Below are positions 1 through 64,000 of a stretch of DNA of 64,000 nucleotides, piece after piece. The position numbers and the translations under genes were made by a program. A model generated the notes under the pieces. The model searched no databases, was not told the origin of the DNA, and saw nothing but the letters and a program-made list of their open reading frames with translations. This stretch comes from Haloferax mucosum ATCC BAA-1512 (GTDB taxonomy: Archaea > Halobacteriota > Halobacteria > Halobacteriales > Haloferacaceae): positions 558,001 to 622,000 of the forward strand of contig NZ_AOLN01000018.1 of assembly GCF_000337815.1 (NCBI RefSeq), read 5' to 3'. The stretch's first letter is position 1. Each line of letters opens with the position of its first letter.

Positions 1-128
1 ACCGAGCGTTCACCGTCGAACACGAGCCGGTGGACACCTCCGCTGAAGGAGTAGACGTTCCTCCGGCCGCAGGGACCGGCGATGCTTCCGACAGTACCGC
101 GGCGTCAGACCCTCAAACGACCGACTGA
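1..128 (+). CDS. C-terminal tail of an unidentified protein (partial)
   Basis: An open frame enters from the left edge and ends at a TGA at 126-128. The 41 visible residues are rich in Asp, Glu, Thr, Ser and Pro, as in a disordered haloarchaeal C-terminal tail. The body of the gene lies outside the window, so the product cannot be named. It sits 63 bp upstream of aroD on the same strand and could belong to the same transcript. Confidence 0.5.
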   Translation, partial: RAFTVEHEPVDTSAEGVDVPPAAGTGDASDSTAASDPQTTD

Positions 129-191
129 CGGCGACGACGCCTCAATTGCAGGCACGGACACCGATTTACTGCCGGAGACACAGAGACGGGT

Positions 192-887
192 ATGAACCTC
201 TCGTTCGACTCGTTCGTCCTCGCGGCGAGCACCGCGGACCTCGACGACGAACCCGCCGCCCGAGGCGTCGCGGACGCGGTCGAGTTCCGAATGGACCTCG
301 CGGCCGACCCGCTCGGCGCACTCGACGCGTACGACGGTGCGCTTCCGGTTCTCGCAACGAACCGTGCCGAATGGGAAGGCGGCGACGCCGACGGCGACGA
401 GGACGACCGCCTCGACGCGCTCGTTTCGGCCGCCGAAAACGACGCCGTCGCCGCGGTCGATATCGAACTCGAAAGCCTCCGTACCGAACGCGGCGGTGAC
501 GCCGCCGAGCGCGCTCGTGCCGCGGGCGCAACCGTCGTCGCGTCCGCGCACGACTTCGAGCAAACGCCCGCGCGGTCGGAACTGGTTCGTCTCCTACACG
601 ACGCGGCGACACTCGGCGATGTCGGGAAACTCGCCGTCACCGCCGAAACGCACGCCGACGCGCTCCGGGTGCTCGACGTGACGCGCGCCGCGACGGCGTG
701 GGACGACGCGGTAGCGACGATGGCGATGGGCGAGGCCGGACGACACACGCGGGCCGTCGCGCCGGTGTACGGTTCGAAAGTCGGCTACGCACCCGTCGAA
801 CCCGCTGACGCAACGGCTCCGGGGCAGTACGACGCGAAGACGCTCCGGTCGCTCGTCTCAAACCTGTCGCACAATCCAGACGTTTAA
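192..887 (+). CDS. aroD: type I 3-dehydroquinate dehydratase (AroD)
   Basis: This 231-residue cytoplasmic enzyme dehydrates 3-dehydroquinate to 3-dehydroshikimate, the third step of the shikimate pathway. The type I fold is recognisable from a substrate-binding Glu-Phe-Arg near residues 31-33, the general-base His120 in ASAHDFEQTP, and the Schiff-base Lys146 in VGKLAVTAET. It also has the MGEAGRHTR segment (179-187) and a conserved C-terminal part with GSKVGYAPVE and APGQYD. The length is normal for archaeal AroD. The start is ATG at 192. The next enzyme back in the pathway, AroB', is encoded about 0.6 kb away on the opposite strand, which supports the assignment. Confidence 0.93.
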   Translation: MNLSFDSFVLAASTADLDDEPAARGVADAVEFRMDLAADPLGALDAYDGALPVLATNRAEWEGGDADGDEDDRLDALVSAAENDAVAAVDIELESLRTERGGDAAERARAAGATVVASAHDFEQTPARSELVRLLHDAATLGDVGKLAVTAETHADALRVLDVTRAATAWDDAVATMAMGEAGRHTRAVAPVYGSKVGYAPVEPADATAPGQYDAKTLRSLVSNLSHNPDV

Positions 888-914
888 GAGTGCGGGCGAC
901 GACGCCAACGCACG

Positions 915-1331
915 ATGCCGGATGCTCGTCGTCGCGCGGTTGTCGCGGCCCTCGTCGGAGTCGTTGGTGCGTCTCTCGGAATCGCCGGTGCAGGGCACGT
1001 CTATCTCCGGGAGTGGCGACGCGCAATCGCGTGGTTCACGTTCGTACTCGGCGCCGTTCTCGTCCTCATTTCCCGGTCTGCCGCGCAGATATCGGTAGAA
1101 GCACTCACCACGGTCGAGTCGCTCAGTTCGCTCCCGAACGAAGTGACCATCCCTATCGTCGGTCTCCTGTTTCTCAGCGCGCTCGACGCGTACCGCGTCG
1201 GCATGCGGAGCCGCCGCTACAACGCCAACGGCAACCCTACCTGCCCGGTCTGCGGGGGCGAACTCGACCAGCAACTCGAATTCTGTCCTTGGTGTGCGAC
1301 CGAACTCGAATGGTTCACCGTCGAGGAGTAA
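915..1331 (+). CDS. membrane protein with C-terminal zinc ribbon
   Basis: A 138-residue protein with two or three predicted transmembrane segments (about 8-28, 37-54 and 76-91), the last ending in SALDAYRVG. A cytoplasmic zinc ribbon of two CPxC knuckles follows (CPVCGG near 113 and CPWC near 127). This architecture occurs in a haloarchaeal zinc-ribbon membrane family that I associate with DUF7575. The gene starts 27 bp after aroD on the same strand, so co-transcription is likely. The function is unknown. The ribbon could bind a partner protein or nucleic acid, but nothing in the sequence identifies it. Confidence 0.75.
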   Translation: MPDARRRAVVAALVGVVGASLGIAGAGHVYLREWRRAIAWFTFVLGAVLVLISRSAAQISVEALTTVESLSSLPNEVTIPIVGLLFLSALDAYRVGMRSRRYNANGNPTCPVCGGELDQQLEFCPWCATELEWFTVEE

Positions 1332-1451
1332 ACTACATTCCAGCCGTTTCACGCGGCAGAACGAGTCGAAAGCCAGCGCTCGAACGCGTTACCCCCGAAG
1401 TATTCGACAACTCCGAAGTGTTCGACAATCCAACCGGGAGCGCGGGCGACG

Positions 1452-2627
1452 CTACTTTTCGATGATGCTCTCTTCGACCGCTTCGCCGAAGTGCCGCGCG
1501 GTATCTTCGTAGTAGATGAGCATCTCGTCGCCGGGTTCGAGGTCGGTGACGGCGGTTCGGCCATCACGGGTGTGGACCTTGATGGTCTCGGCGTTCTGTA
1601 GGAGCGTCGTTACCTTGTCGCCGTCGTAGTCGGCGGAGACGCGGAACATCGGTCGCTTTTCGATTTTGACGCGGCCGACGATGGCGTCGCGGGTTCGGCC
1701 GTTCGTATCGACGAGTTGCACTTGGTCGCCGCTTTCGAGTTCCGAGAGGTAGGTCGTCCCACCGTCGGGAGTCCGCGCGTAGGCGTGGACCGCGCCCGCG
1801 TTGACCCTGAAAGGACGCGACGCGACGTAGGGAGACTCGGCGGTTTCGGCGTGGACGAAAAAGAGACCGCGAGACATCGACCCGACGAGCATCCCCTCGT
1901 CGTGGTCCATAATCGACCCGGTATCGACGCAGACGCGGTCGGCCATCCCCGTCCGTTCGACTTCTTGGACTTCTGCCCACACGAGGTCGAGCGATTCGCG
2001 CTCGGCTTCGTCTCGGATTTCGACGGTCCTGCGAATCTCGTCTGGGTCGTCGCTGTCGAGGAGAACGCCGTCAGAGCCGATTTCGAGCGTTTCGAACGCG
2101 GCTTTGGCTTCTTCGGCGCTCGTCACGCCGGCGATGAGGTCGGTCTCCTCGCCGATGCGGGCGATGAGGTTCTCCAGCGGGATGATAGTCCAATCCTCGC
2201 CGACGACGATGGTGTGGTCGCCGTCGCGGGCGGCCTCTTCGGCGAACGCCTCGTAGTCCTTGCTCAAGATGCGGACGTACGACCCGTTCGTGTGGTCGTC
2301 GCCGCGACGGAGCGTAGTCAAGTCGGCGGACCCAGAGAGATCCGATGGAAGGTCAACGGTGGCGTCGCCTTCGCCGTCTTTCCCGACGATGTAGGCGTCT
2401 GCGAGCGCCGCCGCGCCGTCGTCATCCTCTGCTTCCATCACGTGGACATCGGCACCGCTTCGAAACGCGGCAATCTTGACGTCACCGAGTTCGCGCACCC
2501 GTTCGACGTCGTCCTCGTCAACGAGAACCCAGTCGATACCGGCTTCGAGACCCGACGTGATACGTCGCTTCCGCGTCTCCCAGTCGCCGACCGTGTCGTC
2601 GGCTTTGAGCCAGACGCTTCGTGTCAT
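1452..2627 (-). CDS. aroB: 3-dehydroquinate synthase II (archaeal AroB')
   Basis: This 391-residue enzyme converts 2-amino-3,7-dideoxy-D-threo-hept-6-ulosonate to 3-dehydroquinate in the archaeal replacement for the DAHP/AroB route. The N-terminus TRSVWLKADDTVGDWETRK is typical of the family. So are MSRGLFFVHAETAESPYVA and FRVNAGAVHAYA in the middle, and the C-terminal half with GDQVQLVDTNGRTRDAIVGR and GDEMLIYYEDTARHFG. I chose the ATG at 2627 over an in-frame ATG at 2639 because family members begin MTRSVW. Its partner enzyme, ADTH synthase, is encoded at 8645-9445. The intervening 6 kb is an accessory island. Confidence 0.93.
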   Translation of the reverse strand: MTRSVWLKADDTVGDWETRKRRITSGLEAGIDWVLVDEDDVERVRELGDVKIAAFRSGADVHVMEAEDDDGAAALADAYIVGKDGEGDATVDLPSDLSGSADLTTLRRGDDHTNGSYVRILSKDYEAFAEEAARDGDHTIVVGEDWTIIPLENLIARIGEETDLIAGVTSAEEAKAAFETLEIGSDGVLLDSDDPDEIRRTVEIRDEAERESLDLVWAEVQEVERTGMADRVCVDTGSIMDHDEGMLVGSMSRGLFFVHAETAESPYVASRPFRVNAGAVHAYARTPDGGTTYLSELESGDQVQLVDTNGRTRDAIVGRVKIEKRPMFRVSADYDGDKVTTLLQNAETIKVHTRDGRTAVTDLEPGDEMLIYYEDTARHFGEAVEESIIEK

Positions 2628-3791
2628 TATCGACTGCACTCGGTGGTCAGGCTTGAACGTGGCGAATGAATCAACGGACTGCGGGCGAAAGAGCCGAACC
2701 TGCGTTCGAATCGAGAATGTCGATTTTGTATCGTAGTATGCGATTTATCGAATCAGTATGGCACAAATAGAGGTTCGGGCGGGCGGCTGAGCGCGGTACA
2801 TCTGGAAAGCGACGCTGGCACGCGGGACAGCCATCAAGACCACGGTAGAGCGTATCGAGGTGCGATGCAGAACCGGTCCGGTCCAGTCCGTTCGGTACCT
2901 TCTCTATCGCAAGAGTGACCCACGGTTGTCGAGTTCCGCCCACCCCGTTCGTCAGGTGGGGGGTTCCGCGGCCTCGGTAGCGCCCACGCAGAACGATAAA
3001 CGACGCCCGGCCGATGGTTCGTGAGCACCGCGATTCAGTACGCAACTCGGGGGTTCACACCCGGACGAGGCCGTTCCGCGTTGGCAGTGATTCGTACGAA
3101 GTGACTCCGTAATTCGGTAACAACCCTCTCCATCGTACGGGTTCCTCGGTTTCAGAGCGTGTTACTTCTCTGCGTGACGGTCGGCGATCCACCGAACAGT
3201 GCCGATGGAGCACAACACGATGGCGTACACACTCGTCGAGACCCCATCGACGAACCCAAGATAGTCCGCACCCGCGACCAAGATGACCATCACGCCGACG
3301 AGTTACATCCCTCTCCCGAGGGGAGCCTCAGAGACTAGACGCTCGACACTGAGTGACATCAGGCTCTCGTATTCGACACATGTTCTTTAATCCTCATTTC
3401 GAGTGGGCGTCGTGGATATCTCGCTACGGTATCCGACAACGACTTGTCTCGAACCAGAAGGTGCTCTTTGTCCCACGACCCAGATTCGACCCCATTTTGG
3501 GACGAGCGCCAACGGACGCTCTGATCGAGTTCAACGGCATACAACCGGCGTCAGGACCTCAAAAGGGGTTTCTTGAGAAGTACAGGTTCCCAACCAGTCC
3601 GTGAAGTAAATCACATACCGCGATATAGAATACCAAGATCAGGCTACTCACAGTTTCGGAGGATAGACTATTTTCGCATGTTTTCGGGACTTATCGTGGA
3701 TTGAATGACCCACATTAGTGGGGTGTCAACTATCTCTCTTGGAGATATGCCATCAAATGCGCGAAAACAGCCTAAAATTCGACCTCTCGTA
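2628..3791. other. intergenic flank of the accessory island
   Basis: No convincing intact gene is visible. The part next to AroB' contains an AT-rich promoter-like stretch around 2738-2756 (minus-strand ATTCGATAAATCGC). Short open frames on both strands lack start signals or recognisable motifs. One minus-strand frame near 2671-3045 contains CPACQ and YLCHTDS, which could be a decayed zinc finger, but it has arginine-rich shadow-like composition. Composition shifts to more AT towards 3600, approaching the insertion sequence. Confidence 0.5.
3162..3299 (-). pseudogene. possible remnant of a two-segment membrane protein
   Basis: The minus strand reads about 45 residues ending at a TAA at 3162-3164. 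They contain two hydrophobic stretches (VGVMVILVAGADYLGFV and YAIVLCSIGTVRWIA) and a charged tail ADRHAEK. An in-frame stop lies immediately upstream, and no ribosome binding site or promoter is evident. The amino-acid pattern looks protein-like, but it may only be a fragment of a small haloarchaeal membrane protein, or chance. No family could be recognised. Confidence 0.25.
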
Positions 3792-5495
3792 GAGTGTGGC
3801 CACTCACGATAAGCGACCTGAGTCGGCGTTAAGCGTTAATCTGGCGGAATCAGTGCTGAACAGACCAACTCGACACACTCGCCAGCCGTCAGAATCGGGG
3901 CGTAGTCCATCTTCCCACCGACACCCGCCTTCAACAGGAAATCAGTGAGCCGCCAGATGTTGTGCAGCAACACTGCGAACACGAAATAGAACAGCCGTAC
4001 GCGGTAATCCTTGGACGAGGTCTTCGCCAAAAAGTCGTTCTTGATGCTCTTGTATTCGTTCTCGATCTGCCAGCGGCGGCTGTAGTGGCGGCAGAACGTT
4101 TCAGCTTCCTTGGGGTCGACTGAGAGGTTCGTCGCAAAGACCGCTGTTCCCTCTCCTTTTGTTGAGGGAACGACAGAAACTGCATCGCGTGCGAGCCCTG
4201 CTCGACGTGGACAGATGCCGATTCAACAGCTACCTCCTGCCCATTTTCATCCATCGTCTCGATAGCCTCTCGCTCATCACCGTGGATGCGTTTGGGGATT
4301 AGATAGTTCACACCGAGGTTCGAGAGCGTTTGATACACCGCTTTCGAGTCAAACTCTCGGTCACACAGCACCATCTCAATCGGGACGTGCTCCTGTGCGC
4401 GTCGAACGAGTCGTCGGACTACGCGATGAATCCGATTCGGCGGATTCTGGTCCCACGAGGAACTCTCACGAACGGGTTCGATGGCGAGAATCAACGGAAT
4501 ATTCCAGCCGACAATTGAGAGTGTGGCGAATTTAAACGCTCTTCCATCGCCGTCCTTCGTCCCGCTGACCATCGGCATTCCTTCCACGTCACCAAAGTAG
4601 CGAACAGTCGTGATGTCAATCGCTACGGTAACTGGACGGCGAAACGAGGACTCCGATTGAATCACCGAGAGGAGTCGTTCTGTCGCCTGCTGAAATCCTT
4701 CAAGTAATCTCTCCGGGTCAAATTGTTTGACTGCGCGGAGGTGCGTGTCTCCGTGGGGACCGTATTCTTTTCCTCGACGGAATTTGAACCGAGCCGCGCC
4801 TTGCGGAGTGCCGCAACCGACCATTCCAATGAACGTCTGAAGCTCGAAGAATCGCGTATCTTCGTACGTCGCGTTGTGAGCTCTCTCAGAGTCGAACGGA
4901 CCGAAGCCGTGCTCACGAGCGAGACGGGTTGTACGGCAGATTTCTTCGTTAGAAAATTCGGTAGTGTTCTCAGCCGGGTCAGTAGCCTCTTCTGATGATT
5001 GCTTGACTTCCTCTAGTGGCCGGACTTCGGGAACTGAGAGGTTCTCGTTGTGGATCTCCTTGACTAAGCAGTGTGCACTGGCAGTGACATACCCACGAAC
5101 ATCGTCGTCGAAGCGATTGCGCCACGTTCGAGAGATGACTGACTCATTGGGGACTCGGTCGAGACCGAATACGTCGGCAAGTTCTGGATGGTGCGTGAGA
5201 GATCGGTAGCTGTCTCCAGTGACTTCCAAATAGATGAAGAGCTTGAGCATTCCGTGGAATGAGTACGGGGCGGGATGCCACTCTGGGTAGTCGTCTTCGA
5301 GCGTTTCGATCTGGAGCTTAAGATTGGTAAGCGCATCGCAGAACGCTGTCCCCTCACGGAGGTGTTTGCGGAGTTCGAGAGCAGCGACAAATGCGTCGGT
5401 TAGTCGGCGGCCACGCTGTTCCATCAGATAGTCTTGTCAGCGGATACTCAACAACGTTGATGACTTTTTCTCCTTGGTAGTGACTCGCCACATTC
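3792..5495 (-). mobile_element. IS4-type insertion sequence with imperfect terminal inverted repeats
   Basis: A single transposase gene fills this 1.7 kb element. The left end reads GAGTGTGGCCACTCACGA at 3792. The right end, read inward on the minus strand from 5495, is GAATGTGGCGAGTCACTA. They match at 14 of 18 positions, as expected of terminal inverted repeats. No clear target-site duplication is seen in the flanks (…TCTCGTA on the left, AAAATTGG on the right), so the exact ends are uncertain by a few bases. A separate 9-bp inverted match, CTTATCGTG at 3689 against CACGATAAG at 3804, lies just outside and inside the left end. Confidence 0.75.
3836..5424 (-). pseudogene. IS4-family DDE transposase with one frameshift
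   Basis: The frame from the ATG at 5424 encodes a DDE transposase. Catalytic Asp residues are visible at about 270 (VAIDITTVRYFGD) and 355 (MVLCDREFDSK). At about 4194-4200 the frame is lost. Reading on in the other frame from GLARDAVSVVPSTKGEG restores the family sequence to the stop at 3836. That part includes YSRRWQIENEYKSIK, a perfect IS4 Y-x2-R-x3-E-x6-K signature holding the catalytic Glu. A single-base deletion near the GGG/CTCG run explains this. The repaired protein would be 529 residues. A programmed frameshift is possible, but the element has no second copy here to compare. Confidence 0.85.
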
Positions 5496-5518
5496 AAAAT
5501 TGGAGTCAAACAACTCAG

Positions 5519-6096
5519 CTATCGAGACACTGGAGCGTCAGGGACCGTCTGTAGATATTGGTCAGGATTTTCGTGGAAGCAATCTCCAACGACTACGGCA
5601 TCGGCACCAGCGTCAAGAATTTCCTCGGTCTGTTGCTGGCTCTTGATACCTCCACCGTAGAGAAGAATTGTGTCATCAAGATATTTTGCCGCTGCTTTCA
5701 CGTCTTCGGGGCCACCATACGTTCCGGAGTACTCGATGTAGAATATCGGAAATCCATAGAAGGATTCAGTTGCTAGTGCGGCACCTGCGACCTGATCAGG
5801 TGTGTATAGTGTCTCAACACCAGACTCATCGGCTGCTTTTGAGTCGAGATTTTGAACGACGTACCCCTCACCCAATATCTTATCTGAGATTTTGGCAATA
5901 GCATCGCGACCTCTAGACGCAATCAAGTCGCCTACAAGTGGAAGCCCAGCACCGAATACTTCTTGAGGCTTACTCCCGACCTCTGTGAAGAAATCCACGT
6001 GTTTTGCAACGAAGTTGTCGCGGTCTCCGTTGTAGACTGCTGGTACGGAAAGAACGTCTACAGCATCTATCGTCTCAGTAGAAACATGACTTGAGT
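5519..6096 (-). pseudogene. geranylgeranylglyceryl phosphate synthase-like gene, C-terminal part
   Basis: This fragment encodes the C-terminal 190 or so residues of a PcrB/GGGP-synthase TIM barrel, the enzyme that attaches geranylgeranyl diphosphate to glycerol-1-phosphate in archaeal lipid synthesis. Recognisable parts are VPAVYNGDRDN, YIEYSGTYGG and the phosphate-binding YGGGIKSQQQ and GADAVVVGD. A GTG at 5998 could start a short frame, but homologous sequence continues in frame without a start up to 6096. There it meets the inserted unit at 6097. The missing N-terminus is found intact at 7619-7828 on the same strand. It is probably a second paralogue of the housekeeping enzyme. The local DNA is AT-richer than the core genes. 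Confidence 0.85.
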
Positions 6097-6235
6097 GGCA
6101 CTGTCTAGTTAAGCCAGTTTGAGGAACGAGCAGGTCGTTGAGTTAGTTTGGGATGAAGCTTTCGGCATAGGCATCAACGGCTTCCCGCTCCATCTCCCAA
6201 GTTCTAGCGGTCGAAACCGAAACTGTCTAGTGATT
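6097..6235. repeat. left IS-derived end of the halocin unit
   Basis: The segment starts with the terminal repeat GGCACTGTCTAGTTAAG. A second half-copy, AACTGTCTAGTGATTC, lies at 6221-6236 in the same orientation. The minus strand between them reads TWEMEREAVDAYAESFIPN then a stop, which could be the extreme C-terminus of a lost transposase. No catalytic region remains. I read it as the decayed remnant of an insertion sequence whose outer end still defines the unit. Confidence 0.55.
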
Positions 6236-6253
6236 CACCAGAGCCGAACATAC

Positions 6254-7227
6254 TTAGATATCGACTTCACAGTTCTTGACGATGTAAGAACAATTTCCAG
6301 AGACAGCTACTAACGCGGCTTCCGGAGCACAAATCGCTAGCAATGCAACTGCACACCCAGGTGCAACTGGTCCCGTGATAGAACATGTAAGGAGCCCTGG
6401 TGTACATCCCAAGAAACCCCCCATTATATCGGCAACACAAAACCCAGCCCTTTTCTCACATTTGGTGGCTAAAATCGAGAAGCCACCATTATTGCCAATT
6501 GTACCTTCTTCCGTGATCGCTGTTCGAGAACCGTTAATGCGGGAATAGCGGCGATCATGAACGACTATATATCTTCGTTCTGGACTTCCCGTTGACTCGT
6601 CTGGAAGTGAGTGGTCGACGTCAATACTCAGTTTACTACTCTTGGCTTTCATCAATTCTCGGATGTCTTGCTTTTCGGAGTCTGTAGGCTTCCGAGAGAA
6701 TTTAACGCCAGATGTTTTCTGGGAAGTCGTGAGGTGCCCATTTGTGCCAGTCGGCCATTGACCAGCAGTTTCGATTTTAGCAATGGTAGATCGATGGAGA
6801 GCGTCTCGATTAAGTCTAATAACGGCCCTGATTATCTCATTTTTATAACGAATGATCTTGAGTTCGCCTACGCCACTTGGGACGGTAATATATTCTCCAA
6901 ATTTAGTCCCATCAATAAGCTGAATGAATTTCTTCGCGTTATCTTTTTTGACGGTTGTGTTTTTCAGATATCCAAGAATGTTGGATGGGAGTTCACTAGT
7001 CAAAACAACCTCCAGTTCCTGAGTCGTGAGCTCTACCCTTTTAGTTTGTAGTTGTGACTGCGTCTCAGGTTGGCCCTTTGCAGCCGCAGTACCACTAAGA
7101 CCAATCGCACTCGAAAGTGCGGCTGTGGTAGTATGTTTTAATATGTCTCTCCGATTGAACTTCGATGAGTTGGTACTCTGCGATTCTAGATCTAACCAGA
7201 CGTGTCATCGGTGCGAACTTTATCCAC
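6254..7227 (-). pseudogene. halocin C8-like antimicrobial precursor, frameshifted in the signal region
   Basis: The frame encodes a Tat signal (FNRRDILKHTTTAALSSAIG), a hydrophilic pro-region of about 190 residues, and a C-terminal hydrophobic domain of about 70 residues with eight Cys (CEKRAGFC, FLGC, LLTC, PGC, LAIC, GNC, KNC). This layout matches halocin C8 precursors: Tat-exported, with the N-terminal part acting as immunity protein and the C-terminus released as a Cys-rich bacteriocin. No start codon lies in the Tat frame; the first is a TTG at 7003, after the signal. A GTG at 7227 reads DKVRTDDTSG and joins LDLESQS if one T is restored near 7194. A single deletion therefore inactivated it, or a slipping T run switches it. 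Restored length is about 324 residues. Confidence 0.7.
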
Positions 7228-7330
7228 ACATCACATAACTAATGTCTATTTGATAACTGTTTTGGATCCATTTAATCTCTGTACCAAATCGGAACTTATT
7301 AATGATTTCGCATTTAATTACTGTCATCAA

Positions 7331-7549
7331 ATGACACTCAATGAATACCTGAAAGAACGGCCGTTATTAGGTGGTATCCCTGTTGTGTTCATGATTGGGG
7401 TAGGTATGTTGGTTTGGATGAAAATCCTCCAACCTGGGAAACCGTTACTAAATATATTATTCGGGTTGGATTTTTTACTAATATTCTCAATATTTGGCAC
7501 TCTCAGTTACTGTGGATACGTGGCGGCATCTGGGGCACTGTCTAGTTAG
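7331..7549 (+). CDS. small two-segment membrane protein, divergent from the halocin-like gene
   Basis: A 72-residue protein starting MTLNEYLKERP, with two hydrophobic helices (about 12-28 and 38-62) and a short loop KILQPGKP. It is transcribed away from the halocin-like gene across an AT-rich shared promoter region. Its last residues, GALSS, and its TAG stop come from the terminal repeat of the adjoining 85-bp element, so the original C-terminus may have been longer. Small membrane proteins next to bacteriocin genes often give immunity or help export. That role is suggested only by position. No family could be recognised. Confidence 0.55.
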   Translation: MTLNEYLKERPLLGGIPVVFMIGVGMLVWMKILQPGKPLLNILFGLDFLLIFSIFGTLSYCGYVAASGALSS

Positions 7550-7618
7550 TGACCTCCTCAACCGGCGTTTGTTCAAGCGCTTGATGCGGTCGGTGAAAGT
7601 TACTAACTAGACAGTGTC
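7534..7618. repeat. 85-bp MITE-like element with inverted ends
   Basis: The element opens with GGCACTGTCTAGTTAGT (7534-7550) and closes with the inverted copy at 7602-7618, giving 16 of 17 matching positions. The 51 bp between them encode nothing recognisable. It looks like an internally deleted insertion sequence. Its outer end forms the right boundary of the halocin-carrying unit. Confidence 0.7.
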
Positions 7619-7828
7619 ACTTGAGCTATATGGCTCTTGAAACAGACACAAGTCCGGAAATTGAGCTCGGATTTGTGTGATCACATCAAGAGAATTCTCT
7701 TGTGTTACACCATCGGATCCACCGATGATGACTAAATCCGTGTGTGCAAGGATGTCCAATTTTTCGGGTAAATCCTCCGCTGGATCAACCTTCGTGATAT
7801 GAGTGATTTCGTTCCAATCGATAGACAT
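7619..7828 (-). pseudogene. geranylgeranylglyceryl phosphate synthase-like gene, N-terminal part
   Basis: The ATG at 7828 begins MSIDWNEITHITKVDP, with the ITKVDP motif of the GGGP-synthase family at residues 10-15. It continues through IIGGSDGVTQEN to LFQEPYSSS at residue 70. There the reading frame enters the terminal repeat of the inserted unit and stops three codons later at 7607. The rest of the gene lies at 5519-6096. Together the two parts give about 259 residues, close to the family's usual 230-255. The native reaction makes the first ether bond of archaeal membrane lipids. As split here, the gene cannot encode a working enzyme. Confidence 0.85.
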
Positions 7829-8128
7829 TATATTCGAGCATCAGTCTAATCCACTATGATTCCTACGATAGGCCAAGATCACCTTTTGGTTAGCTAATTC
7901 TCTCCCAACTTCCTTGGAAATAAGCCACGCAACACGTCCATCCTCCGAAGTTGTGGGCTACTGAACAGCGTTTGTGAGCGAACCCGGTAAGAAAACAGTG
8001 CGAGCGGGAACGTCCTGCGAGTGGCTGAAAGCTTGCTCACAGGGACGAATGGGCCGACGACCGAACGAGAGGCGAGATGTGGAGTGTCAGCCGGTGCGGC
8101 GGGCGGGCGCGTACCATCTCTCGTTTCG
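7829..8128. other. intergenic right flank of the island
   Basis: The first 80 bases are AT-rich and probably contain the promoter of the split lipid-synthase gene. Composition returns to the GC-rich chromosomal average by about 7960. A minus-strand open frame (7894-8175) has no recognisable motif and overlaps the end of ogt, so I did not call it. I see no RNA gene here. Confidence 0.5.
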
Positions 8129-8551
8129 TTAGGACCGATACGCGGAAAGGTTCGACTGTGTCGTCTCGCGGTCACATTCGTGTTCGAGGAGCGCGCGCTT
8201 CAGGTCAATCCCGCCAGCGGCCGAAAAGCCACCGAGAGACTCGGAACCGACGACCCGATGGCACGGAACGACGATCGGAAGTGGATTTCGGCCGCACGCT
8301 TGCCCGACAGCAACCGCGTGGCTGTCGAGTTCAGTTGCAACGTCGCCGTAGGTTCGCGTCGCACCGTATGGAATGTCGAGTAGCACGCGCATCACGTCTC
8401 CAGTGAACGAGTCCGGGAACCGAAGGGCAACGTCGAACGCCCGTCTGTCGCCGCGTTCGTACTCGGCGAGTTGCGCACGGAGGTCGGCCCCCGGGTTCTC
8501 GACCAGTCGCGCGTCCAGTTCGACGTCGAACCCTCGCATCGTCACGTGCAT
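8129..8551 (-). CDS. ogt: methylated-DNA–protein-cysteine methyltransferase (Ogt/MGMT)
   Basis: A 140-residue DNA repair protein that transfers O6-alkyl groups from guanine to its own cysteine. The acceptor Cys97 sits in the canonical IVVPCHRV motif. The helix-turn-helix core IPYGATRTYGDVATEL (60-75), the conserved QACGRNP (85-91) and GGFSAAGGIDLKRALLEHE (107-125) are all present. The N-terminal domain is reduced, so the protein is shorter than the 150-170 residues usual for the family. It lies between the island and the ADTH-synthase gene on the same strand and is probably transcribed separately. Confidence 0.93.
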   Translation of the reverse strand: MHVTMRGFDVELDARLVENPGADLRAQLAEYERGDRRAFDVALRFPDSFTGDVMRVLLDIPYGATRTYGDVATELDSHAVAVGQACGRNPLPIVVPCHRVVGSESLGGFSAAGGIDLKRALLEHECDRETTQSNLSAYRS

Positions 8552-8644
8552 TAGCCACCGTTCGCACTCGGGGACTATCTATGTATGGCGTCAAGGCGGG
8601 CGTGCTGTGGCGTCCGCGAAGTGGAACGAAAAGAAAACAGCGCG

Positions 8645-9445
8645 TTACGCTTCGAGACCGAGACCAGCGCGTTCGAGCGCAGAATCCACGTCGGCGTCGT
8701 CGTGGATGACGGCGCTGACGGCGCGGGTGATGGATTCGGGGTCGTCGTGCTGGAAGATAGACCGACCCATCGAGACACCGGCGGCACCGGCGTCCATCGT
8801 CCCGCGAACCATCTCGACCGTCTCACGGTCCGTGCCGCGACTGCCGCCGGCGATGACGACTGGCAGGCGTGTGGCCTCGACGACGCGACTGAACGTGTCG
8901 GCGTCGCCAGTGTAGGCCGTCTTCACCACGTCGGCACCGACCTCCTCGGCGAGTCGGACGGCGTGAGCGAGTGCTTCGGGGTCCTGTTCGTCGATGTCGG
9001 GACCGCGGGCGTAGGACATTGCGAGAACGGGAACGCCGAAATCGGCGGCGCGAGAACAGAGGGTTGCGAGTTGCGTCATCTGGTCGGGTTCGTATTCCGA
9101 CCCGACGTTGATGTGGAACGAAACGGCATCGGCACCGACGCGCAGTGCATCTTCGACGGTTCCGGTGAGTCGTTTATCGCTTTCGTCGGGACCGATGACG
9201 GTCGAACCGTTTACGTGGACGATGTAGCCTTTGCCGTTTTTATTCGGGTGGACGCGGGGTGCCGTCCCCTTGTGTGTGAGGACGGCGTCCGCGCCGCCGC
9301 GTGTGATGCCGTCGATTGTCGATTCGATGTCCACGAGACCTGTGACCGGGCCGAGGGTGATTCCGTGGTCCATTGGGACGACGAGGTATCGTCCGTCTGT
9401 AGAGATGCGTTCGAGTCGTGCAGAGATGCCAACGTCAGTGTTCAT
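8645..9445 (-). CDS. 2-amino-3,7-dideoxy-D-threo-hept-6-ulosonate (ADTH) synthase
   Basis: A 266-residue class I aldolase-type TIM barrel that makes ADTH, the substrate of 3-dehydroquinate synthase II. Catalytic residues can be placed: Asp26 in PMDHG, Tyr145 in SYARG, and the Schiff-base Lys175 in DVVKTAYTGD. The phosphate-binding loop PVVIAGGSRG is at 195-204. The family overlaps class I fructose-bisphosphate aldolases, and many databases use that name. The gene starts 24 bp after trpA on the same strand, and AroB' is nearby, so the aromatic-pathway role is the better reading. Co-expression with the trp operon is likely. Confidence 0.88.
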   Translation of the reverse strand: MNTDVGISARLERISTDGRYLVVPMDHGITLGPVTGLVDIESTIDGITRGGADAVLTHKGTAPRVHPNKNGKGYIVHVNGSTVIGPDESDKRLTGTVEDALRVGADAVSFHINVGSEYEPDQMTQLATLCSRAADFGVPVLAMSYARGPDIDEQDPEALAHAVRLAEEVGADVVKTAYTGDADTFSRVVEATRLPVVIAGGSRGTDRETVEMVRGTMDAGAAGVSMGRSIFQHDDPESITRAVSAVIHDDADVDSALERAGLGLEA

Positions 9446-9469
9446 GTATGAGAAAGGGTGACAGAGCAG

Positions 9470-10303
9470 TTATGTGCGTTCCGGATGCGGTGGGCGTTGC
9501 GACGCACCCGCACGTGCGCCTTCGTCGAGTTCGCGGGCGAGCGTTTCGATACGGTCGGCGACCGTCTCCGCGTCGTCGCCGTGCTCGTAGCCCGTAGCCA
9601 CGATATCGACGAGCGCGCTCCCGACGATGATACCGTCAGCACCGCTTCGGACGATTCGTTCGGCATGGTCACCGCTACTGATTCCGAATCCGACTGCCTT
9701 GGGTACGTCGTATTCGCCGAGGCGGTCGAGCGACGAACTAGTCTGGTCGGAGACACTCGTCTGCGCGCCCGTCGTGCCGAGTCGCGCTTGGACGTAGACG
9801 TAGCCCGAGACTTGTTCCATGATGCGGTCGAGGCGCTCACCGCGGGTCGTCGGCGCGACGATGAACACGAGGTCGAGACCGAACTCGTCGCAGGCCTCGC
9901 GGAGCGGGTCGGCCTCCTCGGCGGGCAGGTCGGGGACGACGAATCCTTCGATGCCGACGGCGGCCGCTTTCTCGACGAACGGCCGGGGACCGGGGTCATC
10001 GCCGTAGCGGTAGATGAGGTTGTAGTAGGTCATACAGACCAGCGGCACCGACACGTCGAGGTCCTCGACGAACTCGAAGAACCGAGGCGGCGTCATGCCG
10101 TTTTCGAGCGAGCGAACGACGGCGTTCTGGATGGTCGGCCCTTCGGCGACGGGTTCGGAAAACGGCAGGCCGAGTTCGATGATGTCCGCGCCGCCGCGTT
10201 CGAGCGCTTCGACGTACGCCAGCGAAGACTCGTACCCCGGGTCGCCGGCGGCGAGATATGGGATGAACGCCGGGCCGTCGGCGAAGGCGTCTTCGAGCGA
10301 CAT
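9470..10303 (-). CDS. trpA: tryptophan synthase alpha chain (TrpA)
   Basis: A 277-residue TIM barrel that cleaves indole-3-glycerol phosphate to indole and glyceraldehyde-3-phosphate. The catalytic Glu lies in ELGLPFSEP, and PTIQNA follows. VVPDLPAEE and the C-terminal phosphate loop [10 protein letters not shown] with [12 protein letters not shown] are also typical. The residue equivalent to the catalytic Asp60 of bacterial TrpA is Glu (PVAEGPTIQ). I believe this is common in haloarchaea, but it is noteworthy. The ATG at 10303 overlaps the trpB stop codon, so the two genes are translationally coupled in a trpC-trpB-trpA order. Confidence 0.95.
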
Positions 10304-11568
10304 TATAGTCCCCCCGTGAACTCGTCCATGTTCGGCGCGATGTCGATGTCGCGCTCGTAGGTCTCTTCGATGGCCGATTCGAGGTCCTTGTCGCCGCGGC
10401 CGGAGACGTTGACGACGACGAGCTCGCCGAGGTCGGCGTCGGCTGATTCGGTCGCGTCCGGGCCAGCAACCTGTTCGAGATAGCCGAACGCGTGAGCCGT
10501 CTCCAACGCGGGAATGATTCCCTCCAACTGTGAGAGCCGATGGAACGCGGTCAGTGCTTCGTCGTCGCCGACGTTGACAGCCGTCGCGCGGCCGGTATCG
10601 ACGAGGTGTGCGAGTTCCGGGCCGACACCGGCGTAGTCGAGACCGGACGAGACCGAGTGCGACTCCATAATCTGGCCGTCGTCGTCCTGTAGGAGACGCG
10701 TTCGAGCGCCGTGGAGGATTCCCTCGCTCCCGGTCGTGAGCGACGCAGAGTTGGGGGCGACGCCGGCCTCAGAATCGACTTCGAGCGTCGAGCCACCGGC
10801 TTCGACGGCGTAGAGTCTGGTTTCGTCGTCGGGGACGAACGCGGCGAACGCGCCCATCGTGTTCGACCCGCCGCCGGCGCAGGCGATAACGGCGTCCGGA
10901 AGCCGCCCGACCTGTTCGCGGACCTGCGTCCGTGCTTCTTCGGAGATGACCGACTGGAAGTCTCGGACCATGCTCGGGAACGGGTGCGGGCCGACCACGG
11001 AACCGATGACGTAGTGAGTGTCTTCGACGTTCGTCGCCCAGTCGCGCATCGTCTCGGAGATGGCCTCTTTGAGCGTCCCGCGGCCGACGGTGACGGGGTT
11101 CACTTCCGACCCGTTGAGTTTCATTCGGAAGACGTTGGGGCGCTGTCGGTTGATGTCGCGTTCGCCCATGTAAATCTCGCAGGGCATATCGAGGTGCGCA
11201 CAGGCCATCGCAGTCGCGGTGCCGTGTTGGCCCGCGCCGGTCTCGGCGACGATGCGCTCTTTGCCCATGTACTTCGCCAGGAGAACCTGTCCGAGAGCGT
11301 TGTTGAGTTTGTGTGCACCGCCGTGAACGAGGTCTTCGCGCTTGAGGTAGACCTCGCAGTCGTAGCGCTCGGAGAGCCGGCCCGCGCGCTGGAGCGGCGT
11401 CGGCCGCCCACCGAAGTCCCGCAGGCGCTCGCGGAAGTCGTCCATAAAGCCGCCTTCGTTGTTAAGGACGTACCGCTCGTACGCGTCGTTCAGTTCCTCG
11501 ATAGCCGGCATGAGGGCTTCGGGAACGTACTGTCCGCCGTAATCTCCGAATGTACCGTCTACACTCAT
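10303..11568 (-). CDS. trpB: tryptophan synthase beta chain (TrpB)
   Basis: A 421-residue pyridoxal-phosphate enzyme that joins indole and serine to make tryptophan in complex with TrpA. The PLP lysine is in [12 protein letters not shown]. The catalytic Glu is in ETGAGQHG and the cofactor phosphate loop in [11 protein letters not shown]. The N-terminus [15 protein letters not shown] is typical of TrpB1. The gene overlaps trpC by 4 bp upstream (ATGA-type) and trpA downstream, showing a tight operon. Length is slightly above the usual 390-410 residues because of an acidic C-terminal extension. Confidence 0.96.
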
Positions 11569-12326
11569 TGTGGTGTCGTCAGTGTCGCAGTGTTCTGTCG
11601 CACGTCGCCGTCCATGATGGCGGTCCCGACGAGGAGCGCATCTGCCCCAGCCTCGCGCATCCGCCGAACGTCGTCGGTCGTCTTCACGCCACTCTCTGCG
11701 ACGAGAAGCACGTCATCGGGGACCTCGGGCGCGAGCGCTTCGAACGTCCCGAGGTCAACATCGAGCCGTCCGAGGTCGCGGTTGTTGACGCCGATGATGT
11801 CCGCACCTGCGGCGAGCGCCGCGGTGAGTTCGTCGCGCGTGTGTACTTCGACGAGCGGTCGAAAGCCGCGGTCGCGGGCGGCCGCAACGAGGTCCGGAAG
11901 GTCGTCGCCGACGAACCGGGCGATGAGGAGTACGAGGTCCGATTCGACCGCGTCGAGTTGTGCCTCGCGCAGGATGAAATCTTTCCGGAGCACGGGGACA
12001 TCGACGGCCTCGCGGATGCGACGGAGCGATTCCACGGAGCCACCGAAATGCTTGGGTTCAGTGAGGACGGACAGCGCTGTCGCACCGCCGGCGACCATCT
12101 CACGGGCTAATTCGACCGGGTCGTCGTCGCGGACGCCGCCGGTCGTCGGACTCGTGGGCTTTACTTCGGCGATAATCGGAACCCGACCGGCGTCGGCTGT
12201 CGCGGCCACAGCCGCTGGAAACGACCGCGAATCGACCGAGAGATGTGTCTCGCCTCCCGGTCGGTCCCGTGCGGCGTCAAGAATCGCGCGCACTTCGGGC
12301 GCTAATTTGCCTCCACTAGCGTTCAT
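11565..12326 (-). CDS. trpC: indole-3-glycerol phosphate synthase (TrpC)
   Basis: A 253-residue TIM barrel that cyclises carboxyphenylaminodeoxyribulose phosphate to indole-3-glycerol phosphate. The substrate-binding Lys is in [13 protein letters not shown] and the catalytic Lys in [32 protein letters not shown] and ALLVGTAIM complete the active-site loops. I start it at the ATG at 12326 ([13 protein letters not shown]) rather than the upstream in-frame ATG at 12383. The promoter signals lie between those two, and family members begin near this point. It is the first gene of the trpCBA-ADTH-synthase operon. Confidence 0.94.
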
Positions 12327-12327
12327 T

Positions 12328-12360
12328 AATGTACACTGACGCACGCATTTGTACATAAGG
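12328..12360 (-). promoter_or_regulatory. trpC promoter with two TGTACA operator-like boxes
   Basis: A TATA-like element (CTTATGTACA on the minus strand, about 12349-12358) lies 25-30 bp from the trpC ATG at 12326, implying a leaderless or nearly leaderless mRNA. Two exact TGTACA palindromes occur at 12330-12335 and 12350-12355, starting 20 bp apart. One overlaps the TATA box and the other the predicted transcription start. TGTACA is the TRP-box consensus bound by the methanogen regulator TrpY, so repression by a TrpY-like protein is a reasonable inference. Confidence 0.6.
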
Positions 12361-12526
12361 CTTGCGTCGGCGGGGACACTCACCGTCTCTCGCGTCCGCG
12401 CGTGTGAGTCGGCGATTCGAGAGTCAGAAGCCGATAGAATGGAAGCCGGAGAGACGGAAGTCGGTGGGGCCGCGGCGAAAACCGGCCGCCGGAAAGGTCA
12501 AGCGTCCGGCGCGGTGACGCGGACGT

Positions 12527-12982
12527 ATGGACATCTCCGGAATCTACGCCCGCGAATCTGCGACGCTCGGCCGCCCGGTGCAAATCGGCGTGGTCAGCGG
12601 GAAAGTCATCAGCGTCTCGTTTCCGGACGCGCTTCCGGCGGACGCCGAGTCGGAACACGAACACCTCGATACGATTCTCGACGCCATCGACGGCGCGGAC
12701 GTAAATCTCACCGAGATACCAATCGGGTTGACCATCCCGACCGACCAGCGGAGCGTGTTGGAGGCGCTCCGAAACGTTCCGCGAGGCGACAGCATCGATA
12801 CGTCGCTTCTGGTTCGGATGGCGGGATTAGACCCGGATGCAGACGATTCAGAGCGCGTCGTTCGGGAGGCGCTCGCGTCGAATCCCGTCCCCATCGTCGT
12901 GCCCGACCACCGCGTCCGAGACGGTCCGAGCGCCGCACCCGACGAGGTTGCCGCGGCGCTCCGGCAGGCAGAGGGACTCTAA
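12527..12982 (+). CDS. MGMT-like protein lacking the acceptor cysteine
   Basis: A 151-residue protein whose C-terminal half aligns by eye with the DNA-binding core of O6-alkylguanine transferases. That part contains NVPRGDSIDTSLLVRMAG and then SNPVPIVVPDHRV. The position of the acceptor Cys is Asp127 (PDHRV instead of PCHRV), so it cannot carry out the suicidal alkyl transfer. Eukaryotic and bacterial alkyltransferase-like proteins have Trp or another residue here and act by flagging lesions. Whether this Asp version still binds DNA is unknown. It is divergent from the trp operon. A bona fide Ogt is encoded 4 kb away. Confidence 0.8.
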   Translation: MDISGIYARESATLGRPVQIGVVSGKVISVSFPDALPADAESEHEHLDTILDAIDGADVNLTEIPIGLTIPTDQRSVLEALRNVPRGDSIDTSLLVRMAGLDPDADDSERVVREALASNPVPIVVPDHRVRDGPSAAPDEVAAALRQAEGL

Positions 12983-13025
12983 GAACACGAGGTCGGGACG
13001 AGCGCTCGGTACGAGGACGAACAGT

Positions 13026-13364
13026 TCAAAACGGCATCGAGTCTGTCTTCTGTCGAAGCGCGAGGTAGCCGACGAGTCCGGCCAAGAGAAACAGGGTGCT
13101 CGCCAGTTGCACCGCCTGCGTCCCCGTCACGAGTTCGACGAACTGGGCAATCCCGGCCAAGAGAAAGCCGCCGCCTGCGATGTATCGCAACTGGCTCTTG
13201 ACCGGGATGCGGAGCGTCACGATGCCGAGAAGCATCGCCGTGATGCCAAACGCGGCGTCGGCGGCGAGGCGGAGCGTCGGGTCTCCGGTGGCGAACGACG
13301 CGACGACGAGCGCGATGTACCCGACCAACCCCGCCTGCGTCAGTCGCTTTGTGTCGATGTCCAT
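13026..13364 (-). CDS. four-helix membrane protein of unknown function
   Basis: A 112-residue hydrophobic protein from the ATG at 13364 (MDIDTKRLTQAG). It has four predicted transmembrane segments (about 9-24, 32-48, 59-77 and 86-101) and a short charged tail ALRQKTDSMPF. An in-frame upstream ATG at 13409 would add 15 residues without family-like character. No domain could be named. It is convergent with the alkyltransferase-like gene and stands alone on its strand, with the CPBP protease gene 150 bp upstream. Confidence 0.65.
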   Translation of the reverse strand: MDIDTKRLTQAGLVGYIALVVASFATGDPTLRLAADAAFGITAMLLGIVTLRIPVKSQLRYIAGGGFLLAGIAQFVELVTGTQAVQLASTLFLLAGLVGYLALRQKTDSMPF

Positions 13365-13519
13365 ACTGGTTACGCGGGACGCCGACACTTGAACGCATCC
13401 CTCCACCAAGGTTCACGCGTCGTCCGAGACTGAGACCGTCAGCGACTCAAACGACGGATTTCGTTTCGTCGGTCGTCAACAAGTCCTGTGTAGCCGGTTG
13501 CGACCAATCCGGGCGGTCG

Positions 13520-14662
13520 TCACCAGCCGAGCAGTTCGTGGCCGACGAACTCCAGCGCATTCACGAGGTAGTGGGCGACGACGACGACGAGCAGGCTTTC
13601 GGTGAGGACGAACGCCGCCGCGAGTACGAAGCCGAGGAGTCCGGTCACGACGATGCCGAGGCGGCCCTGCGCACCGTGGCCGAGACCGAACGCCACCGAC
13701 GACAGGGACGCCATGAGCCACGGCGAAACGTCGAAGCCAGCGGCGACAGCGCCGACGAGTGCGCCGCGAAAGAGGAGTTCCTCGAAGCCCGCGATGAGCG
13801 GGAGAGCGACGACGAACAACAGCACCCACCCCATCGTCGATTGCGGCGTCAGCGACGCGCGTAGCTCCTCGTCGGGAGCGAAGCCGAACTGCTTGCTGAC
13901 GGACGAACCGAGACGGTTCACCGCGTAGAGGGAGACACCGAGTGCGACGCCGAGTGCGAGCTTCGTCGGAACGTCGGCGAAAGATAGCCCGAGCGCGGCA
14001 GGCGGAATCTGGGCGTACCACGCACCGAGACCGAGCAGGCCGCCCAAGAGCGCCTGCGAGATGGCGACGTTTGCGAGGAGGAGATGCGGTGGGAGGTCCG
14101 CAGACGACGCCCCGAGGTCCGGCATCGTCGGCTCGGTGGCCGACGAGTCGGCTGACTCGGTGTTGTCTGTCGGTTCCAGCGGTTCGAGTGATTGTGATTC
14201 TGCCAGTGCCGCCGACTCGTGGCGCTCCACGCTCTCCTGTGAGTTGGTGCTGTTCTGTGGAGTGCTATTGGACGTGCTGTCCCCCGGGATGCTATCGGAG
14301 CGACCTGCGTCGGTCCGAGTTTGATTCGTCCGTCTCGAATCCCCCCGCGTCGCTTCCCCGTGGTTCGGTTCGGTCTGCACCGCGTCCGTCCGGGGCGAGT
14401 CGGGCCGAGAGCCATTTTCAACGCGGTCGTCGTTTCGTTCCCGCGGACGCGGCTCCGGGGTGCTCTCTGCGTCGTTCGAGAGCGCATCAGAAGCGAGGGA
14501 ATCTGAGCGCCGGGTCGGGGGCGCTCGCTCGTCGGCGTTGTCGTCGAGAGAAAGAGAGTCCACACCGTCTCTGTGGGGGATTCCACGCGAGAGGTGTGCG
14601 AGAGAAAGCAGGACGGCGAGTACGAGGCCGGTAAAGCCGGTAAACGCCGCCCAGTCAGTCAT
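13520..14662 (-). CDS. CPBP-family intramembrane metalloprotease with long disordered insert
   Basis: A 380-residue membrane protein. After an N-terminal helix (TDWAAFTGFTGLVLAVLLSLAHL) comes an insert of about 150 residues, rich in Asn, Ser, Thr, Glu and Asp, with no fold-like pattern. The C-terminal half has about six helices and the CPBP/Abi catalytic motifs: FEELLFRG (EExxxR), the HGAQG His, and the HYLVNALEF His. CPBP enzymes process prenylated or other membrane proteins, and some act in bacteriocin self-immunity. It starts 6 bp downstream of the lonB stop, so it may be co-transcribed with that membrane protease gene. The substrate is unknown. Confidence 0.85.
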   Translation of the reverse strand: MTDWAAFTGFTGLVLAVLLSLAHLSRGIPHRDGVDSLSLDDNADERAPPTRRSDSLASDALSNDAESTPEPRPRERNDDRVENGSRPDSPRTDAVQTEPNHGEATRGDSRRTNQTRTDAGRSDSIPGDSTSNSTPQNSTNSQESVERHESAALAESQSLEPLEPTDNTESADSSATEPTMPDLGASSADLPPHLLLANVAISQALLGGLLGLGAWYAQIPPAALGLSFADVPTKLALGVALGVSLYAVNRLGSSVSKQFGFAPDEELRASLTPQSTMGWVLLFVVALPLIAGFEELLFRGALVGAVAAGFDVSPWLMASLSSVAFGLGHGAQGRLGIVVTGLLGFVLAAAFVLTESLLVVVVAHYLVNALEFVGHELLGW

Positions 14663-14668
14663 CCGGCG

Positions 14669-16750
14669 TTACTGCGGGCTGGGGCTGGACGGCCCGACGC
14701 CCTTGCTCTTGTTGAGCGCGGAGCCGGTGATGCTCTTGAGACGGTCCACGAGCGAATCCTTCTCGGGTTCGCCTTCGAGTGCGACGTCGAGCACCTCGCT
14801 GATGTGCGAGACGGGGATGATATCGACCATCTCCTTGTACTCGTCTTCGATCATCACGTCCTGCTCGTTGGCGGCAGGGATGATGACCGTCTCACAGCCG
14901 GCCTTCGCGGCGGCTTCGATCTTGTGGGTGACACCGCCGACGGGAAGCACGTCACCGCGCACCGACAGCGAACCGGTCATGGCGACCGACTGGTCGATGG
15001 GGATGTCCTCCAGCGCGGAGATGACGGCAGTTGCGACCGTGATAGACGCGGAGTCACCGTCAACGCCCTGCTGTCCGGTCTGGACGAACTGCACGTGCAC
15101 GTCCATCTCCGAGAGGTCCTGATTGGAGAACTTCTTGATGATGGCCGAGACGTTCTGGACGGACTCCTCTGCCATCTCCTTGAGCTGGCCCGTGGCGATA
15201 ACCCGTCCGGGACCCTGCGATGGCGTGACTTCGGCCATCACGGGGAGCATGATACCGGAGTCTTCGCCCATGACGGCGAGGCCGTTGACGCGGCCGGTGA
15301 CGAAGCCGTCGTTGACGGAGAGTTCGTAGTCCTTGCGGCGCTGGATGTACTGGTCCGCGATCTGCTGTTCGATGGAGCGCGCGCGGCGCTTTGCTTGGAG
15401 AACGTGGTCGCGGGTCGTGAGTTCCGCGTTCTCGCCGCGGGCGATGTCGCCTGCGACGCGAACGAGACCACCGAGGTCACGGAATTCGAGGGTGAGGTGA
15501 CCCTTCCGGCCGGCGCGACGGCGGGCTTCGAGGATGACTTCCTCGACTGCCTCTTCGGTGAACGCCGGCAGACGACCGTCGTTTGCCACTTCCTGCGCGA
15601 CGAAACGCGCGTACTTGCGGCGCATCTCGGGAGTGTCCTCGATGGTGTCGTCCATGTACACCTCGTACCCGTACCCCTTGATACGGGAGCGGAGTGCGGG
15701 GTGCATGTTCTCCATCGCGTCGAGGTTACCCGCCGCGATCATGATGAAGTCCGTCGGGACGGGTTCGGTCTGAACCATCGCGCCAGAAGAGCGCTCGGAC
15801 TGGCCTGTAATACCGAATTCGCCCTCCTGAATGGCCGTCATTAGGTGCTGTTGACTGCGAACGTCGAGCGTGTTGATTTCGTCAACGAACAGCACGCCCT
15901 TGTTGGCCTTGTGGATGGCACCCGGTTCGACGCGGTCGTGACTCGGCGTCTCCATGCCGCCGGACTGGAACGGGTCGTGGCGGACGTCGCCGAGGAGTGC
16001 ACCAGCGTGGGCACCCGTAGCGTCCTGGAACGGTGCGGCCTTCTGGTCGGCGTTGTTCACGATGAGGTTTGGAATCATCGCGTCGCTTCCGCGAGAGCCG
16101 TAGCGGAACGCGAGATAGATGATACCGGCCGCGAGAATGCCGAGGAGGACTGCCCCTTCAATAAGCAGGGCGTAGCCCAACACGACCGCGATGATGATCC
16201 ACATGAGGAACGAGCGCATCTGGTTGCGCTTGCGCGCCTCTTCTTTGTGGGCCTCGACAATCTGGTCGCCCTTGCCCGAGGGGACCGTGCGGACCTTCGG
16301 TTGGTTTCCGTCGTCGGGATTGTGATAGACGAGAACGTCCTGTAGCTCCTCGCGGGGGAGGAGTTCGGACATCGCTTTTGCGAGCATCGACTTCCCCGTC
16401 CCGGGGGAGCCGATCATCATGACGTGGCGGCGCTGTTTGGCCGCCTTCATGATGACGTCGCGTGCGTGCTCCTGTCCGATGACTTGGTCAACGAGCCGGT
16501 CCGGGACGGAAATCTCGTCGGTCGTGTCGATCCGGAGACCGCCGAGGAGATCGTCTTCGTCCACGTTCTCGGCCACGTCGGCGTCGATCTCGACGTCGCT
16601 CCCGAGGTCGTCGATAGTCTTCTTATCGACCTCTTCGGCCTCCTCGCGCTGGAAGTCCTGCTCGCCGTTGGTGCCCTCTGAGGGGGGCATCTCGTCGAGG
16701 GGTTCCTCCCGCTCGTGGAGGCTGTCGTCGGTGTTCGTATCGTTACTCAT
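14669..16750 (-). CDS. lonB: archaeal membrane-anchored Lon protease (LonB)
   Basis: A 693-residue ATP-dependent protease. The acidic N-terminus is followed by Walker A GSPGTGKSML. Two transmembrane helices are inserted in the AAA+ domain (FLMWIIIAVVLGYALL and AVLLGILAAGIIYLAF). Walker B is GVLFVDEINTL, and the C-terminal protease domain carries the Ser of VDGDSASITVA and the Lys of GGVTHKIEAAAK. The inserted helices define the archaeal LonB type. In Haloferax volcanii LonB is essential and controls carotenoid synthesis. I start at the ATG at 16750 (MSNDTNTDD), not the in-frame ATG at 16813, because a TATA box lies between them. Confidence 0.96.
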   Translation of the reverse strand: MSNDTNTDDSLHEREEPLDEMPPSEGTNGEQDFQREEAEEVDKKTIDDLGSDVEIDADVAENVDEDDLLGGLRIDTTDEISVPDRLVDQVIGQEHARDVIMKAAKQRRHVMMIGSPGTGKSMLAKAMSELLPREELQDVLVYHNPDDGNQPKVRTVPSGKGDQIVEAHKEEARKRNQMRSFLMWIIIAVVLGYALLIEGAVLLGILAAGIIYLAFRYGSRGSDAMIPNLIVNNADQKAAPFQDATGAHAGALLGDVRHDPFQSGGMETPSHDRVEPGAIHKANKGVLFVDEINTLDVRSQQHLMTAIQEGEFGITGQSERSSGAMVQTEPVPTDFIMIAAGNLDAMENMHPALRSRIKGYGYEVYMDDTIEDTPEMRRKYARFVAQEVANDGRLPAFTEEAVEEVILEARRRAGRKGHLTLEFRDLGGLVRVAGDIARGENAELTTRDHVLQAKRRARSIEQQIADQYIQRRKDYELSVNDGFVTGRVNGLAVMGEDSGIMLPVMAEVTPSQGPGRVIATGQLKEMAEESVQNVSAIIKKFSNQDLSEMDVHVQFVQTGQQGVDGDSASITVATAVISALEDIPIDQSVAMTGSLSVRGDVLPVGGVTHKIEAAAKAGCETVIIPAANEQDVMIEDEYKEMVDIIPVSHISEVLDVALEGEPEKDSLVDRLKSITGSALNKSKGVGPSSPSPQ

Positions 16751-16786
16751 AGAACTGTCGTCGCTACCTCTAACGTAGGCCCTGCA

Positions 16787-16796
16787 ACTAATATAC
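16787..16796 (-). promoter_or_regulatory. lonB TATA box
   Basis: The minus strand reads GTATATTAGT here, 37-46 bp upstream of the chosen lonB ATG. A transcript would start near 16765 and have a short leader of about 15 bases. This position rules out the longer reading of lonB from 16813. Confidence 0.55.
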
Positions 16797-16886
16797 TTTC
16801 TCCCCGTCTGCACGCGGCGTACCGTGCCGAATAATCGCGTTTCGAACGCCCTACCGCTCGAATACCGGAATTCGTGTAACTCGGCG

Positions 16887-16896
16887 TATTTATAAG
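16887..16896 (+). promoter_or_regulatory. nadM TATA box
   Basis: TATTTATAAG lies 24-33 bp upstream of the nadM ATG at 16920. The spacing predicts transcription starting at or next to the ATG, the leaderless arrangement common in haloarchaea. Confidence 0.6.
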
Positions 16897-16919
16897 TAAT
16901 CCGGACTAACGGCCGACAA

Positions 16920-17465
16920 ATGCGGGGGTTCTACATCGGCCGTTTCCAGCCCTACCACAACGGTCACCACCAGATGGTCGAAGAGATTGCCGCCGAGGTT
17001 GACGAACTCGTTCTCGGTATCGGGTCCGCCGGCGACTCGCACTCGCCGCGAAACCCCTTCACCGCGGGCGAACGAATCATGATGGTCAACAAAGCCGTCT
17101 CGAATTTCGACATCACGACGTACGCGGTCCCCATCGAGGACCTCGACCGGAACTCGGTGTGGGTCAGCCACGTCCAGTCGATGTCGCCGGCGTTCGAGGT
17201 GGCGTACTCGAACAACCCGCTTGTCATCCAACTGTTTACGGAGGCGGGCGTCGAGGTTCGCCAATCGCCGATGTTCAACCGCGAGGTGCTGGAGGGAACC
17301 GAAGTCCGCCAGCGCATGATCGAAGACCGCGACTGGGAGTCGCTCGTTCCCGACGAAGTGGCCGACGTGGTCCGAGAAATCGGCGGCATCGAACGACTCC
17401 AACAGGTCACCTCGTCCGACCGCTCCGAGTGCGTCGCGGGCGACGACGACGTCAACCCCTGTTGA
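16920..17465 (+). CDS. nadM: nicotinamide-nucleotide adenylyltransferase (NadM)
   Basis: A 181-residue archaeal NMN adenylyltransferase that makes NAD+ from NMN and ATP. The nucleotidyltransferase signature GRFQPYHNGHH spans residues 7-17. GIGSAGDSHSPRNPFTAGER and the C-terminal SPMFNREVLEGTEVRQRM carry the usual substrate-binding residues. A hydrophilic tail with two Cys extends past the family core. It is the first gene of a tight operon with the SAM hydrolase (start 2 bp after its stop) and the TRIC-like channel gene. Confidence 0.95.
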   Translation: MRGFYIGRFQPYHNGHHQMVEEIAAEVDELVLGIGSAGDSHSPRNPFTAGERIMMVNKAVSNFDITTYAVPIEDLDRNSVWVSHVQSMSPAFEVAYSNNPLVIQLFTEAGVEVRQSPMFNREVLEGTEVRQRMIEDRDWESLVPDEVADVVREIGGIERLQQVTSSDRSECVAGDDDVNPC

Positions 17466-17466
17466 G

Positions 17467-18249
17467 ATGATTACGCTCGCGTCCGACTTCGGGATAGCGT
17501 ACCCCGCGGCGATGAAAGGTGTCGTTCTCTCGCGGAGCGACGCCCGTCTCGTCGATGTTGCCCACGACCTCCCGCGGCAGGACGTTCGTGCCGCGGCGTT
17601 TTGGCTCCGCGAGACGCTTCCGTACTTCCCGCCGGCGGTCCACCTCGTCGTCGTTGACCCCGGTGTCGGAACCGACCGTCGAGCAATTGCGCTCCGCGTC
17701 GGCGACCATGTCTTCGTCGGTCCCGACAACGGCGTAGTACGACCCCCGGCGCGACGGATTGCGGAGAGAACGGACGGAGACGTCCGCGTCGAAGCCTACG
17801 AGATACGCGTCTCTGACCCCGCGTCTACGACGTTCCACGGCAGAGACGTGTTTGCTCCCGCGGCGGCCGACGCTCACGAAGCGGATGTAGACGCCCTCGC
17901 CGCTCTCGACCGGTTCGAACCCGTCGGGACCGACTCCCTCGCTGACCTCGTGTTCCCGACGCCGGACGTTACCGAAGACGGAAGCCAGACGACCGGCGAG
18001 GTACTCGTCGTTGACGACTTCGGCAACTGCATCACGAACGTCCCCGGCGAGTTCGTCGAGGGCCGGGAGTCGGTCGCAGTCAACGGCGAATCCGTTCCCG
18101 TCGGACACACGTTCGAGACCGTCTCGCGCGGCGAGAGACTCGTCACCGTCGGGAGTCACGGCAACGTCGAGTGCGACGTGAACCACGGCCGCGGCGACGA
18201 GGCGTTCGGTCTCTCGCCCGGCGAGACCGTCACTCTGCATATCGACTGA
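17467..18249 (+). CDS. S-adenosylmethionine hydrolase (DUF62 family)
   Basis: A 260-residue member of the SAM hydroxide adenosyltransferase / fluorinase-chlorinase family. Archaeal members hydrolyse SAM to adenosine and methionine. Typical segments are ITLASDFG at the N-terminus, VHLVVVDPGVGTDRR, FVGPDNGVV, STTFHGRDVFAPAAA and the C-terminal VVDDFGNCITNVPG. It lacks anything that would suggest halogenation, so hydrolase is the safer name. It follows nadM by one base and overlaps the next gene, so all three are probably translated from one mRNA. The link to NAD synthesis is unexplained. Confidence 0.9.
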   Translation: MITLASDFGIAYPAAMKGVVLSRSDARLVDVAHDLPRQDVRAAAFWLRETLPYFPPAVHLVVVDPGVGTDRRAIALRVGDHVFVGPDNGVVRPPARRIAERTDGDVRVEAYEIRVSDPASTTFHGRDVFAPAAADAHEADVDALAALDRFEPVGTDSLADLVFPTPDVTEDGSQTTGEVLVVDDFGNCITNVPGEFVEGRESVAVNGESVPVGHTFETVSRGERLVTVGSHGNVECDVNHGRGDEAFGLSPGETVTLHID

Positions 18250-18869
18250 TGGTCGCCGCTGGAATCGACCCCTTTGCGGTCATGAACGTCGTGGGGTTGC
18301 TCGCGTTCGCGGTCGCCGGGTCGCTCAAGGCGGCCGACGCCGGTCTGGACGTGTTCGGCGTCTCCGTTCTCGGCATCGTGACGGCGCTCGGCGGCGGGAC
18401 GACGCGCGACCTGCTCGTCGATAAACTGCCCGCGTCGCTCGCCGGCACGTGGGACATGAGCGTCGCGCTCGTCGGCGTCGGTCTCGCCATCGTTCTCATC
18501 CGGTCGATGGCCGGCCGCGTCCGCGACCACCCGGCGTTTCTGACCTCGGACGCAATCGGGCTGTCGGCGTTCGCGGCGACCGGCGCGCTCGTCGGCGTTG
18601 ACGCTGGTGTCACGCCGTTCGGCATCGTTATCCTCGCAACCATAACCGCCGTCGGCGGTGGCTCTATCGCCGACATACTCATCGGCCGCGTGCCGGTCGT
18701 CCTCCGTGACGACTTCTATGCGACGCCGGCCGTCGTCGGCGGCATCGCGTTTCTCGTCGCCCGCGGAGTGGGTGCGCCGACCGGTGTTCCGTCGGGCCTC
18801 TGTGCGACGCTCGTGTTCGCGGTTCGGATGCTGGCGCTCAGATACGAGTGGCGACTCCCGCAGGTCTGA
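18249..18869 (+). CDS. trimeric intracellular cation channel-like protein (TRIC/UPF0126)
   Basis: A 206-residue integral membrane protein with seven predicted helices arranged as two repeated halves. Each half ends in a glycine-rich motif: VTALGGGTTRDLLVDK at about 41-56 and AVGGGSIADILIG at about 136-148. Such tandem repeats define the TRIC/YadS family of potassium-permeable channels. The ATG at 18249 shares a base with the TGA of the preceding gene, giving translational coupling. The longer upstream frame is arginine-rich and not family-like. Ion selectivity cannot be read from the sequence. Confidence 0.85.
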   Translation: MVAAGIDPFAVMNVVGLLAFAVAGSLKAADAGLDVFGVSVLGIVTALGGGTTRDLLVDKLPASLAGTWDMSVALVGVGLAIVLIRSMAGRVRDHPAFLTSDAIGLSAFAATGALVGVDAGVTPFGIVILATITAVGGGSIADILIGRVPVVLRDDFYATPAVVGGIAFLVARGVGAPTGVPSGLCATLVFAVRMLALRYEWRLPQV

Positions 18870-18893
18870 AAACCTGAAAAACGAGGTGCAGGC

Positions 18894-20468
18894 TTATTCT
18901 GCGGCGATGACGTCGTCGATGCGGACGATCATCGTCGCGGCCTCGGTCGCAGACTCGATGGCTTCGCGTTTGACGGCCGCGGGGTCGAGAACGCCGTGTT
19001 CGACTGGGTCGCCGACTTCGCCCGCGCGGCCGGTAGAGATGATACCGGCGATACCTTCGTTCTCGTAGCGAGAGCGCAGGTCAACGAGCGCGTCGATGGG
19101 GTCCAGGCCAGTGTTTTCGGCGAGGGTTCGCGGAAGGGCCTCGACCGCGTCGGCGTAGGCCTCGACGGCGAGTTGCTTGCGACCCTCGATACCGGCGGCT
19201 TCGGAGCGGATGCGGTCGGCGATGGCGATTTCGGTCGCGCCCGCGCCGGGGACGACGCCGCCTTTGTCGATAGCGGCGGCGACCACGTCCACGGCGTCTT
19301 CGATAGCGCGTTCGAGTTCGTTGACGACGTGTTCGGTGCCGCCGCGGAGGAACAGCGTCACGGCCTTGGCCGCGGCACCGCCTTCGACGAACGCGAGGTC
19401 GTCGTCGCCGAAGGTTCGGATGCTGACGGATTCGACGTGTCCGAGGTCGTCGGCTTCGATATCGGCAAGAGAGCCGAGACGCTTCGCGCCGGTCGCACGG
19501 GCCAGCGCGCGGGCGTCGGTGTTCTTGACGCTCTCGAACGCGGTGATGCCCGCGTCGGCGAGGAAGCCGGCCACGCGGTCGTCGATAGATTTCGTACAGA
19601 ACACGACATCGACGCCGGCGTCTTTGAGGGCCGTCGCGTAGCCGCGGAGTTCCTTGTCCTCGGCGTCGATAGCCGCGGTGAGTTGGTCAACCGACGTGAT
19701 GTTGTACTCGGTGTCGGTCTCGCCCTTGCGCACGTCGAGTTTCACGTCGAGGACCGCGACGGTCGCGTCATCGACGGAACGCGGCATGTTCTCGTTGACG
19801 AGTTCCTTGTCGAGAACGACGCCTTCGACGAGTTCGGTCGCCGAGGAGGATGCCCCCGTGCGGGTGAGGACGCGGACGTTGTCGCGGTCGAACACGCCGT
19901 CGCCGTCCTCGTGAACCATCCGAACCGCCTTGACGACGTGTTTTGCGAGCACATCGGCGGTCACGTCGCCCGTCCCCTTGCCAGTCATAGAAGACTCGGC
20001 GACCTTACGGAGCAGGTCGCTGTCGAGTGCCTCGTCGAGAACCATGTCGTCGATGGCGGCCTGTGCGATGCGGGCGGCCTCGGTGTACCCCTCCACGATG
20101 ACGGTCGGGTGGAGGTCGTCATCGAGGAGGTCTTCGGCGTGAGCGAGGAGCTCGCCGGTCAGGACGGCGGCGGTGGTCGTCCCGTCGCCGACTTCCTCCT
20201 CTTGGGTCTCGGCGACTTCGACGATCATCTGGGCGGCGGGGTGTTCGATGTCCATCTTTTCGAGGATGGTCGCCCCGTCGTTCGTGATGACGACCTCGCC
20301 CGAGGAATCGACGAGCATCTTGTCCATCCCGCGCGGGCCGAGTGTGGTCCGTACGGCTTCAGCGACGGCCTTCCCGGCACGGATGTTCGAGTCCTGTGCG
20401 GACCGGCCGCGGGTTCGGTTCGTTCCCTCTGCGAGGATGTATAGTGGTTGTTGCATTCGTGAAGCCAT
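18894..20468 (-). CDS. thsC: thermosome (group II chaperonin) subunit
   Basis: A 524-residue CCT-type chaperonin subunit. The equatorial ATP site is visible in [25 protein letters not shown] and [15 protein letters not shown], and again in [15 protein letters not shown]. The protein lacks the Gly-Met-rich C-terminal tail found on the main haloarchaeal subunits, ending instead IDDVIAAE. Size and tail fit the third thermosome subunit of Haloferax (Cct3/ThsC), so I use that symbol with some reserve. Start is the ATG at 20468; an ATG four codons later is possible. Confidence 0.93.
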
Positions 20469-20502
20469 GTTGAAACCTCAAGCGATATCAACGATTGCAG
20501 TT

Positions 20503-20512
20503 CTATAAATAG
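20503..20512 (-). promoter_or_regulatory. thermosome gene TATA box
   Basis: A perfect palindromic TATA element (CTATTTATAG on the minus strand) sits 35-44 bp upstream of the ATG at 20468. It predicts a transcript with a leader of about 10-15 bases. The rest of the 20469-20777 gap contains only AT-rich sequence on the gene side and no open frame worth calling. Confidence 0.6.
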
Positions 20513-20777
20513 TTTTCGGCGATGGTGAGACACCAAATCGCACGACAGAGCGACAGAGAGTAGCAATAAATGGAAAATTAGAAGTTATTGTATCCCCAAC
20601 AATAATGAGGCAATTAGCGTGGTTCTCGTCGCGGCGCTCGTCGACACGGTTCGGTATCGCAGAGTCCGTCGGTTGTGGGGTCGGACTGCGGGCCGACGGC
20701 ATTCGTCTGTGAGTAGTAGCATCCGTCTAGGTGGTGTTGCGACTGTTCGTGCGCGAGGGAACTGCTCCGAGACGGTG

Positions 20778-21059
20778 CTACTCGTCTATGTGGTCAACTG
20801 CGAGTGTGCCGTCGCCGAAAAGCGAGACGAGATACCCTGCATAGTGAAATCTGAGACTGTGAGACTTGTCACCGGAGGGGCTGAAAAGTGAATCGAGTGC
20901 CTCGGGGTTCACGCCCACGTCTGCCAGTGGCGGCAGGTCGAGTGGGCTGTGTTCAGTAGCCGTCGCAACGGCCGACGTGACCGCGACAGCAACCTCTTCG
21001 TATCGATCGACAGAGGTGGTGACTACGGACCCGGCACCCGTGTCGAGCTGGTCGTCCAT
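20778..21059 (-). CDS. HalOD1 output-domain protein
   Basis: A 93-residue protein matching the haloarchaeal HalOD1 output domain. It has an N-terminal SVDRYEEVAVAVTSAVATAT, the central LDLPPLADVGVNPEALDSLF and the C-terminal LRFHYAGYLVSLFGDGTLAV. The domain occurs alone or attached to response regulators and is thought to act in signalling, but its ligand is unknown. It lies downstream of a bacterio-opsin-activator-type regulator in the opposite arrangement to an operon, separated by 42 bp on the same strand, so the two may be co-transcribed. Confidence 0.85.
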   Translation of the reverse strand: MDDQLDTGAGSVVTTSVDRYEEVAVAVTSAVATATEHSPLDLPPLADVGVNPEALDSLFSPSGDKSHSLRFHYAGYLVSLFGDGTLAVDHIDE

Positions 21060-21101
21060 ACAGTTCGCAACGGCAGTGTACTATCTATGGGTGTGGGTTG
21101 A

Positions 21102-21764
21102 CTATGTAATCCGTTCATTATAGGACGACTCGTCGCGGACGCGCTCTGCGAGGGTTCGATACGCCCGGCGCAACCGGGCCGCGACAGCCTGCCGCGAGAT
21201 GTCGAGTTCGTCGCCGAGTTCGTCTAACGACGTCCGCCGGTGCTCGTCAAAATACCCTCGTTCGAGCGCGAGAAGCAACGCCTCGCGTTGGTGGCTCGTC
21301 AACTGCTCGCTCGCCGGTGTCTCGGCGCTTCCGAGCGATGAGATTCGGGCGAACTCGGTTTCGAGACCACGGTCCGTCCAGTCGCTTCTGAGGTCAGTCA
21401 GCGCGCCGTGAGACGGCACGCGAAGCCGAAGCCACCACGAATCAGCGGTTGCGAGACATTCCAGTAGGACGATGCGGGGGTCCACCAACCCCGCAAAGAG
21501 GGGACTCCGGTCGAACACCCACTCGACCGCGTAGAGAACGCCGTCGGGGACTGCCTCGATAAGCCGGAGGTCGTCGATGGACGGTACGGAATCAGCCGCT
21601 GTTTCGAACGTTCGGGCGTCTGGCCCGCGGACCCAAAGAAAAGACGCGACGGACGCAGACGTAGAAATCGATCGCTCTAGCTCGATTTCGATGTCGTACT
21701 GTTCGACGACGCGACCGAGTGGGAACCCAGACAGCGGCGTGACGACCTCGACGATGAGGCACAC
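21102..21764 (-). CDS. bacterio-opsin-activator-type HTH transcription regulator
   Basis: A 220-residue regulator with an N-terminal mixed alpha/beta domain and a C-terminal HTH-10 domain. The HTH part reads LTSHQREALLLALERGYFD, SLDELGDELDISRQAVAARL and RAYRTLAERV. This family is very common in haloarchaea and controls varied functions. I choose the GTG at 21764 (VCLIVEVVTP), because the sequence upstream to the ATG at 21860 is AT-rich, promoter-like and low in family character. The target gene is unknown. The divergent amidohydrolase and the adjacent HalOD1 gene are candidates by position. Confidence 0.85.
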   Translation of the reverse strand: MCLIVEVVTPLSGFPLGRVVEQYDIEIELERSISTSASVASFLWVRGPDARTFETAADSVPSIDDLRLIEAVPDGVLYAVEWVFDRSPLFAGLVDPRIVLLECLATADSWWLRLRVPSHGALTDLRSDWTDRGLETEFARISSLGSAETPASEQLTSHQREALLLALERGYFDEHRRTSLDELGDELDISRQAVAARLRRAYRTLAERVRDESSYNERIT

Positions 21765-21956
21765 GGAAATATGTTGGGACGGAAGGGACAAAAGAATGCG
21801 TCTCAGGGTCCGGCCGGACGCTCTTGAAGAAATGAACGTTTGGATTTGAAATGTTTCCAAACATATTATTTTATATACAATATTTGTATAAAATTTGTTT
21901 CAAAACGGCGAACGAGTCTACAACCTATTTGATGGACACTACTGAGAGACACCACA

Positions 21957-22781
21957 ATGCTGGAGTTGGAACACGGGTTCAGGGTTGTCGATGTGAACGC
22001 TCGTCTCGACCCCGACGAACAGTCGGTTGCGGCCCGCGGTCGAGACATTAGCCCGGAACGGTTAGAACGCGAACTACACCAAGCGGGCGTCGTGCGCGCG
22101 GTCGTCTCGCCGGGGGCACAGCCCGTCGAGCAGAGTTATCTGCGGCCGAACAACGCGGTTGCGCGGATGAGCGTTGACCGGCCGTTTCTCGCGTTCGCCC
22201 GCATCAACGGCCCACGTGACCCGAGCGCGAGCGCGTCCGCTCGCCTTCGAAATCTCACCACGTCGCGGGGTGACCACCACGCCGACCCGGACGACATCGA
22301 ACAGTACGCCTACGACGACCGGTTTCACGGCTTTTGTCTCGCGCCGGCGGTCGATGGACTCCCCGACGAGGAGACACTCGACATGCTGGAGAACGTGGGA
22401 CTGCCGGTGTTCGTCCACAGCGGTCAGTCGTTCGAGCCGAGCGCCGTCGCCGAGACGCTCATGGGCCGGTTCCCGGTTGTGCTGTCGAGTTTCGGCGGCT
22501 TCCCGCTCGACCGAGAGCTGATGCACGAGTCTATCGACCTGCTCGACGACCACGACAACCTCTATCTCGACACGAGTTTCGTCCGCTACCGGAGCGTCCT
22601 GGAACGGGCACTTCTCGAACATCCAGACCGCGTCCTGTTCGGCAGTGGTGCTCCGGAGACCCACCCGAACGTGGGCGTCATGGAGATACTGACGCTCGAC
22701 GTGTCCGAGGACGCGCTGGCGAAAGCGTTCTCGAAGAATGCGACGCGCGTCATCTCGGCGCTCGCGCCCGGAGAACAGTAG
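21957..22781 (+). CDS. amidohydrolase-2-type TIM-barrel protein
   Basis: A 274-residue protein resembling amidohydrolase family 2. Family-like segments are GFRVVDVNARLD at the N-terminus, LPVFVHSGQSF in the middle, SSFGGFPLDRELM, NLYLDTSFVRY and RVLFGSGAPETHPNVGVM near the C-terminus. The usual first metal motif HxH is replaced by NAR, and the Asp-Gly-Ser loop by SGAPET. Metal binding may therefore differ or be lost. An extremely AT-rich promoter stretch (about 21855-21900) separates it from the divergent regulator. Substrate unknown. Confidence 0.75.
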   Translation: MLELEHGFRVVDVNARLDPDEQSVAARGRDISPERLERELHQAGVVRAVVSPGAQPVEQSYLRPNNAVARMSVDRPFLAFARINGPRDPSASASARLRNLTTSRGDHHADPDDIEQYAYDDRFHGFCLAPAVDGLPDEETLDMLENVGLPVFVHSGQSFEPSAVAETLMGRFPVVLSSFGGFPLDRELMHESIDLLDDHDNLYLDTSFVRYRSVLERALLEHPDRVLFGSGAPETHPNVGVMEILTLDVSEDALAKAFSKNATRVISALAPGEQ

Positions 22782-22785
22782 CGCA

Positions 22786-22822
22786 AAAGACGCGTTGTAG
22801 CTACTCAAAGACGCGTTGTAGC
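22786..22822. repeat. 16-bp tandem direct repeat after the amidohydrolase stop
   Basis: AAAGACGCGTTGTAGC occurs at 22786-22801 and again at 22807-22822, 21 bp apart. The repeat lies in the short convergent gap between the amidohydrolase gene and the glycosyltransferase gene. It may reflect a replication slip or a local duplication of a 3' signal. Confidence 0.6.
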
Positions 22823-22859
22823 GCGCAGAAGGCCGGTTACCGGACCGTTCGGCGAATAC

Positions 22860-23762
22860 TCAACGCCAGTCGTATCGAGCGACTGCGCGGTCTGCACGCT
22901 TGGAACAACCGTGTGGGTTGCGCGCCCGAGACCGGTCTCGGGCGCGGGCGACCATCCCGTCCGATGTGCCGGTCGCAATACCGAGAATAACGTCGCGGCC
23001 GGTTCCGACCCAGCCGGAGGGCGTCACGTCGCCTTTGACGACGCCGAGTGCGGCGTCGAACCCGTCGGCGATAGCGTGTTTCGCCGTTCGTTTGACCGTC
23101 CCCGGTCTGACGCCGTAGTTCTTTACGAGCCGGTACGTCAAGGCTCGATACTTCCAGCCCCAGTCGCGCTCCGAGATACCGCCGTCGGCTTCGAACTCGC
23201 GTCGGACACACATCTCCGGTGCCCACGCGACAGTTCGGCCGAAGCCCGCGAGTCGGTGTGCGGCGTCGCGGGCACCGCCGGTTTCGAGGTACTCGTCGAA
23301 CCCGTCGAGCGAATCGAGCACGTCGCGTCGGAAGGCAACGTTGCTCCCGTTGAAGTAGGTCACGTCGCGCCCCGAAACCGAGTTCTGTTCGAGCGATTCG
23401 GTCGTCATCCCGTTTCGGAGCGTCTGATGGAGCGGACCGGTGACGACATCCGCCGACTCGATTTCGTCTTCGAGCGCCGACAGCCACGACGGTTCGACAG
23501 AGAGGTCGTATCTGAGAAGGGCGACTACGTCGCCGCTCGCAACCTCGATACCGGCGTTGCGAGCGACGTTGAGGTTTCGGTCGGAGAGTTCGATGAGGGC
23601 GTCAACGTCGGCTCGTTCGCGTACCATCCCGGTCGTCCCATCGGCTGACGGACCGTTGACGACGATGATTTCGGCGTCGGGGACGTGCTCGGCCAGCGCG
23701 TCGAGGCTGGTTGCGAGCTGGTCCCGACCGTTGAGGGTCGGGAGCACTACCGAGAGGTCCAT
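22860..23762 (-). CDS. family 2 glycosyltransferase
   Basis: A 300-residue GT-A fold protein. The N-terminus DLSVVLPTLNGRDQLATS, VVNGPSADGTTGM and RNLNVARNAGIEVASGDVV are typical GT2 nucleotide-sugar binding parts. The usual DxD is replaced by RYDLSVEPSW, with a single Asp. YFNGSNVAFRRDVLDSLDGF and the ARDAAHRLAGFG region correspond to the acceptor side. I start at the ATG at 23762 because the upstream ATG at 23786 adds no family sequence. A methyltransferase gene lies 70 bp upstream on the same strand. Sugar and acceptor are unknown, possibly glycoprotein or glycolipid. Confidence 0.88.
   Translation of the reverse strand: MDLSVVLPTLNGRDQLATSLDALAEHVPDAEIIVVNGPSADGTTGMVRERADVDALIELSDRNLNVARNAGIEVASGDVVALLRYDLSVEPSWLSALEDEIESADVVTGPLHQTLRNGMTTESLEQNSVSGRDVTYFNGSNVAFRRDVLDSLDGFDEYLETGGARDAAHRLAGFGRTVAWAPEMCVRREFEADGGISERDWGWKYRALTYRLVKNYGVRPGTVKRTAKHAIADGFDAALGVVKGDVTPSGWVGTGRDVILGIATGTSDGMVARARDRSRARNPHGCSKRADRAVARYDWR
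22920..22943. repeat. 24-bp perfect palindrome inside the glycosyltransferase gene
   Basis: The halves are GCGCCCGAGACC and its exact complement GGTCTCGGGCGC with no spacer. It encodes the Ala-Arg-Asp-Arg-Ser-Arg-Ala-Arg stretch near the C-terminus of the glycosyltransferase. A perfect palindrome of this length without a loop is unusual in coding sequence. It could form a cruciform or act as a protein-binding site, or it may have arisen from an inverted duplication. Confidence 0.7.
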
Positions 23763-23832
23763 ACGGGACACTTGCGATGGATGCACTTAAATATGAATCG
23801 AGGACCCTGAGAAAATCACCCGTGAGACGGCT

Positions 23833-24600
23833 TCACTCGGCGTCGCTCGCCCGAGTCGCCGCACGAGATGACTCGTCGGTGTCGGTGGTAACGCGTGCGT
23901 TCCAATACGACACCGAAGCGAAATCGTCGCCGAGCGGCGTTCCGCCGACCGCAAGGTCGAGCGAGCGGAAGGGCTGTGCGATTCCGTTCGGAATCTTCCG
24001 GTAGAAACCGAACGGGATGACGAAGTCGTGTTTCGCGTCCGCGAGTGCGAGACCTGCGTCGGCGAGCAGACGATTGACGCCGTCGTTCGAGTAGAGTCGG
24101 GACCCCATCGGGAGGAGCCAGTTGTAGGTGACCCGGAAGCTCTTGTCGTTGAACGTATCGAAAAAGACCTGCTCTTTCGAAACGCGTGCCATCTCAGCTA
24201 AGAACTTCGCCGGGGTGTCCGCAAGGTGGAAAAACCGCATTGCGAACACCGCGTCGAAGTGGTTGTCGGGGAAGGGAAGTCGTGCCGCGTCGCCGCGAAG
24301 GAACTCGATACGGTCGGCAACGCCTGCGCTACGAGCCTTCTCCCGCCCTTGTACCATCATCGCCCGTGAGATGTCCAGTCCAACGACGTTCGCTCCCTCC
24401 TGAGCGAGCATCACGGTGAATCGACCGGTTCCGCAGGCGATTTCGAGGATATTCTTGTCCTCAACGGGACCGAGCGCCGCGAGGACAGCCTCTTTCTCTC
24501 GCCGGTCGATGAGCCGACCGCCCTTGGAGAACCGCTTCGAGTCGTACTCCTGGGCGACCTCGTCGGCCTGGTACCACTCCTTTCCTTTCACGCTACGCAT
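23833..24600 (-). CDS. class I SAM-dependent methyltransferase
   Basis: A 255-residue enzyme of the Methyltransf_11/25 type. Motif I is ILEIACGTGRFTVML, followed by VVGLDISRAMM, FLRGDAARLPFPDNHFDAVF (motifs II/III) and FFHLADTPAKFLAEM. The start is ATG at 24600 (MRSVKGKEWYQAD), where the family sequence begins. The longer frame from 24693 overlaps the divergent gene's promoter. The C-terminus (NGIAQPFRSLDLAV) is hydrophobic and may contact lipid or quinone. It may methylate the product of the adjacent glycosyltransferase or a small lipid-like molecule, but nothing fixes the substrate. Confidence 0.85.
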   Translation of the reverse strand: MRSVKGKEWYQADEVAQEYDSKRFSKGGRLIDRREKEAVLAALGPVEDKNILEIACGTGRFTVMLAQEGANVVGLDISRAMMVQGREKARSAGVADRIEFLRGDAARLPFPDNHFDAVFAMRFFHLADTPAKFLAEMARVSKEQVFFDTFNDKSFRVTYNWLLPMGSRLYSNDGVNRLLADAGLALADAKHDFVIPFGFYRKIPNGIAQPFRSLDLAVGGTPLGDDFASVSYWNARVTTDTDESSRAATRASDAE

Positions 24601-24686
24601 ACTCGCAGGGGGGACGGTAAAACGGTACTGGATACGCCGTGCGGGAGGGGGATACGTTTTCCTCGCCCGAGCGCCAAGCGTGTCAT

Positions 24687-24848
24687 ATGCCAACGTGTCA
24701 AAATTGTGGGTCAGAGTACGAGGCGAGCGAGCTGACGCGCCACGTTGTCGAGGAGTGGCTCATCGTCCACTGCCCCGACTGTCACGCGCCGATGGGGCGA
24801 TATCGCTCCAGCCAACCCGCCGTCGATACGATGCAAGAGTCGGAATGA
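24687..24848 (+). CDS. small zinc-ribbon protein
   Basis: A 53-residue protein, MPTCQNCGSEYEASELTRH…, with two zinc knuckles (CQNC at 4-7 and CPDC at 29-32). A hydrophilic tail ends in DTMQESE. An in-frame upstream ATG (24639) reads through the promoter region of the divergent methyltransferase gene and is less likely. Many haloarchaeal genomes carry such one-domain zinc proteins, mostly of unknown role. It lies 121 bp ahead of a winged-helix regulator on the same strand. Confidence 0.75.
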   Translation: MPTCQNCGSEYEASELTRHVVEEWLIVHCPDCHAPMGRYRSSQPAVDTMQESE

Positions 24849-24969
24849 ACGGCGTGCAGTCGGGCGGTCTTCGTGCCACGCGAGTGTATTTATATGTATA
24901 TAAGGTGTCTGGATTGTTTTGTCACACTTCAGGCTAACTCTTAACACATAGTAACCGACTGTCATGGGT

Positions 24970-25242
24970 ATGAGCACCACTACTGCAGAGCCAGATACTG
25001 AAAACTTGCTCTCGGAAGCCGAGTTCCGTGAGCGCCTCCGCGAACTCCCCCCGAGTGCGAAGCTCGTCGCAAAAGTTCTCGAAAGCGATGCACCGCTTTC
25101 GCAGGGGCAACTCGCCGAGGAGTCGCTGTTGCCGGACCGCACCGTCCGCTACGCGCTCAACCGTCTCGAAGAGTCCGACCTCGTCGGCTCGCGGTACTCC
25201 TTCAAGGACGCGCGCAAGCAGGTGTACTTCCTCAACACCTAA
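24970..25242 (+). CDS. winged-helix (MarR/TrmB-like) DNA-binding protein
   Basis: A 90-residue protein consisting of a disordered N-terminus and one winged helix. It reads SAKLVAKVLESDAPLSQGQLAEE, LLPDRTVRYALNRLEESDLV and the wing SRYSFKDARKQVYFL. The family is widespread in haloarchaea. An AT-rich promoter (around 24889-24902, TATTTATATGTATA) precedes it. Start is ATG at 24970, though an ATG two codons upstream (24964) is also available. It probably acts as a dimeric regulator, with unknown targets. Confidence 0.85.
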   Translation: MSTTTAEPDTENLLSEAEFRERLRELPPSAKLVAKVLESDAPLSQGQLAEESLLPDRTVRYALNRLEESDLVGSRYSFKDARKQVYFLNT

Positions 25243-25361
25243 CCGCGCGGAAGCGCCGAGATGAACGCGCCGACGACCAATCGCCCGCGGGGGCGTACCC
25301 CGCAGACCAAGCCACCACTTCTGCCGAACCCGATAAACCAGTAGCGAGCGTAGCCGTCGGT

Positions 25362-26150
25362 ATGCACGTCACGCGCGTCTCGGTTCCCGTCTCGACCCGC
25401 GCGCCGACCGGCGCGACGAACGCGTATCTCGTCTCAGTTGCTGCTCGACGAGACGGCGGTCTCCTCATCGACCCCGCCGCTCGAACCGCCGAACTCGACG
25501 CACTGGTCGAATCCGGCGTTGCACACATCGCCGTCACGCACACGCACCGCGACCACGTCGGCGCAGTCGCCGACTACGCCCGCGAGACGGGTGCGACCGT
25601 CTGGTGTCGTCGCGGCCGCGAACGTGTCTTCGCCGACGCGACCGGCGTCTCGCCTGACAGGACCTTCGTCGAGGGGACGACCATCCCAGTCGGGTCGGGC
25701 GTCGAAGTCCTCGATACGCCGGGGCACGCCCGCGACCACGCGAGTTTCGTCGTCGGCGACGACTGCATCTGCGGGGACCTCGCAGTCGCTGAGGGAAGCG
25801 TAGTCGTCGGCGCACCCGACGGAGACATGCGGGCGTATCTCGTCGCGCTCAGGCGGCTTCACGCTCGAAATCCGAATCGCCTGCTTCCCGGTCACGGTCC
25901 CGAGATAACGGACTCGCGGGCGACGCTCGCCAGGCTCGTCGCACACCGAAACGACCGCGAGGCGAGCGTCCTCGACGCCATACGCGCGGGCAACGAGACG
26001 CCTGACGCCGTGGCCGACGCCGCGTACGACAAGGATATCACGGGCGTCTACGACCTCGCCCGCGCCACAGTCGTCGCACATATCGAGAAACTCGCCGCCG
26101 AGCGGCGGGTCTGTTGGGACCCCGAAACCGAACGCGTCGTCGCGGTGTAG
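25362..26150 (+). CDS. MBL-fold metallo-hydrolase
   Basis: A 262-residue hydrolase with the metallo-beta-lactamase signature THTHRDHVGAV at about 64-74. Further metal ligands lie in LDTPGHARDHASF, ICGDLAV and LLPGHGPEI. A C-terminal winged-helix-like region (SVLDAIRAG…VVAHIEKLAAERRV) resembles LACTB2-type proteins, which are nucleases or thioesterases. It opens a run of plus-strand genes with the YkgJ-type protein 40 bp downstream. The substrate cannot be inferred. Confidence 0.88.
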   Translation: MHVTRVSVPVSTRAPTGATNAYLVSVAARRDGGLLIDPAARTAELDALVESGVAHIAVTHTHRDHVGAVADYARETGATVWCRRGRERVFADATGVSPDRTFVEGTTIPVGSGVEVLDTPGHARDHASFVVGDDCICGDLAVAEGSVVVGAPDGDMRAYLVALRRLHARNPNRLLPGHGPEITDSRATLARLVAHRNDREASVLDAIRAGNETPDAVADAAYDKDITGVYDLARATVVAHIEKLAAERRVCWDPETERVVAV

Positions 26151-26189
26151 AACCGCGTCGCTCTTGCCGCTCGCGCCCGCACCACGAGT

Positions 26190-26858
26190 ATGAACATCGA
26201 AGCCGAACTCGACCGCGCCCGCGACCTCGACGTGTCGGAACTGGCCGACGCCATCGAGTCCATCGGCTTCGAATGCACGCGGTGTGGGGCCTGTTGTAAG
26301 GGCTACGAGACAGACGACGGACCCGAACCGCACACCGCGACGGTCTTTCCCGACGAGGTGCGAAACCTGCAGGAAGCGACCGAGTACGAGTGGCGGGACG
26401 TCGCCAGACCGATGCCCTACGGTCTCGCCGAAGGCGACGACGGTCTCGAAGGCGAGACGTTCGAGTGGGCGCTTCAGGCAGGTTCCTGCGGCGACTGTCG
26501 GTTCTACGAGGAAGACGACGGCGGACAGGGTGCCTGTCAGGTCCACGAGGACCGACCACTCATCTGTGAGACGTACCCGTTCAGCGTCGAACTCGGCGGG
26601 ACGACACAGCCGATGGGCGAGGCCGTCGATTCGGAGGGAATCGTCCGCGCACACGAGTGCGAGGGCCTCGGCCGAGATATCTCGCGGGAGGACGCAACAG
26701 AACTCGCACGGGCACTCAAGGAACGAGCGGTTCGTGAGTTAGAAGAAGCGCGCGCTGTCACCGACGCCTACGAGCCGGTCGAAGCGGATTCGGGAACTGT
26801 AGTCGTCCACGATTCAGAGGGTGCGAAACGCCCCGACGGGACGCCGATTTCGGAGTAA
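26190..26858 (+). CDS. YkgJ-family cysteine-cluster protein
   Basis: A 222-residue soluble protein with the CxxCGxCC cluster (CTRCGACCKGYE near residues 29-40). Further Cys lie in AGSCGDCRFYE, GACQVHEDRPLICETYPF and HECEGLGRDI. This spacing is that of the zinc/iron-chelating CxxCxxCC family, predicted to bind a metal or an iron-sulfur cluster. The C-terminal third is helical and acidic. The gene follows the MBL-fold gene closely and may share its transcript. The biological role is unknown. Confidence 0.85.
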   Translation: MNIEAELDRARDLDVSELADAIESIGFECTRCGACCKGYETDDGPEPHTATVFPDEVRNLQEATEYEWRDVARPMPYGLAEGDDGLEGETFEWALQAGSCGDCRFYEEDDGGQGACQVHEDRPLICETYPFSVELGGTTQPMGEAVDSEGIVRAHECEGLGRDISREDATELARALKERAVRELEEARAVTDAYEPVEADSGTVVVHDSEGAKRPDGTPISE

Positions 26859-26920
26859 AATGTCACTGACGGCGGTACATCTTTAACACTCCGGCCTGAC
26901 CACATATTGGAGGTCTTACG

Positions 26921-27325
26921 GTGGAAATTTCAGATAAACTCCTGTGTCTGTTCAATGCTGACGTTCGCACTGAGGACGACCGATACGTCGTCGAAATCCC
27001 TCGCCGCGAAGTCGAGACCGGTGCCATTGACGCCGGTGAAACGTATCGCGTCGCGCTCATCTCCCGCGAGACGGACGAGACGGTAGCGTCTGAATCGAAC
27101 GGCGGAGCGACTCCATCCGCCGAACCACAACCCCCGGTCGAAGCCGGAGAGCTTCGCTACGTCGAAATCGAGGACATCGGCAAGCAAGGAGACGGTATCG
27201 CCCGCGTCGAGCGTGGCTACGTCATTATCGTCCCCGGAACCGACGTCGGTGAGCGCGTCAAAGTCGAAATCACCGAAGTCAAGTCCAACTTCGCCGTCGG
27301 CGAAGTCGTCGAAGACGACTTCTAA
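26921..27325 (+). CDS. TRAM-domain protein
   Basis: A 134-residue protein with a GTG start. Residues 1-50 form a small beta-rich N-terminal part (EISDKLLCLFNADV, RYVVEIPRREVETGA). A TRAM domain fills the C-terminus: RYVEIEDIGKQGDGIARV, GYVIIVPGTDVGERVKVEIT, NFAVGEVVE. TRAM domains bind RNA, and archaeal single-domain TRAM proteins are thought to act as RNA chaperones. A linker rich in Pro, Ala and Ser joins the halves. A TATA-like CATATT about 20 bp upstream suits a leaderless transcript. Confidence 0.88.
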   Translation: MEISDKLLCLFNADVRTEDDRYVVEIPRREVETGAIDAGETYRVALISRETDETVASESNGGATPSAEPQPPVEAGELRYVEIEDIGKQGDGIARVERGYVIIVPGTDVGERVKVEITEVKSNFAVGEVVEDDF

Positions 27326-27464
27326 CGCGACGCTTCTTTCGAAATCGACGCGTCTCTTTCGTCGATTTCTCCGTTTCGACCGTTCTTCTGCGCACTCTCT
27401 CATCAAATAATTTACAAAATTGGATTACTGGGAACAATCTTTTTAACCCCTGTCGAATATTCAC

Positions 27465-28688
27465 ATGATGACAACCGCACGGTCGGTTATCTGGCGCTAC
27501 TACGCCTACCGGGTGACGGGTGCAACCGGATTCTACCTTCCTGTCAGCATCCTGTATCTTCGTCACGAGGGCTTCGGGTTGGCGTTCATCGGCGCGGCGC
27601 AGGCGGCGTTTCTCTTCGGGATGGTTATCGCGGAGATTCCGTCGGGGTATCTCGGTGATAGAATCGGTCGGCGGGCGAGTCTCGCGGTCGGCAACGGTCT
27701 CCGGGCGTCGGCCATGGTCGGTCTCGTTCTCGCTACGTCGCCGGTCGCCTACCTCGTCGTGAAAGTCGTCTGGGCGTTCGGCTGGGCGTTCAGGTCGGGA
27801 ACGCAAAACGCGTGGCTCTACGAACTACTCAAGCAGTATTTCGACGAGTCGGAGTACGCCCGCATCGAGGGGCGCGGCAAGACAGGGTTGTTGATAACGT
27901 CCGCGGCGACCGCAATCGCGGGCGGGTATCTCTACAGCATCGACGCCGCGCTTCCCTTCGTGGTCAACGCCGCACTCGCCGCGTTCGGGATTCCGATGCT
28001 GTACACGCTTCCAGCGGTCGGCGACGGTGCAACTGACTCGGACGACTCCGTTTTCACCGTCCGCGAGGCGGTTCACATGCTTCGCGTCCAAGCGAAACGA
28101 CCGGCGGTTCGATGGCTCGTCGCCTACGCCGCACTGTTCAACGGTCTCTTCGGGATGACCCGAACGTTCGAACAACCCGCACTCGACAGCCTCGGGGTCT
28201 CGGTCGTCGGGTTGGGCGTGCTGTACGCCGGGTTCAAACTGGTCTCGGCCGGTGCCGCCTCGACCGTCGGCGTACTCGAAGCGCGACTCGGTATCCGCGG
28301 GACGTTCGCGCTACTCGCCCCCGTCTTCGGTATCGTCTACGCGAGCATCGCGCTCAGCCCGGTGTTTCTCGTTCCGATGCTCGTGTGTTACCGGAGCACC
28401 CGCGTCGTCATCGCGCCGCTCCGCAACCAGTATCTCAACGACCGACTCGGCGACGTCGGGCGGGCGACCGTCCTCTCGGGCGCATCGATGGTACTCTCGA
28501 CGGCGAGTGGGACCGCAAATCTCGTCGGCGGGGCAATCGCGGATTCGCTCGGGCCGGTCGCGTTCCTCCCGTGGGCAGGACTGGCCGTCGCCGGTGCCGC
28601 GGCGGTTCTCTGGATTGCAACGTCACCAGTTCGGGAACGAGACGGGTCAGTGACGGCCACCACGACACGAACCACCAGCACGGACTGA
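27465..28688 (+). CDS. MFS transporter
   Basis: A 407-residue permease with about eleven or twelve hydrophobic helices and the major-facilitator loop motif GYLGDRIGRRASLAVGN between helices 2 and 3. A long central loop (TLPAVGDGATDSDDSVF) separates the two halves. The start is the first of two adjacent ATG codons, 20 bp after a CTTTTTAACC TATA-like box. The substrate cannot be inferred. The gene stands alone, facing the radical-SAM gene convergently. Confidence 0.85.
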   Translation: MMTTARSVIWRYYAYRVTGATGFYLPVSILYLRHEGFGLAFIGAAQAAFLFGMVIAEIPSGYLGDRIGRRASLAVGNGLRASAMVGLVLATSPVAYLVVKVVWAFGWAFRSGTQNAWLYELLKQYFDESEYARIEGRGKTGLLITSAATAIAGGYLYSIDAALPFVVNAALAAFGIPMLYTLPAVGDGATDSDDSVFTVREAVHMLRVQAKRPAVRWLVAYAALFNGLFGMTRTFEQPALDSLGVSVVGLGVLYAGFKLVSAGAASTVGVLEARLGIRGTFALLAPVFGIVYASIALSPVFLVPMLVCYRSTRVVIAPLRNQYLNDRLGDVGRATVLSGASMVLSTASGTANLVGGAIADSLGPVAFLPWAGLAVAGAAAVLWIATSPVRERDGSVTATTTRTTSTD

Positions 28689-28802
28689 CGACCTGTTCGA
28701 CGCGGAACAGACCGTTCGTGCAAGTGAACGACGCACCACAGTTACGAGTGAACGAGAGAGCACGATTGCAAGTAAAGAATGGATTGAGAAGCGTTCAGAA
28801 GC

Positions 28803-30509
28803 TCACTGAACGTACTTCGAGATGTCGGCATCGACGCCGACGTTGCCGACTTCGCCCGCGTCCGCATAGGGGCGATTGACGACGATATCGCCCGCGGTGG
28901 ACCGGCCGATACCGGGGATAGCCGTCAGTTCGTCCATCGACGCGTCGTTGAAATCGAGCGGGTACGGAACGCCGGTGACGGAGCGATAACCGTGGTCAAC
29001 GACGGCGATATCGATGTTTTTCCCGAGTTCACGCTCGCCCGGAATCCCGACCAAAAGCGGGTAGGTTCCGAGTTGGCGACCGAAGGTCCGGCCGTCTTGG
29101 TGGTACTCCAAGTGGACGTTGGGGAGGACGGTTCCCGGCGGTGCGACCCGGCGGAGCATCGGGCGGTCGATCTCCTCGCGGACCTCCTGTTTGTACTGTT
29201 TGAACAGTTGCTTGTGGTCGCGGGCGATGTCCGCGCCGGTGTCCGACATGTCCGTTCCGTCGAAGGCCATGACCTGCCGGATGTTGATACGGCGGACCAT
29301 CAGGCCCTCGTCGTAGACGCGCTGGAGAAACCGTTTGTTGTGCTCGAACGTCTCCTCGCGTTCACCCTTCAGGCCGTGGAGGAGGTTGATTCCGGGCAGT
29401 AGCTTTGGTAGGCGGTTCGCGGCGTCGGGACCGTGGGTCGGCGCGTCTGTCGGGTCGTCACCGGGTCGCCAGCCGGCCACCTCGTTGACGATTTTGACCG
29501 CCTCGAAACACTCGTCTGCGGAGACGTTGAGGTTGTTTTCCTCCTGTACGAGGGGGTCGGCCGATTCGAGACCGAACGCCGCGGTGTCACCCGCCGTGTT
29601 GTGTTCGGCGATGATGCGAAGCGCCTCGCGGGACTTCTCGGGCCACCCGACGATGGTAATCGGGTTCACGTTGTCGAGGTGGAGCGTGCCGAGGTCGGGC
29701 GCGACCTCGCGGATACCGCCGTAGAGTCGGCGGAGCGCGTCTGGATTCGGGGCTTCGCCGTCGCCGCCGAACGCGAGGATGTCCGCTTGCCGTCCGAGCC
29801 TGAAGTGCCGCGCACCACGGTTGTAGAGGTTCTCGACCTCTTTTACGACTGAGTCGGCGGTGCGGAACGCGGGATTCCCGTACAGTGGTTCGGTACAGAA
29901 CGAACACCGGTACGCACAGCCCCGAGAGGTCTCCATCTCGCAGATGAGGTACTCCGGATGGTTGGGGTGCTGTTCGACGACGAACGCACCCTTTGCGGCC
30001 CAGCGGTCGAGTTCCTCGTTGTCGCGCATCCGGTTGCCGAAGCCTTCGAGACCGGACTCGACGAGGTCGAAGGCGGCCGCCTCGATGTCGCCTTTGGCGA
30101 CGAAGTCGTAGTCGAGGTCCTTGCGCTCCATGTCCTGCCCGCCGGCGTTTTCGTCGCCGACGCCGAAGCGAATCGGCCCGCCCATGAGCGCCGTTCCCTC
30201 GGCGACCCACGCGAGTTCGCGGACCTCGTCGGGTTCGGCGGGTGTGCCACCCACGTACTTTCCGGGGACGGTCATGCCGCCGATGTAAATCATGAGGTCC
30301 GCGTCGGCCACATCACGCCACTTCTGTCGGTCCTCGCGGAGTTCGTCGATGGTGTGGTAGACGACGTTGGACTCGGGGACGCCCGCGTCAACCACCGCAC
30401 CCGCGGTGAATCTGGGATACGTCGAGATGTACGGCGGCACGCCGAAGTGCGCCGGTTCGTCGACGTATCCATCGACGATAGTCACGGTGAGGTCGGCGGG
30501 GTCTGTCAT
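28803..30509 (-). CDS. radical SAM protein with N-terminal cobalamin-like and C-terminal HhH domains
   Basis: A 568-residue protein. Residues 1-180 resemble a B12-binding-type alpha/beta domain (IVDGYVDEPAHFGVPPY, IYIGGMTVPGKYVGG). The radical SAM cluster motif CAYRCSFC (CxxxCxxC) follows at about 198-205, with TSRGCAYRC and the typical GLES-like FGLESADPLV later. A helix-hairpin-helix lies near the C-terminus (MDELTAIPGIGRSTAGDIVV), suggesting nucleic-acid contact. The family is conserved in archaea without a known product. Methylthiolation or RNA modification is possible but unproven. Confidence 0.9.
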   Translation of the reverse strand: MTDPADLTVTIVDGYVDEPAHFGVPPYISTYPRFTAGAVVDAGVPESNVVYHTIDELREDRQKWRDVADADLMIYIGGMTVPGKYVGGTPAEPDEVRELAWVAEGTALMGGPIRFGVGDENAGGQDMERKDLDYDFVAKGDIEAAAFDLVESGLEGFGNRMRDNEELDRWAAKGAFVVEQHPNHPEYLICEMETSRGCAYRCSFCTEPLYGNPAFRTADSVVKEVENLYNRGARHFRLGRQADILAFGGDGEAPNPDALRRLYGGIREVAPDLGTLHLDNVNPITIVGWPEKSREALRIIAEHNTAGDTAAFGLESADPLVQEENNLNVSADECFEAVKIVNEVAGWRPGDDPTDAPTHGPDAANRLPKLLPGINLLHGLKGEREETFEHNKRFLQRVYDEGLMVRRINIRQVMAFDGTDMSDTGADIARDHKQLFKQYKQEVREEIDRPMLRRVAPPGTVLPNVHLEYHQDGRTFGRQLGTYPLLVGIPGERELGKNIDIAVVDHGYRSVTGVPYPLDFNDASMDELTAIPGIGRSTAGDIVVNRPYADAGEVGNVGVDADISKYVQ

Positions 30510-30662
30510 CGGAGGCGGTTCGCGTTCGACGCTGAAAACCCAACCGGTCGAAGTCGCTCGCTGGTCGCTCCGAAGCAGACAGCACCGACGGCGACGCGTG
30601 CGAGCGAATCACCGGCTACCGACTCCCGCGCGTTTATGAGCGTGGGAGCGCAACGAATTGAC

Positions 30663-30821
30663 ATGCCCGCGACCCTCGAAGTCAAGTGCACCAACGAGGA
30701 CTGCGAGCTCGATATGTTCGAGCTGCACTACACCTACGACATGCCCGACGACGTGACGGTGGCGGACTTCTCCTGTCCGTACTGTGAACACGCGCGGTTC
30801 CTAGAGGAGATTCAACTATGA
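30663..30821 (+). CDS. small zinc-finger protein (DUF7559-like)
   Basis: A 52-residue protein starting MPATLEVKCTNEDC. Two metal-binding pairs are visible, CTNEDC (9-14) and CPYCEH (38-43), with an acidic, aromatic segment between them. I associate it with the haloarchaeal DUF7559 family. Its stop codon overlaps the ATG of the Hsp20 gene (ATGA), so the two are translated together. A longer upstream frame is an artefact of high GC. Confidence 0.8.
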   Translation: MPATLEVKCTNEDCELDMFELHYTYDMPDDVTVADFSCPYCEHARFLEEIQL

Positions 30822-31312
30822 GCGACCTCCGAAGATTCGGCGAGTCAGCCGCCAACGCCGTCCTCGAACGGGTCGGCCGCGGCGTCAGCCAGATACAAGA
30901 ACGAAAGCCGCTCGCGTACGACCTCCTCGAATCCGAGGACGCCTATCTCGTCGTCTTCGACGCACCCGGTGCCCGCGCCGAAGACGTACAGGTCCGATTC
31001 CTCGACGGTGAGGTCGAGATCCGAATCGACCGCTTCCGCGACTTCCACGAAGGCTTCGAGATGCGCTTCCCCGGCCGTGGACTCACGCTCTCCGGACGCG
31101 CCACGCTCCCGTCAGACGCGGCGGTCGAAGCCGCGGATGGAACCGCGACGGTCAACAAAAACGGGACGCTCGAAGTTCGAATCCCTAAAGACGGACGCGC
31201 GAGCGACATCGCCGTCACAGAACAGAAAGACGACGAACACGAAGGCGGTCCCGCCCCGTCCGACCCGGCGTCCGAAGACGACTTCGGCGACGTGGACGAC
31301 CAAGACGCCTGA
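30818..31312 (+). CDS. Hsp20/alpha-crystallin family protein
   Basis: A 164-residue small heat-shock-type protein. The alpha-crystallin domain runs from YDLLESEDAYLVVFDAPGA to GTLEVRIPKDG (about 33-128), including the strand RFPGRGLTLSGRATLPSDA. Very acidic flanking regions, and a C-terminus rich in Asp, Glu, Pro and Ser (DEHEGGPAPSDPASEDD), fit a halophilic protein. The classic I-x-I/V anchor is not evident in the tail. It is translationally coupled to the small zinc protein upstream. It likely holds unfolded proteins, but resembles gas-vesicle GvpH-type proteins too. Confidence 0.85.
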   Translation: MSDLRRFGESAANAVLERVGRGVSQIQERKPLAYDLLESEDAYLVVFDAPGARAEDVQVRFLDGEVEIRIDRFRDFHEGFEMRFPGRGLTLSGRATLPSDAAVEAADGTATVNKNGTLEVRIPKDGRASDIAVTEQKDDEHEGGPAPSDPASEDDFGDVDDQDA

Positions 31313-31324
31313 GCAGTCGCGCGG

Positions 31325-32461
31325 TTAGCTATTTTCGTCCTCGTCGAGCGTCAGCCCATCGACCACGGAAAACGATTCGTCGCCGTCGAATCGGCACGGG
31401 TCGAACGCCGTCGGAATCGACCCGTCTCCCTCGCCGAGGACGTCCTGTGCGAGCAGGTCACCGATAGCCGGTGCCCACATGAATCCGTGGCCGTGCCAGC
31501 CGGTAGCGACGTAAACGCCGTCCGCAACGTCGCCGACGAGCGGGTTTCTGTCGGGTGTCGCGCCGCAGAGTCCGGCCCACGCCCGCCGAAGTTCAGGAGC
31601 GGTTTCGGTTCGGTGGTGGACGGTTTCGAGCGAGTCGCCGACGAACCAGTCGTCTGCGGTCGCGTCCCAACTGCTCGCGTCGGCTTCGACCACTTCGACG
31701 CCGTCGCCCGCGAGGACGCCCGTGGGGTGCGGTCGGAGATACGATTCGTCGGTCGCGTCGTAGACGATTGGACCGCGGTAGTCGCAGTCGCCGACGAGCG
31801 CCTGTACGCGGTACGGCTTGAGCGCGATTGGAACCCCGTCGTCGGCGAGGAGACGCCGCGAGGAGACGCCGGCGGCGACGACCACCGCGTCGAATTCGGT
31901 CGTCTCACCGCCGGTTGTGACGACGGTCGGCGGGTCGTGCCGGACCGCAACTTCGGTTCCGGTGCGGAACTCGACGCCCGCGGACGCACACTGTTCGACG
32001 AACAGGCCCACGTAGGCTGACGGGTCGGCCCACCCAGCGTTCTCGGCAACGCCCGCGAGCGCAACGTCGTCGGTTCGGATGGGAAACTCGGTCAGTTCGT
32101 CGTCGGAGACAAGAGAAACAGCCCGGTCGTGGATTCGCATCCGTTCGACCGACTCCGTGAGCGCGGTCGCCGCCGCGTCGTCGCCTTCGCGTGCGAGAAA
32201 CACGTAGGGCGTCTCGTGAAACACGAAGTCGCCGTCGCCCGAAAGCGACCTGAATCGCGTCATCGCCCGGTCTGCGACCGCCACGTCGATGTCTTCAGCG
32301 TAGGCGTCGTAGCAGATGCCCGCGGCGCGGCCCGTCATCCCCGACCCGGGTTCGTCGCGCTCGAATAGGGTGACGTGCGTCCCGCGCGAGGCGAGGTCGA
32401 AGGCGGTCGTCACGCCGACCGCGCCCGCGCCGACGACGGCGACCCGCTCCGGTGTGTCCAT
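31325..32461 (-). CDS. FAD-dependent amine/amino-acid oxidoreductase (DAO family)
   Basis: A 378-residue flavoprotein with an N-terminal Rossmann motif VAVVGAGAVGVTTAFDLASRG. GICYDAYAEDI sits near the flavin and a C-terminal YVATGWHGHGFMWAPAIG closes the FAD site. The family includes glycine/D-amino acid and sarcosine oxidases and related dehydrogenases. Start is ATG at 32461 (MDTPERVAVV). The longer frame from 32539 adds a basic, non-family stretch. Convergent with the Hsp20 gene, 12 bp apart. The substrate is unknown. Confidence 0.88.
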   Translation of the reverse strand: MDTPERVAVVGAGAVGVTTAFDLASRGTHVTLFERDEPGSGMTGRAAGICYDAYAEDIDVAVADRAMTRFRSLSGDGDFVFHETPYVFLAREGDDAAATALTESVERMRIHDRAVSLVSDDELTEFPIRTDDVALAGVAENAGWADPSAYVGLFVEQCASAGVEFRTGTEVAVRHDPPTVVTTGGETTEFDAVVVAAGVSSRRLLADDGVPIALKPYRVQALVGDCDYRGPIVYDATDESYLRPHPTGVLAGDGVEVVEADASSWDATADDWFVGDSLETVHHRTETAPELRRAWAGLCGATPDRNPLVGDVADGVYVATGWHGHGFMWAPAIGDLLAQDVLGEGDGSIPTAFDPCRFDGDESFSVVDGLTLDEDENS

Positions 32462-32556
32462 GCTCGCACTGCGTCGGCGACGAACTTGAATGGCAGTTGC
32501 TCTCCAATCGGGTGAAAGACGGACCGAGTCAGCGCACATCGCAGTTGCTCAGCGTA

Positions 32557-32661
32557 TTAGAGAGACGGAGTAGGTCGGCCGGCAGTAACCCGCGTGGAAA
32601 CCACGTGGGTCGAAAGGAGCCACCCAACCGTGCCGTCACTTGTCTTCCCCACCGCCGTCAT
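32557..32661 (-). CDS. 34-residue small protein with a strong Shine-Dalgarno sequence
   Basis: A short frame from the ATG at 32661 reads MTAVGKTSDGTVGWLLST and 16 more residues, ending TPSL at the stop at 32557. A perfect GGAGGTG lies 4 bases upstream of the ATG (32666-32672, minus strand), which is rare in haloarchaea. The coding region contains an inverted repeat (ACCCGCGTGG at 32588-32597, CCACGTGGGT at 32601-32610) separated by AAA. It lies in the 300-bp gap between two minus-strand genes, downstream of the 260-residue protein gene. No family is recognised. It could instead be a structured RNA. Confidence 0.4.
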   Translation of the reverse strand: MTAVGKTSDGTVGWLLSTHVVSTRVTAGRPTPSL

Positions 32662-32763
32662 AAAACACCTCCGGTACTCGGACTGGTCGGCCGCAGTGCT
32701 CGGGGCGCGATACGGAAGCAGGAACTGAGCGTGAAAAATCGACTGGGAGCGAAGCGCTCGCAG

Positions 32764-33546
32764 TTACTCGGTGAACTCGGCGACACCGCGGGCGGGGTAG
32801 CCGGCGACGAGATTGACACCGACCTCACGGAGGTCGTCCACGCGGTTGCGAACGTCGGCGACCGACCCGATGAGTGCGTAGTCGCGGGCGGCTTTCAGAA
32901 GCACGTCGCGTGCGCGGCCCTCGGCGGACGAATCGGTTGGCGAATCGTCGGGAAGCGCCCGAGAGACGGGTCGTCGCCGAGAAACGTACGCGCCGACGGC
33001 GTCGAGAATCTCGTCTTCGTCGTCGGTCAGAACGGTCGGCGCGTACAGCGCGAGTTCGCCGTCGAATCCGGCGGCCCTAAGCGCGCGAACGTCCCGCCGG
33101 GTCGTCCGGGAGAGTAGTTCGTACTGCGTGCCGCCCGCCGCGAGCGCGATTCGCTCGATTCCTTCGGTGCCGACCCACGAGTCGGGCGCGCGCTCTCGTG
33201 CGGCCCGGAGTCGAGGCGCGACCGCCCGACGCGTTTCGTCGTCGGTGAGGTAGGCGGGGTGACCGGCGACGAGCACTTGCCGAACACCGGCCGGGAGCCA
33301 GTCGTACAGTGAGTCGTCGCCGAGCGGGTCGAACCCGTCGGCTCTGACCGGCGTCGTTAGCCTGACCTCTTTTTCGGCCGCGAGCGCGTCGAGAACGTCG
33401 CTGTCGGGCATCTCCTCGCGGCCTTCGTAGTCGATGGCCACGATGTCTAAGGGAACGTCCAGCGCCCGATGCACGTCGCACTCGGCGGGTTTGAGTGCTA
33501 CGGCGTCCAATCCGGCGTTCGAGACCGCACGCTCGGCGGTCAGCAT
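32764..33546 (-). CDS. uncharacterised haloarchaeal protein with luciferase-like C-terminal motif
   Basis: A 260-residue soluble protein that I associate with the haloarchaeal DUF7388 family. It looks like an alpha/beta barrel with regularly spaced strands (VALKPAEC, IVAIDYEG, RQVLVAGHPAYLT, IERIALAAGG, ELALYAP). The C-terminal ALIGSVADVRNRVDDLREVGVNLV resembles the nucleotide-binding end of F420- or FMN-dependent luciferase-like enzymes (GTPEEVxxRL). No catalytic residues can be named. It is followed on the same strand by a possible 34-residue gene. Confidence 0.65.
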   Translation of the reverse strand: MLTAERAVSNAGLDAVALKPAECDVHRALDVPLDIVAIDYEGREEMPDSDVLDALAAEKEVRLTTPVRADGFDPLGDDSLYDWLPAGVRQVLVAGHPAYLTDDETRRAVAPRLRAARERAPDSWVGTEGIERIALAAGGTQYELLSRTTRRDVRALRAAGFDGELALYAPTVLTDDEDEILDAVGAYVSRRRPVSRALPDDSPTDSSAEGRARDVLLKAARDYALIGSVADVRNRVDDLREVGVNLVAGYPARGVAEFTE

Positions 33547-33675
33547 GCTATCACCACAAAAATTTCAGTACCGTCGCGGAACGCGATCCATCGTCTGTGC
33601 GACCATGTGACAGCGGATAGCGCGGACGAGACCAAAACCCTGTCGGTGACGGCGATGCTGACACACCGTGCGACC

Positions 33676-33684
33676 CTTTATATG
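33676..33684 (+). promoter_or_regulatory. orphan TATA box in the 390-bp gap before the DoxX gene
   Basis: CTTTATATG stands about 250 bp before the DoxX start codon, too far to serve it directly. A second TATA-like GATATATGG at about 33889-33897 is better placed for that gene. A hairpin (GCACGA at 33725-33730, TCGTGC at 33735-33740) lies shortly downstream of the orphan box. A short non-coding transcript is possible. The rest of 33547-33936 holds no convincing gene. Confidence 0.35.
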
Positions 33685-33936
33685 CTACTCCGAGGGTTAC
33701 ATCTCTTCGACATAAATCGGCGTGGCACGACCAGTCGTGCTCGATTTCGACGGGATAGAGCCGCAGAACACCGGACTGTCTGTGTACGAAATTACGGAAT
33801 CAAATTAGTTATCGAAAGCCGACCGTAACGCGCTCTGTGGGTTGTTTTCGGTCGTTCCCAATTCTCTGGATTCGAAAACGACGACCCCGATATATGGAGT
33901 CAGCGGGCGTTGGTTCAGTTGTAAGGTGAGATTACG

Positions 33937-34467
33937 ATGACCGCAACCGGACAAATTAAGATGCTGGGGAACCGCATGAATTTCGACTACTCGCAGGGCA
34001 TGACGGGCTACGTGCTCGTGCTCACTCGGCTCATCACGGGTTACTGGTTCCTCCACGCGGGATGGACCAAACTCGTCGGACCCGAAGCGTTCGACGCGAG
34101 TGGCTGGCTCGTCAACGCGACCGGTGGCTCGCCGATTCACGGCTTCCTCCTGTGGGCGGGCCAGACGCCGTGGATGGTGGAGTTTGCGAACTTCATGATT
34201 CCAGCCGGTGAGTTCCTCATCGGTCTCGGTCTCATCGTCGGCGCACTCACCCGGCTCGCCGCCTTCTTCGGCGGCGTCCTGATGGTGTTCTTCTACCTCG
34301 GGAACGCCGACTGGAGCCACGGCATCGTCAACGGCGACCTGTTTGGACTCCTGATGTTCGCCATCGTCGGTACCTTGGCCGCGGGTCGCATCTACGGTCT
34401 CGATGCCATCATCGAAAAGATGGAGTTCGTCCGCCAGCGCCCCGCGCTGAAGTACCTCCTCGGCTAA
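33937..34467 (+). CDS. DoxX-family membrane protein
   Basis: A 176-residue integral membrane protein with four or five helices. The DoxX core is visible in LVLTRLITGYWFLHAGWTKL, the WMVEFANFMIPAGEFLIGLGLIVG stretch and LAAFFGGVLMVFFYLGNADW. The family includes quinone-linked and stress-related membrane proteins, and its chemistry is mostly unproven. Alternative starts at the internal ATG codons (residues 9 and 14) are possible. The gene stands alone. Confidence 0.85.
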   Translation: MTATGQIKMLGNRMNFDYSQGMTGYVLVLTRLITGYWFLHAGWTKLVGPEAFDASGWLVNATGGSPIHGFLLWAGQTPWMVEFANFMIPAGEFLIGLGLIVGALTRLAAFFGGVLMVFFYLGNADWSHGIVNGDLFGLLMFAIVGTLAAGRIYGLDAIIEKMEFVRQRPALKYLLG

Positions 34468-34617
34468 TCCGGCCGGGAGCGGTCAGGGGGGATGTCGTCG
34501 GGCACGACGCGATTCTTTTTCTCGACCCGTCTGAGGAAGACACTGTTTCTGACGGCGCTTAGATGGCTTAACACGACGCTATCTGAGGGCAGAATACGGC
34601 ACTACCTGACTACGTGA

Positions 34618-34661
34618 CTACCGAACTACACTGGTTAGTGGGACCTACCGAACTACACCGG
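34618..34661. repeat. 17-bp direct repeat at the 3' end of the Nudix gene
   Basis: CTACCGAACTACACTGG (34618-34634) and CTACCGAACTACACCGG (34645-34661) differ at one base and lie 27 bp apart. The second copy includes the stop codon of the Nudix gene, so the unit duplicates the gene's end and its immediate downstream sequence. Confidence 0.6.
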
Positions 34662-35249
34662 ATAGTCGGCGTCGGGGTCAACCACGCGGTCAACCTCCGC
34701 CGGAGCGACCCAGTCGGTGGTGAGTTCGAGGAGTTGAACCAGCATGCGCCCGGTCGCGCCCCACACGGTGTAGCCATCGACGTGGAAGAAGTGAAGGCGA
34801 ATATCGCCGTACTGCGGGTGGTCGCGGCGCTCCGACTCGTAGTTCGAGCGGTCGGTCAGGTCATCGACCGGCAGGACCGCAATCTCGGCGACCTCTCGGT
34901 GGTCGGGTTCGTACACTCGGTCGGGGACCGTTGCGACGAACGGCGTGACGGCGTACTCCGTCACGGTGAGTATATCGTCGAGACGCCCGTGGAACCCGGC
35001 CTCGTCGGGTCGAAGGCCGATTTCTTCGTTGGACTCTCGCAAGGCAGTCGCTCGCAGGTTCGCGTCACTCGGTTCGCGTCCGCCGCCGGGAAAACTCATC
35101 TGCCCGGGGTGCTCGCCGAGGTGGTCGGCCCGCTTCGTGAAGAGAATGTGCGGTCGCTCGTCGCGGTAGACGACAGGGGCGATGACGGCCGCCCGGCGTC
35201 CCGCATCGACGGTCACCGGTTCGTATCGGGAGACGCCCGCGAGGTCCAT
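34653..35249 (-). CDS. Nudix hydrolase of the CoA-diphosphatase type
   Basis: A 198-residue Nudix protein. The Nudix helix reads ALRESNEEIGL. It is preceded by ILFTKRADHLGEHPGQMSFP and a glycine loop, the signature of the CoA pyrophosphatase (NudL/UPF0035) group that cleaves CoA to phosphopantetheine and ADP. The position normally Glu in the general Nudix box is Ala, as in that subgroup, where an upstream Asp is conserved. Start is ATG at 35249 (MDLAGVSRYEP). It is followed downstream by a 17-bp repeat and lies 29 bp from the next minus-strand gene. Confidence 0.85.
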   Translation of the reverse strand: MDLAGVSRYEPVTVDAGRRAAVIAPVVYRDERPHILFTKRADHLGEHPGQMSFPGGGREPSDANLRATALRESNEEIGLRPDEAGFHGRLDDILTVTEYAVTPFVATVPDRVYEPDHREVAEIAVLPVDDLTDRSNYESERRDHPQYGDIRLHFFHVDGYTVWGATGRMLVQLLELTTDWVAPAEVDRVVDPDADYPV

Positions 35250-35278
35250 CTTCACGGTTCCTAAAGAGATGATTCGAC

Positions 35279-35815
35279 TTAGGCCTGCCCCTCTTCGTCC
35301 AACGCCGCGTCGAGCCGCTGTCGAACCGACTCGACGTCGGTGTCGGCCCACGCTTCGAGGTCGTAGGTGACATCGAGCAGTCGAGCGATTTCGTCTACGT
35401 CGCCCGACTGTACCGCTCTCGCGGCCGCCGCTCGGAGGCGCGATTCGACCTGCGAGGCGAGTTCGTCCCGTGGAACGTCGCGCGTCGGGTAGTCGAGAAT
35501 ATGCGGCAGGTCTTCCGCTTTCGGCGGGAGCGTCGGGAACGCAACCGGGCCGACCGTCAAGAGTTCGGCCGGCACGTCGGACTCTGCGGCCGCCGCAGGT
35601 CCGTCGGCCGCATCCGCTTCCGCCTCGGCCACCTCGTAGGAAACAAGATAGTACGCGTCTATCGCATCCGAAATCGCGCCCGAGAGCGCACCCGTATCCG
35701 TCTCGCGGCCCTGTTTGAACGCCAGTTCGTCCAGCGCGGTTTCGAGTTCCTCGCGGGTGAGCGCTCCGAAGAGGTCAACCACGCCCGCGAGGTCGTCGTA
35801 GGTCGCTTCGGTCAT
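35279..35815 (-). CDS. DUF7109-like haloarchaeal protein
   Basis: A 178-residue acidic soluble protein, mostly helical (YDDLAGVVDLFGALTREELETALDEL at 5-30 and a C-terminal ARLLDVTYDLEAWADTD). A flexible Ala/Asp-rich segment lies near the middle. I associate it with a haloarchaea-only family (DUF7109). Its ATG overlaps the stop codon of the GT81-like glycosyltransferase by 4 bp, so the two are translated together. A regulatory or accessory role to that enzyme is possible but not shown. Confidence 0.7.
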   Translation of the reverse strand: MTEATYDDLAGVVDLFGALTREELETALDELAFKQGRETDTGALSGAISDAIDAYYLVSYEVAEAEADAADGPAAAAESDVPAELLTVGPVAFPTLPPKAEDLPHILDYPTRDVPRDELASQVESRLRAAAARAVQSGDVDEIARLLDVTYDLEAWADTDVESVRQRLDAALDEEGQA

Positions 35816-36918
35816 CTCGTGGTCCCCTCCCGTACCGCTTCGAGGTCGGCACGGGCGGCCGCCAGTACGTCCGTGGGCGACAGCGGCGCGTCTTCCCACG
35901 CCGGGAGTCGCGTGTCTTCGTCGGGCTTCAAGATGGCCTTCGCGTACGTCTCGACCTGTTCGCGCTCGTCGTCGCGGTCGTAGTCGAAGTCGTTGAACGC
36001 CGCATCGGCGGCGTACTGTTCGACGAGACGAGCGCCCGCATCGCGGTAGCGGTCGGCGAGCGTCTCGAACTCGACGTTTCCGCCGTTCTCGACGACGGTC
36101 CTGAGGAGCGTCCGCCCGACTGATTCGCTCATATCCGAGAGTCCGGTCGGACCGCTTACGGACCGGTGGTCGTGTTCGTACTCGCCGAGGTCAACCTGCG
36201 CGCTCCGTTCGAATCCGGCGTGTTCGAACGCGTTGCCGAGCGTCCCCACTTCGAGCCCCCACGTTCGCGGCGCTCGAATCTTCAGCGCGAGGTCGGCGGT
36301 CATTGCGAACTCGCCGGCGAGGGCGTACCGGAACGAGTCGAGGTAGCTGACGATGGGGGCGCCGGTCTCGTCTCCGAGCGCGCGAACGAGCGGAGTGTAG
36401 AAGAGACGAAACAGTCGGCCGTAGAGTTTTCTGTCCTCGACGCGGGCGTAGTACCCCTTCGAGAAGTCGTGACCGCGGGCGAGCGGAAAGAGCAGTCTCG
36501 GAACGTACCGTTCGTCGTACGTCTTGGTGTCGGCGTCGTGGACGACGACGTAGTCCTCGCGGGCGGCACAGCCGAGTGCGAGCCACACGTCGCGGCCCTT
36601 CCCGCGCTCGCCGTTGATACCGTGTTCGTCGAGCAGTTCGGCAACCCGCGGACCGTTGCACCACAGCACGTCGAGCGGCAGGTCGAACTCGTCTAACCAG
36701 TCCGCGAAGGGACCGACCCGGTCGGCGGGCGCTCTGAGTGGGACGACGACCCGTGCTGGCGAAATCGACTCAAGCGTCGAGAGAACGCGGTCGGCGGCGA
36801 GACCGGCGTACTCTCGCTCGGTCATCGGGACGACCACGGCGGCGCGGTCGGTCGGTGCGTTCGGGACCGCGCCCGAGAGGTCGTGGAGCGTCGTGACCCG
36901 CTCTTGTACGTACTCCAT
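35812..36918 (-). CDS. glucosyl-3-phosphoglycerate synthase-like glycosyltransferase (GT81-type)
   Basis: A 368-residue GT-A enzyme. The metal-binding DxD lies in VVVHDADTKTYDERYVPRLL, followed by GHDFSKGYYARV and LFRLFYTPLVRALGDE. These resemble glucosyl- and mannosyl-3-phosphoglycerate synthases, which make the precursor of the compatible solutes glucosyl- or mannosylglycerate. The C-terminal GLEVGTLGNAFEHAGF is also family-like. A matching phosphatase gene is not next to it, and haloarchaea mainly balance osmotically with KCl, so its product may be different. It is coupled to the DUF7109-like gene. Confidence 0.78.
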   Translation of the reverse strand: MEYVQERVTTLHDLSGAVPNAPTDRAAVVVPMTEREYAGLAADRVLSTLESISPARVVVPLRAPADRVGPFADWLDEFDLPLDVLWCNGPRVAELLDEHGINGERGKGRDVWLALGCAAREDYVVVHDADTKTYDERYVPRLLFPLARGHDFSKGYYARVEDRKLYGRLFRLFYTPLVRALGDETGAPIVSYLDSFRYALAGEFAMTADLALKIRAPRTWGLEVGTLGNAFEHAGFERSAQVDLGEYEHDHRSVSGPTGLSDMSESVGRTLLRTVVENGGNVEFETLADRYRDAGARLVEQYAADAAFNDFDYDRDDEREQVETYAKAILKPDEDTRLPAWEDAPLSPTDVLAAARADLEAVREGTTR

Positions 36919-37015
36919 CGTGTCGGTGGTAGGACCGGGTGAGCAAAAGTGCGGCGAGAGTCGAGGGACCTGCCGGAGTCCCGTCGGCGGGAAAGAGAGA
37001 CGCCCGCGGCGGCGG

Positions 37016-38212
37016 TCAGTTCGGAATCCGCCCGGCCCGCTGGAGGAACACGAGCCCGGTAACGACGACCGCGAGACCGAGCGCGAAGCCGACGAACACG
37101 TCGTCGAACGAGTAGCCGACGTCGGTTAGGAAGCCGACCGCGCCCGACCCGCTCGCCTGAAAGACCATCATCCCGAACGAGTAGACCGAGTAGGCGCTCC
37201 CGCGACTCTCGTCTGGAAGCGTGTCGAGCAGGTAGGCGTCAAGCGCCGGAAAGAGGCTGTGGATGACGTAGCCGACGACGGCCGTGACAGTGACGAGCGG
37301 AAGGAGACCCGTCGTCTGCGTGAGGGCGACCACGGAGACGACGAAGGCGACGAGGACGCCGAGGATGTACGGCACTCGCGGGAGTCTATCGGCGAGACGG
37401 CCAGAGAGGAAGAAGGCTGGGACACCGGCACCGAAGACGACGGTGAGCATGTTTCGAGCCGTCGCCGCCGGGAGTCCCTTCGTCTCCATATAGAGTTCGT
37501 AGAAGTTGAACAGCCCTTGCCAGACGAACCCGGTAAACCCGAGGATGACGACGCCGGTAAGGATGACGCGCCACTCCTTGCGGACCGCGCCGAGGAGGTC
37601 GCGGTCGGCGGCACCGGCGTCCGGGAGGTCAGCAGTGCGAGCCGTGATGTAGAGCGCGAGCGTCGCAACTGCGGCCGCGACGCCGACACAAACGAAGACG
37701 AGTTGCCACGACGCCGAAACGAACCCGACACGGGCCGTCACGTCGGGACCGACCGCGAGGACGACCGTGACGAAGGGGGCGACGCCGACCGCCGCGAGTT
37801 GGCTCGCGGTACCGTGGATGCCCATGGCGCGGCCGACGCGCTCGGGGTAGAGTTCGCTCACGAGCGGGTTCGCGGCGACGAAGTACGCGCCCGAAGCGAG
37901 ACCCATCGAGGCGGCACCGACCATCAGCATCTCGATTGTCGTCGCGCTGGCGGTCACCGCGGAGGCGACGACGAGCACCAGACCGGTTCCGAGAACGACT
38001 CGATGGCGCGGCACGCGAGTGAGAAGCCACCCCGTCGGGACGCGGAGACTGGCGCTTCCGAGCCACACGAGCGTCGCAACGATGCCGACGGTGGCTCGGT
38101 TCACGTCGAAAAACAGAATGAACTCTCCGAGAAGGGGCGCGAACACGACCCGCGCCAGATTGACGAGTAACACCATCCCGCAGAGGGACCCAAAGAGGCG
38201 ACCGCGTGACAC
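37016..38212 (-). CDS. MFS transporter
   Basis: A 398-residue permease with about twelve hydrophobic helices. The inter-helix motif is weakly visible as LRVPTGWLLTRVPRHRVV near residues 57-74 and SGRLADRLPRVPYILG near 270-285. The N-terminus (FGSLCGMVLLVNLARVVFAP) and the ALDAYLLDTLPDESRGSAYS segment suit the family. The substrate cannot be inferred. It is transcribed away from a small zinc-finger gene, with about 100 bp of shared promoter region. Confidence 0.85.
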   Translation of the reverse strand: MSRGRLFGSLCGMVLLVNLARVVFAPLLGEFILFFDVNRATVGIVATLVWLGSASLRVPTGWLLTRVPRHRVVLGTGLVLVVASAVTASATTIEMLMVGAASMGLASGAYFVAANPLVSELYPERVGRAMGIHGTASQLAAVGVAPFVTVVLAVGPDVTARVGFVSASWQLVFVCVGVAAAVATLALYITARTADLPDAGAADRDLLGAVRKEWRVILTGVVILGFTGFVWQGLFNFYELYMETKGLPAATARNMLTVVFGAGVPAFFLSGRLADRLPRVPYILGVLVAFVVSVVALTQTTGLLPLVTVTAVVGYVIHSLFPALDAYLLDTLPDESRGSAYSVYSFGMMVFQASGSGAVGFLTDVGYSFDDVFVGFALGLAVVVTGLVFLQRAGRIPN

Positions 38213-38311
38213 GCACAGAAGCGCGTACCGTGGGGTGACAACCCTTTCGAACCGGGAGGCGGTTGCCGCATCGGCGGCGGGTTTTTATGTTCGTTACACA
38301 AACGGTGGTTT

Positions 38312-38482
38312 ATGAAGACAACGCGGAAGGGACTTCGTGACGGGGAGTTGGAGAAAGATACGTACGAACGCCTGACGTGTTCGGAATGCGGGAAATCACT
38401 GAAAAAGAAAAACGACCCAGACGAGGTGTTCTCCGTCCGAACCTGTCCGAAGTGCGGACGCGAGTGGAAAGAGCTTCGATAG
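38312..38482 (+). CDS. small zinc-finger protein (HVO_0758-like)
   Basis: A 56-residue basic protein starting MKTTRKGLRDGELEKDTYER. It has two zinc knuckles, CSECGKSL (23-30) and CPKCGREW (45-52). Size, charge and spacing fit the HVO_0758-family zinc finger protein known from Haloferax. A TATA-like GTTTTTATG (38281-38289) 27 bp upstream predicts a leaderless mRNA. Such single-finger proteins may bind nucleic acid or partner proteins. The gene is convergent with the aldo/keto reductase gene, 15 bp away. Confidence 0.82.
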   Translation: MKTTRKGLRDGELEKDTYERLTCSECGKSLKKKNDPDEVFSVRTCPKCGREWKELR

Positions 38483-38497
38483 TCGAATCGACGGCGC

Positions 38498-39589
38498 TCA
38501 CTCGAAAACGGAGTCGAATACCCGCGCCCCAAGCGGGTCGAACGTCCCGGCAGCGATGTTCTCCGCGACGTGTTCTGGCGACGACGCACCGACGAGCGCC
38601 GCGGTTACGCCGGGAGCGCTCCGCGAGAAGTTGAGTGCGCGCTGTGCCGGCGTGTCGCCGGTGAGCGCCGAATCGACCGCTTCCGGAATCCCCTCCGCGA
38701 GGTCGCCCTGTGCGATGCTCGCGCTCGTAAACACGTGTAGGTCGTGTTCGTGGGCGAACCAGAGCGCGCTCGTCGCGTCGCCCCCCTCGGTTTCGTGCGC
38801 ATCGACGGTGAACGCGTCCGCCATCACGACGTTGAACGGGAGTTGGACGGCTTCGAGTCCGGATTCGTCGTTGCCGACGGTGTCGGCCGCGCGCGCCGCC
38901 CGGCGGACGACTTCGGGAAGCGAGAGATACGCGTCGTGGTCGGGAGCGACGCGAAACGCCTCCCACGTGGCGACGCCGTATCGTCCGATATCGTCGGCCG
39001 CGACCCGTCGTTCGAGCACTTCGAATGCGGCTTCGATACGGTCGTAGACCGTCTCGCGGTCGGCGACGGCCAACTGGGTTTCGGGGTTGTGGAGGTAGTA
39101 ACAGTCGATGTGGTCCAACCCGGTCAAATCGAGCGAGCGGTCCACCATCTCGTCGATGAAGTTCGGGGCGATAGTGTGACTGCCGTGGGCGAGTTCGTCC
39201 GGTTCGGCGAGTCCCGCGTCGAGAACGGTCTCTCGAATGTACTGTCCGGGGTTGTCCGGGCGGGTTCGGTCGAAGGGAACGAATCCGGCTTTCGAGGCGA
39301 CGGCGACAGCGTCACGGTCGGTGTCGGCCTCGCGGACCGCCTCGCCGACGACGCGCTCGGACCGGCCGTGGCGGTAGTTCGAGGCGGTGTCGATGAGGTT
39401 GATTCCGTTTTCGAGCGCGAGTACGAGCGACTCGCGGTAGCGGTCGTCAACGTCGTCTGTCGGCTCGCCGAGATACGTTCCGATGCCGATACTCGAAACG
39501 ACGCCGGGTCCGAAGCGTCGAAAGAACGTGCGGCCGAAACTGTCGCCGAACCGGTCGCGGTAGGCCCACGTGCCCCGTCCTGTAGCCAT
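38498..39589 (-). CDS. aldo/keto reductase
   Basis: A 363-residue TIM-barrel NADPH-dependent oxidoreductase. The family signature NLIDTASNYRHGRSERVVGEA gives catalytic Asp and Tyr, with Lys in AVASKAGFVPF and His/Asn in IDCYYLHNPETQL. The C-terminal cofactor loop GVTAALVGASSPEHVAEN is present. The polypeptide is longer than the usual 310-330 residues because of an N-terminal segment (RFGDSFGRTFFRRFGPGV) and an insert near residue 170. The substrate is unknown. Confidence 0.9.
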   Translation of the reverse strand: MATGRGTWAYRDRFGDSFGRTFFRRFGPGVVSSIGIGTYLGEPTDDVDDRYRESLVLALENGINLIDTASNYRHGRSERVVGEAVREADTDRDAVAVASKAGFVPFDRTRPDNPGQYIRETVLDAGLAEPDELAHGSHTIAPNFIDEMVDRSLDLTGLDHIDCYYLHNPETQLAVADRETVYDRIEAAFEVLERRVAADDIGRYGVATWEAFRVAPDHDAYLSLPEVVRRAARAADTVGNDESGLEAVQLPFNVVMADAFTVDAHETEGGDATSALWFAHEHDLHVFTSASIAQGDLAEGIPEAVDSALTGDTPAQRALNFSRSAPGVTAALVGASSPEHVAENIAAGTFDPLGARVFDSVFE

Positions 39590-39722
39590 GGGCGGCCCTA
39601 CGACTGCCGGCTGTTAAGGCTCACCGGTCGATGCCGAAGAAAAACGGTGTCGGCAAACGAGACAGTCCACCAAAGCGCCGCAGGTATCGTTGAACAGTAC
39701 CGCAGGTATTGCCGGATAGCCC

Positions 39723-40907
39723 TCAAATATCCCCGGACAGCGCTTCGAACACGCGTTCGGTGAGTTCGTCGCGGGCGACGGTGTCCCCGTTGCCGCCGTC
39801 GGTGACGGCGTCGGGGCGGATGATTTGGCCGCCGCCCATGCGGGCGTGGCCGCCGGCGCTCGACCCGCGGTAGTTCTCCAAGGCGGCTTCGAGCGTCCGA
39901 CCCATGTGGACCCGGTCGTCGCGGGAGCGACCCGAGAGATAGACGTTGCCCTCGCGTTCGCCGCAGACGACCGCCGCGGTGACACCTTCGAGTTGGATGA
40001 GTTCGTCGGCGGCCTGTGGAATCGCATCGACGTTCGAGAGCGTGCCGATGTCGGCGACGGCGAACGGGCCGCGAACGTCGCGGCCGGCAATCGCGCGAGC
40101 CTTCGCTTCGAGCACTTCACGGGAGACTTCCGGGTTGGCGATGCGGTCGAGATGGTCTTCGTTGACGCCGGGGAACAGGTAGCCTGCGGCGTCGAAGTCG
40201 GCCGACGAACATCCGGCGGTCAGGTGTTTGGTGTCGGTGAGAATGCCGTAGACGAGTCCCGTTGCGACCTGCGACGGAACGGTGTACGTCGAGTTGACTT
40301 CGCTCGCGTGCATGTCCGGTGGCACCGGCTTCGCGCCCACGTCGCGGAAGTACTCGGCAATAATGCTCGAACACGCGCCGTAGTCGGTTCGAACGTCGGT
40401 GAACGCTTCGCCAGTGCCGTCGCCGGGGTGGTGGTCTACGACCGCGTAGGGGAGGACGCCCTCCGCGCCAGCGAACCCCCGCGGCGTGTTGTGGTCTACG
40501 AGGACGACCGCCTCGGCGGCGAGGTCGCTCACGTGGTCGATTGGGTCTAAGTCGAGGTCGAGAACAGTTCGGAACGCGCGGTTTTCTTGATGTCGTATTT
40601 GGCCTGCAAATTGAATCGTCGGTGTTGTGCCCACCTGTTCGGCGAGACAGGCGACCCCGATTGCCGCGGCCATCGCATCGGGGTCCGGGTTCGGATGCAT
40701 GAGGACTGCGACTTCCTCGACATCTTCGAGTGCCTCGGCGAATCGCTCGCCAAGCGTCCGTTTGAACCGGACGGCGGCGTAGAGCGCGAGCACGACGACG
40801 ACGAGACCGACGACGACGGCCGCCGCAATCTGCGGGTGCGAGCTGACGAACGAGCTGATCGACTCGACCGTCGCACCCGAATCGAACTGTCCCACCGCGT
40901 CAGACAT
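39723..40907 (-). CDS. membrane-anchored DHH-family phosphoesterase
   Basis: A 394-residue protein with one N-terminal transmembrane helix (IAAAVVVGLVVVVLALYAAV, 31-50). A DHH domain follows (HPNPDPDAMAAAIG, VLVDHNT, AVVDHHPGD), then a DHHA1 domain ending in SAGGHARMGGGQI. DHH/DHHA1 proteins are manganese-dependent phosphoesterases that act on nanoRNA, cyclic dinucleotides or single-stranded DNA. The helix suggests a membrane-facing role like that of cyclic-dinucleotide phosphodiesterases. A possible structured RNA lies in its upstream region. Confidence 0.88.
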   Translation of the reverse strand: MSDAVGQFDSGATVESISSFVSSHPQIAAAVVVGLVVVVLALYAAVRFKRTLGERFAEALEDVEEVAVLMHPNPDPDAMAAAIGVACLAEQVGTTPTIQFAGQIRHQENRAFRTVLDLDLDPIDHVSDLAAEAVVLVDHNTPRGFAGAEGVLPYAVVDHHPGDGTGEAFTDVRTDYGACSSIIAEYFRDVGAKPVPPDMHASEVNSTYTVPSQVATGLVYGILTDTKHLTAGCSSADFDAAGYLFPGVNEDHLDRIANPEVSREVLEAKARAIAGRDVRGPFAVADIGTLSNVDAIPQAADELIQLEGVTAAVVCGEREGNVYLSGRSRDDRVHMGRTLEAALENYRGSSAGGHARMGGGQIIRPDAVTDGGNGDTVARDELTERVFEALSGDI

Positions 40908-40987
40908 ACACCAAAGGACCGGTCCCTATCGTATGAATATTCCCCCTAATCGACCGTTTTCAGTTGACAGCATGCGGGTCGTGAGGC

Positions 40988-41064
40988 CCGAGTAGAACGC
41001 CCCCGCGCCAGTGCTGGCTTCCAATTCCAGCACCAATACCGACTCTGAGGCTCGTTCTACTCCG
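40988..41064. ncRNA. possible structured RNA or palindromic element
   Basis: An outer perfect 10-bp inverted repeat (GAGTAGAACG at 40990-40999, CGTTCTACTC at 41053-41062) encloses an inner 7-bp hairpin (GTGCTGG at 41011-41017, CCAGCAC at 41027-41033). It lies in the 165-bp gap between the DHH gene and the epimerase gene, with no convincing open frame. The two-stem layout suggests a folded RNA, but the orientation and any promoter are unclear. It might also be a transcription terminator for the upstream epimerase gene. Confidence 0.35.
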
Positions 41065-41072
41065 GGTTCCAA

Positions 41073-41969
41073 TTAGGCGTTAGCGGCCCGATACGCGTCG
41101 ATGGCGGCGCGGTAACCGTCGCGGTACGTCGGGTAGTAAAGCGCGTAGCCGAGGGTCCGAAGGTACTCGTTCGAACACCGCTTGCTCGTCAGGATTCGAC
41201 GCCGGGCCGCCTCCGAGAGGTCGTCCGCGGCCAGCCGATCTTCTTTCGTGTGCTTTTCGGGGCGCGGAACGCCGCACTCGTCGGCGAGCCAATCAGCGAA
41301 CTCGTGTTTCGAGACCGGTTCGTCATCGACGACGAGAACCGTGCCGTTGCGGGCACGGTCGGTTTCGAGGAGATATCTGACGGCTCCCGCGGCGTCGTCG
41401 CGGTGGACCATGTTGAGGTAGCCCTCGGTGACCGGACCCTCAAGATAGCGGCCGAGCCGATAGCGGTCGGGACCGTAGAGACCAGCGAATCGAGCGACGG
41501 TTCCCTCGATGCCGTGGGAACTCGCGTATTCCCGGGCGATTCGCTCGGCTTCGGCGAGAACGCGCGTCTTGTCGGTCGTCGGATCGAGCGGTGTCGATTC
41601 ATCGACGAAGGCTCCGTCGTGGTCGCCGTAGACGCCCGTACTCGACGTGTAGACGAGTCGTTCCGGCGGCGAGTCTCGTGCGGCGAAGTGGTCGAGAGCG
41701 GTTTGGAGTCCATCGACGTAGATTTTCCGGGCGGCGTCGGCGCCGCGGCCGCCAGAACTCGCCGCGAAGACGAGATGGTCAACGTCCGGGACCGAAGCGA
41801 GGCTGTCCGGGTCGGTTACGTCGGCGCTGACCGCTTCGGCGCCCGTCTCTGAAACGGCGACGAGACCGCTGTCGGACCGTCGGACGCCCCAAACCTCGTG
41901 GTCGTCGGCGACGAGTTGCCGGGCGAGTTCGAGACCGACGTAGCCGCACCCGAGGATGGCGACTCTCAT
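41073..41969 (-). CDS. NAD-dependent epimerase/dehydratase (extended SDR)
   Basis: A 298-residue Rossmann-fold enzyme. The cofactor motif is ILGCGYVGLELARQL at 4-18, with RLVYTSSTGVYGDHDG carrying the catalytic Ser near residue 110. The usual active-site Tyr-x3-Lys is not obvious; THE TDKTRVLAEAERIARE segment takes its place. ARFAGLYGPDR and LNMVHRDDAAGAVRYLL are typical of extended SDRs of the YeeZ-like group. Its ATG overlaps the stop of the DUF5791-like gene by 4 bp, so translation is coupled. Product unknown, probably a nucleotide-sugar or related substrate. Confidence 0.85.
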   Translation of the reverse strand: MRVAILGCGYVGLELARQLVADDHEVWGVRRSDSGLVAVSETGAEAVSADVTDPDSLASVPDVDHLVFAASSGGRGADAARKIYVDGLQTALDHFAARDSPPERLVYTSSTGVYGDHDGAFVDESTPLDPTTDKTRVLAEAERIAREYASSHGIEGTVARFAGLYGPDRYRLGRYLEGPVTEGYLNMVHRDDAAGAVRYLLETDRARNGTVLVVDDEPVSKHEFADWLADECGVPRPEKHTKEDRLAADDLSEAARRRILTSKRCSNEYLRTLGYALYYPTYRDGYRAAIDAYRAANA

Positions 41970-42385
41970 TGCTCGTTTCGGACAGCGATGACGTGATGAA
42001 TCGCGGCCAATTCGTCGAGCGTTGCCGCGCTTCGGCCCTCGATTGCTTGTTGAATCTCCTGTCCGGAGAGGTCGAGGTCAACCTCCGCGGCGAGCGTGTC
42101 CACGTCGAGGATGCCGCTCGTCATTCCCATCAGCAAGTGGTCGCGGAACTCCCACGCGATAGCGTCGGCATCCGGATTCCCGTCTTCGAGGGCGAGAACC
42201 GAGGCGGCCTGTTCGAGCGTCAGTTCCAACACGCCGTTCGAAAGAACTTCTTCGGAGACGCCAGCGGCCGCGGCCGCGGCGTCCGACCCCGCGGTATCGA
42301 CCGCGCTGTAGATTTCGTCCTCGTAGGCGGCCCGAAGCTCGTCGGGCGACACGGTACCGGGTCGCGCTACGGCGTCGTACAACAT
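41966..42385 (-). CDS. DUF5791-like haloarchaeal protein
   Basis: A 139-residue helical acidic protein, starting at the ATG at 42385 (MLYDAVARPGTVSPDEL). Conserved-looking parts are LRAAYEDEIYSAVDTAG and LEQAASVLALEDGNPDADAI. The C-terminal LSGQEIQQAIEGRSAATLDELAAIHHVI resembles a small helix bundle. I associate it with DUF5791. The longer frame to 42709 overlaps the 3' end of the secretion block and is arginine-rich. Translation is coupled to the SDR gene. No function is known. Confidence 0.72.
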   Translation of the reverse strand: MLYDAVARPGTVSPDELRAAYEDEIYSAVDTAGSDAAAAAAGVSEEVLSNGVLELTLEQAASVLALEDGNPDADAIAWEFRDHLLMGMTSGILDVDTLAAEVDLDLSGQEIQQAIEGRSAATLDELAAIHHVIAVRNEQ

Positions 42386-42491
42386 ACACCCGGGGTTGGG
42401 CGTCGAGGCGGCAAAACGATTGTCACTCGGCGCGAAACCCGCCGTCCACCGCGAGTCGCGCCGACCCGATACCCCCGACGCGACGTGGCGC

Positions 42492-45400
42492 TCACGGCTC
42501 GCGGCAGTCGGCAGGCACGGTACAGCCGGAACCGCCCTTCCACCCTTCCGAACGCTCGTCGGCATCGCCGTCGATATCGCCGACGCCGACGCCGGACGGC
42601 GGGACAGCCACGACGATGGCCGTCTCAACGTCGAACGAGATTCGGTCGCCGCGGCCGACCGTCTCGGCGAGGCCGTCGCCGTTCCAATCGAGCGCGACAG
42701 AAGAGCCATCGCGGGCGTAGGTCAGTGATTCGGTGTCGCCGCGAGCGTGCACCCTGAATTGACCAAATTCGCCCGCGACGGCGACGTCCCAAACGTTGAC
42801 TGTCGCGTACCAGTACCCGGGAACCGGTGCGACCGGCATCCCAGCCGGTACGCGCTTGAACGAGCTGTTGAACCGGGATTTCAGCGTCTCGTTCACGCGG
42901 TTGGTGACGGCGTTTTCGGTGGCCGCCATCGCCGCATCGGTCGCCATTCCCGCGACGGCTTTCTGTCGGGCAGTCCGGGTCGTTTCGACGGTTCGGTTCG
43001 TGAGTCGTTGTGCCACTGTCGAGCCACCGTTTTTGCGAGCGGCCTTGAACGCCGCTTCGAGTCGGAGTTCGAGGATGTCCGCCTCGGCCGTGCCCGTGCC
43101 TGCGACTTCGGTTGCGAGGCGTCGCGCGGCGGTACCGTTTGTGATGGCGAGCGCGTCGTTCGCGGGATTGTCCCACCTGCCGAAGACGGTCTGAAGCGCG
43201 TCCTCACGCTCCGACAGCGAGGCGTTCGTTTCGTCGGCGAGAACGTTTCGGGCCGCCCGCTTCGACGGCGCGGTCGCCCGAGTGACGGCGGTTTCGAGTC
43301 TGTCTCGACGGTTCGTGAGCGATTCGTTCGTCTCGTTCGTGCCCGCGAGCACGTCGTCTGCGGCGAGAAGCGTCTGGGCCGCGGTTCGAAGCGAGACTCG
43401 ATGCCGCGCGCCGAAAATCGGCGACAGAATCGTGTCGGTTGCGTCGCCGTAGGGGAGCGTAAACAGGTTGGTGTTGCGGGCGACGAGCGGGTGGTACGTT
43501 CCGTCTCGCGCGACGGTCGGCACAGCCGACCCGGAGAGACCGCCGAGCGAGAGGTACATCGGGTCCGCGTCGGGAACGAACCGGACGCCGGTTTGGTCGT
43601 CAGTTCGGTTCGGACGCGCCGTGCCGAGCGCCGACCGAGCGATTTGTTCCGCCGAGACCGCGTCCGAGAGCGACCCGACGTTTGCGTCCTGTGCCGCGTC
43701 ACTGGCCGCCCCCGTCGCGGTTGCGGTTCGATTCGCTCGGCGGTCGAGTTCGGCCAGCACGCGGTCGAGATACGCGGCACGGACGGCACTGCGCGCTCGG
43801 TCCGAAACGCCGTCGTAAGCGGCCGGAGCATCGACGAGCGCGCGACGGTCGGCTCGGAGGTCGGCGGCGAGTTCGGACGCGAGATTCACCTTCCCCGCGG
43901 CGACGTCGCGCGCGGGAACCGTTTTACTGCGGTTGCGAACGCGCTGGTGGAGTTCGACGAGGTCGGTGCGAACCCACGAGCCGAAGCCCGGCGCTCGCGG
44001 CGCGGTAGTCGTCTCCGCCGACGGGGTGTCCCCCGCGGCGACATCGCGTGCGAGACCGTCGAACCCGCCGTGGGTCGAAATCACGTCTTCCGCGTCCGAC
44101 GCGGCCGCGGCGAAGTTCTCGCCATCGAGCGCGCCACCGGCCGACGTCGCGGGGGCGATGGGACGCGACGGGCCGGGAACCGTGTAGGGGTCCACGACGA
44201 CCGCGAGGTCAACGCGCGTCTTCGTCTTCGTGCGTCCTTGTGTCTCAATCGTCTCGTTTCCGCGTCGCCACGTCTGAACGGTCGTTTCACTGCGCGTCAC
44301 GACCCGCGAACCGGTATCGACGACGATAGTGTCGGAATCGAGTGCGGGCGTGCGCGTCGGCGCCGACGTGACGGACGCGTCGGAGTCTGTCGTCTCGTCT
44401 ACTAACTTCCAGTCGTCGCCGGGCGGTGTTGGCGACGTGTCGATATCCTCGATGACGCGGACGTCGGATTCGACCGAAATCGTCGCGCTGTGTGCATCCG
44501 AGACGACGCCGTCGAACGAGGGACCGTCGCCGCGGCCGTCGAGCATCGAGACGAGAGAACTGTCCGCCGCCGCGCCGACAGAGCCGTTGAGAGTGCGGTT
44601 CGATGGAACCGTCTTCGGGGGCTTGTTCGTTCCCTCGTTGGGGGCGGGAAGCGCGTTCGCAAGTTCGGGCGCGGCCGGAACACCAGTTTGCGAGAGCACG
44701 CTCTTGGCCCCCATCTGGACGGCGGAACGGCCGATCGCTCCGCGGGCATCGGCGTCTGTCGCGCCGAACGTCTGTTGTTCGGCGATGAGGACGCCAGCGT
44801 TCGTCGCCAGTTCGGCGTGGTCGTTCGAGACGACGTTTTCGATGGGTGCGCCGGCGTACTGGCTCCACCCGCGCGTCCACGCGGCGGCCCAGAGCGCGGT
44901 CGTCACCGTCGCGTCGAGCGTCCCGCCGTTCGTCGCGCTCGCGTCCAGTCGGTGCTGGAACGCTTCGGTTCGGTCGTGGAGCGCGAGCACCGGCGTCCGA
45001 ACACCGACGGTGGTCGTCACCGATTCGTTTGCGACCCGGTTGCCGCCGCGTTCGACGTCGATAGAGACGTTTTCGACGGTTGCGACGAGGACGGTTCCGT
45101 TCTCGCGGGAGCGTATCGAAACCCGTTCGAGCGCCGCGCGGAGACTCGTTTCGTTCGTCGGCCGCGGAAGCGAAGCAGAAGCGTTGACGTCGCCGCGCTG
45201 GACCGAGACGGCGCGAAGTCGTTCGGTCGCGGCGAGTGCGATTCGGAGGCGAAGATAGTCGCGGAACGTCTGGTTCTCGGAGAGTACCCGGCCGACGGTC
45301 GTGTTTGCCGGGGTCGTGACCGGGTTTGCGGCGGCGTTGCGTGCCGCGTCGCCGACGGCCGTGCGGACCGCGGCGTCCGCTTGGACAGACGCACGGTCAA

Positions 45401-45536
45401 CGGCTTCGCCGACCCGGCGGTCCGCGACGGGGTCGTGCGTCGAGAGCGCGCCGGAGAACGTCGCGCTGCCGACGAGCAGGAGCACGCCGAGCAGGGCGAA
45501 GGGGACTCGACCCCGGTCGTCGTCCGCGAGTCTCAC
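42492..45536 (-). CDS. large secreted/anchored protein of the Tad-like locus (DUF7286-like)
   Basis: A 1014-residue protein starting at a GTG that overlaps the upstream stop (GTGA). An N-terminal hydrophobic helix (VPFALLGVLLLVGSATFSGAL, about 11-31) acts as signal or anchor. About 950 extracellular-type residues follow, rich in Thr, Ala, Asn and Val with many N-x-S/T sites. The C-terminal domain contains PVAPVPGYWYATVNVWDVAV and an EF-hand-like DWNGDGLAE. It has no known enzymatic motif. It is the last gene of the block and could be the exported structural subunit or surface adhesin. I associate it with DUF7286. Confidence 0.75.
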   Translation of the reverse strand: MRLADDDRGRVPFALLGVLLLVGSATFSGALSTHDPVADRRVGEAVDRASVQADAAVRTAVGDAARNAAANPVTTPANTTVGRVLSENQTFRDYLRLRIALAATERLRAVSVQRGDVNASASLPRPTNETSLRAALERVSIRSRENGTVLVATVENVSIDVERGGNRVANESVTTTVGVRTPVLALHDRTEAFQHRLDASATNGGTLDATVTTALWAAAWTRGWSQYAGAPIENVVSNDHAELATNAGVLIAEQQTFGATDADARGAIGRSAVQMGAKSVLSQTGVPAAPELANALPAPNEGTNKPPKTVPSNRTLNGSVGAAADSSLVSMLDGRGDGPSFDGVVSDAHSATISVESDVRVIEDIDTSPTPPGDDWKLVDETTDSDASVTSAPTRTPALDSDTIVVDTGSRVVTRSETTVQTWRRGNETIETQGRTKTKTRVDLAVVVDPYTVPGPSRPIAPATSAGGALDGENFAAAASDAEDVISTHGGFDGLARDVAAGDTPSAETTTAPRAPGFGSWVRTDLVELHQRVRNRSKTVPARDVAAGKVNLASELAADLRADRRALVDAPAAYDGVSDRARSAVRAAYLDRVLAELDRRANRTATATGAASDAAQDANVGSLSDAVSAEQIARSALGTARPNRTDDQTGVRFVPDADPMYLSLGGLSGSAVPTVARDGTYHPLVARNTNLFTLPYGDATDTILSPIFGARHRVSLRTAAQTLLAADDVLAGTNETNESLTNRRDRLETAVTRATAPSKRAARNVLADETNASLSEREDALQTVFGRWDNPANDALAITNGTAARRLATEVAGTGTAEADILELRLEAAFKAARKNGGSTVAQRLTNRTVETTRTARQKAVAGMATDAAMAATENAVTNRVNETLKSRFNSSFKRVPAGMPVAPVPGYWYATVNVWDVAVAGEFGQFRVHARGDTESLTYARDGSSVALDWNGDGLAETVGRGDRISFDVETAIVVAVPPSGVGVGDIDGDADERSEGWKGGSGCTVPADCREP

Positions 45537-46417
45537 AGTGACCACGTCCTGACGACGACGGTGATGCGACCGACCGAGACGGCTTCGGCGGCGTCCCGAG
45601 GCGAGTCGTAGTTCGACCGCATCTGAGCGGCGAGTTTCGGGGTCAACGCGGCCGCGAGGTCGGCGTTCGCGGCGCGGGTTTCTTCGCGGGCGACTTCGGG
45701 TTCGACGGAGGCGTTCAGGAGAGCGCCGGCGCGCTCGTAGCGATGGGTCATCAACGTCGAAACGGGTTCGTCGCCGCGAAGCGCGAGGCGCGTCCGGTCG
45801 GGCGGGAACAGCCCGGCGACGGTGCGACATGCGACGACGCGGGCGACCGCATCGAAGCCGTCGTCGCTGGCGGCGACCGCGTCCTCGCGCGCCGCCGGGA
45901 ACCCACTCGGCACGTCGAGCGTCGCGGAGTGAACCGTCGCGGTGGTCGGGGCGTCGGAGCCGAGGCTGTCCGTGGCCCGAACCGACGCTCCGGGGAACGG
46001 TCTCCACAGAACCGCAACGGCGACGCCACGGGCCGGAAGTTCCGATTCGACGCGACTCCCGACGGCAGTTCGGAAGTCGTCGCGGGCGTGGGTGAGTCGA
46101 ACGCCATCGACCGTAACCGCGCCGAGCGCCGAGCGAGCAAGCAACCCGGAGAGACTGCCGTGAGCGGTTCGGTCGAGTTCGCGGGCGTCGATAGCGTCCG
46201 GCGATTCGAGAAGCGACGGAGCCACGTTTTCGACGCCGGGTTCGAGGTCGTAGTGAACCGTCGCCGTGCTCGTCGCAAGTGACGACGCGATGCCGTCGGC
46301 ATCGACCGCGTTGCCGCCAGTCACGCCGGATACGCCGGAATCAGCCGTGGCGACGATGCCGACACTCGCGCTCACGAGGAGCAGACAGAGCGTCACGTCG
46401 AGAGCGACGTCGGTCAT
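45533..46417 (-). CDS. anchored protein of the Tad-like locus (DUF7284-like)
   Basis: A 294-residue protein with one N-terminal hydrophobic helix (VTLCLLLVSASVGIVATA at about 8-25) resembling a pseudopilin or class III signal anchor. A Thr/Val/Ala-rich body follows (IASSLATSTATVHYDLEP, SGLLARSALGAVTVDG), ending RITVVVRTWSL. The gene overlaps its neighbours on both sides (ATGA-type upstream, GTGA downstream), so the three are translationally coupled. I associate it with DUF7284. Its place between ATPase/platform genes and the large exported protein suggests a minor pilin-like component. Confidence 0.72.
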   Translation of the reverse strand: MTDVALDVTLCLLLVSASVGIVATADSGVSGVTGGNAVDADGIASSLATSTATVHYDLEPGVENVAPSLLESPDAIDARELDRTAHGSLSGLLARSALGAVTVDGVRLTHARDDFRTAVGSRVESELPARGVAVAVLWRPFPGASVRATDSLGSDAPTTATVHSATLDVPSGFPAAREDAVAASDDGFDAVARVVACRTVAGLFPPDRTRLALRGDEPVSTLMTHRYERAGALLNASVEPEVAREETRAANADLAAALTPKLAAQMRSNYDSPRDAAEAVSVGRITVVVRTWSL

Positions 46418-46806
46418 CGCCAGACCTCCACGCGGAGCGTGCCGAACCCGACGCGACCGGGTTCGATTCGGACGCTGACGCGGGTCGAGTCGCTATCGGC
46501 GTCCGTCGGCGCGTCGGGACCGACGACCCGCCGTTCGTCATCGACCGCGACGACGACGCGACAGGAGTAGCCATCGGGACACGCCGCGGGTGCGGCCGAG
46601 AGCCGCGACAGGTTGACCGTGCCGGTATCGTCTGCGAGCGCCGATTCGACGTTGTCGAGCGTCGCGGGCGCGAGGTCGCGGTCCGTGGTCGGAAGCGACC
46701 GGTCGAGGACCGTCGCGTAACACGAGAGGGCCGCACAAACGACGAACAGCGCAGTGAGCGCGGCGACTGGCGAGGTCTGTGCCCTACACGACGACGACGG
46801 TGACAT
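46414..46806 (-). CDS. pseudopilin-like protein of the Tad-like locus (DUF7285-like)
   Basis: A 130-residue protein from the ATG at 46806 (MSPSSSCRAQTSPVAALT). One N-terminal hydrophobic helix (PVAALTALFVVCAALSCYATV) follows a short hydrophilic leader ending QTSP, reminiscent of pilin-like membrane insertion. The body has a Cys pair in PAACPDGYSCRVVVAV and ends RVGFGTLRVEVWR. It overlaps the upstream gene by 23 bp. I associate it with DUF7285. The role as minor subunit or export helper is inference. Confidence 0.72.
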   Translation of the reverse strand: MSPSSSCRAQTSPVAALTALFVVCAALSCYATVLDRSLPTTDRDLAPATLDNVESALADDTGTVNLSRLSAAPAACPDGYSCRVVVAVDDERRVVGPDAPTDADSDSTRVSVRIEPGRVGFGTLRVEVWR

Positions 46807-47254
46807 CCGTTTCCTCCCAGGTGACGTGGCGAACGACGAGCGATTCGGCGGCCGACCGCCACGTCGCCTTTCGGTGGCGCGCGGCGTCCGCGGCGGCGGC
46901 GAAGTCGGCGGGCGAGTCGAAGACTGCGGTCGGGTTCGCACCCATTGCGACCGACCCGAGCGGCGAGTCGGGCGTCGCGGGCGTAATCGGACCGAACGCG
47001 AACGTCGCGTGAGCGGTTCCGCCGTCGTTTCTGAGGCCGATACGCTTCGGGCCGAGACGCACGGAATCGGCGGTGAGCGGCTGTTCGGCCGTCGTGTCGT
47101 ACTCTGCGACGGCGACACCATCGACGGTGTCGGCGACGCCGGACGCGTCGGGCGCGGGCGTAGTCGGAAGCCCGACAACCGTGCCGAGAAGCACGGTCGC
47201 GGCCACCGAGAGCGCGGTCCACGTGTACAGTGAATCGAGCGGTGCGTCGAGCAT
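46784..47254 (-). CDS. anchored protein of the Tad-like locus (DUF7283-like)
   Basis: A 156-residue protein starting MLDAPLDSLYTWTALSVAATVL, with a single N-terminal helix (10-28) followed by a beta-rich body. A notable segment is ITPATPDSPLGSVAMGANP, and the C-terminus is RHVTWEETDVTVVVV. It is the first gene after the platform gene and has its own promoter, a 24-bp element also found before the ATPase gene. I associate it with DUF7283. It may be the first of three consecutive pilin-like products. Confidence 0.74.
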   Translation of the reverse strand: MLDAPLDSLYTWTALSVAATVLLGTVVGLPTTPAPDASGVADTVDGVAVAEYDTTAEQPLTADSVRLGPKRIGLRNDGGTAHATFAFGPITPATPDSPLGSVAMGANPTAVFDSPADFAAAADAARHRKATWRSAAESLVVRHVTWEETDVTVVVV

Positions 47255-47269
47255 AGACCGGGATGGACC

Positions 47270-47293
47270 CGTTCGAGTATATAAACCTCCGCC
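47270..47293 (-). promoter_or_regulatory. internal promoter of the Tad-like locus, copy 1
   Basis: A TATA-containing element (minus strand GGTTTATATACTCGAACG) whose plus-strand form begins CGTTCGAGTAT 16 bp from the ATG of the DUF7283-like gene at 47254. It matches copy 2 (51004-51027) at 21 of 24 positions and has identical spacing to the start codon, so it is a shared promoter rather than chance. Transcription would begin at or next to the ATG. Confidence 0.65.
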
Positions 47294-47296
47294 CGC

Positions 47297-49018
47297 TCAG
47301 ACGAGCGTGCCAGCGGCGACGAACGCGACGAGAAACGTCGTCGTCGCCGAGACGAGCGCCTTGCCGACCCGCGATGCGACGAGGTGGCGGTCGAGTCCGT
47401 ACTCGACACCGACCGAGAGCGTCGTGAGAATAATCGCGGACAGGAGCACGTACGCGCCGACGGCGAAGCCGAGGTCGCCGGTCGCCATCGGCGCGGTGAC
47501 GGCCGCATCGTCGAGCGTCCGCGCGGGACCCATGCCGTCGGCGAGCGCGACAGTCGCACCCGCGACGAGCGGACCGAAGATGGCCGCGGTGTTCGAGAGC
47601 GTCTCCGTAACCGACGCGAGTTCGCGGCGCGCTTCGGCGTCGAGACGCGAGAGCGCGGCGAGTTGGTCGGCCATCGAAACGATAGCGCGACCCGCGGGGC
47701 GACCCTCGCTGGCGGCGAGACCGAGAAGCGTTGCGACACCGGCCACTCGTGGACTCGGGACCGAGTCGAGGACGCCGTACTCGCCGCGGAACGATTCGAC
47801 GACGCCGACGCGGAGCCGACGCTGGACGCCGACGGCATCTTCGAACAGTTCGCCGGTCGCACCCGGAACCGACGTTGCGGCACGGGCAAGCGCGGATTCG
47901 ACGGCTTCGCCCTCACCGACGGCGCGGCCGACGAGATAGAGCACGTCCGAGAGACCGTCTTCGACCGCCCGGACGCGGTCCCGGAGTTCCATGACCGGGC
48001 GCGCGGCGACGAAAAGCGAGAGGCCGACGCCGAGACCGACTGCGGCGAGCGGTGCCGCCCACGACGCGACGAGCGCGTTGACGGCGACGAAGCCCGCGAG
48101 TCCGGCACCCACGCCGACGGAGACCGCAACCAGTCGGTTGTCGTCAACGGCCGGGTGGGAGGCGTCCACGGAAAGCGGCGCAAAGGCGACCGGGCGGCGG
48201 ACGAGCACCCATCCGACCGCGCCGAGAAGACAGGCCGGAAGCACGATATCGTAGAGAAAGACGACGTGTGTCGCGTCGATGCCGACGCCGGCGACGCGCG
48301 CGGCGGGAAGTGCGCCGACGAGCGCGAGCGGGAGCAGGACGCCGAAGGCGTAGACGGCGGTAATCGGGCCGCGAACCGAGCCGACGAAATCCGCGAGGCG
48401 GTCCTGTGTTCCCTCGCGGACGACCTCGTGTGCGCGGTCAAGCGTTCGGTCTCGTTCGCCGTCCGGAACGTCTGCGGCCGTCTGGAGGAGCGCCGTCGCC
48501 CGGTCGAGCGCCGGGAACCACTCGCGCCACGCGTCGGCGAACTCGCCGAGACCGGTCGTCGGTGTTCCGCGAGCGCGTGTCGTGTGTGCGGCGAGTGAGT
48601 TCGAAAGCGCGTCGTCGTCGGTGCGAGCGGCGAATCCGGCCGCCCGCTCGACCGACGGCTCGATACGCATCCGGAGGGCGATGCGGCCGACCAGTTCCGG
48701 AGCGTTCCCGAGCGCCCGCGTTCGGCGAAGCGTCGCCAGCCAAACCGGGAGCGTGTGTACTGCGTGGGCGGCACCGAGCGCGCCCGCGAGCGAGACGAAA
48801 ACGACAGAGAGCGTCGGCAATCGGGCGACGAGCGCGAGTAGTCCGGCGAAGAGCCCTGCCGGAACCGTCGCACCGTAGCCCGCGCTGACGACGGTTTCGG
48901 CGTCGAGGTCGCATCTGAGGAACGCGAGAGAGCGCCGCAACTCGTCGCTCGGTTCGACATCCGCGGGGGCGAACCGCGCAAGGGCCGTCGCGGCCGAGTG
49001 GGCGAACGACCTCACCAT
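47297..49018 (-). CDS. TadC/GspF-type membrane platform protein
   Basis: A 573-residue integral membrane protein of the type II/IV secretion F family. The two characteristic helical repeats appear around 85-270 and 330-500. The second is preceded by the helical DRVRAVEDGLSDVLYLVGRAVGEG and contains RLRVGVVESFRGEYGVLD. About eight helices are visible. It overlaps the ATPase gene by 7 bp, so the two are co-translated. The protein would be the inner-membrane platform on which the ATPase works. It is longer than single TadB or TadC, so it may represent a fused pair. Confidence 0.82.
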   Translation of the reverse strand: MVRSFAHSAATALARFAPADVEPSDELRRSLAFLRCDLDAETVVSAGYGATVPAGLFAGLLALVARLPTLSVVFVSLAGALGAAHAVHTLPVWLATLRRTRALGNAPELVGRIALRMRIEPSVERAAGFAARTDDDALSNSLAAHTTRARGTPTTGLGEFADAWREWFPALDRATALLQTAADVPDGERDRTLDRAHEVVREGTQDRLADFVGSVRGPITAVYAFGVLLPLALVGALPAARVAGVGIDATHVVFLYDIVLPACLLGAVGWVLVRRPVAFAPLSVDASHPAVDDNRLVAVSVGVGAGLAGFVAVNALVASWAAPLAAVGLGVGLSLFVAARPVMELRDRVRAVEDGLSDVLYLVGRAVGEGEAVESALARAATSVPGATGELFEDAVGVQRRLRVGVVESFRGEYGVLDSVPSPRVAGVATLLGLAASEGRPAGRAIVSMADQLAALSRLDAEARRELASVTETLSNTAAIFGPLVAGATVALADGMGPARTLDDAAVTAPMATGDLGFAVGAYVLLSAIILTTLSVGVEYGLDRHLVASRVGKALVSATTTFLVAFVAAGTLV

Positions 49019-50988
49019 TCGGAGTCACGCTCCGTGCGAGCCGCGGCGAGGTCGGCGGGCCTTGTCCGGTCGGTTTCGGCGAGCGAGTCGAGACGAGCGG
49101 TTCGAGATTCGAGCGCGGCGAGTACGTCCGCGTACGATTCGCCCGGACGCGCGAGAGATTCGACTGCGAGGCTATCGCCTCGTGCGACCGCCCCCGTCGA
49201 AACGAGCGCGTCGCCGTCGTGACTGAACAGCGTCTCGAACCCGGTGTCGTCGCCGGCGTCACCGGTCGAGCGGACTTCCTCGACGCGGGCAACGCGGTGT
49301 TCGTTCGCGTGCTCGCACGTGATGACGAGGTCGGTTGCCGCGAACGACGCCGCCGGAACGTCGAGGTCGGAGACGACGCGTTCCCGGACGTCCGCGGCAC
49401 CGTCGCCGTGAATCGTGCCGAGAACGGCGTTCGCGTTCGCGCCGACGCGCATCGCCTCGTAGAGAACTGCGGCCTCCTCGCCGCGGACTTCACCGAGTGC
49501 CAGCGCGCCGTCACCCAGTCGAAGCGCCGCGTGAAGCGCCTCCTGTGGTGTCGGCTCCGGACCCCCAGTCGTGTCGGTCCGAAGCGTTTGCACGTCGCGG
49601 TCGGCGGAACGAAGGCTCGACGCCGGGAGTTCCGGCGTGTCTTCGATGAGGACCGTTCGAACGTCGCTCGGGAGTTCCCACAGAAGCGACCCGAGGAACG
49701 TCGTCTTGCCCGCGCCGCGCGACCCAGCGACAAGCATCGACGCGCCGCGTTCGGCCGCGAGCGAACAGAGCGCCGCCGCGTCAGCGGAGAGCGTTCCGTT
49801 TGCGACGAGCGCGGGGAGCGTCAGCGGCGTCTCGTCGTGCCGGCGGAAGGCGAAACCGAGTCCGTCGCTCGCCGGCGCGGTCACCCCCGCGACACGAACG
49901 CTCACGCCGCCAGCATCGACAACCGTGTCGAGCGTCGGGTCGGCGCGGGAGAACGACGCGCCGCTCACCCGTCGCAACCGAGAGGCGAGCGATTCGGCAC
50001 CGCCGGGTGCGAGACGGACGTTCGTCAGCATCGAGGTTCCATCGACGACGACGCGAATCGGGTTCTCGTCGGCGGGCGTCGAGACGTACACGTCGGAGAC
50101 ACTGGGGTCCGAAAACAGGTCGTCAAGGACGCCGTGGCCCGACGTGTGCTTTTTCAGAATCGTCGTGAGCGTCTCGACCGGTGCGTCGGAGTCGGCGACG
50201 TGGCGAACGGCACGACCCGGTGCGCGCGCACCGGCTTCGACCGTCCCGCGAGCGAGCGCGTCGTGCGCGTCGGCGAGCGTTTTCGCCGCCCGTTGGTCGA
50301 GTCTCGATTCCGGCGGTTCGAGGTGGTAGACGGGGCCGCGTGGCGTCTCGTAGCGGCGAGCGACAGCACCGGTGTCGAGGTCGGTCGTGCCGACGAGTCG
50401 CCCCTCTGCCGGCGAGCGCGGGTCGATGCGCGAGCGAGCGAGGGTTGGTCCGACGACCGCTCGGAATGCGTCGTCGTAGTCGGTCGTTCGAGAAACACCC
50501 TCCGAGAGACCCGCCTCAACCGCGGCGCGACGGACCGGACCGGCGCGACCGTCGGCCTCGTGGGCGGCGGCGAGCGGGTCCCGACGGGCGCGCTCGGCGA
50601 GTCGGTCGTCGTGGAATCGGACGCGTTCTGCGAAGCGACCGGCGGCGACGAGCAAGCCGGTTGCAGCGTCGTCGTAGCGGCGTTCGAGACCGTCGGTTCG
50701 GACCACGACGCCGTCGGCATCGCGCGTTTCCAGCGCCTCGATAACCGTCGCGCGACAGCCCGGCGAGCGTGCCAACGAACCGTGATTCGGACAGGCCGAC
50801 GCATCGACAGCGAGCGTCACCGTCTCGTCGTGCGGTCTGTCGGTCGGCGTCGTGAATTCGGTTGTGCACTCACAACCGTCGGCCGAATTGGTCGCTGTCG
50901 GTCGGCCGCGAGTCGCGTCGGCGAGGCGGTCACCGAGCGCATCCGGAAGCGCCGAAGCGAGCGTCTCAGAGAGGGAATCGAGGGGCAT
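49012..50988 (-). CDS. type II/IV secretion ATPase (TadA/PilB-like)
   Basis: A 658-residue secretion ATPase. Walker A is AGSRGAGKTTFLGSLLW near residue 420, with VRTVLIEDTPEL after it. An Asp box and Walker B lie in LHAALRLGDGALALGEVRGEEA, and a His box in VLGTIHGDGAADVRERV. The N-terminal 270 residues hold a Cys-containing helical region (NSADGCECTTEF, SACPNHGSLARSPGC) typical of archaeal homologues. It should power assembly or export of the small anchored proteins encoded downstream. It overlaps the platform gene and has its own leaderless promoter. Confidence 0.88.
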   Translation of the reverse strand: MPLDSLSETLASALPDALGDRLADATRGRPTATNSADGCECTTEFTTPTDRPHDETVTLAVDASACPNHGSLARSPGCRATVIEALETRDADGVVVRTDGLERRYDDAATGLLVAAGRFAERVRFHDDRLAERARRDPLAAAHEADGRAGPVRRAAVEAGLSEGVSRTTDYDDAFRAVVGPTLARSRIDPRSPAEGRLVGTTDLDTGAVARRYETPRGPVYHLEPPESRLDQRAAKTLADAHDALARGTVEAGARAPGRAVRHVADSDAPVETLTTILKKHTSGHGVLDDLFSDPSVSDVYVSTPADENPIRVVVDGTSMLTNVRLAPGGAESLASRLRRVSGASFSRADPTLDTVVDAGGVSVRVAGVTAPASDGLGFAFRRHDETPLTLPALVANGTLSADAAALCSLAAERGASMLVAGSRGAGKTTFLGSLLWELPSDVRTVLIEDTPELPASSLRSADRDVQTLRTDTTGGPEPTPQEALHAALRLGDGALALGEVRGEEAAVLYEAMRVGANANAVLGTIHGDGAADVRERVVSDLDVPAASFAATDLVITCEHANEHRVARVEEVRSTGDAGDDTGFETLFSHDGDALVSTGAVARGDSLAVESLARPGESYADVLAALESRTARLDSLAETDRTRPADLAAARTERDSEW

Positions 50989-51003
50989 GCGACGGGATGG
51001 CCG

Positions 51004-51027
51004 CGTTCGAGTATTTGAACCTACGCC
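51004..51027 (-). promoter_or_regulatory. internal promoter of the Tad-like locus, copy 2
   Basis: The element (plus-strand form CGTTCGAGTATTTGAACC then TACGCC) lies 16 bp upstream of the ATPase ATG at 50988. It matches copy 1 at 47270-47293 in 21 of 24 bases, with the same spacing. The similarity even continues into the leader (GGGATGG next to the ATG in both). The TATA core is slightly weaker than in copy 1 (minus strand TTCAAATAC). Confidence 0.6.
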
Positions 51028-51482
51028 ACCGTCGAGTCGGTTCGAGCTGGTTCGATAACAATCACGGCACCGCCGGTATCGGATGCGAGCGTCAGCTTGA
51101 GACGGTGTCGTCCCGGTCCAAGGACGAGACGGTCACCGACGACTCGGACTCGCGGGCCACCCACCCGGCGGACGACGGTTCCCCCCGACGTGACAGTGGC
51201 CGCGAGTTCGACGCCGTCACCGCCGCGAATCGCAAGCCGAGAGACCCCCGCCGCACGCCACGACCCCGAGGGGACGACGAGCGTGACGTGACGTTGTGCG
51301 CCCGCGACACCGGCCGGTGTCGGGTCCTCGGCGTTCGAGAGCGCGGTCGCCGCGTGTGCGAGTTCGTCGGCCATCGAACCAACTTTGACGGTCGTCGCAT
51401 CCGCTCTCGCCGCGTCCGCCGCGGGAAAGGCAACGCCGGCGATGGCGACGGCGAGGAGACAAGAGAGGACGATTCGAATCAC
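51021..51482 (-). CDS. exported small protein of the Tad-like locus (DUF7311-like)
   Basis: A 153-residue protein with an N-terminal signal helix (IRIVLSCLLAVAIAGVAFPAA) ending in an AxA-like site. A beta-rich body follows (VTLVVPSGSWRAAGVS, ELAATVTSGGTVVRRVGG, DRLVLGPGRHRLKLTLASD). Its ATG overlaps the stop of the coiled-coil gene by 4 bp. I associate it with DUF7311. Its position before the ATPase gene and its signal peptide suggest an extracellular component of the machine. Confidence 0.72.
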   Translation of the reverse strand: MIRIVLSCLLAVAIAGVAFPAADAARADATTVKVGSMADELAHAATALSNAEDPTPAGVAGAQRHVTLVVPSGSWRAAGVSRLAIRGGDGVELAATVTSGGTVVRRVGGPRVRVVGDRLVLGPGRHRLKLTLASDTGGAVIVIEPARTDSTVA

Positions 51483-51973
51483 AGCACGTCGCGGAGGCGG
51501 GCGGCCAAGCCATCGGTGTCGGCGTCGGCGTTGGCGTCGGTGTCGAGGCGAGTCCGGTCGTCGCGCGTCGCCTCGTTCGGCGCGTCGTCTCGGGAGTGGG
51601 TGGCAACCGCCTCCGCGAACGCGTCGTCGGTCTCGTCGATGAGCGCCGCTTCCAGCGATTCGGCTTTGGCGAGTGCGGCGTTCGCGCGTCGCTCTACGTC
51701 TTCGTTGACCGTGCGGACGCCGCCGAGGTAGCCGCGAATCGCCTGCGTCGCGGCGTCAACCTCGTCGATGCGGTCGGTCAGCGTCTCGACGGTCGATTCG
51801 AGGTCGGCGACGCGCGCTTCGACGGCCGCGAGGTCTTCGAGGTTCGAGAGGTCGGTGTCGGTGCCCGTGAGCGTGCGTTCGACGGCGTCGAGCCGCGAGA
51901 CGAGTTCGGCGGTTCGGTCCGTCGCGGCGGGGGCGTTCCCGTCCGTGTCGAGTCCGACTGGGTCGTTCGTCAT
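51479..51973 (-). CDS. coiled-coil protein opening the Tad-like locus (DUF7310-like)
   Basis: A 164-residue acidic protein. After a disordered N-terminus (MTNDPVGLDTDGNAPAA) comes a coiled coil from ELVSRLDAVERTLTG to VETLTDRIDEVDAATQAIRG, and a Ser/Asp/Thr-rich C-terminus. No catalytic motif is visible. Start is ATG at 51973, 27 bp from a TATA box, consistent with leaderless transcription; longer in-frame starts read through the promoter. I associate it with DUF7310. A coiled-coil partner could dock the ATPase or platform, but this is inference. Confidence 0.74.
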   Translation of the reverse strand: MTNDPVGLDTDGNAPAATDRTAELVSRLDAVERTLTGTDTDLSNLEDLAAVEARVADLESTVETLTDRIDEVDAATQAIRGYLGGVRTVNEDVERRANAALAKAESLEAALIDETDDAFAEAVATHSRDDAPNEATRDDRTRLDTDANADADTDGLAARLRDVL

Positions 51974-51995
51974 GGCCCGGGGTGGTCCCATCATT

Positions 51996-52006
51996 CGATA
52001 TAAATC
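51996..52006 (-). promoter_or_regulatory. main promoter of the Tad-like locus
   Basis: The minus strand reads GATTTATATCG here, 23-33 bp from the ATG of the coiled-coil gene. This fits leaderless transcription of the first gene of the block. It faces the cetZ promoter across about 40 bp, so a shared regulator could act on both. Confidence 0.6.
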
Positions 52007-52038
52007 TCGGGGGGATCGCCGACCAGAAATGTAAGCGA

Positions 52039-52051
52039 GTATATAAATAAA
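52039..52051 (+). promoter_or_regulatory. cetZ TATA box
   Basis: GTATATAAATAAA lies about 60-70 bp before the cetZ ATG at 52110. It predicts a transcript start near 52070 and a leader of roughly 40 bases, without an obvious ribosome binding site. Confidence 0.5.
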
Positions 52052-52109
52052 CGACTTGCTCGGGGCTTGGTGGGGAACGTTCAAGAGAGGGCCGAGAGTG
52101 GATTAGAAT

Positions 52110-53192
52110 ATGAAGACCGTCCTGATTGGTGTGGGCCAAGCGGGTGGAAAGCTCACCGCCGCCCTCCAGTCGTTCGACCAACAGATGGGGTTCGGTGCCG
52201 TCCTCGACGCTGTCGGGGTGAACACCGCGAAGGCCGACCTACAGTCGCTTCCGTTCGAGACGGTGCTCATCGGACAGGACCGCGTGAACGGACACGGCGT
52301 CGGCGGTGACAACGAACTCGGAGCCGAAGTGATGCAGTCGGACCAAACCGAGGTCATGTCGGCGCTGGACGGGCGTGTCACGGCCGAAGCGGAGTCTATC
52401 TTCGTCGTCGCCGGTCTCGGCGGCGGCTCCGGCTCCGGCGGCGCGCCGGTACTCGCAAAGGCGTTGAAACGCGTGTACAACGTCCCGGTTTACGTACTCG
52501 GTATTCTTCCCGGTCAAAACGAAGGCGCGATGTATCAGGTGAACGCCGGTCGCTCGCTCAAGACCATCGCCCGCGAGTCCGACGCCGTCCTCCTCGTCGA
52601 TAACGACTCGTTCCGCGCCTCCGGCGAGTCGATGAGCGAAGGCTTCGACGCCATCAACCAAGCAATCGCCCGACGCGTCGGTCTCCTCCTCGCGGCCGGT
52701 GAGGCGGTCGAAGGCGTCGGCGAAAGTGTCGTTGACACGTCCGAGGTTATCAACACCCTCCGCTCTGGGGGAATCGCCGCGCTCGGCTACGCCAGCGCCG
52801 AAGCGTCGCCCGACGCGGAAGACAACATCAATGCCGTCATGAGCACGACGCGCCGCGCAGTGCTGACTGGAACGAGCCTTCCGGACGCCAACACCGCCGA
52901 CTCGGCGCTCGTCGTCATCGCCGGTGAACCGGATACGATTCCGCGCAAAGGCGTCGAGCGCGCGCGCCGCTGGGTCGAAGAGGAGACCGGCAGTCTACAG
53001 GTCCGCGGCGGTGACTTCCCGCTCGACAGTGGCCGACTCGCGTCGCTCGTCCTCCTCGGCGGCGTCGAGCGGTCCGAACGCGTCGAGGCGTTCATGGAGC
53101 GCGCCCGCGAGGCAATCGAACAAGCCGAGACAGAACAGCGCTCGGACCCGAACGAGATGTGGCACAACGACGAACTGGACGACCTTCTGTAA
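52110..53192 (+). CDS. cetZ: tubulin/FtsZ-superfamily protein CetZ
   Basis: A 360-residue GTPase of the archaeal CetZ family. The tubulin signature appears as AGLGGGSGSGGAPVLAKAL at about 105-123, and the N-terminal nucleotide contact as LIGVGQAGGKL. VLLVDNDSFRASGESMSEGFDAINQAI corresponds to the base-binding part and T7/H8 region. The C-terminal domain includes VVIAGEPDTIPRKGVERA and LGGVERSERVEAFMERA. CetZ proteins control cell shape, motility or related surface functions and not division. By memory of gene order it corresponds to Haloferax CetZ2. It is divergent from the Tad-like locus. Confidence 0.93.
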   Translation: MKTVLIGVGQAGGKLTAALQSFDQQMGFGAVLDAVGVNTAKADLQSLPFETVLIGQDRVNGHGVGGDNELGAEVMQSDQTEVMSALDGRVTAEAESIFVVAGLGGGSGSGGAPVLAKALKRVYNVPVYVLGILPGQNEGAMYQVNAGRSLKTIARESDAVLLVDNDSFRASGESMSEGFDAINQAIARRVGLLLAAGEAVEGVGESVVDTSEVINTLRSGGIAALGYASAEASPDAEDNINAVMSTTRRAVLTGTSLPDANTADSALVVIAGEPDTIPRKGVERARRWVEEETGSLQVRGGDFPLDSGRLASLVLLGGVERSERVEAFMERAREAIEQAETEQRSDPNEMWHNDELDDLL

Positions 53193-53288
53193 CTTCGCTC
53201 CGTCGTCTCCGATTCGGTCGCGCTCGGTTTTTCCCGTCGATAAAAAGAGACCGCCAGTCGTCGCCCTCGCGGTCGGGTTCAGTGAAGA

Positions 53289-54638
53289 TTATTGCTGGAT
53301 GAGGCTCGCACCGTCGAGTTCGGTGCGGGCGTAATCGACGTCCATGAGGTCGAGAATCGTCGGCGTGATATCGTAGAGGTCTGCGTCCTCGATGACGGCG
53401 TTGGAGTCGTCGATGTAGAGCGTCGCGTTGTCGAAGCTGTGCATACCGTTTCGCGGGCCGGTGCCGAACACGTCGTCGTGGCCCTTGAAGCCGGATTTGA
53501 GGTCGAAGCCGTGGTTCGGGATGACGACGAGGTCTGGCGCGATGTCGTCGTGGTCGCCGCGGAAGGCGTCTTCCTTGACGACGACGCGCTCTGCGACTTT
53601 CTTGCCATCGGGACCTTCGAGCGCTTCGAGTTCGGTTTTCAGTTCGTCGCGGACCGCCTCGTAGTCGTCTTGCGAGACCGACCCGCGCGGTTCGCGGCCT
53701 TCGAGGTTGATGAAGAACCGACCGGGGATGAGCGAGTACGCCTTCGATTCGGACTTGATGTCAGAAAGCGAGTCGTGGTCGTCGGACTCATACGAGAGCC
53801 AGCCGTTCTCTTCGAGCCACGCGTTACAGTGAACCTCGTAATCGAGCGAGGTGAAGCCGTGGTCGGACGCGACGACCATCGTCACGTCGTCCGGGAGCGC
53901 GTCGTGAATCCGTCCGAGGTAGTCATCGACGGTGCGATAGAACTCGAAGAAGGCCTCTTTGTTCTCTCCGTCGCGCTCGTAATCTTTGAACAGGAAGTGG
54001 TTGACGCGGTCGGTCGTCATGAAGACGCCGAAAAACAGGTCCCAATCGTCCTCTTGGAGGTAGCGTTCGAACGCGTTGTAGCGCTTGTCGAGGGTCTCTT
54101 GGGCGTTTTCGATGAACGCCGTCTTGTCGTCGTCGTGACCGAGTTTGGCGTTCACGTCGATTTTGTAGCCCATCTCGGAGAGCGTGTCGCGGAAGTCGTC
54201 GGGGTAGGCGGCCTTCTCGACGCCGGGCGAGAGGAACCCGGAGACCATGCGCTGGACGTTCCGTTGCGGCGGGAACGTCACGGGAACGTTCATCACGGTC
54301 GCCTTGCGGCCGGCGTCGGTCACGCGGTCCCAAACGCGAGTCGCTTGGACGTCACGACCCATCGGAACGTACGTGTCGTACGACCCGACTTCGCGGTCTT
54401 GGAAGCCGTAGACACCGGTCTCGCCGGGGTTGACGCCGGTCGTCAGTGCCGGCCAGCAGGCGCTCGATTCCGGTGGAACGATGCTGTCGATAGCACCGGC
54501 CGACCCTTCGTCGGCGAGTGCTGCGAAGTTCGGGAACTCCTCGGGATGCTCAGAGAGGAGACTAAATGGCACCCCGTCGATGCCGATGAAGGCGACGCGG
54601 GGGTGGTCCTTGCCGCGGAGTCGGTCGAACAAACCCAT
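53289..54638 (-). CDS. alkaline phosphatase superfamily phosphodiesterase
   Basis: A 449-residue protein of the type I phosphodiesterase/nucleotide pyrophosphatase clan. The N-terminal metal-binding IGIDGVPFSLL (about 17-27) supplies Asp. SSACWPALTTGVNPGETGVYGF carries the nucleophile region. VASDHGFTS and PDLVVIPNHGF add His and Asp ligands. It has no signal peptide. The true substrate is unknown; several archaeal members act on nucleotides or phosphoglycolipid precursors. The gene is convergent with cetZ. Confidence 0.85.
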   Translation of the reverse strand: MGLFDRLRGKDHPRVAFIGIDGVPFSLLSEHPEEFPNFAALADEGSAGAIDSIVPPESSACWPALTTGVNPGETGVYGFQDREVGSYDTYVPMGRDVQATRVWDRVTDAGRKATVMNVPVTFPPQRNVQRMVSGFLSPGVEKAAYPDDFRDTLSEMGYKIDVNAKLGHDDDKTAFIENAQETLDKRYNAFERYLQEDDWDLFFGVFMTTDRVNHFLFKDYERDGENKEAFFEFYRTVDDYLGRIHDALPDDVTMVVASDHGFTSLDYEVHCNAWLEENGWLSYESDDHDSLSDIKSESKAYSLIPGRFFINLEGREPRGSVSQDDYEAVRDELKTELEALEGPDGKKVAERVVVKEDAFRGDHDDIAPDLVVIPNHGFDLKSGFKGHDDVFGTGPRNGMHSFDNATLYIDDSNAVIEDADLYDITPTILDLMDVDYARTELDGASLIQQ

Positions 54639-54762
54639 ACCTCACGGTATCCAGGAGAACCATAAGAAGGTTCGTCTCTGTGCCGGTGTTTGCGCCGACA
54701 TACGACGGTGACGCGCGTGCGACCGAGTAAGCGGCGAGTTTCACCGGACAGTCGGAACCGTC

Positions 54763-55605
54763 TCAAGCCCGTGGTTGTCTCGGTAGCGTGAGTGGGCGGT
54801 CGTTCGCCACCAGCGACCGACCGCTGACCCGGAGTTCGCTCGCGGCGATGAACACGAGTCCCCACGCGACGAGTGCAACCGCCCACAACACGCCCACGGC
54901 CGACGCCTGCGCCGGAAACGCGAGCGAAACCGAACCGAAGTAGACGGCGAGTCCGGCGGTCAGCCACGCGACAAAGCGGTGGCCGGGTGCGCCCGCAGAC
55001 GCGACGAGACCCATGAGCAAGAGTCCGATAGACATCGCCGTCATCTCCATGTAGTGTCCGGCGAGCGCGTGGGAATCGCCGGTACTCTGGAGTCCAATCT
55101 GATTCGCCGCGAACGCGAGAACGGGAATCGCCGCGACGGCGACGAGCCCGAACAGCGCCGGACTGTACTCCTCACCGAGGGAGACGATTTTCCGTCCCGC
55201 CGGGTGGAACACCAACAGCAAGCCCGTGAGCACGAAGAACGGAATCACCTCTTCGACGGGACCGCCGCCGACGACGGTGCCGAGAAGGACGAGCGTCGTC
55301 ACGGCAAACGACACCTGCATGAGCGCGACGCGCTTCGTTGGTCGGTATAACTGGCTGGCGACGCCGAGGAGGATTATCCAGACGTTCGCCGCGATAACCA
55401 TCAAGTGGAGGCGATGCTCTCCGAGCGCGTTCCCACCGGACCCCCAACCAATGACAGGGTACGTGAGGAGTTCGGCGATTGCCATCGCGGCCAAGCCGAG
55501 CGTCACGAGCGCGAGCAGGTAGAACGTGTACGACCGTGCGCGCTTGAACGTCGTCGGCACGTCTTCAGACGATTCTTCACTACGTTGTGTGGTGTCATTT
55601 GACAT
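54763..55605 (-). CDS. seven- or eight-helix membrane protein of unknown function
   Basis: A 280-residue hydrophobic protein starting MSNDTTQRSEESSEDVP. Seven or eight predicted helices follow, among them FYLLALVTLGLAAMAIAELL, LHLMVIAANVWIILLGVA and AVTTLVLLGTVVGGGPVEEV. The loop VEEVIPFFVLTGLLLVFHPAG and the segment GHYMEMTAMSIGLLLMG suggest a His-containing membrane core, as in haem or copper enzymes, but no standard motif is clear. The gene has a long promoter region upstream (55606-55804) shared with the divergent DUF5788-like gene. Confidence 0.68.
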   Translation of the reverse strand: MSNDTTQRSEESSEDVPTTFKRARSYTFYLLALVTLGLAAMAIAELLTYPVIGWGSGGNALGEHRLHLMVIAANVWIILLGVASQLYRPTKRVALMQVSFAVTTLVLLGTVVGGGPVEEVIPFFVLTGLLLVFHPAGRKIVSLGEEYSPALFGLVAVAAIPVLAFAANQIGLQSTGDSHALAGHYMEMTAMSIGLLLMGLVASAGAPGHRFVAWLTAGLAVYFGSVSLAFPAQASAVGVLWAVALVAWGLVFIAASELRVSGRSLVANDRPLTLPRQPRA

Positions 55606-55804
55606 GGTTCGATTCTAGAATACAACGGACCCGAGATTAACTGTTATTCGCTGTTTCTGGACCGTTTCAACGTGTCGATAGAACTTCATCAAAGAGACAC
55701 ATCGACGATTCTCTCGGGACCAGATAGCTGGGTGTCCGGGTCACCGTAGCGGGCGAAGAACACGGGGCGAAGGAGCGAAGTGCCGCGCGAGGTAACGAAC
55801 ACCC

Positions 55805-56245
55805 GTGAAGGAGTTCGAGCGAAAACAACTCTTGGAGCGCGTCAACAGGGAGGGTGCGACGGTCGGCGCACAGATTCCCGAGCGCATTGACGTCCAAGGA
55901 GAGGAGATAGACCTCCAGCAGTTCGTCTTCGAAATCAAGCGCCGAGAGACGATTCCGCCGGGCGAGCGCGAGCGCGTTGACCAAGCGAAGCGTAATCTTC
56001 GGCGGGAGCGCCTCGACCGACTCCAGCGTATCGAGGACAACGAGGTGAGCTACGAGAAAGGAACGGAACTCGTCACGGCTATCATCGGCATCGACCGGGC
56101 GCTCAACGCCCTCGAACAACTGCGGCCGGAAGACCTCGAACAGGAGTCGAAACTCCAGAACGCGGCCGATCAAAAGCGGTGGATGAAATTCCTGAAGAAG
56201 GCGCTCGGCCGCGAGGGCGGCGCGAGCAAGCGAGGTGGCCGGTGA
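55805..56245 (+). CDS. DUF5788-like protein
   Basis: A 146-residue, highly charged and helical protein with a GTG start (KEFERKQLLERVNREGATVG). Motifs include IPERIDVQGEEIDLQQFVFE, IKRRETIPPGERERVDQAKR and EQLRPEDLEQESKLQN. The C-terminal LKKALGREGGASKRGGR is basic, as if for nucleic-acid binding. I associate it with DUF5788. Its TGA overlaps the GTG of polX, so the two proteins are made from one message. Functional linkage to DNA repair is suggested by this coupling only. Confidence 0.75.
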   Translation: MKEFERKQLLERVNREGATVGAQIPERIDVQGEEIDLQQFVFEIKRRETIPPGERERVDQAKRNLRRERLDRLQRIEDNEVSYEKGTELVTAIIGIDRALNALEQLRPEDLEQESKLQNAADQKRWMKFLKKALGREGGASKRGGR

Positions 56246-57990
56246 GCCGAAACGACGAGGTTGCGGCGCTCCTCGAAGAGTTCGCAGACCTCCTCGATGC
56301 GAACGGCGTGGCGTACAAACCGTCGAGCTATCGCCGCGCCGCGGAGAACGTCCGCGAGCATCCGAACCCGATCGAGTCGCTCGCCGCGGAGGGCGAAGAC
56401 ACCGTCAAGACGGTCAACCGCGTCGGCGACGCAATCGCCTCGAAAATCGTCGAGTACATCGAAACCGGGCACATCGAGGAGTTAGACGCCCTCCGCGAGG
56501 AATTGCCCGTCGATATGGCCGGCCTGACGAGCGTCGAAGGCGTCGGCCCGAAGACGGTCGGCACGCTCTACGAGGAACTCGGAATCACCGACCTCGACGA
56601 ACTGGAGACCGCCGCACGCGAGGGACGGATTCAGGAGGTCAAGGGCTTCGGCGCGAAGACGGAGGCGAACATCCTCGATGGCATCGAGTTCGCGCGCCAA
56701 GCGACCGGTCGGCAACTGCTCGGAAACGCCCGGCCCGTCGCCGACGACCTGCGCTCGTATCTCGCCGACCTCGACGGCGTCGGCAGAGTCGAACCCGCTG
56801 GGTCGATGCGGCGGTGGCGCGAGACGGTCGGCGACATCGACGTGCTCGCCGAGAGCGACGACGCCGAATCGGTCATCGACCACTTCCTCGCGTGGGACCA
56901 CCTCGGCGACACCATCGAAGCGGGCGAACAGAAGGCGAGCGCCCGAGTGAACGCGATGCGGGTTGACCTCCGCGTCATCGACCCGTCGGAGTACGGCGCG
57001 GCGCTCCAGTATTTCACCGGAAGTAAGGACCACAACGTCCATCTCCGCAACATCGCCATCGACCGCGGTCTCAAGATGAACGAGTACGGGATGTTCGACA
57101 TCTCCGACGTGGACGACCCCGACGGCGGTCCCCACGTCGGTGAGCGCATCGCCGGCGAGACCGAGGAATCGATGTACGAGGCATTGGGTCTCCCGCACGT
57201 CCCGCCCGAGATGCGCGAAGATACCGGCGAGATAGAACGCGCCGCCGACGGATCGCTCCCGGCCCTCGTCGAAGACGGCGAGATTCGAGGCGACCTACAC
57301 ACCCACACGAACTGGTCCGACGGCGACAACACCATCGCGGAGATGGTCGCCGCGGCCGAAGCACGCGGCTACGACTATCACGTCGTCACAGACCACGCGA
57401 CCGGTCCCGGCATGGTCGGCGGCGTCGGCGTCGAAGACGACCGCCTGCTCGAACAAATCGACGAGGTGCGTGCCGTTGCCGACGAAAGCGACATCGCGGT
57501 CTTCACCGGTGTCGAGGCGAATATCGACGCCGACGGAGACCTCTCTGTCGCCGACGACGTGCTCGACCAACTCGACGTAGTCGTCGCCTCGCCCCACAGC
57601 GGTCTCGGCCAAGACCGCGAGACGGCGACCGACCGACTCATCCGCGCGATAGAACACCCCGCGACCGACGTGCTCGGCCACCCCACCGGTCGGCTCATCA
57701 ACCAGCGACCCGGTTTGCCGGTCGATTACGAGCGACTGGCCGAGGCCGCCGTCGAACACAGCGTCGCACTCGAACTCAACGCCAGCCCATACCGTCTCGA
57801 TTTGAACGGCGAGGCGCTCCGAACCGCCGTCGAGGCGGGCGCGACCATCGCCATCGACACCGACGCGCACCGACCGGCGGAACTCGACTACGTCCGATAC
57901 GGCGTCCACACTGCGCGACGAGGCTGGGTCGAGACTGCTGACGTGTTGAACACGCGGGGTGTCGCGGCGTTCACCGACTTCCTCCATTGA
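56242..57990 (+). CDS. polX: DNA polymerase X with PHP domain (PolX)
   Basis: A 582-residue repair polymerase. Helix-hairpin-helix motifs (SVEGVGPKTVGTLYEEL, GFGAKTEANILDGIEF) occupy the first 160 residues. The polymerase palm follows with MRRWRETVGDIDVLAE (two catalytic Asp) and MRVDLRVID (third). A PHP phosphoesterase domain (GDLHTHTNWSDGDNTI, YHVVTDHATG, VASPHSGL, DTDAHR) ends the protein. It combines gap-filling synthesis with 3' end processing. The GTG start overlaps the preceding stop, and the Mut7-C gene follows with an overlapping TTG start. Confidence 0.93.
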   Translation: MSRNDEVAALLEEFADLLDANGVAYKPSSYRRAAENVREHPNPIESLAAEGEDTVKTVNRVGDAIASKIVEYIETGHIEELDALREELPVDMAGLTSVEGVGPKTVGTLYEELGITDLDELETAAREGRIQEVKGFGAKTEANILDGIEFARQATGRQLLGNARPVADDLRSYLADLDGVGRVEPAGSMRRWRETVGDIDVLAESDDAESVIDHFLAWDHLGDTIEAGEQKASARVNAMRVDLRVIDPSEYGAALQYFTGSKDHNVHLRNIAIDRGLKMNEYGMFDISDVDDPDGGPHVGERIAGETEESMYEALGLPHVPPEMREDTGEIERAADGSLPALVEDGEIRGDLHTHTNWSDGDNTIAEMVAAAEARGYDYHVVTDHATGPGMVGGVGVEDDRLLEQIDEVRAVADESDIAVFTGVEANIDADGDLSVADDVLDQLDVVVASPHSGLGQDRETATDRLIRAIEHPATDVLGHPTGRLINQRPGLPVDYERLAEAAVEHSVALELNASPYRLDLNGEALRTAVEAGATIAIDTDAHRPAELDYVRYGVHTARRGWVETADVLNTRGVAAFTDFLH

Positions 57991-58508
57991 CCGACGACAT
58001 CGGCGCAGACCACCCCGGAACGGTCGCCTCGGGCATCGACCAGCCCGAACCGGGCGAGACGACCCTCCTATTAGACGTGATGCTCGGGACGCTCGCCACG
58101 AACCTCCGGATGTGCGGGTACGACACGGTCTACGCCCTCGACGACGACGGGTCAGACCCCGGTGATGAGGAACTGCTCGAACGGGCGGCCCGCGACGGGC
58201 GCGTGCTCCTCACACGCGATGTGGCGCTCGCGTCGCAGGCCCCGCGAAGCGTCCTGCTCGCAGCACGGACGCCAATCGACCAACTCCGCGAACTCGAATC
58301 CGTGGGGTTCGACGTCTCGCTCGACGAAACGCCCACGCGGTGCGGCGTCTGTAACGGCCCGGTCGAAACAGTCGATGCCGACGCGTCGGTCCCCGACTAC
58401 GCCCCGCGCCCGGACGAGACGGCGCTCTGGCGGTGTCAGGATTGCGGACAGGTGTTCTGGCGAGGGAGTCACTGGCGGGACGTCGAATCGAGAGTAAACG
58501 ACTTCTGA
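57987..58508 (+). CDS. Mut7-C RNAse-domain protein
   Basis: A 173-residue protein. The N-terminal PIN-like Mut7-C domain begins LLLDVMLGTLATNLRMCGYDT and continues LLTRDVALAS and VLLAARTPIDQLREL, with conserved Asp residues. A C-terminal zinc ribbon (TRCGVCNGPVET, WRCQDCGQVFW) follows. It is predicted to be a nuclease. The start is a TTG overlapping the polX stop (ATTGA), the third overlapping start in this operon. Its substrate and link to PolX are unknown. Confidence 0.85.
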   Translation: MTDDIGADHPGTVASGIDQPEPGETTLLLDVMLGTLATNLRMCGYDTVYALDDDGSDPGDEELLERAARDGRVLLTRDVALASQAPRSVLLAARTPIDQLRELESVGFDVSLDETPTRCGVCNGPVETVDADASVPDYAPRPDETALWRCQDCGQVFWRGSHWRDVESRVNDF

Positions 58509-58613
58509 AGGCCTGACGGCCGCGTCAGCACTCGAATCGAGAGACGGGGAAACAGAAAACACGGAAAACGGACAACCCGGACAATCGGTTCTGCCTCGCT
58601 CGCCGCTCACTCC

Positions 58614-59606
58614 TCACTCGCGGCGACGGGGGAACCACTCGTCGCAGGCTTCCATATCCTGCATCATCTCGTCGTGGGCCGCGCAGTACGGTTTGAGACC
58701 GTCGGACGTGCGAACGTACTCGAAGTACGTGCAGTTGCCACAGTAGCGGTCACCGACCGTCGTGGCGTCGGGGCGGTCCGCGTCGGGGTGGTCTGCGGCG
58801 TTCGCCGGTGAGCGAGTCGAAGTCGGCTCAATAGTGTCGGGTCGCGTGGACTGCGACGCGCCAGCGGACTGGGACGATTGGGTTGGTTCGACATCCAACG
58901 GCGTGATCTCTTGGGCCGATGCGCCACCGTCTGTCGCGCTGGCCGCGCCTGCGGTGCCTGCCGCGCTCGTCGAACTGGACGTGGAGGACGTGGACTGCGT
59001 CTGATTCGTCTGCGTCTCGATGTCACCGTCGGGCGTGCCGCCGAGGAAGCCGATTCCGCCGAGGCCACCACCGCTAGACTTGTCAACCTCGACGAAGCGC
59101 GTTTCGCCCTTTTTGGTCACCTGCACGGTTGCGGTGCCGCCGGGGTCGTTTCGCGTCTTGAAGTTGGCGACGCCGACGAACAGACACCAGAACGTCGTGA
59201 CTGTGCCGAAGAAGTAGACGGCGACGGTCTCCAAGGTGAGGTCGCGCAGACCGGCACCGCAAGACGAGCCAATCCAGTGACACGGGTACGCGTGGGAGAA
59301 CAACGCGACACCGAACATGGCGATACTCGCGCCGATAACTGCGGCGGCGCGGGTTCGGGCACTCACCGGGAGTACCGCTAGCACGCCGAGGAAGATGACG
59401 GGAACACCGATACCTCCGAGGATGCCCCCGAGTTCGCGCGCTTCGCCGAGCGACGCTCCGCCCGACGTGTACACATCGGTCGTCACGACCGCGATGCCCG
59501 CGACGACGAGCAACACACCGGAGAGAAACGCCCCGAAGCCCAGGGACAGCCGTCGGAGACTCGGCCCACCGCGGCCACCGTGGTACGCCTCCGAAAGACT
59601 GGTCAT
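58614..59606 (-). CDS. membrane protein with disordered linker and Cys-rich C-terminus
   Basis: A 330-residue protein. Four helices lie in the N-terminal half (LSLGFGAFLSGVLLVVAGIA, LGGILGGIGVPVIFLGVLAV, AAAVIGASIAMFGVALFSHA, TVAVYFFGTVTTFWCLFVGV). A Ser/Thr/Ala-rich linker of about 90 residues (QTNQTQSTSSTSSSTSAAG) follows. A C-terminal domain holds CGNCTYFEY, YCAAHDEM and EACDEWFP, a spacing that can bind zinc or an iron-sulfur cluster. I associate the N-terminal part with DUF7139. No function is known. It is convergent with the Mut7-C gene. Confidence 0.72.
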   Translation of the reverse strand: MTSLSEAYHGGRGGPSLRRLSLGFGAFLSGVLLVVAGIAVVTTDVYTSGGASLGEARELGGILGGIGVPVIFLGVLAVLPVSARTRAAAVIGASIAMFGVALFSHAYPCHWIGSSCGAGLRDLTLETVAVYFFGTVTTFWCLFVGVANFKTRNDPGGTATVQVTKKGETRFVEVDKSSGGGLGGIGFLGGTPDGDIETQTNQTQSTSSTSSSTSAAGTAGAASATDGGASAQEITPLDVEPTQSSQSAGASQSTRPDTIEPTSTRSPANAADHPDADRPDATTVGDRYCGNCTYFEYVRTSDGLKPYCAAHDEMMQDMEACDEWFPRRRE

Positions 59607-59750
59607 AAACCGTCATACGAAAGCGGCCCCTAAAACGATGCGTCAGACGTTTGTCTGCTCTTCGACACGTCATTGGCTCTCGATAGTGGGTTCCAATCGG
59701 GCGATGTGAATCTCGAAGGGATTATCATCCGCGGTGGCTAACGCTCGGTC

Positions 59751-60032
59751 ATGGCTGACGAGGAAGCAGACGAGGCACCCGCCGTCGAACTCGGAGAGGG
59801 TGCGTCCGTCGAAGGTGCCCCTCTCGCGCGCGTCGCCTCTCGACTGACGTGGCCCCAAGAGAAGAGTCGTATCCTACAGAAAGAAGGTGACGCGGTCATC
59901 CGGACTCCGGACGGCCCGCAGACGCTCGAAGACATCCTCGCCGACGCGGACGAGACGTATTTCGAGACGCGACAGACGTTTGTTGACGACGTGTACGACA
60001 TCGTCGGTCGCGCCCCGGTCGCAACCGAATAA
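59751..60032 (+). CDS. DUF5789-like protein
   Basis: A 93-residue acidic protein with a conserved-looking core: GASVEGAPLARVASRLTWPQ, KSRILQKEGDAVIRTPDGPQ, TLEDILADADETYF and VDDVYDIVGR. The last parts resemble the haloarchaeal DUF5789 family. The gene ends 2 bp before the CPBP protease gene. No biochemical role is known. Confidence 0.78.
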   Translation: MADEEADEAPAVELGEGASVEGAPLARVASRLTWPQEKSRILQKEGDAVIRTPDGPQTLEDILADADETYFETRQTFVDDVYDIVGRAPVATE

Positions 60033-60034
60033 CG

Positions 60035-60706
60035 GTGCTTCGTCGCCGGCTCGCCCGACTCCCGTGGCTCTACCGCGCGCTCCTCGTCGGAGGTCTCGCC
60101 GGTGCCGCGTGGAGTCTCTGGACTCTTCCTGCCGGCGATCTCACGTACCGCGCGGTCCACGACGCCCTGCTGTTTATCCTCGTTCCCGGAGCACTGGCGG
60201 TCGCCCACGGCCGCAACCTCGGATGGAGAGTCAACCGTCGCGTCCTCCGAAACACCGCGCTTCTCGCGCTGTTCGTCCTCCCGTTCTACCTCGTCGGGTC
60301 GAGTCTCCCGACGATTCGAGCCTACTACCCGATGTGGCACACCTCAACCGCGCTCGCAGATTTCGTGCCGCACGCGGCTCAGCAACTCCTCGTCGTCGTC
60401 GCCGCCGAAACGTACTACCGCGGGTTGCTCTGTGTCGGCGTCCGCGAAATTGGCCGGAAAAGCGCCCTTATCAGCCCGATTCTCTACGCGTTCCACCACG
60501 TCGGAAAGCCGCCGATAGAGTTGCTCCTGTCGGCTCCGACGGACGTGCTCTTCGGGCTCGTAGACTACGAGAGCGATTCGATTCTCCCCTCTATCGTCGC
60601 CCACGGCGGCGGGCTCATCCTACTGGACTGGCTCGTTCTCCATCCGCCGTTGTTACCCCCCGACCGGGTCGCGGCGGCGCTCCAGTGGCTCCCGATTCCG
60701 CTATGA
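60035..60706 (+). CDS. CPBP-family intramembrane protease-like protein
   Basis: A 223-residue membrane protein with a GTG start and about six hydrophobic helices. The family's motif 1 appears as AAETYYRGLL, where the first Glu of EExxxR is Ala, so catalysis may differ. His residues lie in AFHHVGKPP and SIVAHGGGLIL. It overlaps the downstream GrpB-like gene (ATGA-type) and starts 2 bp after the DUF5789-like gene. It may process or bind membrane proteins, but this cannot be verified here. Confidence 0.78.
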   Translation: MLRRRLARLPWLYRALLVGGLAGAAWSLWTLPAGDLTYRAVHDALLFILVPGALAVAHGRNLGWRVNRRVLRNTALLALFVLPFYLVGSSLPTIRAYYPMWHTSTALADFVPHAAQQLLVVVAAETYYRGLLCVGVREIGRKSALISPILYAFHHVGKPPIELLLSAPTDVLFGLVDYESDSILPSIVAHGGGLILLDWLVLHPPLLPPDRVAAALQWLPIPL

Positions 60707-61302
60707 GTGACGGCGAGTCGTATCCGTCGCTCGGTCTCGCCCGCGGCACCGTCGAACTCGTCGCTCACGACCCGAGCTGGCGCGAGGCGTACGAGCGCGA
60801 GGTCGAGCGCCTGCGGCCGCGACTCTGTGCCGCCGCCGAGAACGGTGGTGACGCCGACAGCGGTGACGGCATTCGATTCGAACACGTCGGGAGCACCGCG
60901 GTTCCGGGGCTGGCCGCGAAACCCATCGTCGACCTGCTCGTCCTCGTCTCCAGCCTCGACGACGCCGAGGGCGTCGCGCGGGCGCTCGAAGCCGCGGGCT
61001 ACGAGGAGCGTCCCGACGGCGACGTGCCCGACCGACGGTTTTTCGTCCACGGCCCGCCCGAGCGGCGGACGCACTATCTCTCCGTGACCGAAGTCGGGAG
61101 CGACTGCCACCGCGAGCAGGTCGCTTTCCGCGACGCGCTCCGGGCGGACGACGACCTCGCGGCCGAGTACGAGCGACACAAACGCAGGCTCGCCGAGGCG
61201 CACCCGGACAAGCGGGGTCGATACACGAACGCGAAGGCGTCGTTCGTCGAATCCGTGCTCGACGACGCCGCGTCGTCGGAAGACGACGACCCGCTCGTGT
61301 AG
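60703..61302 (+). CDS. GrpB-family nucleotidyltransferase-like protein
   Basis: A 199-residue member of the GrpB/UPF0157 family of the polymerase-beta nucleotidyltransferase clan. The motif EHVGSTAVPGLAAKPIVDLL (about 59-78) is diagnostic, with RTHYLSVTEVGSDCHREQVAFRD following. The start ATG overlaps the CPBP stop. Members are found fused to dephospho-CoA kinases in bacteria, and some occur alone, as here. Function unknown. The extra acidic residues at the C-terminus fit halophily. Confidence 0.88.
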   Translation: MSDGESYPSLGLARGTVELVAHDPSWREAYEREVERLRPRLCAAAENGGDADSGDGIRFEHVGSTAVPGLAAKPIVDLLVLVSSLDDAEGVARALEAAGYEERPDGDVPDRRFFVHGPPERRTHYLSVTEVGSDCHREQVAFRDALRADDDLAAEYERHKRRLAEAHPDKRGRYTNAKASFVESVLDDAASSEDDDPLV

Positions 61303-61352
61303 GTCAAGCACACTACCATAGCTTTTCCCGACCGGGGACCGAAGGGTCCGCT

Positions 61353-61808
61353 ATGGCACTTCCAATCGACCCTAGCACCATCAAACCCGAAGCCATCGGT
61401 GAGGAACGCGTCGTTCTCGACATGGACCACGAGACCGCAATCGAGCACGTCCGCGAAGCCTTCACTGACGCCGGGTTCGGTGTCGCAACTGAATTTTCGC
61501 CCTCCGAGATGCTCAACGAGAAAGTCGATGCCGACCGCGACCCCTACTACGTGCTCGGCGCGTGCAACCCGACGATGGCGAACCGCGCCCTCGATGCGAC
61601 CGACAAGAAGATTGGCGGTCTCTTCCCGTGTAACGTGGTTATCTGGGAGGAAGAACCGGGGAAACAGGTCGTCTATCACCTGAGTATCATGCGCGTCGCC
61701 CGGCTCATCGGCATCGCGCCCGACGACGACGAGATGGCGGCGATCATCGCCGATACGGGCGAACTCGTCGATGAGGCGCTCGCCAACCTCGACGCAATCG
61801 AGGCGTAA
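61353..61808 (+). CDS. DUF302-family protein
   Basis: A 151-residue protein with the DUF302 core: HETAIEHVREAFTDAGFGVAT, EMLNEKVDADRDPYYVLGAC, NPTMANRALDATDKKIGGLF and the C-terminal strand. The conserved dipeptide pattern PYYVLGACNP supports the call. The family fold is known but its function is not. It stands alone and is convergent with a small membrane protein gene. Confidence 0.88.
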   Translation: MALPIDPSTIKPEAIGEERVVLDMDHETAIEHVREAFTDAGFGVATEFSPSEMLNEKVDADRDPYYVLGACNPTMANRALDATDKKIGGLFPCNVVIWEEEPGKQVVYHLSIMRVARLIGIAPDDDEMAAIIADTGELVDEALANLDAIEA

Positions 61809-61813
61809 CCACC

Positions 61814-61987
61814 CTACACCGAGTCGAGTTCTTCCAGCGCGTCGGCGATTCGGTTGATATCGCCGCGAATCTTGTACAGGAGATAGATAGCAACGAGCGC
61901 CGCGACGACCGGAAGGAGACCGAGGACACCGTAGATAAGAAAGATGATAAGCAGCTCTGGGCCGCCGGGTACCTGTAGTGGAATCAT
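61814..61987 (-). CDS. 57-residue membrane protein
   Basis: A small protein from the ATG at 61987 reading MIPLQVPGGPELLIIFLI and then a long hydrophobic stretch (about 11-41). A charged tail KIRGDINRIADALEELDSV ends it. The opening PGGPELLIIFLI recalls TatA proteins, but the hydrophobic region is longer and the amphipathic helix shorter, so it is probably not TatA. The tail looks able to form a coiled coil. It sits between the DUF302 gene and nreA, 37 bp from the latter, and could be co-transcribed with it. Confidence 0.6.
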   Translation of the reverse strand: MIPLQVPGGPELLIIFLIYGVLGLLPVVAALVAIYLLYKIRGDINRIADALEELDSV

Positions 61988-62024
61988 AGATTAAGCAGGC
62001 GTCTCAGCCGTCAAAAAGATTGGT

Positions 62025-63287
62025 TCACGAGAAGTCGAAGATGTTCGCCTGCAACCCGGCGGCCATCGTCGATTTTCGCCGGAGGTCGCCGAGCGAGATG
62101 GGGAGGTAGTCGGCCACGTCGCGGACGGCGTCACCGAACGTTTCGGCGGTCGCTTTCTCGCCTTCGAACGCGTGGCGGACCGCCTCTCTGACCTGCCAGA
62201 CACCGACCGGTCCCCAGTAGTCGTCCGAGACGTGCCGCAAGACGAGCACTTTCGCCTGTCGGCCGCGGTCGTTGAGGTGTTCGAGAGCGCCGAGCCGCGA
62301 AGCGTGGTACGCGCCGGCAGTCTCGTTGACGTATCCGCTTCTGCCGTCGTAGCCCTCGCGGTCGGCCGCGAGATACATCCCGGCTTCGGGGTCGGGGTTC
62401 CAGACGCTTCCGGGAGCCTTCATCTCGACTAGTTCGAACTCCCAGCGACCCGGTGCGAGAATCACCCAAAAGGCGTTTCCGAGGAACTCGTTGCGATAGA
62501 TTTCGACGCCATCGACGGACTCGGCGTGGCGAACCTGTCCTCGGAGATACTGTCCGAGGGTGTCGTCAACGGCGGTAATAGACCACCGCGTCGGAACGAG
62601 ACGGCGTTGTTCTGTCTGTCCGAGCGCGCCCGCAGAGAGAATCGTGTTGATGTCGTACACGTCGAAGCCACGGCGATAGAGGTACGTCATCGCACCCTGT
62701 GCGTTCCAGTCGTCGTCTTCGAGCGTCTTTTTCACCAACTTCGGGACGTGTGGGTTCTCCGCGAGGTCGGCAGAGCGGGCGCGGGCACGGGGACCGACCG
62801 GCGTCGCCACGTCCGCGGCGCTGGCATCGAAGTCGAGGTCTGGCGTGTCGTCGAGACCGATTTCGACCGTTACGGGGCGGTCGGCGATGGCGACCTCGCG
62901 TTGCGTCCCCAGAAACCCGTCCCACGAGTCAGCGACGTTCGTCACTTTCGTCCCCTGATTCGAGTTCAGAAGGGAGGTGCGCCGCTGGAACACGTCGTTG
63001 ATGCTCACGCCTTCGTCGTACCACGCGGCGCTCGTCTCGAATGCCGCGGCGTCGTCGTCGTGGCCGACGGGAGAGAGGATGCCCGTCGAGACGCGCGGAT
63101 AGTTCGAGCGCCCGACGAAAATCGACGGTGAGACGCCGCCGTAGAGGGAGTCGCCCTGCACCGTCTCCTCGAAGCGGTCCTGAAACGTTTCGAGGTGGTC
63201 GAGGATGCCGTAGGACTTCTCCTCGGCGAGACGCCGGCGCTCGGCGCGGTCGTCTCGCTCGATGTCCATGTACTCGTCGAGCCGCAT
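62025..63287 (-). CDS. nreA: DNA repair protein NreA with C-terminal PIP motif
   Basis: A 420-residue archaeal Nre protein. The N-terminal domain begins MRLDEYMDIERDDRAERRRL and includes SLYGGVSPSIFVGRSNYP and VSTGILSPVGH. The C-terminal domain has AIADRPVTVEIGLDDTPD, LVPTRWSITAVDDTLGQYLRG and FWVILAPGRWEFELVEMKAPG. The final residues QANIFDFS form a PCNA-interacting peptide. In Haloferax volcanii NreA contributes to repair and contacts PCNA. Start is ATG at 63287; longer frames read into arginine-rich sequence. Confidence 0.93.
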   Translation of the reverse strand: MRLDEYMDIERDDRAERRRLAEEKSYGILDHLETFQDRFEETVQGDSLYGGVSPSIFVGRSNYPRVSTGILSPVGHDDDAAAFETSAAWYDEGVSINDVFQRRTSLLNSNQGTKVTNVADSWDGFLGTQREVAIADRPVTVEIGLDDTPDLDFDASAADVATPVGPRARARSADLAENPHVPKLVKKTLEDDDWNAQGAMTYLYRRGFDVYDINTILSAGALGQTEQRRLVPTRWSITAVDDTLGQYLRGQVRHAESVDGVEIYRNEFLGNAFWVILAPGRWEFELVEMKAPGSVWNPDPEAGMYLAADREGYDGRSGYVNETAGAYHASRLGALEHLNDRGRQAKVLVLRHVSDDYWGPVGVWQVREAVRHAFEGEKATAETFGDAVRDVADYLPISLGDLRRKSTMAAGLQANIFDFS

Positions 63288-63488
63288 TACCGAACGGTGG
63301 GGCGGCCGCGGGTATGAACCTTCGGCGATACAGTCGGGACGCTCGGAAGCGACGGCGCACAAAAGTCATCTCGGACGACTGGTCGCGGCCGAGCGCGTGC
63401 TGGCTACGAACCGGTCGGCCGTCACGCGAAACGAGTCGTACCGGGTCTCAGATGGTGGATGGGTGCGGTGTCCGCGTTCGGGGACACC

Positions 63489-64000
63489 TCAGGTGTGAAT
63501 GCCCATCGCTTCGATCTGTTCTTGGTAGCGGTTCCGGATGGTGACCTCGGTGACCTGCGCGACGTCCGCGACTTCGCGCTGAGTCTTTTTTTCGTTGCAG
63601 AGAAGCGAGGCCGCGTAGATTGCGGCGGCGGCGAACCCGGTCGGAGACTTCCCGGAGAGAAGTCCCTGTTCGGCCGTCGTCTCGATAATCTCGTTCGCTT
63701 TCGACTGGACCTCCTTCGAGAGGTCGAGTTCGGACGAAAATCGCGGGACGTACTTCTTCGGGTCGACCGGCCGCATCTCCAACCCAAGCTCCTGTGAGAT
63801 GTAGCGGTACGTTCGTCCGATCTCCTTTCGTTCGACACGCGATACCTCAGAGATCTCTTCGAGCGAGCGCGGAATCCCCTCTTTTCGACAGGCGGCGTAG
63901 AGCGCCGATGTGGCGACGCCCTCGATAGACCGCCCGCGAATCAGGTCTTCGTTGAGGGCGCGTCGGTAGATGACGGATGCGACCTCGCGTACCGACCGCG
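63489..64000 (-). CDS. tfb: transcription initiation factor TFB (C-terminal part)
   Basis: The frame runs off the right edge and ends at the TGA at 63489-63491. It covers the two cyclin-like core domains of [43 protein letters not shown] and the DNA-contacting [40 protein letters not shown] is typical. The N-terminal zinc ribbon and B-finger lie outside the window. TFB recruits RNA polymerase to TBP-bound promoters. Haloarchaea carry several paralogues, so which one this is cannot be told. Confidence 0.93.

Follow-up and report, generated by a model that had tools for sequence, protein, structure and literature searches.

An IS6-bounded, transposase-less unit with a candidate halocin-like gene pair in a split PcrB-like gene of Haloferax mucosum

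We suggest that the 64,000-nucleotide stretch of Haloferax mucosum ATCC BAA-1512 analyzed here (hereafter the window; contig NZ_AOLN01000018.1, forward-strand positions 558,001 to 622,000) contains a transposase-less composite IS6 unit that was inserted in trans, as one block, with an antimicrobial precursor and its immunity partner as cargo, a reading to which we assign a probability of roughly 0.6. Remnants of two inverted IS6-family copies would flank the two-gene cargo, and an IS6 transposase supplied in trans would have placed the block in a spare PcrB-like gene, generating an 8-bp target duplication. The precursor would undergo Tat export with a folded pro-domain, proteolysis would release a disulfide-rich C-terminal peptide acting as a halocin-like antimicrobial, and a small two-TM membrane protein would give self-protection; we infer killing activity, processing and immunity alike. 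The original prediction of a mobile bacteriocin cassette is largely retained as far as it concerns a unit with IS ends, no transposase and halocin-like cargo, inserted as one block; the halocin C8 label, the weight given to the target gene and present-day mobility are not borne out.

Halocins are common, and few have known genes; to our knowledge, their movement between haloarchaea is poorly documented. The unit shows a halocin-like gene pair at a definite insertion whose target site can be read, and is probably an instance of how antimicrobial genes are carried about in archaea, though this copy looks partly decayed. We find most interesting the uncatalogued precursor family itself, with its two-TM neighbors and its repeated contacts with IS6 elements, since the precursor and its candidate immunity partner are open to cloning and testing. 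Coordinates are collected in Table 1.

Table 1. Features of the unit and of the gene that it interrupts (positions are those of the window).
Feature	Position	Strand	Length	Basis
3' part of split PcrB-like gene	5519-6096	-		ORF; joined protein matches PF01884 and NF003199
Left copy, 8-bp target duplication	6089-6096	.	8 bp	ACTTGAGT; homologs continuous here
IS-bounded unit	6097-7618		1,522 bp	15-mer termini at both ends
Left arm, transposase-proximal (5') end of archaeal IS6-family element	6097-6148	+		51/52 identical, L099:3320-3371
IS5-family terminal remnant	6160-6245	-	86 bp	90% identity to L098:2001-2086
Tat-type precursor, 8-Cys C-terminal module, uncatalogued family	6254-7195	-		ORF; relatives by profile searches
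Two-TM membrane protein, candidate immunity partner	7331-7549	+	72 aa	ORF; homolog in G329
Right arm, miniature IS6 remnant	7534-7618	-	85 bp	69 bp of transposase 3' end plus 15-20 bp outward terminus
Right copy, 8-bp target duplication	7619-7626	.	8 bp	ACTTGAGC
5' part of split PcrB-like gene	7619-7828	-		ORF from MSIDWNEITHITKV... to insertion; in frame with 5519-6096 after excision

The outer ends of the unit carry the terminal repeats of a complete IS6-family element, over 51 of 52 positions on the left and as a 15-mer with one mismatch on the right. The 15-mer GGCACTGTCTAGTTA lies at 6097 (+), with an inner copy at 7534 (+), and the outer right terminus, GACACTGTCTAGTTA at 7618 (-), differs from it at a single position; allowing one mismatch or fewer, the window holds three matches, as against 0.00 expected from 100 dinucleotide shuffles. 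The left arm was matched to an entire element of 858 bp (L099) from H. mediterranei pHME132, whose transposase is annotated as IS6. In the right arm, the 3'-end terminus at 7534 faces inward and the outward terminus ends at 7618; the inner 69 bp are 85% identical to the 3' end of the L099 element, residues 193-212 of the IS6 transposase match 7601-7545 (tblastn), and the arm contains the inverted repeat I2. Its outward terminus could stem from either end, 5' or 3', of an IS6 copy, and by orientation the two IS6 remnants are inverted to each other. The IS5 remnant between the left arm and the precursor is 90% identical to a stretch at the upstream end of a gene annotated as an IS5 transposase, and its tip lies 8 bp after the precursor stop codon.

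IS6-family elements produce 8-bp repeats (PMC7986276), and the archaeal membership of the family is disputed (PMC6807381). Directly outside the outermost termini, ACTTGAGT and ACTTGAGC are identical at 7 of 8 positions; the chance of at least 7/8 identity at two fixed places is 25/65,536, or ~4e-4. The inverted IS ends and flanking 8-bp repeats that had been predicted are both borne out, the repeats (which the prediction gave in both forms) at 7/8 rather than full identity. The flanks of the miniature element at 7534-7618 do not repeat, and we therefore reject it as a separate insertion and take the whole 1,522 bp as the inserting unit. No transposase ORF lies within 6097-7618, only terminal fragments, just as the prediction of a unit without transposase had it.

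Excision of 6097-7618 together with one repeat yields an open, PcrB-like frame of 259 codons, and six uninterrupted homologs (those of G063, G021, G025, G027 and G170, and a 78% paralog in the same genome) align across the junction with no gap. Since the frame joins on excision and the homologs are continuous over the site, the two halves once formed one continuous gene that a single event then interrupted; the exact restoration of the frame claimed at the outset thus holds. The restored protein matches PF01884 (1.3e-35, 123.3 bits, cut-off 23.9) and NF003199 (267.8 bits, cut-off 169) but reaches only 101.9 bits against TIGR04147, below the cut-off of 300, and is hence not the canonical haloarchaeal GGGP synthase, which lies intact at C18:668613-669302 (TIGR04147, 429 bits). 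The interrupted gene is a spare, dispensable paralog: the predicted GGGP-synthase-like target is confirmed as PcrB/GGGPS-like, not as the canonical enzyme. The 78% paralog, a second non-canonical PcrB-like gene, is found at C18:747724-748485 (L058), and this genome thus had three PcrB-family genes. An uninterrupted version of the gene, sought at this locus on the strength of the original prediction, exists in the six homologs, whereas at the same locus the relative G032 (90-94% DNA identity up to window position 6070) lacks the cassette, and a different rearrangement, close to an IS6-type end, has disrupted its PcrB-like gene. Because its gene is broken too, G032 is not a clean empty allele.

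The larger cargo gene belongs to a precursor family that profile searches place at nine loci including the window, the others being in H. elongans (G025), Halolamina salifodinae (G053), G233, G257, G329, G435, G447 and G484; no Pfam or NCBIfam match was found for the members tested. Its Tat-type signal, NRRDILKHTTTAALSSAIGLSG, has the motif NRRDILK followed by a hydrophobic stretch; the RR pair is conserved in full-length relatives, and TIGR01409 scores below its cut-off. The C-terminal module has the spacing C-x6-C-x10-C-x6-C-x9-C-x7-C-x12-C-x6-C. AlphaFold predicts a folded, mixed alpha/beta middle domain at residues ~48-232 (pLDDT mostly 70-91) and, at low confidence, a helical C-terminal module; a fold search with this model returned no significant match among solved folds. 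Searches also brought up 276-aa proteins with ~29% identity over residues 3-142, which look like IS transposases, have no Cys module and were rejected as relatives.

Ahead of the Tat motif there is no in-frame ATG, GTG or TTG, the first such codon being the TTG at 7003, while an ATG at 7206-7208 (-) is out of frame by one base. The missing start may reflect an error in the sequence, a non-standard start codon or a genuine lesion. It makes export in this strain doubtful, and the precursor copy here is possibly silent. We give nearly even odds to the reading that the unit is a dead relic, brought in once and with no function today, the precursor having lost its start and the IS6 copies having decayed too far. 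This would fit the absent start codon, the two-TM gene, whose last codons fall inside the IS6 terminus, and the state of the IS6 copies in the genome, all of them fragments or stop-ridden; the precursor copies of H. elongans and G329 are truncated as well. Against it stand the near-perfect terminal repeats and a remaining frame that is open over 313 codons, whose last 140 codons differ from those of H. elongans by 10 synonymous and 5 nonsynonymous changes, a dN/dS of 0.15 that points to purifying selection on this part; a one-base sequencing error would also account for the start. This reading is compatible with one-block insertion in trans, agreeing with it on the past and differing only on today.

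Mobility must be considered in the same light. IS6 transposase matches occur in 12 of the 15 genomes of the genus, several with intact frames, whereas the seven matches in this assembly, a 20-contig draft from which an IS6 copy may be missing, include no intact one. The original prediction had the unit mobilized in trans by IS ends; for present-day mobilization the assembly provides no source, and in this strain the unit probably no longer moves. We infer that its past movement was driven by an IS6 transposase in trans. The cassette copy looks decayed: its precursor lacks an in-frame start codon ahead of the Tat motif, and none of the IS6 transposases encoded in the assembly is intact.

Other precursor loci adjoin IS6 ends as well. 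In H. elongans, the C-terminal half of the same precursor is found at another place (96% of codon-aligned positions identical), where the 3' end of an IS6 element, placed to the same side of the precursor as in the window, cuts off the rest of the gene; the same IS5 tip follows at an equal distance past the stop codon, and this locus may well be a deletion derivative of the same cassette. In G329, which belongs to another family, an IS6 transposase fragment and end, a two-TM homolog and a precursor fragment lie within ~930 bp. The further ~119 kb of sequence surrounding these loci contained no such ends. The prediction called for the same cargo at other sites, and part of it does recur beside IS6 ends in these two genomes, but the complete unit, enclosed by its two IS6 ends, was seen once and in no second genome. 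An IS6-like 15-mer near the G484 precursor was not counted, as it runs into an apparent other IS type and there is no IS6 transposase there; hit H1 on pHME505 was rejected as a second cassette, since it consists of an IS6 end and an ORF starting with IS5-derived sequence and holds no precursor. The precursor was absent from public plasmids.

Three further places in this genome combine IS6 sequences with genes for secreted proteins. Two decayed IS6 copies, inverted like the remnants of the unit, surround the gene of a 174-aa lipoprotein (L017:2333-3724, C10:60332-61723). At L018:2262-5174 (C4:119261-122173), an IS6-type left end is followed by the gene of a Tat-signal protein and then by an IS6 copy that has a broken frame and points the same way as that end. 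No 8-bp repeats were found outside either composite, and they are therefore parallels at most. The third (L019:3690 and 4345-5133, on C6) lies close to a contig end, where a Tat-signal protein, hydrophobic and Gly/Ala-rich in its C-terminal part, is encoded in the neighborhood of an IS6-type end.

Mobile insertion cassettes (MICs) carry passenger genes between IS ends, without a transposase. They are thought to move in trans (PMC3129680), and the unit resembles these and transporter IS (tIS) elements in its IS ends around passenger genes, and the MICs in its lack of a transposase; it differs in that its ends are of archaeal IS6 type and each arm is a decayed IS copy, which brings it nearer to a decayed inverted composite. 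With the (pseudo-)compound transposons of the IS6/IS26 group it shares IS6-family ends, 8-bp repeats and cargo between two IS copies (PMC7986276), but here the copies are inverted, reduced to 52 and 85 bp, and without transposase. The IS6 review describes one passenger-carrying member and two MITEs, the sole listed tIS being the bacterial ISDsp3 with a hypothetical passenger (PMC7986276); the present unit is an archaeal example in which IS6-type ends enclose passenger genes.

The cargo is most likely a halocin-like antimicrobial precursor with an immunity partner. The likeness to halocin C8 (ProC8/HalC8) lies in the putative Tat signal, the folded middle domain and the small, Ala/Gly-rich C-terminal module with its eight cysteines; in ProC8, a precursor exported by the Tat route, a large N-terminal part precedes a short C-terminal peptide rich in Cys (PMC11509114). 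We would distinguish this likeness in layout from membership in the C8 family. TIGR04449 (halocin_C8_dom) has no match in the H. mucosum genome at E 10, while the same model finds the halocin C8 family over its cut-off in six other genomes; profile-profile comparison with hhalign gives a probability of 0.4%; and the eight cysteines are spaced differently from the ten in halocin C8 relatives. Halocin C8 identity is hence rejected at the sequence level: of the predicted Tat-exported, Cys-rich, halocin C8-like precursor, a likely Tat-type signal and the proHalC8 layout stand, while the family assignment falls and export is in doubt. In ProC8 the HalI part gives immunity, whereas here a separate two-TM gene could do so. 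In the HFX_0892/HapP system of H. mediterranei, proteolysis of a secreted haloarchaeal precursor likewise frees the antimicrobial part (PMC12893001); the comparison is by description, and the active part there is N-terminal and based on alpha-helical motifs, unlike the C-terminal module considered here.

The small membrane protein predicted as the second cargo gene is indeed present. Small two-TM ORFs (69-81 aa) adjoin five of the eight precursors examined (window, G257, G233, G329 and G053), against 5 of 142 control spots, with the window ORF counted by hand as the automated test passed over it (longest frame 115 codons); the membrane protein may therefore be an immunity partner. The window protein is 38% identical to that of G329 (5e-6), and those of G257 and G233 are weakly alike (28%, 6e-4); no homology is detectable among the remaining two-TM neighbors, and gene order differs too. 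Six further Haloferax genomes have a stand-alone gene for a protein 41-51% identical to the window one, and such homologs could be orphan immunity genes in non-producers. They lie (L138:5016-5240, L140:4925-5149, L132-L137) near an aminoglycoside 3-N-acetyltransferase-like gene. It is conceivable, though less likely than not, that all of this amounts to a new, uncatalogued haloarchaeal antimicrobial class whose immunity function resides in a separate two-TM gene, dispersed in minimal producer-immunity cassettes that have IS6 ends and no transposase, with orphan immunity genes kept by non-producers.

It is quite possible, though less likely than not, that the cargo is instead a secreted, Cys-rich cell-surface or signaling protein with an unrelated two-TM neighbor. 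TIGR04449, hhalign and the fold search detect no similarity to any characterized halocin, the relatives are rare and in varied contexts, and other secreted proteins adjoin IS6 ends in this same genome. Such a function would nevertheless leave aside the agreement of the putative Tat signal, folded middle domain and 8-Cys module with the ProC8 layout (PMC11509114), the patchy distribution of the family and the recurrence of two-TM neighbors, as well as a neighboring membrane-protein gene that the Halolamina locus has in common with the HalC8 locus L089 (31%, 6e-30), possibly a shared halocin-locus gene. Its two copies (L089:709-1440, G026; L146:4520-5428, Halolamina) carry EYTGxNRCxxC ... ARGYLVPGTPxLTKxYLP and adjoin, respectively, a HalC8-type precursor and a precursor of the new family.

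Finally, it is very improbable that fragments of IS6 and IS5 and a miniature IS6 element simply gathered by chance around a resident gene pair without any movement as a block. In favor of such a pile-up, the surroundings are AT-rich and littered with IS sequences, including an ISH3-like transposase alongside, IS-in-IS pile-ups are common in haloarchaea (PMC3119063) and the left arm is itself an IS6/IS5 fusion. Against it, the 8-bp repeats directly adjoin the outermost termini on either side, no repeat of its own flanks the miniature element, and the junction of the rejoined gene halves is just that of the six homologs, whose continuity over the site largely refutes a pile-up. The adjoining ISH3-like transposase gene (window 3931-5424) has a frame break near its 3' end and is conserved at the same locus in G032.
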